Of a stretch of 34,244 nucleotides of DNA, positions 1 to 34,244 are shown in pieces (within the stretch, counting starts at the first letter, position 1; each line of letters begins with the position of its first letter). The stretch covers positions 1-34,244 of the forward strand of contig REDI01000023.1 in assembly GCA_007693595.1 (NCBI GenBank), read 5' to 3'. Position numbers and translations under genes: made by a program. This stretch comes from Deltaproteobacteria bacterium (GTDB lineage: Bacteria > Myxococcota_A > UBA796 > GCA-2862545). The notes below the pieces were generated by a model, which was not told the origin of the DNA, made no database searches, and worked only from the letters and a program-made list of their open reading frames with translations.

Positions 1-220
1 CGGCATCGCTGTCCGCGTCCGTGTCCGTGTCGCTGTCCGCGTCGGCATCGCTGTCCGCGTCCGTGTCCGTGTCGCTGTCCGCGTCGGCATCGCTGTCTGC
101 GTCGCTGTCCGCGTCCGTGTCCGCGTCGGCATCGCTGTCCGCGTCCGTGTCCGTATCCGTGTCGACGTCCGTATCGGTATCGCTGTCCGTGTCAGAGTCG
201 GTGTCGGCATCCGCGTCGCC
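1..220 (-). repeat. Asp-Ser/Thr/Ala coding repeat with an exact 42-bp tandem duplication
   Basis: This stretch encodes alternating Asp and Ser/Thr/Ala. Bases 1-42 and 43-84 are identical, giving an exact 42-bp (14-codon) tandem repeat. A third, diverged unit starts at 85. All units keep the reading frame, as expected for a length-variable, acidic, probably calcium-binding linker. The window begins inside the first exact copy, so the true copy number is unknown. Confidence 0.93.
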
Positions 221-1090
221 GTCCCAAGGATCGACAGGGAACCCGCAATCCGATCCCTCGCCAGGCGCCCCCGGATAAACATCGGGCCGGGTGTCATCAC
301 AGTCCAGTCCGTTCAGGACGAAGTCGGCCGGTTGGTCGCACGCCTGAAGGTGGACCTCGGGGTCGCCGAAGCCATCCCCATCGCTGTCGAGGTACCACAT
401 GGTAAAGCACCACGACTCACAGGCGTATCGGTGGGTGTTTCCGCACTGTCGGTCACTCCACTGCCCGCCACCCAGCGAGAGAAGACCGGAGTTAAGCGTG
501 ACGCAGTCCTCGGACGAGCCCAACAACCCTCCGTTATCCGGCTGACCAAACGCCCAGTTCGTGTAGACGGGCTCCGTCCCATCAAGCCACACGAAGTGCC
601 CTTCGACGTCGAGGTCGTTCAGGCCGATCCACCAGTGGCCCGCCAGCAAGCCCGAGGTCTGATCGTAGATGTAGTCGTTCTCGCTCTCGGTCTCTATCTT
701 GGCCAGTTCACGGCCTTCGACCTCGCACGTAGAGAGCGCTGCGTGCCATGATCGCGAGCTGGTACAGAAGAGGTAGGTCGACTCGCCCCGGTTCGAGACT
801 GGACACGGACAGACCCCGCCGTCGTCCACCCGCCCTGAGCAGTTGTTGTCGACGCCGTCGCAGACCTCGTCGGCGTCGGGGTTGACCAAGGGATCCTCAT
901 CGTCGCAATCGTCCTCGTTTAGGACGTATTCTTCAGGTAGGTCGCAAAGATCACCGCTGATCAAAGACTCGGGGTCTCCATAGCCATCCCCATCGGCATC
1001 GAGCCACATCAACCCCAAGACCTCAGCACCTTCCGAACAATCCAGCGTATCCTCCGCGTGGGCGAACAACGCGAACGTCAACCACCACAT
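1..1090 (-). CDS. Secreted C-type lectin-like protein with MopE-type metal-binding motifs and Asp-rich repeat tail (C-terminus cut by window edge)
   Basis: The frame is open from the ATG at 1090 to the window edge (363 codons, no stop), so the C-terminus is missing. A short signal peptide ([12 protein letters not shown]) is followed by a MopE-like putative metal-binding motif at residues 29-90 ([33 protein letters not shown]). A C-type lectin-like domain follows at about 96-226, with WIGLND, a QPD motif at 183-185, EDCV, WSD at 211-213 and conserved cysteines. A second motif ([14 protein letters not shown]) lies at 234-270, and from residue 291 a tail of Asp-Ser/Thr/Ala repeats runs off the window. 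QPD in lectin domains is classically linked to calcium-dependent galactose-type binding; the ligand here is unknown. AGGAGG lies 4 bases before the ATG. Role inferred: exported, calcium-binding carbohydrate-binding surface protein. Confidence 0.88.
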
Positions 1091-1415
1091 GAGGCCTCCT
1101 GTGTGGGAATACATACAGTATGCTCGACGTGAGCGGGCATGACAACGAGGCTCGTCGCTGGATTCGGTGCGCCCTTCTCCCCTCGTCCCAACTCCTGGCC
1201 GAGAGCTACCCTCGGCCGCCCGCTCCCACCCATCCCCCGAGGCCGTCATGTGGCCGACGACCCAAAGGTGAACCCGCCGCGGCGGCACCCCTCCTTCCGG
1301 CGCGTAGCCCCGGCGGCCACGACGAGAGCGGGAGCCACCCTCGGCGGCAGCGGCGGGCGAGAGTCTCGAGTAAGATGACGCCTCGCTGCCCAACGACTCA
1401 TCGCTCGGAACGACG
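1091..1415. other. Intergenic region between divergent lectin and methyltransferase genes
   Basis: About 325 bases. Apart from the candidate promoter for the minus-strand gene I see no supported gene. Short open frames here have Arg/Pro/Ser-rich, low-information translations typical of non-coding GC-rich DNA. A GC-only 12-base palindrome (1274-1285) is present but is not persuasive in this composition. Confidence 0.5.
1117..1145 (-). promoter_or_regulatory. Candidate sigma-70-like promoter of the lectin gene
   Basis: On the minus strand a -35-like TTGTCA (1140-1145) and a -10-like CATACT (1117-1122) are separated by exactly 17 bases. The -10 box lies about 27 bases before the ATG at 1090 and upstream of an AGGAGG ribosome site, which leaves a short leader. 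This is sequence resemblance only. Confidence 0.45.
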
Positions 1416-2030
1416 TTGCTCTCTCCCCATGGTCACCCCTTCCTGGCCTCGGTCCTCGACGTCGCGATGGCACCCATGTCTCGACTAAGGCCGAAGATCG
1501 TCGGTGAGGCCAGAGGACGGGTGCTAGAGGTCGGGGTCGGGACGGGCCTGAACCTCGCCCACTATCGTGAGGGGGTGATCGAGGTGGTGGGCATCGAGCC
1601 CGATCCACACATGCTCGCCCGTGCGCGCGCGCGGCTCGCCTCGGCCTCGGTTCCGGTAGAGTTGGTTCAGGTGGGCGCGGAGGAGCTACCGTTCGAGGCC
1701 AACTCGTTCGATACGGTTCTGCTGACTTGGGTGTTGTGCACGATCCCCGACGTGGACCGTGCGCTGCGAGAGGTCGTGCGGGTGCTCCGGCCCGATGGAC
1801 AGGTGTTGTGGATGGAGCACACCCGATCGCGGTTCTCAGTGCTGGCCGCGGGGCAGGCGGTGCTGAACCCAGCCTGGCGGTGCATGGCGGGGGGCTGCAA
1901 CCTCACGCGCGATCCCGTGGGGCTCATGGTTGAGGCAGGGCTGGTCGTCGAGGAGGTCCGGCCGCGGGGCTCGGAGCTCAGCCCGGTGCCCATCTACCAA
2001 GGCAAGGCCAGGATCGGCGCGGTTCCATGA
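1416..2030 (+). CDS. Class I SAM-dependent methyltransferase
   Basis: 204 residues. The fold is clear: motif [10 protein letters not shown] (36-44), the acidic residue that holds the SAM ribose in GIEPD (E61), a motif IV-like [11 protein letters not shown], and RVLRPDGQV further on. The N-terminal [16 protein letters not shown] resembles the small family annotated as UbiE/PmtA-like methyltransferases, which often carry HPFFARVYD at this place. The start is a TTG at 1416 with GGA a few bases upstream. No ATG exists in this frame before it, and the next ATG (1467) would remove the family N-terminus. The substrate cannot be read from the sequence; phospholipid, quinone or small-molecule methylation are all possible. 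It converges on the next minus-strand gene with a gap of 30 bases. Confidence 0.85.
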
Positions 2031-2060
2031 GACGGTCGGCCTTGTGAACGGAGGTCACTC

Positions 2061-3371
2061 CTAATCCCCGACGCTCGCGGGGTCGTAGGCGAAGGTGGTG
2101 CGCCCTCCCTCACGGACCTCGAGGAGATGGCCCGCGACGCGGTAGGGACCGGCCTCGATGGGGAGGACGCCCTCGAACGAGCCCGTCTCGGCCAGGGAGC
2201 GTCGCGCGACCTCGATGGCGTTGATACTGTCCCTCGCGAAAGGCGCTGTCGTGGGCTCGATCGAAGGCCCACCCTCGACACGCCGCTTGAAAAGGCTCCG
2301 CTTGGGGGAGATCACGACATCGCCGAACCGAGCCGTCAGCGCCGCGAGGTCGTCGCCGACGTCCGCTCCGCCCTTCTTCGCGAGCTCGTAACGACGGATG
2401 GCCGCGCCCAGATCTCCGAGGTTGAGCGCCGCCTGGGCGCCAAAGGCGTGATCTTCACCCGAGAGCGGCTCGCCGAGAGCCAACATGGCCCCATAGGCGG
2501 TGTTTGCGCCCCGCCATTCCTCGCGTTGCAAGCGCGCCCTCAGGCGCTCCCGCTGGCTGAGCACTTCGCCACTCACGTCGTTCGGAGAGGACAAGACCTC
2601 CTCGTCGAGGGCTTGCCGCTCGTAGTCTTCGGCCTCGATGAGGGGGGTGTCGGTCTGCTCGACCGCCTCAGCGGGCTCGGCCGCGGAGCCCTTGGCAGAC
2701 TTGGAGCGCCCACCGTAGGTTATCGAGACGCTCTCGCCCTTCTCGAGCGTAAACCGCTCCCCTTTGACCGTGTAGGTCGACCCAACGGGTAAGAGGCCCT
2801 CGAAGGAGCCCTCGGCCTTGAGGGTCGCCCGCGCCCGCTCGAAGGCCTTCCGGTGATCCGGTCGAAAGAAGTTCACGTCGACCTCGAGCTCAGGTCCGCC
2901 TCGCCCAAGAAAGCCCAACGCGCGCTTTCCACGCGAGATCGACACGCGCTCATAGGCCTCCTCGGAGTTCTCGAGGTCAGCGCCAATGTCGGCCCCACCG
3001 GCCGCCGCGAGGCGCAGCCGGGCCTGGTACTGGTCGATGTCGGCACGAACCAAGGACCCTTGGGCTGCCCAGTAGTGCGCATCGCCCTGGATGGGCTCAC
3101 CGAGTGCGAGCATCTCTTGATAATGCCGCTCAACCCCTCCCCAAGCCTTTCGCTGGGCGAGGTTCGACATCCGCTCATGCAGCCGACCCATCTCCGTCGA
3201 GACCGGAGCGCGGGCCGCCGCGTCGAGGGTGGGGGTTTGCTCCCCTGAGTCCATCGAGGCGTCGAGCTCGACGGCGGCAGACGCGTTGCTCGCGGCCGGC
3301 GCAGGGGATGAGGCTTGACCTTGGGCGTCGCTTTTCTTCGACGCGGACTTGCTCTTGCTTACTTTGGACAT
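2061..3371 (-). CDS. Unknown protein built from two copies of a ~160-residue module
   Basis: 436 residues; I do not recognise a family. A Ser/Lys/Ala-rich N-terminus (1-60) without a signal peptide precedes module 1 (about 61-221) and, after an acidic linker, module 2 (about 273-432). MLALGEP occurs at 87-93 and again at 296-302. Each copy continues with a TPR-like helical stretch (AGGADIGADL in one, KGGADVGDDL in the other) and ends in a predicted beta-rich part (EGSFEGLLPV, TGSFEGVLPI, then a Y-x-V hairpin). The modules are clearly similar but diverged, so the duplication is old. No catalytic motif is visible. The start at 3371 has GGAGA upstream. A cytoplasmic scaffold or adaptor is conceivable but unproven. 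Confidence 0.8.
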   Translation of the reverse strand: MSKVSKSKSASKKSDAQGQASSPAPAASNASAAVELDASMDSGEQTPTLDAAARAPVSTEMGRLHERMSNLAQRKAWGGVERHYQEMLALGEPIQGDAHYWAAQGSLVRADIDQYQARLRLAAAGGADIGADLENSEEAYERVSISRGKRALGFLGRGGPELEVDVNFFRPDHRKAFERARATLKAEGSFEGLLPVGSTYTVKGERFTLEKGESVSITYGGRSKSAKGSAAEPAEAVEQTDTPLIEAEDYERQALDEEVLSSPNDVSGEVLSQRERLRARLQREEWRGANTAYGAMLALGEPLSGEDHAFGAQAALNLGDLGAAIRRYELAKKGGADVGDDLAALTARFGDVVISPKRSLFKRRVEGGPSIEPTTAPFARDSINAIEVARRSLAETGSFEGVLPIEAGPYRVAGHLLEVREGGRTTFAYDPASVGD

Positions 3372-3600
3372 GGTGTCTCCGAGGAGAGAGGGACGGTGAC
3401 GGAACGAAAGGTGCCTAGCCCCTAAAGAGTACCACCTCTTCCCATCGAACGCTACAGGCTCGAGAAGGCTGAGACGCCCTCGAACGAAGTGGCCTCACCT
3501 CGCACGAGCGTTCATCGACCGCCGGATCTACGACAGAGCTCCTCGCCGTGGCGGTCGGCCTGGAGCGGGAGACGACCCCGACTCCTCCCCACAATCGACA

Positions 3601-3927
3601 CTACGGCGCCAAGGGGAGCCCAACACACGAGGGCGGGGGTGCCTCTTGGACCTCATCGCAGGGCTGCGTTTCGAGATCGGCAGCACAGGTGGACCATCGA
3701 TCGGCCTGTGAGGCGTCGAGGGCTTCGCCGCAGGTTCCGTCCTCTTCGCAGCAGGCATATACGGCGTTGTCGGCACAGAGCCGCTCATCGGTGAAGGTGA
3801 GGTTGCACGTGAGCGACCGGAGGCAGCCCGCCATCGCGACCTCCTCGCACGCCTCGCCGAGCTCGCTGCCGCCGCCACAACCAGACAGCAGGAGCACCGC
3901 ACAGAGCAGGTCTCGAATGATCTTCAT
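3601..3927 (-). CDS. Small Cys-rich lipoprotein
   Basis: 108 residues. A lipoprotein signal ends in LLLSGC (lipid-bearing Cys17) followed by Gly-Gly-Gly. The mature part has ten further cysteines, including a CC pair, in about 90 residues, enough for five disulfides. This suggests a compact, disulfide-stabilised protein on the periplasmic face or cell surface. No family is recognised; similar Cys-rich lipoproteins are common in myxobacteria-like genomes. GGAGAAACC precedes the ATG. The upstream gene on the same strand, the barrel protein ending at 4036, is 108 bases away, so co-transcription is possible. Confidence 0.75.
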   Translation of the reverse strand: MKIIRDLLCAVLLLSGCGGGSELGEACEEVAMAGCLRSLTCNLTFTDERLCADNAVYACCEEDGTCGEALDASQADRWSTCAADLETQPCDEVQEAPPPSCVGLPLAP

Positions 3928-4035
3928 GGTTTCTCCAGCGAAAGCTGTAACACCACCACCGCCTCGAGGCTGCTCGGTGTCGAGCCGGCGCGAGCGGTGC
4001 GAGCGTCGTCGAGCCGCCGGGTTCCCCTGCGATGT

Positions 4036-6120
4036 TCAGAGATAGCTGAAGCTATAGCCGAGGCTGGCCTCGACCGAAGGACCGAACACCCCGTGCAAGG
4101 GGTAGGTCGCGCGTAGATCGAGCAACACGCGGGCCGAACGGTACTTCTTGTAGAAGGTCGCGCCGGTCAGGTCGAGGGTGTTGCCGATCACCAGCTCGTG
4201 GCTGAGCGGCATCTCCCACATGCCCCGGGTGTAGGTGGCATCCAGGTGTTCATTCAGGTGGATGTGACCCGACGTATACACTTGGGACATCCAGCGCATC
4301 CGGTGGCTGACATGGGGCGAGAAGAGCCCGTGGAAGAACTGCAGCCCCCAGGACATGTCGAGCGAAAAGAAGCTCTGCCTTTGGGTATACGAAGAGAACG
4401 GGGCCAGGTCGTGCAAGTCTTCGCCGCGGCTCGGGAGCGCTCGAACCTCGCCGATCCCATCGGGGAAGACTCCTTGAAGGAGCTGCGGCCGATAGTGTGC
4501 ATAGCCAAAGGAGAAGCGAAAGATGCGCGCTCGGTAGCGAAACTGGAGCGCTGCACCAACCATCGGATCGTCGAGTGGCACCCCCGGGGTCTGAGCCATG
4601 TAGGTCTTCTTGTCGATGTCTCCGGGTGGGCCCGAGGGGTAGGCGTCGGGAAAATACCGCCCTTGGTAGTGGCTGAAGCTCACGCCGTGGTCGAAGCCCC
4701 AGGCCCGCTTGGGTCCGCTCCAAGACGCGAGTCCACGGGGTCCGAAGAGTCCGCGCTCCAACCCGCTCCCTCGCCGCAGGTCTCGCTCGCGCGATGGCAA
4801 GGGCTCGTCGTGGAAGAACGCGGGCAACATCATCACCAGTGGGATCAGCAGGTGCGTGGACACCTGGAGGAGATCGTGGCTGGCGCCCCAGGGCTTGATG
4901 ACCTCTTCCTTTCGTTCGAGGATCCTATCAAGTCGAGACGTATCCTGATCCTCGACGTTGGAGCCGGTGAACAGCATCGGCAACATCGCGCCTGCGGCGC
5001 CGGCAGAGGAGCCCCCCAAGGCGCCGGCCTCGCCATCGGTGACCCCGAAGACGTGATCATCTTCGGCTTGTTCAGCTTGGCTCTGACGCTCCACCCGACG
5101 CGCCTCGGCCTGGAGCTTGCTGCGTCGAATCTCATCCTCGAGTTTGGCCTCCTCCCGCGCCCGGCGCGCCTCACGTCGGAGCTGCTCGGCTTGAGCGAGG
5201 TAGGTCGCGCGGTTGGACGGATCGATCTGCGCGGCCTGCTCAAAGGAAGACACCGCCTCGGCGAGCTCGCCTCGTTCGGCCTTGGATGCGGCGCCTCGAG
5301 TGAGCTCCTGGGCCATGGCTGCTTGAGCTTCGCGGATCGGAGCCTGGTAGGCCTCCCTCCCCTCTGGGTCGAGGCGAGCGGCCTCCCGAAAGGCCTCGAT
5401 GGCTTCGTCGAAGCGTCGCGCTTGCAGGTGTTGCCTCCCTCGGCTCGCGATGGCCTGCGCCTCGCTCTGGGCGCGTCGCGCCTTGAAGACGCGCTCGGCC
5501 TCGGAGACGCCAGAGCCCGAGAGCTGAAGGGAGACCTTGAAGTTACGCAGCTCGACCTCGCGCGACGCGACTCGGATCACCTCCGCGCGGGGCAGTGCGG
5601 CCCCGTGAAAGCTGAAGAACGTGGACCATTTGAGCGGCGCGGAGTCACCCCGGTGGGGTCCGCGCTGAACGCCGTCGAAGGTCTCGTAGAGGGCGAAGCT
5701 GCCCTCCCTGCGCAGCGTGTGGTGGCGAACGCGATGTCCGCCGCTGTAGACGTCGGCGCTTATCTCGGTCAGATCGACTCGGAGGTCTCGCTGGCGCGCC
5801 ACGAGCTCCTCCACCGGCAAGCGCACGCCCTCGTGCTCGAGCCACTGTGGGGCAGGGATGCGAAACCGCCAGGTCAACACCCCGTCGTCCCAAAACCCGG
5901 CGCCGAGCAGTGAAGGATCGTCGGGGTCGGTATAAAGCCCTTCCAGCCTCCACTCGACGACCACCTCGTCTACCCTTGCCGAGAGCCTCCCATCGCGGCT
6001 GGTGATTCGAAACGGACCCGAGACCACCTCGGTTCCGGACTGTGTCCGCTTGCCGGCCAGGGCACCTGGAGGGATGGCAGCAAGGGCCAAGCAGAGCAGA
6101 ACTCTCAGAAATCGCCTCAT
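4036..6120 (-). CDS. Exported TPR protein with C-terminal putative outer-membrane barrel domain
   Basis: 694 residues. The signal peptide (MRRFLRVLLCLALAAIPPGALA) is followed by a beta-rich region (about 25-210) and tetratricopeptide-like repeats at about 220-310 (RRFDEAIEAFREAARLDPEG, then ELAEAVSSFEQAAQIDPSN). A charged Arg/Glu coiled coil follows at about 310-355, then a Gly/Ala linker and a C-terminal part of about 200 residues rich in alternating aromatic strands that ends in SLGYSFSYL, as in many outer-membrane barrel proteins. An envelope role is likely, with the TPR part in the periplasm. I know of no named family with this order. GAGGACACG precedes the ATG. Confidence 0.82.
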   Translation of the reverse strand: MRRFLRVLLCLALAAIPPGALAGKRTQSGTEVVSGPFRITSRDGRLSARVDEVVVEWRLEGLYTDPDDPSLLGAGFWDDGVLTWRFRIPAPQWLEHEGVRLPVEELVARQRDLRVDLTEISADVYSGGHRVRHHTLRREGSFALYETFDGVQRGPHRGDSAPLKWSTFFSFHGAALPRAEVIRVASREVELRNFKVSLQLSGSGVSEAERVFKARRAQSEAQAIASRGRQHLQARRFDEAIEAFREAARLDPEGREAYQAPIREAQAAMAQELTRGAASKAERGELAEAVSSFEQAAQIDPSNRATYLAQAEQLRREARRAREEAKLEDEIRRSKLQAEARRVERQSQAEQAEDDHVFGVTDGEAGALGGSSAGAAGAMLPMLFTGSNVEDQDTSRLDRILERKEEVIKPWGASHDLLQVSTHLLIPLVMMLPAFFHDEPLPSRERDLRRGSGLERGLFGPRGLASWSGPKRAWGFDHGVSFSHYQGRYFPDAYPSGPPGDIDKKTYMAQTPGVPLDDPMVGAALQFRYRARIFRFSFGYAHYRPQLLQGVFPDGIGEVRALPSRGEDLHDLAPFSSYTQRQSFFSLDMSWGLQFFHGLFSPHVSHRMRWMSQVYTSGHIHLNEHLDATYTRGMWEMPLSHELVIGNTLDLTGATFYKKYRSARVLLDLRATYPLHGVFGPSVEASLGYSFSYL

Positions 6121-6178
6121 CGTGTCCTCATGCCAACGGCTACACAGAGGGGCTCATCGAGCAAGTGAGCACCCTTAC

Positions 6179-6184
6179 AGTATA
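6179..6184 (-). promoter_or_regulatory. Candidate -10 box of the TPR/barrel gene
   Basis: Minus-strand TATACT, five of six matches to TATAAT, lies about 60 bases upstream of the ATG at 6120. The position 17 bases upstream has no good -35 box. The octamer TACAGTAT (6176-6183, plus strand) that contains most of it also occurs at 1114-1121 over the -10 region of the lectin gene. Confidence 0.3.
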
Positions 6185-6371
6185 GGGGAAGAGAGACGGC
6201 CCGTCCGCCGGCCAAGCGGGAGCCCCTTCGCCCCGGATGAAAGGGGGCCGTGTCGCGAGACCGATCGCGAAGCGAGGTCCCGCTCATCGACGGCGCCGTC
6301 CAACCGATCTCTTACAAAAGACGCTCCTCGATCCTCTCCTTCGTTAGGGGAACCTCCCAACAGGAGAGACC

Positions 6372-6692
6372 ATGACTCGTACCCTGATCACCACCGCCCT
6401 TCTCGCCGTCCTCGCTGGAACGACGGTCGCCTGCTCTGGAACATCGCGGCTGGAGCAGAACGTCATCGATCGGACCCACGAGATCCGGCAGAAGGTCGAG
6501 GCCGCCAGCGCCTCCCCGGAGCGCGATCGGGCCCTCGCTGCGCTCGACAAGGTGATCGCCAACGCAGGAAAGATCGAGCCTGACCGCGTCGCCGACATCA
6601 CACCACCCGTGATGATGGCGGCCCATGACGGCGAGATAAGCGCTGAGGAAGCCAAAAGCATCGAGGACGCGGTCCAGGGTATCCTGCCCTAG
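6372..6692 (+). CDS. Small putative lipoprotein
   Basis: 106 residues. The lipoprotein signal MTRTLITTALLAVLAGTTVAC puts the lipid-bearing cysteine at 21. The mature domain is short, mostly helical and acidic, with an Ala-rich middle (SPERDRALAALDKVIANAGK) and EISAEEAKSIEDAVQGILP at the end. No known domain is recognised. AGGAGAG lies 5 bases before the ATG, a strong ribosome site. The gene stands alone, divergent from the barrel gene and convergent with menH, and a hairpin starts 10 bases after its stop. Confidence 0.8.
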   Translation: MTRTLITTALLAVLAGTTVACSGTSRLEQNVIDRTHEIRQKVEAASASPERDRALAALDKVIANAGKIEPDRVADITPPVMMAAHDGEISAEEAKSIEDAVQGILP

Positions 6693-6702
6693 CAGTCTGG
6701 AT

Positions 6703-6719
6703 CGCGACGTCCCGTCGCG
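6703..6719. terminator. GC-rich hairpin after the small lipoprotein gene
   Basis: Inverted repeat CGCGACG / CGTCGCG with loop TCC, starting 10 bases after the stop at 6692 and before the convergent menH end. There is no T-run, so intrinsic termination is uncertain. Confidence 0.4.
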
Positions 6720-6804
6720 CCGCGTGTCCAAGGCGCGTAGGCCTGCTGGTCCCGCCGCACGTCGGCCGGGCCAGGATCGGAGCCGAGCGCTAGCCGAGGA
6801 GGTC

Positions 6805-7626
6805 TCACCTCCCTTCAAAGAAGCTCTCCAGCCGACGCGCCACCTCGGCGGGGCGCTCGAGGTGCACGCTGTGCCCGGCACCTTCGATCACATCCAACCT
6901 GCCTTGGGGACTACGAGACGCGGCTCGCTCTAGGATGCGCACGTAGCGCCGATCCCTTGAGCCCGCGACGTAGAGCACGGGCAGACGCAGGGCCTCGAGG
7001 TGAGGCCAGAGATCGGGCTGCCGGCCTGGGCTCATCGCCGCGATGAGGGTGGCCATCGCCTCGGGGTCGGCCTGAGCGCGCCGATCTCGCTGGGCAGAGA
7101 AGCCGGGGCGGTCGCGCAGATCGGCGAAGAGCTCCATGCGGTACCAGTCGGTGAGAAAGGCGGGCAAGCCATGCGCGCGGATCTGCTCGGCGCGGGCTTG
7201 GTCGAGGGCCACGCGGTGGCGGCGCTCCTGGGGCACCGAGAGGCCAGGTGAAGCGGAGAGCAGCGTGAGCGAGCGCCACGATCGCCGCCCGAAGAGGGCC
7301 GACCACAGCGCGATCCTCCCCCCCATGGAGTAGCCCACCAGGTGCGCCGCTTCGAGGGGCTCGAGCGCTTCGTCCACCGCCCGCGCCATCCGAGCGAGCC
7401 CCGGCCCCTCCGCTTCTTCCCAGGCCCGCTGGTCCAGGGGGGCGCGCCCATGCCCTGGCAGGTCGACGCACAGGCACCGCCCTCGCACGTCGATCGGAGC
7501 GAAGTCCTCAGCGTCGCCAAACAGCCCATGGAGGAAGACGATGGGGCTGCCCTCGCCGCGCGCGTGGACCACCGCCTTCACCGCGGAAGGCCGCGGAAGG
7601 CCCCGGTTGGGCTCAGTCGAGATCAC
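6805..7626 (-). CDS. menH: MenH-like alpha/beta hydrolase (SHCHC synthase family)
   Basis: 273 residues from a GTG start at 7626, which overlaps the stop of the upstream gene as GTGA. An extended frame to 7716 exists, but it overlaps the coding end of that gene and adds only Arg-rich sequence. Features: FLHGLFGDAEDF (oxyanion side), DLPGHG, the nucleophile motif GYSMG (Ser100), Asp225 in AGSRDRRY and His252 in GHSVHLERP. GYSMGGR and MSPGRQPDLW match the MenH signature, an enzyme that eliminates pyruvate to give SHCHC in menaquinone synthesis. No other men gene is in the window, so it could be a related hydrolase working with the coupled carbamoyltransferase. The fold is certain and the reaction is moderately supported. 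Confidence 0.78.
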   Translation of the reverse strand: MISTEPNRGLPRPSAVKAVVHARGEGSPIVFLHGLFGDAEDFAPIDVRGRCLCVDLPGHGRAPLDQRAWEEAEGPGLARMARAVDEALEPLEAAHLVGYSMGGRIALWSALFGRRSWRSLTLLSASPGLSVPQERRHRVALDQARAEQIRAHGLPAFLTDWYRMELFADLRDRPGFSAQRDRRAQADPEAMATLIAAMSPGRQPDLWPHLEALRLPVLYVAGSRDRRYVRILERAASRSPQGRLDVIEGAGHSVHLERPAEVARRLESFFEGR

Positions 7627-9374
7627 CCGCGCACCCGCTCGATGTAGTGGTGCTCGAGCTGCAGCGCGTCGAGATCGGACCGCAGCAAGGTCTGGATGGC
7701 GTCGTCGGGGCTGCACACGATCGGCTCGCCGTGGAGGTTGAAAGAGGTGTTCAGCACACCCCCCACCCCGGTCTTGCGCTCGAAGGCTCGGAGCACGGCG
7801 TGAAAGCGTGGATGGAGCTCCCGGTTGACGATCTGGGGACGCGCCGTCCGATCGGCGGGGTGTATCGCCGCCTGAAGCTCATGGTGGGCCCGCGCGGTGG
7901 TCCGGCAGCCCATCACCATGTGCGGACTGCGAAAGCCCTTGCTCAGCTCGACGTAGTCGGCGGCGCGCTCCGCGAGGATCGCCGGGGCGAAGGGCATCCA
8001 GAAGTCGCGCTCCTTGATCGCCCGGTTGAGCCGCGCCACGACCTGGGTGGACCGGGGGTCGGCGAGGATCGAGCGGTGCCCCAGCGCCCGCGCGCCCCAC
8101 TCCATTCGCCCCGAGAGACGTCCGACGATCTGGCCCGCCGCCACCTGCTCCCCGACGAAGGCGTCGATGTTGTCGTGCCGCGAGACGCGAAAGCCGGTGG
8201 CGGGCAGCCCACGCTCCACGGCCCGAACGATCGGGTCCTCGGTGTAGCTCGGCCCCCAGTCCACCCCCCCGAGCGGCGCGAGGTCGGCCGCCGGGAAGCC
8301 CAGCGAGCGTGCCGCCAGGATCGCCGCCCCAACAGGGTTCGACTCATCGCCACAGCTCGGAAAGACGAAGAGCGATCGGAGCTCTTCGAGTCCCAGGATG
8401 CGTCGGTTGAGCTTGACGTTCATAAAGCCGCCCCCCGACAGCGCCACGTCGGGGATCCCCGTGTGCCGGATGGCGTTGCGCACCCACTGGAGGACCAGCT
8501 CTTCGAAGAAGTCCTGCACCGCGCCACAGACCACGTCGAAGCGCTCCTGGGCGAAGAGGTCGCAGAAGAGCTCTTCGAGCTGCCATTTCCATCGGCCGCT
8601 CTGGTTGAGGATCTGAAGCGGACGGTCCGAGCGGATCTGGTAGAGGGTGCGCAGCTTCGCCACCAGCTCGGCTCGCCCCTGCGCCGAGGCGTAGGGCGCC
8701 ATGCCCATGACCTTATACTCATGCGACATCGGCCGGAGCCCGAGGTGCTGCGTGACGCGGGTGTAGAGCTCGCAGATCGAGTTGTAGTTGAAGATGGAGG
8801 CGACCCGGCGCAGCTCACCGGCCTCTCCGATCTGCACAGTGCCCGCCACCGCGTCGCCCGAACCGTCGAGGGTGAGCACGAGGCAGGGGTCAGGGCGGTT
8901 CCAGTTCGAGTAATACGCCGTCGCTCCATGGAGGAGGTGGTGCTCAAAGACCCGCTTGGGGCCGCGCAACCCGATCCGATCGAGCTGAGATTTCAAGGCT
9001 TGGATGCGCGCTCTTCCCAGGCGCGCGCCGAGACGCTGGGCCAGCTCGACGTTGCCTTCGCGCTGAAGCAGCCGGGAGGGCAGCAGGGGGACCGCCGCCC
9101 CAAAGAGCCGCTTGGGCACGCTCGGACGCGCCCAGTCTTCGTGGCCGATCTGAGGCAACATCGAGCAGATCCCTATGGCGTCCACCTGATCGGGCTGTCG
9201 CCCCGCCACCTGAAGGCAGGCGAGGATGGCCCGCTCGGGAAAGCCCTTCCACTCCTTGACGCGACGGAGGCGCTCCTCGGAAATACAGGCCAGCACTCGC
9301 CCATCTTCGAGGAGGCACGCGGTGGCGGTGTGGCCGTCGTGCACCCCGAGCGTCAGCACGTCGACCTCGAGCAC
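7623..9374 (-). CDS. NodU/CmcH/TobZ-family O-carbamoyltransferase
   Basis: About 583 residues from GTG at 9374 (MLEVDVLTLGVHDGHTATAC). The open frame extends 89 codons further upstream but is Arg/Gly/Pro-rich there. The N-terminal Kae1-like domain shows HDGHTA, SEERLRRVK, HHLLHGATAYY, LTLDGSGDA, SHEYKVMGMAPYA, ALSGGGFMNVKLN and CGDESNPVGAA. The C-terminal YrdC-like part has EWGARALGHRSILADPR and NTSFNLHGEPIV. This family moves a carbamoyl group from carbamoyl phosphate, through a carbamoyl-adenylate, onto a hydroxyl of a sugar, antibiotic or lipo-oligosaccharide. No partner glycosyltransferase or polyketide gene is nearby. It is translationally coupled to the MenH-like hydrolase and divergent from moeB. 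Acceptor unknown. Confidence 0.88.
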   Translation of the reverse strand: MLEVDVLTLGVHDGHTATACLLEDGRVLACISEERLRRVKEWKGFPERAILACLQVAGRQPDQVDAIGICSMLPQIGHEDWARPSVPKRLFGAAVPLLPSRLLQREGNVELAQRLGARLGRARIQALKSQLDRIGLRGPKRVFEHHLLHGATAYYSNWNRPDPCLVLTLDGSGDAVAGTVQIGEAGELRRVASIFNYNSICELYTRVTQHLGLRPMSHEYKVMGMAPYASAQGRAELVAKLRTLYQIRSDRPLQILNQSGRWKWQLEELFCDLFAQERFDVVCGAVQDFFEELVLQWVRNAIRHTGIPDVALSGGGFMNVKLNRRILGLEELRSLFVFPSCGDESNPVGAAILAARSLGFPAADLAPLGGVDWGPSYTEDPIVRAVERGLPATGFRVSRHDNIDAFVGEQVAAGQIVGRLSGRMEWGARALGHRSILADPRSTQVVARLNRAIKERDFWMPFAPAILAERAADYVELSKGFRSPHMVMGCRTTARAHHELQAAIHPADRTARPQIVNRELHPRFHAVLRAFERKTGVGGVLNTSFNLHGEPIVCSPDDAIQTLLRSDLDALQLEHHYIERVRG

Positions 9375-9639
9375 AGAGACCCGACGGCCCCGGAAGGGGC
9401 AAAGGCCCCCGCAGGAACGGGAGTCCTGGCGCCGGGCTCGCCCGGAGCCGCAGCGGGGAACCCTGGAGGCGAGGCGAGGGTGGAGAGGGTCAACACGGGG
9501 GAAGGCTACCCGGCCCCGTGAGAGCGCGCCACCACCGCCCGCAGGAGACGTGTCGAACGCTCGGCATCCGCCCCGAGAGGGTGGAAAGGGCAGGGGCGGC
9601 CCGATACGCTGTCCCGTCCTGACCCTCACGGAAGACCTC

Positions 9640-10716
9640 ATGTCCGAGCCTCTCAGCCCCGCCGAGCGCGCGCGCTACGCCCGTCATCTCAGCCTGCCCG
9701 AGATCGGCGAGGCGGGGCAGCGGATCCTGCGCGATCGGGCGGTGGTCGTCGTTGGCGCCGGGGGGTTGGGCTCTCCCTGCCTGCTCTACCTCGCGGCGGC
9801 AGGGGTCGGTCGGCTCGGCCTCGTGGACTTCGATAACGTCGATGTGAGCAACCTCCAGCGGCAGGTCCTCTACGGCCAGGCCGACGTGGGCGCTCCGAAG
9901 GTGAGCGCGGCGGAGCGCAGACTGGGCGACCTCAACCCCCACATCACCATCGAGCCTCACGCCGTGCGGCTGTCGGCCGACAACGCCCTGTCGATCCTCG
10001 GGTCCTACGATCTCGTGATCGACGGAAGCGACCGCTTCTCCACCCGCTACCTGGTGAGCGATGCCTGCGAGATCCTAGGCAAACCCCTCGTCTACGCCGC
10101 TATCCAGTCCTTCGAAGGGCAGCTCGCGGTGTTCAACCACGAAGGCGGCCCCACCCTGCGCGACCTCTTCCCGGAGCCCCCGCCTCCGGGCCTCGCCCCC
10201 CGCTGCGCCGAGGTTGGGGTGCTCGGGGTATTACCCGGTCTGCTCGGCACACTGCAGGCCTCCGAAGCCCTCAAGGTGCTCCTTGGGATCGGCGAGCCTC
10301 TTTGCGGCAGGCTGCTCCTGATCGACGCCCTGCGCATGACCTTTCGCTCCCTGCGGCTGGCCCGCGATCCCTCCCGCGCAGCGATCCACGACCTGAGCGC
10401 TCACGCGCCGCCTCCGTGGCAGGTCCTCGACCCCTCCGAAGCCGCGTCGCGTCTGCGCGAAGGCTGGGCCCCGGCGCTGATCGACGTGCGCACCCAGGCA
10501 GAAGCCGAGGTCGATCAGATCGCCGGCACCGCCCTCCGCTGCGAGCCTCAAGACATCCTGCCTTCCGGCCTGCCTCTCGGCGAGGTCCTCATCTACTGCG
10601 CCAGCGGGGGCCGCTCGACCCGCGTAGCCCGAGCGCTGCTCGACCAGGGCGTCGCCCCCGCCCGCTTGCACGAGCTCCGCGGGGGCCTCCAGGCCTGGCG
10701 CGCCGCCGGCTACTGA
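9640..10716 (+). CDS. moeB: MoeB-type MoaD adenylyltransferase fused to rhodanese
   Basis: 358 residues from ATG 9640, with GGAAG upstream. The E1-like domain (1-245) has GAGGLGS (39-45), NLQRQVLY with Arg74, Lys87, DGSDRF (128-133) and CAEVGVLG (189-196). It would adenylylate the C-terminal Gly-Gly of MoaD so that the thiocarboxylate can be rebuilt. The C-terminal rhodanese domain (about 260-358) has the sulfur-carrying loop CASGGRS with Cys320, giving a built-in sulfur donor as in ThiF/MOCS3-type fusions. Unlike classical MoeB, the four zinc cysteines are absent: the place of CxxC before LFP reads TLRDLFP (172-178), and the later pair reads RDPSRAAIH (242-250). It lies 8 bases before the moaC fusion. 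Confidence 0.9.
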   Translation: MSEPLSPAERARYARHLSLPEIGEAGQRILRDRAVVVVGAGGLGSPCLLYLAAAGVGRLGLVDFDNVDVSNLQRQVLYGQADVGAPKVSAAERRLGDLNPHITIEPHAVRLSADNALSILGSYDLVIDGSDRFSTRYLVSDACEILGKPLVYAAIQSFEGQLAVFNHEGGPTLRDLFPEPPPPGLAPRCAEVGVLGVLPGLLGTLQASEALKVLLGIGEPLCGRLLLIDALRMTFRSLRLARDPSRAAIHDLSAHAPPPWQVLDPSEAASRLREGWAPALIDVRTQAEAEVDQIAGTALRCEPQDILPSGLPLGEVLIYCASGGRSTRVARALLDQGVAPARLHELRGGLQAWRAAGY

Positions 10717-10724
10717 GAGGTCGC

Positions 10725-11615
10725 ATGAAAGACGTCACCTTCCGCCCCCAGACCCTCCGCGAGGCCACCGCCCAGGTGCTCGTGCGCCTCGACGCGCCGA
10801 CCCTCACCCTGGTCGCCGAGGGCCGGGTGAGCAAGGGCGATGTGCTCGAGGCCTCCCGGCTCGCCGCGATCATGGCGGTCAAGAAGACTCCCGACATCCT
10901 GCCCTTCTGCCACCCCCTCCCCGTCGGCGGGATCGACGCCCGCGCCGAGCTGGTCGCTGAGGGCATCCAGCTCACCCTCACCGTGCGGGGGATCGCCAAC
11001 ACCGGCTTCGAGATGGAGGCCCTGGCCGGGGCTGCGGTGGGGGCGCTCAACGTCTACGACATGCTCAAGCCCCATAGCCAGGCCGTCTTCATGGAGGGCG
11101 CCCAGCTCGTGCAGAAGCAGGGCGGGACGGCGCAGTGGCGCGAGACCTTCGCGCCGCCGCTGGTCGCCGTGGTCCTCCCCTTCGGCGACGTCACCGCGCA
11201 GACCTCGACTCGGTTGCGCGACCGACTCGCCCAGACCGATGGGGTACGTGCGACGATCCTCCCGCCCATCGCCCCGAGCCAGGGGGTTGCCCGACTTCGC
11301 GCCGCGATCGCCGAGGGCGCGGAGCTGATCCTCACCCTCGGAGGGCTGGACCTCCGTGGATCCTCGGGCGCCTACGAGGCGGTCACCGAGCTGATCGATG
11401 TGGAGCTTCCCGGCGTGATCGACGCCGCCCGCGCCTATCTCCAGCGTCGCACCCCCCGTGGCATGCTCCTCCGCGGCACCTGCGGACGGGCCGGCGACAC
11501 CCTGATCGCGACCTTTCCGGGCAACCCATCCCAAGCTGACGACTGCGGTCAGGCGCTCCTCCCTCCCCTGCTTCACGCCGTGCACGCGATCCGTGCCTCC
11601 CCCTCCAGGGCGTGA
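10725..11615 (+). CDS. moaC: Bifunctional MoaC - MogA/MoaB-like fusion protein
   Basis: 296 residues from ATG 10725, with GAGAGG 5 bases upstream. Residues 1-140 are MoaC: KKTPDILPFCHPLP (53-66, Lys53 equivalent to the catalytic lysine), NTGFEMEAL (92-100) and YDMLK (111-115). MoaC makes cyclic pyranopterin monophosphate from the MoaA product. Residues 145-290 are a MogA/MoaB-type domain with FPGNPSQADDC near the end. MoaC/MogA fusions are known. Here the usual TTGGTG...RDVTPEA segment reads TLGGLDLRGSSGAYEA (204-219), so the substrate loop and catalytic Asp are not conserved. A normal stand-alone MogA is encoded at 20724, so the fused domain may be structural or regulatory. The gene ends 6 bases from the convergent TSUP gene. 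Confidence 0.92.
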   Translation: MKDVTFRPQTLREATAQVLVRLDAPTLTLVAEGRVSKGDVLEASRLAAIMAVKKTPDILPFCHPLPVGGIDARAELVAEGIQLTLTVRGIANTGFEMEALAGAAVGALNVYDMLKPHSQAVFMEGAQLVQKQGGTAQWRETFAPPLVAVVLPFGDVTAQTSTRLRDRLAQTDGVRATILPPIAPSQGVARLRAAIAEGAELILTLGGLDLRGSSGAYEAVTELIDVELPGVIDAARAYLQRRTPRGMLLRGTCGRAGDTLIATFPGNPSQADDCGQALLPPLLHAVHAIRASPSRA

Positions 11616-11621
11616 GCGAGC

Positions 11622-12365
11622 TCAGAAGAGCAGGAGCTTGAGCCCGGCGACCAGGAGCACCACCGCGAGGAGCCCTCGGAGGGTATTCCCAGCCAGCCAG
11701 CGGGATCCCAGGGTGCTACCGATCGCGCCCCCCACAGCCACCACCAGCGCCGCTGGGAACACCATGGGCGGGATCTCGCCCCCCGCGTAAAGCACGCCCG
11801 CCAGCCCTGCGAGGGAGTTCACGAGGATGAAGACGGCCGAGATCCCGGCTGCCTCGCGAGGGGTCGCCCAGCCAAAAAAGATCAGCAGCGGCGTGAGGTA
11901 GATGCCCCCCCCGGTCCCCGTCAGGCCCGCGAGCAGCCCGAGGACTGCGCCGCAGAGCAGACGCAGCGCGACGCCCGGCGGCCCGGAAGGCCCCGCCGAC
12001 GCCTCCTTCGAAGTCCGCCCGAGGGCTCCCCACCCCAGGCGAGCCGCGGAGGAGAGCAACACCACACCGATCAAGGCGTGGAACCAACCGGCGGGGACCG
12101 ACAGGGCCCCCCCAAGCAGCGCGAGGGGCGGGCCCAGCAGCAGAAAGGGCCAGAGCAGCCGCCAGCGGACCGACCCCGCCGTAGCGAAGGTGGCCGCGGT
12201 GATCCCAGCGACCGCGACGTTGAGCGAGAGGGCGACGGGTCGGATCACCTCGGGGGGGTGCCCTGAGAGGCTGAGGACGGCGATGTAGCCGCTCGCTCCC
12301 GCGTGCCCGACGGAGGCGTAGAGGATCGCCACCACGGCCAGGGCGAGAACGACCAGGAGGTTCAC
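11622..12365 (-). CDS. TauE/SafE (TSUP) family membrane transporter
   Basis: 247 residues, about seven to eight hydrophobic helices in two similar halves. Typical TSUP features are ASVGHAGASGY near the N-terminus and LLAGLTGTGGGIYLTPLLI in the second half. TSUP proteins move sulfite, sulfoacetate, thiosulfate-like or other small anions across the inner membrane. The GTG start at 12365 overlaps the moeA stop (GTGA), so it is the translationally coupled last gene of the xdh-moa operon. Its position makes sulfur-anion or molybdate handling for cofactor synthesis an attractive guess, but the substrate cannot be told from sequence. Confidence 0.87.
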   Translation of the reverse strand: MNLLVVLALAVVAILYASVGHAGASGYIAVLSLSGHPPEVIRPVALSLNVAVAGITAATFATAGSVRWRLLWPFLLLGPPLALLGGALSVPAGWFHALIGVVLLSSAARLGWGALGRTSKEASAGPSGPPGVALRLLCGAVLGLLAGLTGTGGGIYLTPLLIFFGWATPREAAGISAVFILVNSLAGLAGVLYAGGEIPPMVFPAALVVAVGGAIGSTLGSRWLAGNTLRGLLAVVLLVAGLKLLLF

Positions 12366-13576
12366 CCCTCGACCTCCCAGGCCTGACCCGCCCGGCGCGC
12401 CATCGGCAGCACCGAGCCGGCCGGGAGGGCCCCATCCCCGGCCTCGACGCAGGTGACCCAGGGGCTCACCGAGGCGCCGCGCAGCATGCCGCTGTCCTGG
12501 GCCTGGTGCGCGGTCGCCTCGAGGCCATGCGCCGTGGAAGCCAGGGAGAAGCGAAGGAACTGCGCCCGCCAGCTACGGCGGACCGGATGGGTGAGCCGCG
12601 CATGAACCACCTCGGGGGCGGTCCGACGGTCCCCCAGACGCTCGAGGAGGGGTGCGACCAGCAGCTCGAAGGTCGTGAGGACGGCCAGCGGGTTGCCCGG
12701 AAGCCCGAAGAGGTGACAGGGACGGCCATCGATCGAGAGCAGCCCGGCGTGGGTGGGCTTGCCGGGCTTCATGGCGACCCGGTGAAAGAAGGCCTCGACA
12801 CCGAGGTGGTCCCAGGCGGCCTGGAGGTGATCGTGGTTCCCCACCGACGCGCCCCCGGTGGTGATCACGACGTCCGAACCTTGGACGGCGCGGGTGAGCG
12901 CCCCGCAGAGCGCCTCGAGATCGTCGCCGACGTGTTCGAGGGTGTGCTCTGGTACGCCGAGGGCGTCGAGAGAGGCCTGGAGCAGGGGGCCGTTCGCATC
13001 GCGGCCGGGGCCTTGGGTGGTGGGGCCGCCCGCGAACTCCTCGCCCGTGACCAGGATCGCGACCTTGGGCGGGGCCTGCACCGCAACCTGCGGGATCCCC
13101 AGCGCTCCGAGCATGCCGATCATGGCCGGCTGCAAGGCGGTGCCCGCGCGGATCAGCACCTCGCCCGGTCGGATCTCGCTGCCTTGGCGCCGAATGAACT
13201 GCCCCAGCCGCACCTCGCCCTCGATCCTCACCCCCTCGGACGTCTCGACGGTTCGCTCGATGGGGACGATCCCCTGGGCCCCCTCCGGCACCCGTCCGCC
13301 CGTGCTGATCCGCGCCGCCTCGCCCGCCCCGAGCGCGCCCTCGAAGGCGTCGCGTACCGTCGCCTCGCCCCTCACCCGTACCACGGGATCGCTCCCTTCG
13401 ACCGCACCGACGGCGTAGCCATCCATGGCGCTCCGATCGTAGGGGGGCAGCATGGCCTCGGCGAGGAGATCTCGGGCGATCGGACAGCCGAGGGCCTTCA
13501 CGATGGGGACCTTCTGAGGCGCGAGCGGACGCGCGGCCTTGAGGACCAGGGAGCGGGCTTCGCGGGGGTGGATCAT
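12362..13576 (-). CDS. moeA: Molybdopterin molybdenumtransferase MoeA
   Basis: 404 residues from ATG 13576; the open frame continues 19 codons upstream into moaE. Recognised by PPYDRSAMDGYAV, an RISTGGRVPEGA region, a VTGEEF segment in place of the usual TGDEL, the catalytic TTGGASVGNHD motif, and KPGKPTHAG followed by GLPGNPLAV. MoeA inserts molybdate into adenylylated molybdopterin made by MogA. The length fits the family. The start is 1 base past the moaE stop and the end overlaps the TSUP start by 4 bases, so it sits in a tightly coupled operon. GRDANG replaces the more usual DSN stretch in the middle domain, a mild deviation. Confidence 0.95.
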   Translation of the reverse strand: MIHPREARSLVLKAARPLAPQKVPIVKALGCPIARDLLAEAMLPPYDRSAMDGYAVGAVEGSDPVVRVRGEATVRDAFEGALGAGEAARISTGGRVPEGAQGIVPIERTVETSEGVRIEGEVRLGQFIRRQGSEIRPGEVLIRAGTALQPAMIGMLGALGIPQVAVQAPPKVAILVTGEEFAGGPTTQGPGRDANGPLLQASLDALGVPEHTLEHVGDDLEALCGALTRAVQGSDVVITTGGASVGNHDHLQAAWDHLGVEAFFHRVAMKPGKPTHAGLLSIDGRPCHLFGLPGNPLAVLTTFELLVAPLLERLGDRRTAPEVVHARLTHPVRRSWRAQFLRFSLASTAHGLEATAHQAQDSGMLRGASVSPWVTCVEAGDGALPAGSVLPMARRAGQAWEVEG

Positions 13577-13577
13577 G

Positions 13578-14018
13578 TCAGTCCTCGGGGGCTTGGATGG
13601 GCTGACCCGTGTCGCTGATCTCGCGCGCTCCATCGGGGCGCACGTCGACCTTCCAGATGGCGACCTCGCGCTTGAGACGCTCGATGGAGCGCTCGCAAGC
13701 CTCGAAGGCCTCGCGGCGATGCCGGGCGCGAACCACCGAGATCACCGCCGTCTCGCCAGCGGGCACCCGCCCGACCCGATGCACGATCCGCACCGCGAGC
13801 ACCCCCTGGGACGTGAGGAGGTCCCGTTCGATCCGGGCGAGCGCACGCTCGGCGAGGCCGGGGTGCACGTCGTAGTCGAGGGCGACGATCGAGCCTTGCG
13901 GCTCCTGGGCGCGCACATCGCCGGCAAAGACCACCACCGCCCCCGCGTCGACCCCAGCGGTCTCGGCCAAGAGCGCGTCGAGATCGAGAGGCTCCGCGCT
14001 GAGGTGTCGGGGGCTCAT
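13578..14018 (-). CDS. moaE: Molybdopterin synthase catalytic subunit MoaE
   Basis: 146 residues from ATG 14018, which overlaps the moaD stop as ATGA. MoaE carries out dithiolene formation with the MoaD thiocarboxylate on cyclic pyranopterin monophosphate. Visible family features are GAVVVFAGDVR, a LDYDVHPGLAE helix, RIVHRVGRVPAGETAV and REAFEACERSIERLKREVAIWK, which carries the conserved lysines of the active site. Length is normal. Overlap with moaD suggests balanced, coupled translation of the two synthase subunits. Confidence 0.95.
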   Translation of the reverse strand: MSPRHLSAEPLDLDALLAETAGVDAGAVVVFAGDVRAQEPQGSIVALDYDVHPGLAERALARIERDLLTSQGVLAVRIVHRVGRVPAGETAVISVVRARHRREAFEACERSIERLKREVAIWKVDVRPDGAREISDTGQPIQAPED

Positions 14019-14263
14019 CCGCCACTCACGGGAGGGATCAGCGCGATCTCGGTCAAAGGAGGCAAGGGATCGGCCGGGCCGACCAGCGCGTCGTCGACAC
14101 AGATCGCCACCGCCCCCATGAAGGGCTCGAGCTCGGGGAGGGCCTGCCCGATCAGGGTCTTGAGATCCTCCACATCGGCGGGAGAGCGGGGTAAATCGAG
14201 GGCGAGGCGGGAGGTGCCCGCGATCTCGCGCAGCGTACCGTAGAGCTGGATCTGGAGCGGCAT
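14015..14263 (-). CDS. moaD: Molybdopterin synthase sulfur-carrier subunit MoaD
   Basis: 82 residues from ATG 14263, a ubiquitin-like fold beginning QIQLYGTLREIAG and ending in PPVSGG. The terminal Gly-Gly is where MoeB adenylylates and where the thiocarboxylate forms. It starts 5 bases after the moaA stop and overlaps moaE by 4 bases. The open frame continues far upstream antisense-like, but the family N-terminus fixes the start here. Confidence 0.95.
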   Translation of the reverse strand: MPLQIQLYGTLREIAGTSRLALDLPRSPADVEDLKTLIGQALPELEPFMGAVAICVDDALVGPADPLPPLTEIALIPPVSGG

Positions 14264-14268
14264 GGCTC

Positions 14269-15306
14269 TCAGCCTCCGATGGTGGACATGTGGGTGGTGG
14301 TGGGCTCGCCCTCGCGCCAGCGGTGACCCTGGTTCTTCGCCGCCGCCGCCGCACGCAGACCCGCGATCACGGCCGCCCGGTCGCGGGCGCGCAGGGCGTC
14401 GAGGAGGGGGTGCTCGTGATCCTGCGCGAGGCAGGGCCGAACGCCGCCGCGGGCCGTCAGGCGAAAGCGGGTGCAGGTATTGCAGTAGGGATCCGAGAGC
14501 GGGGTGATGAAGCCGAGCTCCCCCTTGGCGCCCGGCACTTTGTAGTAACGAGCTGGGCCGTTGCCGATCAGAGGGGAGACGGGCACCAGGCCGTGGCGAG
14601 CGATCAAGGCATCGCGGGCCGCGGCCACGTCGGCGCGGGCGGGGGCCTCGACGCCGCGCGCAGCCTCGCCGATGGGCATGACCTCGAGGAAGCGGGGGGT
14701 GATCGGGTGGATCGTGGTGAGCTCGACCCACCGATCGAGCTCATCTTCGTTGAAGTCTGCGATGAGCAGCACGTTCACCCGAACCGGATGAAGACCCGCG
14801 TGGACCGCGGCCAGGATCCCCCGCCACACGGCCTCGGAGCCCTCGCGTCGAGTGAGCGCCCGGAAGCGCTCGGGACTCAGCGTGTCGAGGGAGATGTTGA
14901 TCCGATCGAGCCCCGCCCTCGCCAGCCCGGCCGCCTTGTCCTCGAGGCGGGTCCCGTTGGTGGTGAGGGAGAGATCGTCGAGGTCGACCTCGGATCTGAG
15001 CCGCGCGATCAGCCGCTCCAGCCCGGACCGCAGCAGAGGTTCCCCCCCGGTGAGTCGGAACCGGGTGATACCCAGCTCCGAGGCGACCGTACTAGCGAAG
15101 ATCACGTCGTCATCGCTCAGGCGAGCCTTGGGATGGAGCCACCGCAGCCCAGCGGCAGGCATGCAGTAGCTGCACCGTAGATCGCAGACATCGAGCAGCG
15201 AGATCCGAAGGCTGCGGATCGGGCGACCGTGCGCGTCGATCAGAGGCTCCACAGGCTGCGTAGACAGCCTCGGTGATGGCTTATCGAGGGGGAGGATGGC
15301 AGACAT
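14269..15306 (-). CDS. moaA: GTP 3',8-cyclase MoaA (radical SAM)
   Basis: 345 residues. The N-terminal radical-SAM cluster motif is CDLRCSYC (Cys41, Cys45, Cys48), followed by TGGEPLLR (Gly87-Gly88-Glu89 contact SAM). The C-terminal substrate cluster uses Cys275, Cys278 and Cys292 (CxxC-x13-C). The protein ends in MSTIGG, the conserved Gly-Gly tail needed for activity in MoaA. It catalyses the first step of molybdopterin synthesis from GTP. The N-terminus has about 25 extra residues before the fold. It lies 49 bases downstream of the YdcZ-like gene, the largest gap in the operon, so an internal promoter is possible. Confidence 0.96.
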   Translation of the reverse strand: MSAILPLDKPSPRLSTQPVEPLIDAHGRPIRSLRISLLDVCDLRCSYCMPAAGLRWLHPKARLSDDDVIFASTVASELGITRFRLTGGEPLLRSGLERLIARLRSEVDLDDLSLTTNGTRLEDKAAGLARAGLDRINISLDTLSPERFRALTRREGSEAVWRGILAAVHAGLHPVRVNVLLIADFNEDELDRWVELTTIHPITPRFLEVMPIGEAARGVEAPARADVAAARDALIARHGLVPVSPLIGNGPARYYKVPGAKGELGFITPLSDPYCNTCTRFRLTARGGVRPCLAQDHEHPLLDALRARDRAAVIAGLRAAAAAKNQGHRWREGEPTTTHMSTIGG

Positions 15307-15355
15307 GGAGGCGCTCGAGGGCTGCGTGAGGGAGGCGGGCGAAGCGAGAGGGGTA

Positions 15356-15805
15356 TCAACTCTCCCAGGTCGCGACCAGAACGCCGATCACTGCGAGCGC
15401 GGAGCCGCCTCCCCGCGCGAGGGTCACGGGCGCCCCGCCCAGCAGGGCGTCCCAGAGCAGGCTGACGACGAGCTGGGCCACCACCATCACCACGAAGACC
15501 CGCGCCGCTCCGACCTCGCTGATCGCCCAGGGGATCCCAGCGATGATGCAGAAGCCGAAGATCCCTGGCACCACCATCCACAGCGCGAGGCGAGAGAGAT
15601 CGGGCGCCCCGGCGAAGATGGGCGGCAGCCAGCCCGGCGCGAAGCGCGCCACCGCGTAGAAGACCGTCCCCACCACCATCACGACGATGCTGTTCAAGAA
15701 GATGGCTGATCCCAGGCCCATGCCGTAGCTCATCTCGCGGTTCAGCGTCCCTTGCAGCACGGTCATCGCGCCGATGGCGAGCGGGATCAAAAGGTACCAG
15801 TTCAT
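15356..15805 (-). CDS. YdcZ/DUF606-type small multidrug/metabolite-transporter-like membrane protein
   Basis: 149 residues with five predicted membrane helices. The start MNWYLLIPLAIGAMTVLQGTLN and the pattern of Gly-rich helices match the DUF606 (YdcZ) family of the DMT superfamily. Single-domain members are usually thought to work as dimers. The ATG at 15805 overlaps the xdhC stop as ATGA, tying it to the XDH genes. Function is unknown in the family; here it may move a purine, a cofactor intermediate or another XDH-related metabolite, which is inference from position only. Confidence 0.85.
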   Translation of the reverse strand: MNWYLLIPLAIGAMTVLQGTLNREMSYGMGLGSAIFLNSIVVMVVGTVFYAVARFAPGWLPPIFAGAPDLSRLALWMVVPGIFGFCIIAGIPWAISEVGAARVFVVMVVAQLVVSLLWDALLGGAPVTLARGGGSALAVIGVLVATWES

Positions 15806-16806
15806 GAAGACACCTCGGCGAGCGGGCTTGGGGCGCGCCCGGGAAAGAGGGTAGGACGGAGTTGGAGGATCTGAGCGGCCACCGAGACGGCGATCTCGGA
15901 AGGGCGACTGCTGGAGATCGGCAGCCCGACAGGCGCGACGATGCGATCGAGGATCGCAGGCGAGTAGCCCGCCTGAGTCAGCTCGTGGCGGATGCGCGCG
16001 ATCTTCGCCGGCGCACCCATCAGACCGACGAAGAGGAAGGGCTGCTGGAGTACGCCGAGCAGGGCGCGGACGTCCGAGGGCATGTCCGAGGTCATCACGA
16101 TCGCGTGGGTGAGCGCGGGGTGTCGGACCCGCGCCGCGAGATCGGCGAAGTCGGCTCCGGTGATCACGTCGTGCACGGCGTCGTTCTGCTCCAGCGTGAA
16201 GAGCGTGTCTCGGACTTCGGCGACGCTCACGAAGAAGTCGAGCCAGGCGAGCTGCCGGCTGAGGGCGAGCCCGCAGTGCCCCCCGCCGAAGATCACAGCC
16301 CGATCTTGTCGGAGGAGCTGGATCTCGACGCCACCCTCGACCACGCGCACCGGCGCCTCGTCGGGGTGGGAGGACGCATCCAAGACCTGGACCCGACCGT
16401 CGAGGCCGACAAAGAGCACCCCGTCCTCATCGGCTACGATGCGCGACGCCGCCCGCCGGACGACCTGGGCGTGCCGGTCCGGTTCGAGCACGGCGTAGAG
16501 GTTGGTCTGCCAACCCGCGCAGAGGAGCCCCGAGGTCTTACCCTTCGCCTTCTTGCGGTGGTGCAGGGTCTCGATCTCGACGAAGGGACCCGCCGAGGCG
16601 AGAGCCTGCTTCCCCCGCTCCAGGACCCGGTGCTCCATGCCGCCGCCCCCGATCGTGCCGACCGGCGGACCCTCGGGCAGCAAGGCCAGCGTCGCCCCCC
16701 GCGTACCCGGCGAATGGCGCGTGTGATCCGCGACGAGGGCGATGAAGACCCGCTGCCCCGCCCCTAGCGCCTCCGCGACCGCCTGCCAGACCTGCGCGGC
16801 GATCAT
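15802..16806 (-). CDS. xdhC: XdhC-family Moco maturation and insertion factor
   Basis: 334 residues from ATG 16806 (ATGA overlap with xdhB). The N-terminal XdhC/CoxI part has HSPGTRGATLALLPEG, GTIGGGGMEH and LLCAGWQ. The C-terminal Rossmann-like part has VIFGGGHCGLALSRQL and VMTSDMPSD. XdhC proteins bind molybdopterin cofactor, hold it while the sulfido ligand is added and deliver it to xanthine dehydrogenase. Placement straight after xdhB is the standard arrangement and strengthens the XDH call. It overlaps the downstream membrane-protein gene by 4 bases. Confidence 0.93.
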   Translation of the reverse strand: MIAAQVWQAVAEALGAGQRVFIALVADHTRHSPGTRGATLALLPEGPPVGTIGGGGMEHRVLERGKQALASAGPFVEIETLHHRKKAKGKTSGLLCAGWQTNLYAVLEPDRHAQVVRRAASRIVADEDGVLFVGLDGRVQVLDASSHPDEAPVRVVEGGVEIQLLRQDRAVIFGGGHCGLALSRQLAWLDFFVSVAEVRDTLFTLEQNDAVHDVITGADFADLAARVRHPALTHAIVMTSDMPSDVRALLGVLQQPFLFVGLMGAPAKIARIRHELTQAGYSPAILDRIVAPVGLPISSSRPSEIAVSVAAQILQLRPTLFPGRAPSPLAEVSS

Positions 16807-19073
16807 CGATCCTCGGGGTCTTCGGTCTCGTACAGCCCCATCAGGACCCGCTCGGGGGTCATCGGCGCGTGAAAGGGAAGCCGCGCGGTGGGGTTGAAGG
16901 CCCGGACGGCTTCGCGAAGCGCAAAGTAGGCACCGATCCCATACATGAGCGGGGGCTCTCCCACCGCCTTCGATCCGTAGGGCATGCCGGGGTTGTCGTC
17001 TTCGATGAGCCGCGCCCGGACCTCGGGCATGAAGTCGCCATCGGGAGCCTTGTACGTTGATAGCGCCCGCGAGAGCAGCCGCCCTTGGTCGTCGTAGGCC
17101 AGCTCTTCGAGGGTCATCCACCCGATCCCCTGGGCCAGCCCTCCCTCGATCTGGCCGATGTCGACCACCGGGTTGATGGAGCGCCCGAGATCATGCACCA
17201 CGCAGATCGGCTCGAAGGTGTAGGTTCCTCGACGCACATCGACCTCGGCCACAAAGACCGACGCCCCCCAGACGTGGTAGGCGAAGGGGTTGCCCGTCTC
17301 GGTGTTGGTGTCGAAGTTGAGGTCTGGCGTGGCATAAAATCCGTGTGCGCTCAGATCGACCCGCGCGAAATACGCCTCGGAGACCAGGCGGGTCCAGCTC
17401 CAGTCCGTCGGGGATCCGTCGAGGGTCACGACTTCATCGATCAGATCGACCCGCGAGACCTCGGCGCCCAGACGCTCAGCAGCCAGGGCGAGCAGCCGTC
17501 CCCGAACCTGGCGCACAGCCTCGAGGGTGGCGTTGCCGTTGAGATCGGTGGTCGCGCTCGCCGCGCTTGGCGACATGTTGGCGACGCGCGTGGTGTTCGT
17601 CGACTCGAGCCGGACGCGCTCCCCCCGGATCCCCAAGGCCTGCGAGGCGATGTCGCGCAGCTTCGAGTTGACCCCCTGCCCCATCTCGACGCCTCCGGTG
17701 GACAGCCCCACGCTGCCGTCCCCGTAGACGTGCAGCAGCGCACCCGCCTGGTTCAGAAAGGTCTTCGTGAACGAGATCCCAAAGCAGATCGGCATCACCG
17801 CGAGCCCGCGCCGGGTAGGGCCCCGCTGGTCGTTGTGCGCCTTGACCGAAGAGACCATGCCCTCGAGATCGAAGGCCTCGGCCAGCTCATCGAAGCAGCG
17901 CTCCCCTCGCGCCCGCACCATGGGCTGCCCATAGGGGGTGACGTCGCCTTCGCGTATCAGGTTGCGCCGCTGGATGACATGCCGAGGGATCCCCAGGTGG
18001 TCTGACGCGTGGGCGAGGGCGGCCTCGATGACGAACATGCCCTGGGGACCACCGAAGCCCCGAAAGGCGGTGTGAGGCTGGAGATTGGTTCGGCAGCACG
18101 CGGCGGTGACCTGCACGTTCGGCACCCGGTAAGCGTTGGTGGCGTGAAAGAGGCTGCGCTCGAGAACCGCCGTCGAGAGGTCCGCGCGGGCGCCGGAGTT
18201 CTGATAGAGCACCGCCCGATACGCCAGGATGGTGCCGTCGGACGACAGCCCGATCTCGTAATCGGCGCTGTAAGGGTGCCGCTTGCCCGTCATCTGCAGA
18301 TCTTCGAGGCGGTGCAGCACGATCTGGACGGGTCGGTCGAGCTGATGTGCCGCAAGCGCCGCGACGCAGGCCCAGGCCGTGGCTTGATCCTCCTTGCCGC
18401 CAAAACCGCCGCCTAGGCGCCGCACGTCGACCTCGACACGGTGGTTTGGCAGGCCGAGCACCCGCGCCACCGCCTTCTGGACCGCGTAGGGGCTCTGGGT
18501 CGAGGACGCGACCCGGATCGCTCCGCCTTCCTGGGGGACGGCGCGCGCTCGCTGAGTCTCGAGGTAGAGGTGCTCCTGGCCCGCGATCTCGCAGGTGCCT
18601 CGGAGCACGACGTCGGCCTTCGAAAAGCCCTGGTCGATGTCTCCACACGCGAAGGTCCGCGCCGGCGCGATCAGCTCGCCTCGTTCGAACGCCTCGCGAG
18701 GATCGACGATGGGCGGCTCGGGATCGACCTGGACCTGCACGAGGGCCGCAGCACGGCGCGCGAGCTCCTGGCTCTCGGCGACGACGACGGCGACGGGATG
18801 ACCGATGTAAGCGACCTCGGTGGAAGCGAGCAGCTCCTCGTCGGGGAGCAGGGCCCCGATCTGGTTCTGCCCTGGGATGTCACGAGCGCGCAGGATCGCG
18901 TGCACACCCGGCAGGGCCCGCGCTTCGGCCGTCTCGATGGCGCGGATCGAACCCTTGGCCTGCGGCGAGCCAACGACGGTGGCATACAGCGTGCCCACCG
19001 GCGGGGGCACGTCGTCGATATATTGGGAGGTGCCTCGCACATGGTCGACGGCGTCGTAGTGACGGCGGCTCAT
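16803..19073 (-). CDS. xdhB: Xanthine dehydrogenase, molybdenum-binding subunit
   Basis: 756 residues, normal for XdhB. Key motifs are GGGFGGKE (221-228; Glu228 fits the substrate-binding glutamate), TAFRGFGGPQG (Arg338 fits the substrate-binding arginine of true XDHs), LHDLGRS-like VVHDLGRSINP, and the catalytic base in AVGEPPLMYG (Glu706). The Glu/Arg pair distinguishes purine-oxidising members from aldehyde or CO dehydrogenases, so hypoxanthine/xanthine is the likely substrate. It forms a heterodimer or heterotetramer with XdhA in the cytoplasm. ATG 19073 overlaps xdhA by 4 bases and its end overlaps xdhC by 4 bases. Confidence 0.94.
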   Translation of the reverse strand: MSRRHYDAVDHVRGTSQYIDDVPPPVGTLYATVVGSPQAKGSIRAIETAEARALPGVHAILRARDIPGQNQIGALLPDEELLASTEVAYIGHPVAVVVAESQELARRAAALVQVQVDPEPPIVDPREAFERGELIAPARTFACGDIDQGFSKADVVLRGTCEIAGQEHLYLETQRARAVPQEGGAIRVASSTQSPYAVQKAVARVLGLPNHRVEVDVRRLGGGFGGKEDQATAWACVAALAAHQLDRPVQIVLHRLEDLQMTGKRHPYSADYEIGLSSDGTILAYRAVLYQNSGARADLSTAVLERSLFHATNAYRVPNVQVTAACCRTNLQPHTAFRGFGGPQGMFVIEAALAHASDHLGIPRHVIQRRNLIREGDVTPYGQPMVRARGERCFDELAEAFDLEGMVSSVKAHNDQRGPTRRGLAVMPICFGISFTKTFLNQAGALLHVYGDGSVGLSTGGVEMGQGVNSKLRDIASQALGIRGERVRLESTNTTRVANMSPSAASATTDLNGNATLEAVRQVRGRLLALAAERLGAEVSRVDLIDEVVTLDGSPTDWSWTRLVSEAYFARVDLSAHGFYATPDLNFDTNTETGNPFAYHVWGASVFVAEVDVRRGTYTFEPICVVHDLGRSINPVVDIGQIEGGLAQGIGWMTLEELAYDDQGRLLSRALSTYKAPDGDFMPEVRARLIEDDNPGMPYGSKAVGEPPLMYGIGAYFALREAVRAFNPTARLPFHAPMTPERVLMGLYETEDPEDR

Positions 19074-20578
19074 GGGCGCCCCCCGATCGCAGCCCCAGCC
19101 GGCGCGACGAGCCCCAGCGCCTCGTCGAGGGGTAGCTGTCGCGGGAAGAGGTCGGTCAGCGCGCTGAGCAGAAGTTGACGCGCGAGCAGGCGCTTATAGG
19201 CGGCGCTCCCGCGGACATCGCTGATGGGCGCGACCTCGCCGTCGGCCGCCTGCAAGACCTGATGGAGCAGGTTCGGATCGAGCCTTCGCCCCACCATCAC
19301 GGCGCTCGCCTCGCGCAGCAACAGCGGGATGGGCGCGACACCCCCGACCGCGAGTCGCGCGGCCTGCACCGTGTGCCCATCGCTCGACAGGCGAACCCGG
19401 ACCGCGGCGTTTACCGTGGCGATGTCGAGGCAGCGGCGCTTGCTCACCTTCTCGAAGGCGACGTGATCGTCTGCGCCCACCACCGGAAAGGCGATCTGCC
19501 CCACCAGCTCCTCGGCGCGCTTGTCGAGAGTCTTATACCCTAGGTAGAGATCTTCGAGGGGCATCTCCCGGCGCTGCCCCTGGGGATCGACCAAGGTGAT
19601 CTGAGCGCCCAAGGCCAGTAAATAGGCGGTCATGTCGCCGATGGGCGAGGCGTTGATGAGGTTGCCCGCAAGGGTCGCGCGGTGCCGGATCGGCAGTGAG
19701 GCGATCAGCTCCATGGTGTCGAGGATCGAGGGCAGCATACGCTGGATCTCGGGGTGCTCGGCGAAGTCTTGGAAGGTGGTGACGCCCCCGATCCGAACGC
19801 GCTCCTCGTCGACCTCGATATAGGACCACGAGGGGCGATGATTTAGCATCTGCACCGACACATGGGGGAGCTCTTCGCCGCGCTGGACGTAGAGGTCGGT
19901 CCCCCCTGCGATGGCGATAGGAGGCGCTCCGGCCTCGGAGCTCCGGGGCTTGGCCGGCTCGAGGCCCACACGCAGCTCGGTGAGCCGCTGGGGAAGCTCG
20001 GCGAGCCAGGCGGGAAAGGCCCCTCGCTCGACCAGGGCAGCCACCCGATCGGGGGCCTGCCAGACCCCTTCGAGATCGCCACCCGCCGCGAAGCGGGCGA
20101 CGACCCGCTCCGCCGCACGAAAGATCGAGCCATAGCCGGTGCACCGACAGAGGTTACCGCTGATCGCGTCGCGGAAGCCGGCCAGGCTGGGTTCGGGGTC
20201 CGTCGAGTAAAGGATGTACCAGCACAGGCTCACGATGAAGCCGGGCGTGCAGAAGCCGCACTGAGCGCCGCCTTCTTCGACCATGGCCCGCTGGGCCGGG
20301 TTCAGCTCACCCGGCACGTTGAGACCCTCGATGGTGATCAGCCCCCGCCCATGCAGCTCCCCGAAGGGCACCAAACACGAGGTCACCGGGCGCACCCGCA
20401 CCCCTCCGTCGGGCTCGGACGTCGCGAGCATGATGGCGCAGGCCCCGCAGTCGCCTTCCTTGCATCCTTCCTTGGTGCCACACAGGCGACGGTGCTCCCG
20501 AAGCCAGTCGAGGGCCAGCAGGCCGGGAGCAGCGTCCGCCAAGGTCAGAGCGCCGTTGACTAGCAGGTTGATCTTCAT
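19070..20578 (-). CDS. xdhA: Xanthine dehydrogenase, 2x[2Fe-2S] and FAD subunit
   Basis: 502 residues. The plant-ferredoxin-like cluster uses Cys39, Cys44, Cys47 and Cys68 (GTKEGCKEGDCGAC). The second cluster uses Cys107, Cys110, Cys144 and Cys146 (QCGFCTPG, GNLCRCTGY). The FAD domain from about 200 has AIAGGTDLYVQ and TLAGNLINASPIGD. It passes electrons from the Mo centre of XdhB to FAD and on to NAD. It is the first gene of the long operon; GGGAG lies about 8 bases before the ATG. The 145-base divergent gap to mogA probably holds promoters for both. Confidence 0.95.
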   Translation of the reverse strand: MKINLLVNGALTLADAAPGLLALDWLREHRRLCGTKEGCKEGDCGACAIMLATSEPDGGVRVRPVTSCLVPFGELHGRGLITIEGLNVPGELNPAQRAMVEEGGAQCGFCTPGFIVSLCWYILYSTDPEPSLAGFRDAISGNLCRCTGYGSIFRAAERVVARFAAGGDLEGVWQAPDRVAALVERGAFPAWLAELPQRLTELRVGLEPAKPRSSEAGAPPIAIAGGTDLYVQRGEELPHVSVQMLNHRPSWSYIEVDEERVRIGGVTTFQDFAEHPEIQRMLPSILDTMELIASLPIRHRATLAGNLINASPIGDMTAYLLALGAQITLVDPQGQRREMPLEDLYLGYKTLDKRAEELVGQIAFPVVGADDHVAFEKVSKRRCLDIATVNAAVRVRLSSDGHTVQAARLAVGGVAPIPLLLREASAVMVGRRLDPNLLHQVLQAADGEVAPISDVRGSAAYKRLLARQLLLSALTDLFPRQLPLDEALGLVAPAGAAIGGRP

Positions 20579-20723
20579 GAAGAGGCTCCCAGTGGCGGCA
20601 CGAGGCCAAAGGATCGGCTACCGCCAGAGCCTACACGCCGCGCCCTGGCCTTGCCACCTCGGCCCGCAGAGGCCCGCGCGCACGGCCCGCAGCATCACGA
20701 ACCCTTCCGCTTCGGAGTCCCCC

Positions 20724-21275
20724 GTGTCCGAGCTCGTCCACATCGGCATCGTCACCGTCTCTGACCGCGCGACCCGCGGTGAATACGAAGATCGCGGCGG
20801 CCCCGCCATCGAGCGCGAGCTCGACCGCCTCCTCGCCTCGCCCTGGCAAGGCCATCGCGTCCTCGTCCCCGATGAGCAACCCCAGATCGAGCGCGCCCTG
20901 ATCGAGCTCTGCGACGACCGCGGCTGCGCCCTGGTCGTGACCACCGGAGGCACCGGCCCCTCTCTACGCGACGTCACCCCCGAGGCCACCCAAGCCGTCT
21001 GCGACCGCATGATGCCCGGCTTCGGCGAGCTCATGCGCGCCGAGAGCCTCAAGGTGGTGCCCACCGCCATCCTCTCGCGGCAGGTCGCCGGGCTCCGACG
21101 CCGCTCGCTCATCGTCAACCTGCCGGGCAACCCCTCCGCCATCCACGACTGTCTCCAAGCGGTCTTTCCCGCCATCCCCTACTGCATCGACCTGCTCGAA
21201 GGTCCCTGGATCGACCTCGATCCCGAGCAGTGCGTGGCCTTTCGCCCCAAGCACGCCAAGCGAAAGAGCTCGTAG
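20724..21275 (+). CDS. mogA: Molybdopterin adenylyltransferase MogA
   Basis: 183 residues from GTG 20724, with GGAG about 6 bases upstream. The open frame runs further upstream but is antisense to xdhA. The match to classical MogA is strong over the full length: IGIVTVSDRATRG, VTTGGTGPSLRDVTPEAT with the catalytic Asp, PTAILSRQVAG, VNLPGNPSAI, PYCIDLLEGPW and the terminal AFRPKHAKR. It adenylylates molybdopterin before MoeA inserts Mo. It is divergent from xdhA. A hairpin starts directly after the stop. Confidence 0.95.
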   Translation: MSELVHIGIVTVSDRATRGEYEDRGGPAIERELDRLLASPWQGHRVLVPDEQPQIERALIELCDDRGCALVVTTGGTGPSLRDVTPEATQAVCDRMMPGFGELMRAESLKVVPTAILSRQVAGLRRRSLIVNLPGNPSAIHDCLQAVFPAIPYCIDLLEGPWIDLDPEQCVAFRPKHAKRKSS

Positions 21276-21276
21276 G

Positions 21277-21298
21277 GCCCCGACCCTCGGCTCGGGGC
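21277..21298 (+). terminator. Hairpin directly after mogA
   Basis: Inverted repeat GCCCCGA / TCGGGGC with an 8-base loop, starting 2 bases after the stop. No T-run follows, so intrinsic termination is only a suggestion. Confidence 0.4.
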
Positions 21299-21391
21299 GG
21301 CCCAAGGCGGACACCCTGCCGGCCGGAACCTCTCGACCGACGCCTCGGCCACTCGGCCCGATCCCAGCGTCGGGGCTCAGGGCCACGGACG

Positions 21392-21799
21392 CTATCGGTC
21401 GTCCTTCTTCTTGTCCGGTCGAGGACGAGGCTGGCGATCGACAGGCGGGCCAAAGACGGCCGGTCCTCCGTAGGCTGAGGCGGGGGGCACATCGGGGGGC
21501 CGCGTGGTGGGGCGCTCCGGGGGCGGTGGAGGGGGCGGATCCGCTGGCGGCGAGGGTGGAGGGGGCGAGGGGTCGGGCTCGGGGGCAGTGTCGGAGGGCT
21601 CGTCGGGAGCTTCCGGCTCGTCGGGAGCTCCAGGCTCGTCGGGAGCTTCCGGCTCGTCGGGCACTCGGGGGACGGTGTTGGTCGGTGTGGGTGCAGGAGC
21701 CGGATCCGCAGACTTCGAGGAGCACCCCACACCCGCGAGAGAGAGGCCCAGCGCCGCAGCGAGGGCCGCCGCGCGGCTGGTCGAGGGGATTGGCGCCAT
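21392..21799 (-). CDS. Proline-rich lipoprotein with PDEPEA repeats
   Basis: 135 residues from ATG 21799, with AGGAGG 7 bases upstream; the frame is open 18 codons further but the ribosome site fixes the start. The signal ends in LSLAGVGC. The mature protein is low complexity: a Pro/Ala/Thr stretch, repeated PDEPEA/PDEPGA units, polyproline runs, and a basic-acidic end (RPRPDKKKDDR). No globular domain is evident. Such extended Pro-rich lipoproteins may span the periplasm or act as spacers at the cell surface; this is inference. It is convergent with mogA and divergent from the Asp/Ser-rich lipoprotein. Confidence 0.75.
   Translation of the reverse strand: MAPIPSTSRAAALAAALGLSLAGVGCSSKSADPAPAPTPTNTVPRVPDEPEAPDEPGAPDEPEAPDEPSDTAPEPDPSPPPPSPPADPPPPPPPERPTTRPPDVPPASAYGGPAVFGPPVDRQPRPRPDKKKDDR
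21597..21668 (-). repeat. 18-bp tandem coding repeat (PDEPEA units)
   Basis: Units of 18 bp at 21597-21614, 21615-21632, 21633-21650 and a partly diverged one to 21668. The first and third are identical. They encode the repeated acidic/Pro hexapeptide of the lipoprotein. Confidence 0.88.
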
Positions 21800-21995
21800 T
21801 GAACCCTCCTGAGAACCTGCGTGGACGGTCCCACGCTTCACCAGGAAAGTCAACCCCCGGGGCGGCCACGATCATCCCTCCTATCGACTCGGCTGGGAAG
21901 CGATGGGGACCCTCGCGCCCCTTCAGGTTACCCGGCACCCCTGGGAGCCACCCCGGTCCAACCCTCCACCCTCCGATCTACCCGGTGAGCCCGCC

Positions 21996-22634
21996 ATGCA
22001 CCTCCGCCCCCTCGCTCCCCTCAGCCTGCTTCTGGTCCTCGCCTGCGGCGACGCCGACGACCCCGTTCCGTCGGATCAGAGCGCGATCTCCAGCCACCAC
22101 TCCGAGTCGGACATCGACACCGACTCCGACACCGATGCGGACACGGACAGCGACGCCGACACCGACACCGACTCCGACACGGACAGCGACTCCGACACCG
22201 ACAGCGACTCCGACACCGACAGCGACTCCGAGCTGGTGCGCACCTCCATCTTGGCCGAGTTCTGCCCGAGCAGCCCTCGTGGCGCAGGCTTCTACCTAGG
22301 CACCCTGGCGAGCAACCTCAACGACATCGCTCACAACAACTGCACCGGGTCCGTGCCGGGACCCGACGGCTCGGTGCGCGTCGAGCTCGAGCCCAACCAA
22401 GCGCTCACCGCCTACTACCGTCACGGCGGGAACGGCCACCTCTACCTGCTCGAGCGCTGTCCGGTCACCACCTCCTGTGTCGACGGTGGCACCCACACCA
22501 GCGGCGGCGAGGCCTCAGCGGTGTACCTCAACGTCAGCACCGAGACGAAGGTGATCTACGTCGTGCTCGACAGCGAGGCCTTCGGCGGCGACCAGACCTT
22601 CGAGCTGGACCTGTACGTCGACGAGCCGGAGTAG
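21996..22634 (+). CDS. Lipoprotein with Asp-Ser/Thr repeat linker and small extracellular domain
   Basis: 212 residues from ATG 21996. The lipobox is LVLAC (Cys17). Residues 38-78 form an acidic Asp-Ser/Thr/Ala linker like those at both window ends. The C-terminal ~130 residues are predicted beta-rich, with four to five cysteines and motifs such as YYRHGGNGHLYLLERC and SAVYLNVSTETKVIYVVLD, reminiscent of bacterial pre-peptidase-type or jelly-roll domains that follow such linkers. No enzyme motif is seen. Likely anchored in the outer membrane with the linker holding the domain away from the surface. Confidence 0.82.
   Translation: MHLRPLAPLSLLLVLACGDADDPVPSDQSAISSHHSESDIDTDSDTDADTDSDADTDTDSDTDSDSDTDSDSDTDSDSELVRTSILAEFCPSSPRGAGFYLGTLASNLNDIAHNNCTGSVPGPDGSVRVELEPNQALTAYYRHGGNGHLYLLERCPVTTSCVDGGTHTSGGEASAVYLNVSTETKVIYVVLDSEAFGGDQTFELDLYVDEPE
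22107..22229 (+). repeat. Asp-Ser/Thr repeat-coding tract
   Basis: About 41 codons of alternating Asp and Ser/Thr/Ala (GAC/GAT with AGC/TCC/ACC/ACG/GCG). Internal 18-bp units such as the one giving DTDSDS repeat near 22180-22229. In frame and part of the lipoprotein linker. Confidence 0.9.
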
Positions 22635-22723
22635 GGCTCGGCGCCGACCGGCAGAGCGACGCTGCGGCACCCGGACAATACCTCGCTCCGCGGACCGGCT
22701 CCCCCCCGTCGCGCCCCTCCGCG

Positions 22724-23518
22724 CTACGGCTCGTCGAGCGCGGGGCCATCCACCGCGACGTGGCAGGCCGCGCACTGCACCAGCACCCGCCCCAGCGCCG
22801 CGCCGCGCTCCGCCGGCGCTACCCCGCTCGCTGAACGGGCCACTTGGGCGAAGGCTTGCGCCTGAGTGCTCGCTTCTTCGCCTTCGGGGAAGCCGGCCAC
22901 CAAGTCGAGCTCTGGGGTCGAGAGCGCCTTCGCGCCGACCTCCCAGGATCTGAGGGAGGGCGCCGTGAGCCCCTGCCACATGGCTTCGACCGCCCACCAG
23001 TGAAGCTGCATCCGCTCGTCGAGATCGGAGGTGCGCTCCACGAAGCCCATGGGAGGGTAGCGACCGGCAGGGGTCTTGGCGTGGCAGTCGGCACAGGCCT
23101 GCCCGACCGCGCCGAGCTTGACGCCCGCCTCGGCGAGGTCCGAGGCGCCGCCCGCGTCCTTGAGCGCGTCGAGGTACCGCTGGGAGAGCTCCGCGCGCTC
23201 GCCGGGCAGATCGACCTTTCCCGCACCCTCGACCGCGCGGCGGAAGGCGGCGAGCTCGCCGGTGACGAGCGCCGCCTTGGCGAGCTGGGCGTGCTCGGCG
23301 TGCTCGGCCATCGCGCGGCGAACGGAGGCGCGAGGATCGATCGGTCGGCGCGCCGGCCCGGCGTCCGATGCGGTCGGGCTCGAGGGAGCCTCGGTCGGGG
23401 CCGCCTCACCAGAGGCGGGCTCGTCCGCCGGTTCCGCAGGCTCTGCCCCCCCCGCCGGCTCGTCCGATGCCGTAGTCGAACAGGCGAAGAAGCTGAGCAG
23501 GAGCAGACAAGCGCGCAT
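22724..23518 (-). CDS. Lipid-anchored c-type cytochrome-like protein with two CxxCH motifs
   Basis: 264 residues from ATG 23518. The lipoprotein signal ends LLSFFAC (Cys13), then an Ala/Pro/Glu-rich linker (20-60). Two heme-c attachment motifs are seen: CADCH (Cys142, Cys145, His146) and CAACH (Cys249, Cys252, His253), each in a similar helical setting (GQACADCHAKTP; VQCAACHVAVDG), so the protein may hold two hemes in repeated halves of about 107 residues. It would work in the periplasm, attached to a membrane, in electron transfer. No oxidase or reductase gene is next to it. Convergent with the Asp/Ser lipoprotein and divergent from the dipeptidase. Confidence 0.82.
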   Translation of the reverse strand: MRACLLLLSFFACSTTASDEPAGGAEPAEPADEPASGEAAPTEAPSSPTASDAGPARRPIDPRASVRRAMAEHAEHAQLAKAALVTGELAAFRRAVEGAGKVDLPGERAELSQRYLDALKDAGGASDLAEAGVKLGAVGQACADCHAKTPAGRYPPMGFVERTSDLDERMQLHWWAVEAMWQGLTAPSLRSWEVGAKALSTPELDLVAGFPEGEEASTQAQAFAQVARSASGVAPAERGAALGRVLVQCAACHVAVDGPALDEP

Positions 23519-23625
23519 CGGACCTCCAGGGTAGGACCATCCTACCGCAGCAGGGCGGACGGGGCCGCAGCGGCCCCCGTCGCGCGCCGCGTCCGCCCCG
23601 AAACTCCACCCACCCCGGAGCCCCC

Positions 23626-25014
23626 ATGTCCCTCGCCGACGAGGTCGCGCACTGCGCGGATCAGGCCTTCGACCAGACCCTCGACACCCTGAGCGGATAC
23701 CTTCGCATCCCCGCGATCTCCTGCGACCCGGATCACTTCGTCGAGGTCCGGCGCCTCGCACACCAGATCCGCGACGATCTCGCAGCCCTCGGGCTCGAGA
23801 ACGCCCGCTTGCTCGAGCTGCCCGACGCCCTACCCTGCGTCGCCGCAGAGTGGCTGCACGCCGGCCCCCAAGCGCCCACCGTCCTCATCTACGGCCACCT
23901 CGACCTCCAGCCCGTGAAGGGCGAGAGCTGGGACAGCCCCCCCCACGAGCCCACGGTGCGCGACGGGCGGCTCTACGCCCGCGGGGCGGCCGACGACATG
24001 GGGGGCTGGGTGAGCCACCTCGCCGCGATCCGGGCCTGGCTACAGACCACGGGCTCCCTGCCCTGCAACCTGCGCCTGCTCATCGAGGGCGAAGAAGAGA
24101 TCGGCTCCCCTAACCTGACCCGCTTCATGGACGCCTACCCTCAGGCCTTCGAGGCCCAGGTCATGGTGCTGACCGACTGCGACAACCCGAGCCCCGATGT
24201 GCCCGGCCTCACGGTCAGCCTGCGCGGCCTCGCGGAGCTGCGGGTGACCTGCAAGGCCCTCACTGCCGACGTGCACTCCGGGCTGTGGGGGAACATGGTG
24301 CCCGACGTCGGCGTCGCGCTCTGCCGCCTGATCGCCCGACTCACCGACGAGGATGGCCGTCTGAAGATCGGCCGCGTCGAGGTCGACGACGCCTGGCGGG
24401 AGGCCTCCGCCGAGGTGCCGCTGACCGAGACCGTGATCCGCGAAGGGGCCCACCTTCGCGACGACGTGGCCCCGCTCCCGGTCCACGATCGGACCCCGGC
24501 CGAGTGGCTGTGGAGGCAGCCGGCGATGACCGTGGTGTCGACCACCCTGCCCTCCCCCGCCCACAAGAAGAACGCCCTGCGACGCGAGGCCGAGGCGATC
24601 CTCTCGGTGCGGGTCGCGCCCGGCCAGGATCCCGAGGCCCTGTGCTCCGCGCTCACCCGAGCCCTCACCCAGGATCCCCCCGGGGGGGTCCTGGTCGAGA
24701 TCGAGGTCCTGCGCGACGGCTCGGGGGGCTGGCTTTACGAGCCCTCCGGGCCCGCCTTCCGCGCGGCGGACCGCGCCTACGACAAGGCCTTCGGCCACAA
24801 GCTCGTGCAGGTGGGCGTCGGCGGCTCGATCCCCTTCGTCGCGCTCTTAGGCGAGCGCTTCGGCGACCTACCGCTGATCCTGAACGGGGTCATGGACCCC
24901 AAGACCACCGCCCACGGACCGAACGAGTCCATGCACCTCGGGCTGTTCCGCAAGGCGATCGCCGCCAACGTCTACCTCTACGCCGAGCTCGCCAAGGCCC
25001 TGCCCCAGCGCTGA
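23626..25014 (+). CDS. M20-family metallodipeptidase
   Basis: 462 residues, typical for M20A/M20F dipeptidases. Metal and catalytic motifs in order are YGHLDLQP (His91, Asp93), YARGAADDMGG (Asp123/124), LIEGEEEIGSPN (Glu pair in 156-158), the dimerisation-domain DVHSGLWG, and HGPNESMHLG near the end (His430). A Met replaces the usual Lys in the RGA-DD-KG motif. Such enzymes cleave dipeptides such as carnosine-like or beta-Ala/Glu peptides in the cytoplasm; the substrate is not set by the sequence. There is no signal peptide. The start ATG 23626 directly follows a C-rich leader (GGAG about 8 bases upstream). Confidence 0.92.
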   Translation: MSLADEVAHCADQAFDQTLDTLSGYLRIPAISCDPDHFVEVRRLAHQIRDDLAALGLENARLLELPDALPCVAAEWLHAGPQAPTVLIYGHLDLQPVKGESWDSPPHEPTVRDGRLYARGAADDMGGWVSHLAAIRAWLQTTGSLPCNLRLLIEGEEEIGSPNLTRFMDAYPQAFEAQVMVLTDCDNPSPDVPGLTVSLRGLAELRVTCKALTADVHSGLWGNMVPDVGVALCRLIARLTDEDGRLKIGRVEVDDAWREASAEVPLTETVIREGAHLRDDVAPLPVHDRTPAEWLWRQPAMTVVSTTLPSPAHKKNALRREAEAILSVRVAPGQDPEALCSALTRALTQDPPGGVLVEIEVLRDGSGGWLYEPSGPAFRAADRAYDKAFGHKLVQVGVGGSIPFVALLGERFGDLPLILNGVMDPKTTAHGPNESMHLGLFRKAIAANVYLYAELAKALPQR

Positions 25015-25041
25015 GGTAGAGGCCGCGCCCCCTGATCGAGC

Positions 25042-25353
25042 CTACTGCCGCGAGGCCTGGTACGAAGCGCTAAGCGTGGGATCAGCCGCGATCTCGTAGA
25101 GGAGCTCCTCGAGCTCTTCGGCGGTGAGGCCGTGCTTCTCGAGGACCTTGTCGAGATCGCCACCCTTCGCTTCTTTGGCGATGGCGGCGGCCTTCTTGAC
25201 CCGGGCATCGATGCCGGGCGCTGACGGATCAGGGGCGGCCTGGCCCGCGTCGGTCTTGGCCGTCTCGGCCGCAGGCCCTGGATCGGGGGTCGGGGCAGGG
25301 GCGTCGCCACCACACGCGGCAAGCAGGAAGGCCAGGCTCAGAGTTCGAAACAT
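25042..25353 (-). CDS. Small lipoprotein with Pro/Ala linker and helical C-terminus
   Basis: 103 residues from ATG 25353, with GGGAG 7 bases upstream. Lipobox FLLAAC (Cys14). A Pro/Ala/Asp linker (15-50) is followed by a charged helical end (about 55-103) containing DLDKVLEKHGLTAEELEELL. No family recognised. It lies 31 bases downstream of the Gly/Arg-rich secreted protein gene on the same strand, so the two are probably co-transcribed; both mature proteins contain short helical segments of similar style. Confidence 0.75.
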   Translation of the reverse strand: MFRTLSLAFLLAACGGDAPAPTPDPGPAAETAKTDAGQAAPDPSAPGIDARVKKAAAIAKEAKGGDLDKVLEKHGLTAEELEELLYEIAADPTLSASYQASRQ

Positions 25354-25384
25354 GGTGCACTCCCGGGAGGGAAGAGGGGGAAGA

Positions 25385-26035
25385 TCAGCGGCCACCGCCG
25401 CGAGTGGTGGTGCGGCCACCGCCCCGCGCGGGCTCTTCGGAAGGTTCGGGCCGGGTCGTGCGGCCGCCCGACCGATCGGGGGCGTCGCCACCACCGCGGG
25501 TGGAGGTTCGGCCGCCTTCGGGAGCTTTCTCGTCGGCTGGTTGGGGCCGAGTGGTGCGCTCCCCACCGCGGGCAGGAGGGTCGCCACCGCGGGTTCCGGT
25601 GCGGGGCGCGTCGGGCTTGCCCGCGCCATCGGGGCGCCCCGCGCCATCGGGGCGGGCCCCTTCGGCCCCCTTGCCGCGAGGCACCTTCACGCCTCGCTCG
25701 CGGTGGTACTCACGGATCGCATCCGCGAGCTCCTGACCACGCTTGCCGCTCTCGATCTGCGACCGCACGAACTCGCCGAAGTCATCGACCGGGCCGTGTT
25801 CTTCGGCGGAGGCTTCGATGTCGCGGAGGAGCTTGGAGGTCTCGCTGCTCTTCATGCCGCGATCGCGGGCGGTCCGAAGCGTTTCGGAGACCTGGTCGGG
25901 CGAGGCCCCTCGGGCGCGCAGGGCCTCGGCCCGAGCCGGCAGCTCCAGCGCTTCGAGCGCGTCGGACGCCGGGTCCGCGTCTTGGGCGAGCGCCACGAGC
26001 GGCGCTGCGAGGGCGAGAAAGACAAAGGTACGCAT
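25385..26035 (-). CDS. Exported protein with helical domain and Gly-Arg-rich repeat tail
   Basis: 216 residues. Signal peptide MRTFVFLALAAPLVALAQ, cleavage probably after ALA. Residues 20-115 look helical and charged (ASPDQVSETLRTARDRGMKS, VDDFGEFVRSQIESGKRG). From about 120 the chain is low complexity, with repeats of GGRTTRP, TRGGG and GRPDGAG. This basic RG-rich tail in an exported protein could bind anionic polymers such as polysaccharide, DNA or lipopolysaccharide, which is an inference. GGAGG is upstream of the ATG, behind a good promoter candidate that carries a palindrome. Confidence 0.77.
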   Translation of the reverse strand: MRTFVFLALAAPLVALAQDADPASDALEALELPARAEALRARGASPDQVSETLRTARDRGMKSSETSKLLRDIEASAEEHGPVDDFGEFVRSQIESGKRGQELADAIREYHRERGVKVPRGKGAEGARPDGAGRPDGAGKPDAPRTGTRGGDPPARGGERTTRPQPADEKAPEGGRTSTRGGGDAPDRSGGRTTRPEPSEEPARGGGRTTTRGGGR

Positions 26036-26049
26036 GGGGCCTCCGAGCG

Positions 26050-26063
26050 AGATGCGCGCATCT
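26050..26063. promoter_or_regulatory. 14-bp perfect palindrome overlapping the -10 box (candidate operator)
   Basis: AGATGCGCGCATCT is a perfect two-fold palindrome that shares four bases with the -10 box at 26060-26065 and covers the expected start of transcription. The divergent neighbour is a TetR-type regulator beginning at 26173. TetR proteins bind palindromes as dimers, so it is a plausible operator, but no second copy was seen near tetR itself. Confidence 0.4.
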
Positions 26064-26087
26064 TACCAGCTTCTATGGTTGGGTCAA
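26060..26087 (-). promoter_or_regulatory. Candidate sigma-70 promoter for the Gly/Arg-rich exported protein
   Basis: Minus strand: -35 TTGACC (26082-26087, five of six consensus matches), 16-base spacer, -10 TAAGAT (26060-26065, four of six). The start codon at 26035 is 24 bases past the -10 box with GGAGG in between. This is one of the best promoter-like pairs in the window. Confidence 0.5.
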
Positions 26088-26172
26088 GGCTATAGGTGAA
26101 CTTTCCCTGCGCGCGACGCAGCGCCCTGGGCAAGACGATACACTGTGCGACCCGACCCACCCCGGAGCCCCG

Positions 26173-26778
26173 ATGGCCCGTCGCCTCACCGCCCTCCAGC
26201 GCCGTCAGCAGCTCATCCGGATCGGTCGGCAGGTCTTCGCCGAGCACGGCTTCGAGGGGACCACGGTCGAAGAGATCGCGCGGCGCGCCAAGGTCAGCAA
26301 GCCGATCATCTACGAGCACTTCGGCGGCAAGGAAGGACTCTACGCCGTGGTCGTCGACCGAGACATGGAGGCGATCGTAGGCCGGATCTCCCAAGCGATC
26401 GGTCAAGGATCCCCTCGTGAGCGCCTCGAAGCCGCCGTGCTTGCCTTCCTCACCTGGGTCCGCGACGAGCCCGACGCCTTCATGCTCCTGCTGCGCGACA
26501 GTCCCACCAGCCGAGGGTCAGGCATGGCCGGGCTGCTCCACGATCTGGCAGACCGCGTCGGCACCGTATTCAACGAGCAGTTCACCGCCGCAGGCTTCGA
26601 CAAGCGGCTCGCCCCTCTGTACGCCCACGCCTTGGTCGGGATGGTCACCTTCGTCGGGGAGTGGTGGATAGAGGCCCGAAAGCCGCCGGTTGAAGTCGTC
26701 GCTGCCCACGTCGCGGCGCTCGCCTGGATGGGGCTCCGCCACCTGCCCGCCAAGCCCGCGCTCTCCTTGGATCCCTAG
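26173..26778 (+). CDS. TetR/AcrR-family transcriptional regulator
   Basis: 201 residues. The N-terminal helix-turn-helix (about 10-56) is typical: GRQVFAEHGFEGTTVEEIAR, then AKVSKPIIYEHFGGKEGLY. The C-terminal domain (70-190) is all-helical and would bind a small ligand and form the dimer. It has a TACACT -10-like box at 26139-26144 and GGAG before the ATG. It precedes the MaoC-like and asparaginase genes by 26 bases, so it may regulate this operon and itself. The ligand is unknown. Confidence 0.92.
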   Translation: MARRLTALQRRQQLIRIGRQVFAEHGFEGTTVEEIARRAKVSKPIIYEHFGGKEGLYAVVVDRDMEAIVGRISQAIGQGSPRERLEAAVLAFLTWVRDEPDAFMLLLRDSPTSRGSGMAGLLHDLADRVGTVFNEQFTAAGFDKRLAPLYAHALVGMVTFVGEWWIEARKPPVEVVAAHVAALAWMGLRHLPAKPALSLDP

Positions 26779-26804
26779 CTTCGCCTTATCCCCCTGGAGC
26801 CGCC

Positions 26805-27647
26805 TTGCGCCCTACCCGCCTCGCCCGTGCCCTCCTCCCCAAGGGACCGCTCAGCCCCACCCGGATCGGCCCGGTGGTGCATCGCGCCGCCCTGGTCGAC
26901 AAGGATCCAGCGCCCTACGCCGCGTGGATGCACGCCCCGGTGGACCCGCCACCCCTCACCTGGCTCTACCCTTGGGTGCAGCCCATGCACCTCGCGGCCC
27001 TGCTCGACCCCGCCCTGCGGATCCCCGTGCTCGGCATGGTGCACGCGGGCAATGTCATCGCCCGCACAGCCGCGCTGCCCCGTCGGCCCCGCGCGGTGCT
27101 CGAGCTCGCCGAGACCGATCCGATCGCCGGCCGGCGCGCCTTGCTGCTTCGCACCTTGATCTACGGCGAGAGCGGGCCAGGGGCCGCCATGCTCAGCACC
27201 TACCTGTTGCGGGCCAAGGCCCCCAAAGAACTCGACGGTCCGTCGCGCAGCCCGACCTTCGACACCTCCTGGCCCGAAGAAGCCCCCGCCCGCACCTGGC
27301 CTCGCGACGCAGGGCGGGCCTACGCCCACATCTCCGGCGACTACAACCCCATCCACCTCGCCGCGCCCCTCGCCCGTCTCTTCGGCCAGCGCGGCGCGAT
27401 CCTTCACGGCATGGCCATGGCGGCCGCCGCTTGGCACGACACCGGCGCCGAGGCCTCCTATCAAGATCTCACCTTTCGCCGCCCCCTCGTGCTCCCCGGC
27501 ACCACCCGGACCCACTACGATCCGCCGTCGGGTCGCTTCGCGATCCTGGGAGACGACGGCACCACGCACGCTCGCGGCGAACACGGCGACCATGATCGAG
27601 CCCAAGCCTTGATCGACGCGCTCACCCACGACCTCGGGGGGATCTGA
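26805..27647 (+). CDS. MaoC-like (R)-specific hydratase/dehydratase, double hotdog
   Basis: 280 residues from TTG 26805, with GGAG 7 bases upstream. The C-terminal hotdog has the hydratase 2 motif YAHISGDYNPIHLA (Asp179, Asn181, His184), followed by GAILHGMAMAA. The N-terminal half (LTWLYPWVQPMHLAALLDP, VHAGNVI) resembles the second, non-catalytic hotdog of fused MaoC proteins. Such enzymes hydrate or dehydrate enoyl-CoA or enoyl-ACP thioesters with (R)-3-hydroxy products. It sits between tetR and an asparaginase gene, 3 bases from the latter. A fatty-acid or polyester role is plausible, but there is no further lipid gene in this block. Confidence 0.85.
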   Translation: MRPTRLARALLPKGPLSPTRIGPVVHRAALVDKDPAPYAAWMHAPVDPPPLTWLYPWVQPMHLAALLDPALRIPVLGMVHAGNVIARTAALPRRPRAVLELAETDPIAGRRALLLRTLIYGESGPGAAMLSTYLLRAKAPKELDGPSRSPTFDTSWPEEAPARTWPRDAGRAYAHISGDYNPIHLAAPLARLFGQRGAILHGMAMAAAAWHDTGAEASYQDLTFRRPLVLPGTTRTHYDPPSGRFAILGDDGTTHARGEHGDHDRAQALIDALTHDLGGI

Positions 27648-27650
27648 GCG

Positions 27651-28571
27651 ATGGCCCTCGCCCTCGCCTTGCACGGCGGCGCTGGTCTGATCCGCCGCGA
27701 CAGCCTGAGCTCCGAGCGAGAGCAGGCAGCGCGGATCGCTCTTGCCCAAGCACTCGACGCCGGCTGGAAGGTCCTGACCAAGGGAGGCTCTGCGCTGGGG
27801 GCGGTCGAGGCGGCGGTCGTGGTCCTCGAAGACGCCCCCTGCTTCAACGCGGGCCGAGGCTCTGTCCTCACCCAAGGCGGCGGGATCGAGCTGGATGCCT
27901 CGATCATGGACGGACGCGACCGAAGCGCCGGGGCGGTCGCCGGCTGTTCTCTGCCCCGAAACCCCATCCGGGCCGCCCTCGCGGTGCGGGATCGATCCCC
28001 TCATGTGCTGCTGTGCGGACCCGGGGCGGACGCCTTCGTTCAGGAGGTCGGGTTGGACCAGGCAGCGCTCTCGTGGTTCCTCACCCCCGAGCGGCAGACC
28101 CAGTACGCGAGAGTGGCTGAACGAGGCGGTGTCTCGCTGGACCACGACGCCTCCTCGCGAGACGTCTTTGGAACGGTCGGGGCGGTGGCTTGCGATCGGC
28201 ACGGCGACCTCGCGGCGGGGACCTCGACGGGGGGCATGGTGAACAAGCGGCGCGGCCGGGTCGGCGACTCGCCGATCCTCGGAGCAGGGACCTACGCCTG
28301 GAACTCCACCTGCGCGGTGAGCGGCACCGGGCACGGCGAGCCCTTCATGCGGCTCGGGGTCGCGCTCCGGGTGAGCATGCTCATGGAGCTGCGCGACCTG
28401 AACCTCGCCTGCGCCGCCCATCAGGTCATCCACACCGACCTGCCCGATGTCCATGGCCAAGGGGGGCTGATCGCGGTCGATGCGCAAGGCAACGTCACCA
28501 TGCCCTTCAACACGGGAGGCATGTTCCGCGCCTTCCGGACCGCCACCGACGAGGGCGTCGAGATCTGGTGA
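27651..28571 (+). CDS. iaaA: Isoaspartyl peptidase / plant-type L-asparaginase (Ntn hydrolase)
   Basis: 306 residues. Family motifs are LALHGGAG at the N-terminus, FNAGRGSVLT, ELDASIMDG, and the self-cleavage site DVFGTVGAVA with nucleophile Thr175 at the new N-terminus of the small subunit. TSTGGMVNKRRGRVGDSPI and GAGTYA follow. The proenzyme would cut before Thr175 to give alpha and beta chains, then hydrolyse isoaspartyl dipeptides and asparagine. An ATG at 27651 starts just after the maoC stop. The stop codon lies at the edge of a strong hairpin shared with the convergent miaE. Confidence 0.93.
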   Translation: MALALALHGGAGLIRRDSLSSEREQAARIALAQALDAGWKVLTKGGSALGAVEAAVVVLEDAPCFNAGRGSVLTQGGGIELDASIMDGRDRSAGAVAGCSLPRNPIRAALAVRDRSPHVLLCGPGADAFVQEVGLDQAALSWFLTPERQTQYARVAERGGVSLDHDASSRDVFGTVGAVACDRHGDLAAGTSTGGMVNKRRGRVGDSPILGAGTYAWNSTCAVSGTGHGEPFMRLGVALRVSMLMELRDLNLACAAHQVIHTDLPDVHGQGGLIAVDAQGNVTMPFNTGGMFRAFRTATDEGVEIW

Positions 28572-28599
28572 GATCAGGTGTGCATGCGCACCTGATCTC
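28570..28599. terminator. Strong hairpin shared by convergent iaaA and miaE ends
   Basis: A perfect 11-bp inverted repeat, GAGATCAGGTG / CACCTGATCTC, with loop TGCATGCG. It begins inside the iaaA stop codon (28569-28571) and contains the miaE stop (28574-28576) plus its last codons. The symmetry would allow it to work in both directions. No U-tract follows on either strand. Confidence 0.55.
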
Positions 28600-29152
28600 G
28601 GGGGGCTCGCGCGATCACCGCCGCCTCGATCTCGGCCAGCTCCCGCAGCCGCTCCACCGCCGCTTCTCGCCCGACGAGCTCGGCCGTCAGGTGGACGTAG
28701 CCCCGATGGTGCCTCGCCTCGGAGGCGAGCAGGCCCTTGTAGAGCTCCCGCAGGTCCTCATCGGTGAGGTGTTCGCTCAAGAGCTTCATGCGCTCGCACG
28801 ATCGGGCCTCGATAAGCGAGCAGACGAGCAGGGTATCGACGAGGCGGTCCGGCTCTCCCCTGCGCACGTGCTTCATGAGCTCACCGGCGTAGGGGCTGGG
28901 ATCGAGTACGGTGAAGGGGATCTGGCGTCGATCCAGCTCGGTCAGCATGAGCTCGAAGTGCTCGAGCTCCTCGCGGGCCAGCTCCGAGAGCCACCGCAGC
29001 AGGAAGGGTCGGGTCTGGTAGCGGAAGATCAGGTTGATCGCCATCGAGGCGGCCTTCTTCTCGCAGTGGGCGTGATCGAGGAGGAGGTGGTCGAGACGAC
29101 GCTCCACCCGCTGCACCCAGCTCGGATCGGTGGTGGAGGCGAGGCTGAGCAT
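28574..29152 (-). CDS. miaE: tRNA-(ms2io6A)-hydroxylase MiaE
   Basis: 192 residues, four-helix ferritin-like protein. The six diiron ligands of the family can be placed: Glu31 (HAHCEKKAAS), Glu62 and His65 (REELEHFE), Glu115 (SLIEARSCERM), Glu145 and His148 (ASEARHHRGY). MiaE hydroxylates the isopentenyl group of ms2i6A at tRNA position 37 using O2. It stands alone in the minus direction, with the last codons inside the hairpin shared with iaaA. A 76-base divergent gap separates its start from the alpha/beta hydrolase. Confidence 0.94.
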   Translation of the reverse strand: MLSLASTTDPSWVQRVERRLDHLLLDHAHCEKKAASMAINLIFRYQTRPFLLRWLSELAREELEHFELMLTELDRRQIPFTVLDPSPYAGELMKHVRRGEPDRLVDTLLVCSLIEARSCERMKLLSEHLTDEDLRELYKGLLASEARHHRGYVHLTAELVGREAAVERLRELAEIEAAVIARAPRDQVRMHT

Positions 29153-29228
29153 GGGGACTCCGTAACGCCCCCGGCCCTTAGCGCGAGCCGAGTCTCTCCG
29201 CCCGCACGCTCAGGTTAGCCACAAGCTC

Positions 29229-30341
29229 ATGCGCAGTATCCTCAGCCTCATCCGCTGGCTCGGCCCCTGGACCCGCCCGACCTCCGCGCCTTCCCAGGTG
29301 ATCTGGAGCCCCATCGCCTTCGGCGAGGAGCGCCCGCTGACGGGCCGGCTCTACGAGCCGCAAGGTCGCATGCGCGGCGCCTACCTCATGAGCCCAGGGC
29401 TCCACCCCTTGGGTCCCGAGCACCCGGTCCTCGACCGCTTCTGCCGCATCCTGGCGGCGAGCGGCTTCCTCGTGCTCTGTCCATCCCTGCCCGACCACCG
29501 GCGGACCCTGCTCACCGAGATCTCCACCCGCGATCTGGGGGCGGCCCTCGACGCGCTCCGGGCCGAGTCAGGGGTCTCGCGGCCCGCCCTCTTCGCGGTC
29601 TCCTTCGGGGTGCTCCCCGCCGTGCGCCTCGCCGCCGAGCGCGCCGACCACGACCACCTCAGCGGCCTGCTCCTGTACGGAGGCCACGCCGACTTCGAGC
29701 GCACCCTGCGCTACGTGCTCCGAGGCCGGGTCGACGGCGAGCGCGTGCGTCCCCCCGACCTGCGGCTCCTGCCCGTGCCCCTCATGAACCTGCCCGAGAT
29801 CCCCGGCCTGACCGGCGACCGAGAGCGCCTGCACCAGGCCTGGCTCGCTTGGATGACCGAGGCCTGGCTCCTCGACGGGCACGCCGAAGAGGCTTGGCTG
29901 GCCTTGGCCGCCCGCATCCGCGAGGAGCTCCCCGAGACCCTCCACCCGACCTACGACCTGGGCACCGGCCGGCGCGAGGGCGCCGACGATCTGGTCCTCG
30001 ACGTGTTGCACGCCCATCCCGACTATGCGCCGCGGTACAGCCCGATCACCTACGCAGATGGCGTCCGCGTGCCGGTCGTCATCCTGCACGGCGTCGACGA
30101 TCCCGTCATCCACGTCAGCGAGGCGGCCCACCTCGCCGCGTCCCTGGCTCAGAGCCCACGGGTCGAGGTCCATGTGACCGGCTTGTATGGCCACACCCGC
30201 ATCGCGGGGTTCCGCGAGATCCTCACCATGGGACGCACCCTCACCGGCGAGCTGGGCACCGCAGCCAAGGTGGTCGCTGGGATCAGCCGTCTCGCCATCG
30301 ACGGCCACGGTGGCGACGAGCGCGACAGGCCCAAGGTCTGA
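29229..30341 (+). CDS. Alpha/beta-hydrolase-fold protein
   Basis: 370 residues. The nucleophile elbow reads AVSFG (Ser125), with Ala in place of the usual first Gly. The acid loop is HGVDDPVIHVSEA near residue 300, and the His is in LYGHTRI near 325. Together these give a Ser-Asp-His triad in the right order. An insert of about 100 helical residues between strands 6 and 7 (RYVLRGRVDGERVRPPDL onward) forms a cap. There is no signal peptide. It may be a dienelactone-hydrolase-like or uncharacterised esterase; the substrate is unknown. The ATG at 29229 has no clear ribosome site, so the true start might differ slightly. Confidence 0.82.
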   Translation: MRSILSLIRWLGPWTRPTSAPSQVIWSPIAFGEERPLTGRLYEPQGRMRGAYLMSPGLHPLGPEHPVLDRFCRILAASGFLVLCPSLPDHRRTLLTEISTRDLGAALDALRAESGVSRPALFAVSFGVLPAVRLAAERADHDHLSGLLLYGGHADFERTLRYVLRGRVDGERVRPPDLRLLPVPLMNLPEIPGLTGDRERLHQAWLAWMTEAWLLDGHAEEAWLALAARIREELPETLHPTYDLGTGRREGADDLVLDVLHAHPDYAPRYSPITYADGVRVPVVILHGVDDPVIHVSEAAHLAASLAQSPRVEVHVTGLYGHTRIAGFREILTMGRTLTGELGTAAKVVAGISRLAIDGHGGDERDRPKV

Positions 30342-30352
30342 CAGCCCCCGAT

Positions 30353-30368
30353 GGGCGCCTGCGCGCCC
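30353..30368 (+). terminator. Hairpin after the alpha/beta-hydrolase gene
   Basis: GGGCGC / GCGCCC with a CTGC loop, 12 bases after the stop. A second dyad, GGCTCG-TT-CGAGCC, lies at 30392-30405. Neither is followed by a T-run. Confidence 0.38.
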
Positions 30369-30492
30369 CGTGCGGACGGCCGGCACGCAAAGGCTCGTTC
30401 GAGCCACCGGACGCGGACTGCTGGCCCTTCCCAGGTGACGCGATCGTCGTCAGCAGGCTAAACAGAGACCCACACCGCGCCGGAGTCGCCCC

Positions 30493-31386
30493 ATGCCACG
30501 ATCCCTCCTCTGCTCCCTCTGCCTCCTCTTCGCATGCTCCGCCGAGCCTGCCGAAGACCCGTCGTCCGATCTCGACACGCTCGCGGGCCTGTGGGTGGGC
30601 AGCGAGCTCGATGTGCTCAACGTCGTCGATCATCGAGAGGGGGTCGAAGGACGAGGTGACTGCGATGACGGCGACGACCGGATCTGCGACAGCGTGCTCG
30701 AGCTCACCGTCGAGGGGACCGAGCCCGGAGCCACCGCGGAGGAGCTGCAGTTCGTCGCGGCCGGCGTCCCCAACATCTACGAGGCGCAGGGCACCTTCAT
30801 TCCAGATGGCATGCGCGCTTTCGGGATCCTCTCGGACAGTCGGCGGCACATGGCGCTGCTCATCCTCACCCAACCCGGTCCCGACGCGGCGCTCTATGTG
30901 AGCATGAAGGATCGCTACCGCGAGGACCCAGGGCTCCCCGAGGAGCAGTACGATGCCACCCGCCTCGACGGCCGCACCTTTCGCGGGCGAACGTACGCCT
31001 TTGACCTCCAGGGGGACCCCCAGTCCCCGCAAGACGACCAAGAGCTCACCCTGCGCGCTGACGCGCCCGACGGCTTCCGCTTCGATCCCGAAGGCCGGAT
31101 CCATGGCGAGGACCTCACCGGGACCCCACCGCGGCTCACCTATGACCCCAACAGCGTAGATAGCTGGCTCGGTATCTACCATAGTGGTCAGAACCTGCCC
31201 GTGGGCACCGGCAACCTCCAGACCCAGACCGAGTACCGCACCGTGATCGGCATTCCGGGTCGCGAGGCGTCATCCCTGTTGGTGGTGACCTGCCGGGGCG
31301 ACACCTCCGAGTGCTCCAACGGTCGCGGCGAAGGATTGGAGACCTGGGACCTCGAGCGCTATCGCTTCACGTTGCTGACGCGGTGA
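30493..31386 (+). CDS. Putative lipoprotein of unknown function
   Basis: 297 residues. Lipoprotein signal MPRSLLCSLCLLFAC (Cys15). The mature part is acidic and predicted beta-rich (LAGLWVGSELDVLNVVDHRE, LEDL-like loops, RRHMALLILTQPGPDAALYV) with cysteine pairs near residues 57-65 and 265-276. LAGLWVGSELD resembles the first strand of lipocalin-like or Tol-Pal-associated barrels, but this is weak. No domain was recognised. It is followed by a strong hairpin. Confidence 0.77.
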   Translation: MPRSLLCSLCLLFACSAEPAEDPSSDLDTLAGLWVGSELDVLNVVDHREGVEGRGDCDDGDDRICDSVLELTVEGTEPGATAEELQFVAAGVPNIYEAQGTFIPDGMRAFGILSDSRRHMALLILTQPGPDAALYVSMKDRYREDPGLPEEQYDATRLDGRTFRGRTYAFDLQGDPQSPQDDQELTLRADAPDGFRFDPEGRIHGEDLTGTPPRLTYDPNSVDSWLGIYHSGQNLPVGTGNLQTQTEYRTVIGIPGREASSLLVVTCRGDTSECSNGRGEGLETWDLERYRFTLLTR

Positions 31387-31402
31387 GGATCCAGGCCGCC
31401 AC

Positions 31403-31439
31403 CCCTCTCGCGGCGGCTGCCTGCAACACCGCGAGAGGG
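31403..31439 (+). terminator. Strong hairpin after the lipoprotein gene at 30493
   Basis: A perfect 11-bp inverted repeat, CCCTCTCGCGG / CCGCGAGAGGG, with a 15-base loop, 16 bases after the stop at 31386. No U-tract follows. Confidence 0.5.
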
Positions 31440-31569
31440 ATGGGGCGACGAGGCCCGCCGGACGACGGGCCGATGACCCTTAGCCTTCGCGTCGGTTCAG
31501 TGGACCCTTCGAAGATCTCACATGGCCGAACCATGCCGACCGACCCCTCGGATAGGGTATCCTCAGGCC

Positions 31570-31770
31570 ATGAGCAGACCCGAGCCCGTCCGATGCCGAG
31601 CCTGTGGAACCCCTCTTCAAGACGTGCATGGCCACGGCGCGTGCCTGAACAACGCCTGCCCCATGTTCGGGCTGAACCAGGACCCCTGCTGCGCCGGCCA
31701 ACCCCTGGTGGAGCCGAGCGCGCCCCGCAAGCCCCCAGCCCCGATCCCCTGGAAGCCACGCGAGGACTGA
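31570..31770 (+). CDS. Small Cys-rich (zinc-ribbon-like) protein
   Basis: 66 residues from ATG 31570. Cysteines 9 and 12 form CRAC, followed by Cys25 and Cys30 (CLNNAC), then a CC pair at 40-41. The first four cysteines could hold one zinc, like a rubredoxin-type or zinc-ribbon knuckle. The C-terminus is Pro-rich (PSAPRKPPAPIPWKP). No signal peptide, so cytoplasmic. The frame is open 16 codons upstream, but this ATG gives the best-looking protein. A TAGGGT/TATCCT box is just upstream. Function unknown. Confidence 0.65.
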   Translation: MSRPEPVRCRACGTPLQDVHGHGACLNNACPMFGLNQDPCCAGQPLVEPSAPRKPPAPIPWKPRED

Positions 31771-31792
31771 CGCTCTTGAGGGAGGGTCCGCC

Positions 31793-32986
31793 TCAGGGCA
31801 TACCGAGGGCGCCCGGCATGTTCTCGAAGCCTGAACCGAAGGCGGCGACGCCTTGATCGGTCAGCTCACCGTCGGCGCTCGCGCGCACGACCCGAACGCC
31901 AGTGACCTCGGGCACGAGCATGAGACCCGCTGCGCCGGTTCCTCGCACGGTCACCACGGCGGTCGGGATCTGGGGGTTGCCACCCTGGGTAGAGATTGGG
32001 CCGGCCTCGACGAAGGGTGTGGCACCCCCTTGGTACTGGAGCGAGATGAGCCGATCACCAAAGCCGCTCGCGACGAGGGTGGCCTGGCCCCAGGCCCCGA
32101 TCCCCGCGGGGTCCTCGAGGGGACTGATCACCTGCACCGCCCGCAGCTCCTCGTCCTGCAGCCGAGCCACCGCCACCCGGTTCGGCAAGCCCGAGAAGGA
32201 GCTCACGTCGCCGACCAAGAGGTAGGACCCGTCCCCGGCCCAGGAGGCCCCGCCCGCGATGGCGTCACCATCGGGCCAGAGGGTGGTCGAGGAGAGCACG
32301 GTGGGGCCGCTCAGGTCCAAGAGGTGCGCGTGGCCTTCGTGCCCCTCACCGACCTCGGTAGCGACGAGCACATGACGACCTCCGGGCGCGCGGAAGAGGT
32401 GACGCGCGAGCTTGGTCGGCACGATCAGCCCCTCGGGCGTCGGCGCGCCCGTCTGGCAGTCCAAGGCGAGAGCGTAGAGCCCACCTCCGTTGTTCGGCCA
32501 GTTTCCATCGACGACGATCGCTCGTTCACCACTCGGATCCACCCAGACCGATGAGGCGTAGAAGGAGCCTCCAGCCCCGTTATCGCTAAAGGCAGGATCC
32601 ACGACCTCGACCTGACCCTCTTCATCGACCGTGAAGACGCCGAGTGTGCCGTCATCCTGCGGGGCCAAGCCCAGAGAGCCATCGGGGGTGAAGGCGACGG
32701 CCCCGTCGAAGGCCCGCCCCATCTCGAAGCGCTCCCCGGTCCGCTCCAGGGCGCCGTCAGGCGCAAGCGCCAGGACCTCCCAAGCGTTCGCATGACCTCC
32801 CGTCGGGCCGTAGGGGAGGCTCACCACCCCGAAGCGCACGCGGTCGGAGGCGGCCGGCTCAGCGCGGCATCCTTGGGCGGCCTGGGAGGGGGCAGAGGCC
32901 TCGGTGGATCGGGAACCCGACGAGCCACCGGGGAGCAGAGGATCGGGATCGCAAGCCACGAGCAGAAAGAAGAGTCCGAAACGCAT
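31793..32986 (-). CDS. Lipoprotein with predicted beta-propeller fold
   Basis: 397 residues. Lipobox FLLVAC (Cys12), followed by a Gly/Ser-rich linker. The rest is about seven repeated beta sheets with lactonase/YVTN-like features: DGSLGLAPQDDGTLGVFTVD, SSVWVDPSGERAIVVDGNW, GGLYALALD and APGGRHVLVATEVGEG. These resemble surface propellers that bind ligands or partners rather than a defined enzyme. No catalytic set is visible. It follows the next, Asp-rich-linker gene on the same strand with a hairpin between them, so it is probably transcribed separately. Confidence 0.8.
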   Translation of the reverse strand: MRFGLFFLLVACDPDPLLPGGSSGSRSTEASAPSQAAQGCRAEPAASDRVRFGVVSLPYGPTGGHANAWEVLALAPDGALERTGERFEMGRAFDGAVAFTPDGSLGLAPQDDGTLGVFTVDEEGQVEVVDPAFSDNGAGGSFYASSVWVDPSGERAIVVDGNWPNNGGGLYALALDCQTGAPTPEGLIVPTKLARHLFRAPGGRHVLVATEVGEGHEGHAHLLDLSGPTVLSSTTLWPDGDAIAGGASWAGDGSYLLVGDVSSFSGLPNRVAVARLQDEELRAVQVISPLEDPAGIGAWGQATLVASGFGDRLISLQYQGGATPFVEAGPISTQGGNPQIPTAVVTVRGTGAAGLMLVPEVTGVRVVRASADGELTDQGVAAFGSGFENMPGALGMP

Positions 32987-33022
32987 GGTTCTATCCTGGG
33001 CACTGGCAAGCCCTGACGAGAG

Positions 33023-33058
33023 ACGCCCCCTCGAGAGCCTATGCTCAGGAGGGGGCGT
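33023..33058 (-). terminator. Long hairpin between two surface-protein genes
   Basis: Outer stem ACGCCCCCTC / GAGGGGGCGT (10 bp, perfect), then a GA/AG internal mismatch, then inner stem GAGC / GCTC with a CTAT loop. It lies downstream of the gene ending at 33096, so as a terminator it would work on the minus strand. The following minus-strand bases (CTCTCGTC) are pyrimidine-rich but not a U-tract. Confidence 0.5.
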
Positions 33059-33095
33059 AACCGGACCGAAGAGACGGCCGGGACGTAAAAGGCGA

Positions 33096-34244
33096 CTACT
33101 CCGCGTCGTGCCGGGTCATGACCGTGGTGTAGTTGATGACGCCTTCCACTATGGTTCGTACGACCAGATCCGTGGTGAAGTCGAGCTCCAGGGAGTAGTC
33201 CGGGTCGGCGTTCTCGATGACGTCGCCTCGGCCACCAACGCCGCCGAAGAGGTAGTCGTCTACCATCACGCCCTCGTCGTAGGTGTAGATCCAGAATTCA
33301 TCGAAGGAGTCGTCGAAAGCGAGGTGGCGATCGACGTCCGACGCCGGGAAGAGACCCCAGAGGTCGGCCGCTAGACCTTCGGACCGATCGCAGTCACTGG
33401 TGCTGTCGTCGGAGTCGATCTCGACAAAGAGGGTGTACTCCCACTCATCGAGCGTCGGATAGGTGAGCTCGTCCACCGCGACGCCCGTGAAGCTGAGGGT
33501 GAAATCACAGACCTGATCTCCTTCGACGAAGGAGCGGTATGAGCCCGAGCCGGTCAGCCCACCGATGCCATCGCGCGTGAAGCTGAACTCCGCCTCGATG
33601 TCCTGTTCGCCGACGACCTCGTCGTCCGGCGAGGAGTAGGTGATCTCGCTCGAGACCGTGATGGTGTTGCCTACGACCTCGAAGAAGTCGCCGTCCTCGG
33701 CGAACCCGGTGTAGAACTTGAGGTAGCCACGGAAGGCATTGAAAGGCACGGGGTCTCCTCCCTCTTCGATGATTAGGTCAACATCGAATGGGAAGCCTCC
33801 CGACCACAGCGCGTCCTCATCCTCGGAGGGATCGTCGCTAGGCGAGAAGCGGGTGTAGCCGATACCGGGCCCCTCGACCCCGTCGAAGAGCATCCCGTAA
33901 AGAGAAGGCGCGATGGCCGTGGTCGGGCAGTCTTCGATGGCCCGCGACTCAACGTCGATGTCGTCGATGGAGTAGTGCCAGTCCAGAAGAAAGTAAACCT
34001 CCCCCGGAACATAGTACACAGCGCCGATATCGCTTCGCATCCCATTGAAGTCGACGTCAAAGTCACAGAACAGCTCACCGCCCTCGACCCAGGTAAAGGT
34101 CGTGGAGCCTGTGAGGTCCGGCGTCGGGATGCCGGTGTCCGTGTCGGTGTCCGTGTCGGTGTCGGTGTCGGTCTCGTGCCAGATCTCGATGGAGTTGTCC
34201 CTGTTGTTGTCGCTATACTTATTGTTGTAGTTGGGGGGGGGGGG
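33096..34244 (-). CDS. Surface protein with Asp-Thr repeat linker (N-terminus beyond window)
   Basis: The frame is open from the window edge to the stop at 33096-33098 (382 codons). An internal ATG at 34040 would give a 314-residue protein, but sequence upstream in the same frame (FTWVEGGELFCDFDVDFNG) fits the domain well, so the gene starts beyond. Residues encoded at 34134-34172 form an Asp-Thr repeat linker, probably after a lipoprotein signal. The mature domain is acidic and beta-rich, about 300 residues, with scattered cysteines (DFNG, ESRAIEDCP, DQVCDFTLSF, STSDCDR). No known family. The N-terminal stretch coded by 34176-34244 looks unlike a signal peptide. Confidence 0.75.
   Translation of the reverse strand, partial: PPPPNYNNKYSDNNRDNSIEIWHETDTDTDTDTDTDTGIPTPDLTGSTTFTWVEGGELFCDFDVDFNGMRSDIGAVYYVPGEVYFLLDWHYSIDDIDVESRAIEDCPTTAIAPSLYGMLFDGVEGPGIGYTRFSPSDDPSEDEDALWSGGFPFDVDLIIEEGGDPVPFNAFRGYLKFYTGFAEDGDFFEVVGNTITVSSEITYSSPDDEVVGEQDIEAEFSFTRDGIGGLTGSGSYRSFVEGDQVCDFTLSFTGVAVDELTYPTLDEWEYTLFVEIDSDDSTSDCDRSEGLAADLWGLFPASDVDRHLAFDDSFDEFWIYTYDEGVMVDDYLFGGVGGRGDVIENADPDYSLELDFTTDLVVRTIVEGVINYTTVMTRHDAE
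34134..34172 (-). repeat. Asp-Thr repeat-coding tract
   Basis: Thirteen codons of alternating Thr and Asp (ACC/ACG and GAC) on the minus strand, the same type of linker as at 1-220 and 22107-22229. Confidence 0.88.
34181..34244. other. Suspected low-quality or chimeric contig end
   Basis: The last 64 bases are much poorer in GC than the rest and end in 12 consecutive G (34233-34244). The minus-strand translation (NYNNKYSDNNRDNSIE) is unlike the flanking protein. A poly-G end is typical of two-colour sequencing dropout. The piece AGATCTCGATGG (34181-34192) differs by one base from part of the common Illumina universal adapter as I recall it. Either the repeat tract was mis-assembled or this is read-end noise. 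Confidence 0.45.

Follow-up and report, generated by a model that had tools for sequence, protein, structure and literature searches.

A predicted menH gene outside its men cluster and the orphan O-carbamoyltransferase gene beside it in a deltaproteobacterial genome

We describe two adjacent genes, encoding a class III O-carbamoyltransferase (CT) and a MenH-type hydrolase, which are very probably neighbours with unrelated functions: a relocated menH serving menaquinone synthesis and an orphan CT with a probable polar acceptor. Both are ordinary enzymes of known families, and their adjacency is probably an accident of genome history. On the best reading of the sequence data, the hydrolase gene is the missing menaquinone (vitamin K2) gene of this genome, which would complete a scattered pathway and flags an intact orphan CT. 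A possible 4-base overlap and adjacency alone are no proof of a shared pathway. The genes lie in the window, by which we mean the whole analysed stretch of 34,244 nucleotides, as follows:

7623..9374, minus strand: class III O-carbamoyltransferase (NodU/CmcH/TobZ superfamily) with Kae1-like and YrdC-like domains; likely start GTG at 9359 (578 aa)
6805..7626, minus strand: MenH (2-succinyl-6-hydroxy-2,4-cyclohexadiene-1-carboxylate synthase; alpha/beta hydrolase); start GTG at 7626 or, by homology, GTG at 7581
7623..7626, minus strand: GTGA, shared by the CT stop and the upstream candidate menH start; conditional on the start codon

Arrangement of the gene pair

The original prediction, which placed a carbamoyltransferase next to a MenH-type hydrolase, is confirmed by the domain matches on the minus strand. 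Its 4-base overlap is a more conditional matter: the letters GTGA are present at 7623-7626, but they form a real overlap only if menH starts at 7626, whereas the ATG of the closest MenH homologue (G109, 56-57% identity) aligns with the in-frame GTG at 7581. If this later start is real, CT and menH are separated by a gap of 41 bases and do not overlap, and it is this arrangement that the closest homologue supports. On the minus strand of 7581-7600, the 10-mer CCTTCCGCGG is tandemly duplicated, ending at the alternative menH start.

For CT, three relatives (L063, L066, and L067) begin with MLTLG[I/V]HDGHTATAC and two others (L064 and L065) have the same ATG in frame. This ATG aligns with the GTG at 9359 of the window, and GAGG is located 5 bases upstream of that GTG, so that 9359 (578 aa) is a better CT start than 9374.

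CT and menH are adjacent on one strand whichever start holds, and their tight spacing, a point against two unrelated genes, suggests one transcript; a shared transcript is probable, while a shared pathway is not. Their codon usage (cosine 0.981 for CT and 0.963 for menH, against 0.942-0.982 for eight comparison genes) fits the genome, so that in neither gene do we see signs of a spurious reading frame or of recent acquisition. Upstream of CT, a divergent gene for a ThiF/rhodanese protein heads a region with no evident link to the pair:

9613..21275: molybdenum-cofactor and xanthine-dehydrogenase-like region with ThiF-rhodanese, MoaC fused to a MoCF domain, TauE-type permease, MoeA, MoaE, MoaA, XdhC-like protein, MoCoBD subunit, FAD/2Fe-2S subunit, and a further MoCF protein

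Identity of the hydrolase

The hydrolase matches the menH_SHCHC family TIGR03695 with 2.5e-59 and 200.8 bits, slightly below the cut-off of 208.55, and the MenH-like proteins of relatives score 224.3, 199.1, and 160.2 bits. Ten MenH residues are reported to be invariant across 47 sequences, with EcMenH as the reference (PMC3630204), and nine of them are identical in the window protein (Y99, S100, R104, R138, D142, W161, R183, D225, and H252). The tenth, EcMenH Lys212, is replaced conservatively by R227.

The score just under the equivalog cut-off and the Lys-to-Arg change could be taken as signs of a MenH-derived esterase working outside menaquinone synthesis, with SHCHC formed spontaneously or by an unrecognised protein. 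We consider this very improbable, since Arg occupies the same column in the men-linked MenH of three relatives (G086, G078, and G070), two of the relatives' MenH-like proteins likewise score below the cut-off, and nine of the ten invariant residues are retained.

The AlphaFold model of the protein (pLDDT 94.2) points to the same identity, its best 14 PDB matches in Foldseek being all MenH, including VC1974 of V. cholerae, a presumed MenH according to PMC3630204. With the E. coli (4gdm) and S. aureus (2xmz) enzymes it shares the fold, the catalytic triad S100-D225-H252, and the equivalents of Y99, R104, R138, D142, W161, and R183; it differs from them in having Arg227 for Lys212, in the position of its gene outside the men cluster, and in an identity of about 27%. 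Judged from these sequence features, the window hydrolase is the genome's MenH, a predicted SHCHC synthase, which would release pyruvate from the SEPHCHC made by MenD and so supply MenC with its substrate, SHCHC.

The menaquinone pathway and menH in relatives

The original prediction also allowed for a hydrolase whose MenH activity contributes to a quinone pathway with scattered genes, and this suggestion is supported. The genome-wide search found menF, menD, menC, and menE together with menB and menA in one cluster (G000:C19, 4822-12041), which is located on another contig than the window and has no menH:

G000:C19: menB (4822), menF (5683), menD, menA, menC, menE (to 12041), DAHP synthase (to 12928)

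In the profile search, MenB, MenF, MenD, and MenA of this cluster exceed their family cut-offs. MenC and MenE are below the strict cut-offs and were recognised by homology and gene order, on which the completeness of the pathway therefore rests. The window gene is the sole strong MenH of the genome, with 200.7 bits against 47.3 for the next match, in an assembly of 97 contigs that is 98.39% complete, so that it may lack a second menH, or a polysaccharide cluster, that the organism has. The window MenH would complete the menaquinone pathway, the other genes of which (menB-F-D-A-C-E) are on the separate contig.

The nearest MenH sequences are those of G109 (57% identity) and of G228, G086, G078, G132, G136, and G070 (45-47%), most of which belong to a single further family of the phylum (f15). 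In G086, G078, and G070, menH is convergent to a run ending in menD-A-C-E-DAHP synthase, the same order as on C19. In G109, men genes are found about 7 kb from menH, and in G213, menH adjoins a menB 80% identical to the menB of this genome. Among 29 MenH loci of the phylum (L103-L131), for which flanks of about 1.5 kb on each side were fetched (less at contig ends), a men gene is present in 18, only a piece of DAHP synthase in one, and neither in 10; an unlinked menH is thus common in the phylum.

In the MenH tree, the window and G109 proteins pair at 100/98 inside a 16-row clade. This tree has long paralogue branches and an arbitrary root, and it was used for these placements only. Two loci found with the MenH query (L052 and L053) group in it with non-MenH paralogues. 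Beside the menH of G109 there is a 48-residue match to DAHP synthase, about 6.5 kb from the full copy (L138, G109:C267, 1678-1821 and 8285-9139), which suggests an insertion or partial duplication there.

Search for other CT-menH pairs

From the overlap, the original prediction had derived a shared pathway, possibly a small undescribed modification system in which the hydrolase works on a carbamoylated product. In such a system, a metabolite carbamoylated by CT would be, for example, hydrolysed or rearranged by the hydrolase. Recurrence of the pair was surveyed in two sets of genomes and at the CT loci of a contig scan. Among 58 genomes (relatives and the genome under study), CT matches occur in 52 and MenH matches in 12. 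For these genomes the comparison is based on the loci: no CT is present at the MenH loci L043-L053, nor at L103-L131 of the phylum set, with flanks of about 1.5 kb covered at most of them, and none of the 38 CT loci L063-L100 contains a MenH-like ORF. Among 377 genomes of the phylum, MenH is matched in 121 (at 1e-25) and CT in seven (at 1e-85), the genome under study being included in both counts; 33 of the 120 other MenH places were inspected as loci, namely the 29 of L103-L131 and those of G011, G014, G033, and G042 (L043-L046).

Only one other genome present in both lists, G345, has nearby CT and MenH places, within 6 kb. This candidate pair (L137, G345:C1) was rejected as a scaffolding artefact, a gap of 100 N parting the men cluster from CT; G345 is a single-contig genome containing such 100-N scaffold gaps. 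The translations of the genes around its CT resemble two sugar epimerases and a methyltransferase. In G089 and G113, also present in both lists, the CT and MenH matches are on different contigs.

The CT-menH pair recurs at no other locus examined. The original prediction had named two findings that would refute it, a complete men pathway lacking another menH and no recurrence of the pair in relatives; within the limits of this search both were made, and the coupling of the two enzymes is not supported. The same-strand adjacency, the possible 4-base overlap, and the orphan state of CT, whose usual partners are missing, speak for a joint modification system. Against it are the MenH-specific substrate residues retained by the hydrolase beyond the triad, its status as the sole strong MenH in a genome where the men pathway is otherwise present, and the absence of the pair from every other locus examined. 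We regard such a system as extremely improbable. Even fainter is the prospect that an orphan CT of the polysaccharide type was recruited in the menH operon to a new substrate, such as the hydroxyl of a menaquinone intermediate or a derived quinone.

The carbamoyltransferase and its acceptor

The CT frame (7623-9374) matches Carbam_trans_N (3.5e-30, 106.1 bits) and Carbam_trans_C (2.2e-60, 203.5 bits), both over the Pfam cut-offs; the gene is intact and present as a single copy in the genome. Its relatives in the PDB are NovN, GdmN, and TobZ, with which it shares the Kae1-like and YrdC-like domains and the metal and base residues described for GdmN: the ligands H133, H137, D156, and D333 of GdmN correspond to H140, H144, D165, and D338 of CT, and the base H27 to H10 (578-aa numbering), all of them kept. 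The enzyme would convert carbamoyl phosphate and ATP into carbamoyl-adenylate and then transfer the carbamoyl group to an acceptor hydroxyl. An assignment as the NodU nodulation carbamoyltransferase (NF041651) was rejected at 89.1 bits, the equivalog cut-off being 1000.

Unlike the settings of TobZ, NovN, and GdmN, the window shows no antibiotic cluster. In addition, CT differs from GdmN in the absence of the C-terminal dimerisation domain described for that protein. Class III carbamoyltransferases without this domain are described as usually having polar acceptors (PMC9633730), and we infer from this class that the CT acceptor is probably polar and probably sugar-like.

A contig scan of named genomes, with CT as the only query, gave 38 relatives, L063-L100. 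The five closest are 53-57% identical over near full length, and their source MAGs carry the labels Desulfobacterales, Planctomycetota, Polyangiaceae, Thermoplasmata, and Rhizobiaceae. A GH88-like neighbour is located upstream of CT in all five (in L066 as a 121-residue match only, beside an N gap), a WecG/TagA-type glycosyltransferase near CT in four, and an ADH/GFO-type oxidoreductase in three. The GH88-like proteins are tied together by a mutual identity of 49-65%, while the label itself is weak: of three proteins scanned with Pfam GH88, that of L067 reaches 25.9 bits against a cut-off of 26.6, that of L063 reaches 21.3, and that of L064 gives no match.

The window CT shares its 53-57% identity with the GH88-like/WecG clusters L063-L065 and L067, and differs from them in lacking a GH88-like, WecG, or ADH/GFO-type oxidoreductase neighbour and in being followed by menH. 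Searches of the whole genome found no WecG (with 7 of 14 controls detected), no PF02397 initiating sugar transferase (9 of 14 controls detected), and no GH88-like protein (a single search run without a control). A second GH88-like search, across 377 genomes, gave no match in the genome under study and matched five others, one of them G135, from which the query was taken. A search of the window for GH88-like or WecG remnants gave only matches with E 0.44-0.45, which fall among the molybdenum-cofactor genes and were rejected.

By its sequence relationships, this CT is an orphan of the polysaccharide type, which has probably either been separated from the polysaccharide genes found beside its closest relatives or arrived without them. 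As CT is intact, it probably does something beyond this account. One refinement of the relocated-menH and orphan-CT explanation, to which we assign somewhat less than an even chance, is that CT still targets a glycan of the cell surface, assembled by glycosyltransferases that belong to other families and are encoded elsewhere in the genome. The position of four of the five nearest CTs among polysaccharide-type genes is consistent with it, as is the missing dimerisation domain with the polar acceptors usual for such enzymes (PMC9633730); the failure to find WecG, the PF02397 transferase, and a GH88-like partner in the genome weighs against it.

Judged by titles and abstract openings, the literature searched gave nothing on the CT-menH pair or on a CT/WecG cassette, and co-mentions were incidental. 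GH88-like protein, CT, and WecG-type glycosyltransferase recur together as a cassette at L063, L064, L065, and L067, in MAGs of several phyla, with CT at 8001 or 5865 and an ADH/GFO-type oxidoreductase in three of the four; this cassette is possibly an uncharacterised polysaccharide-modification module.
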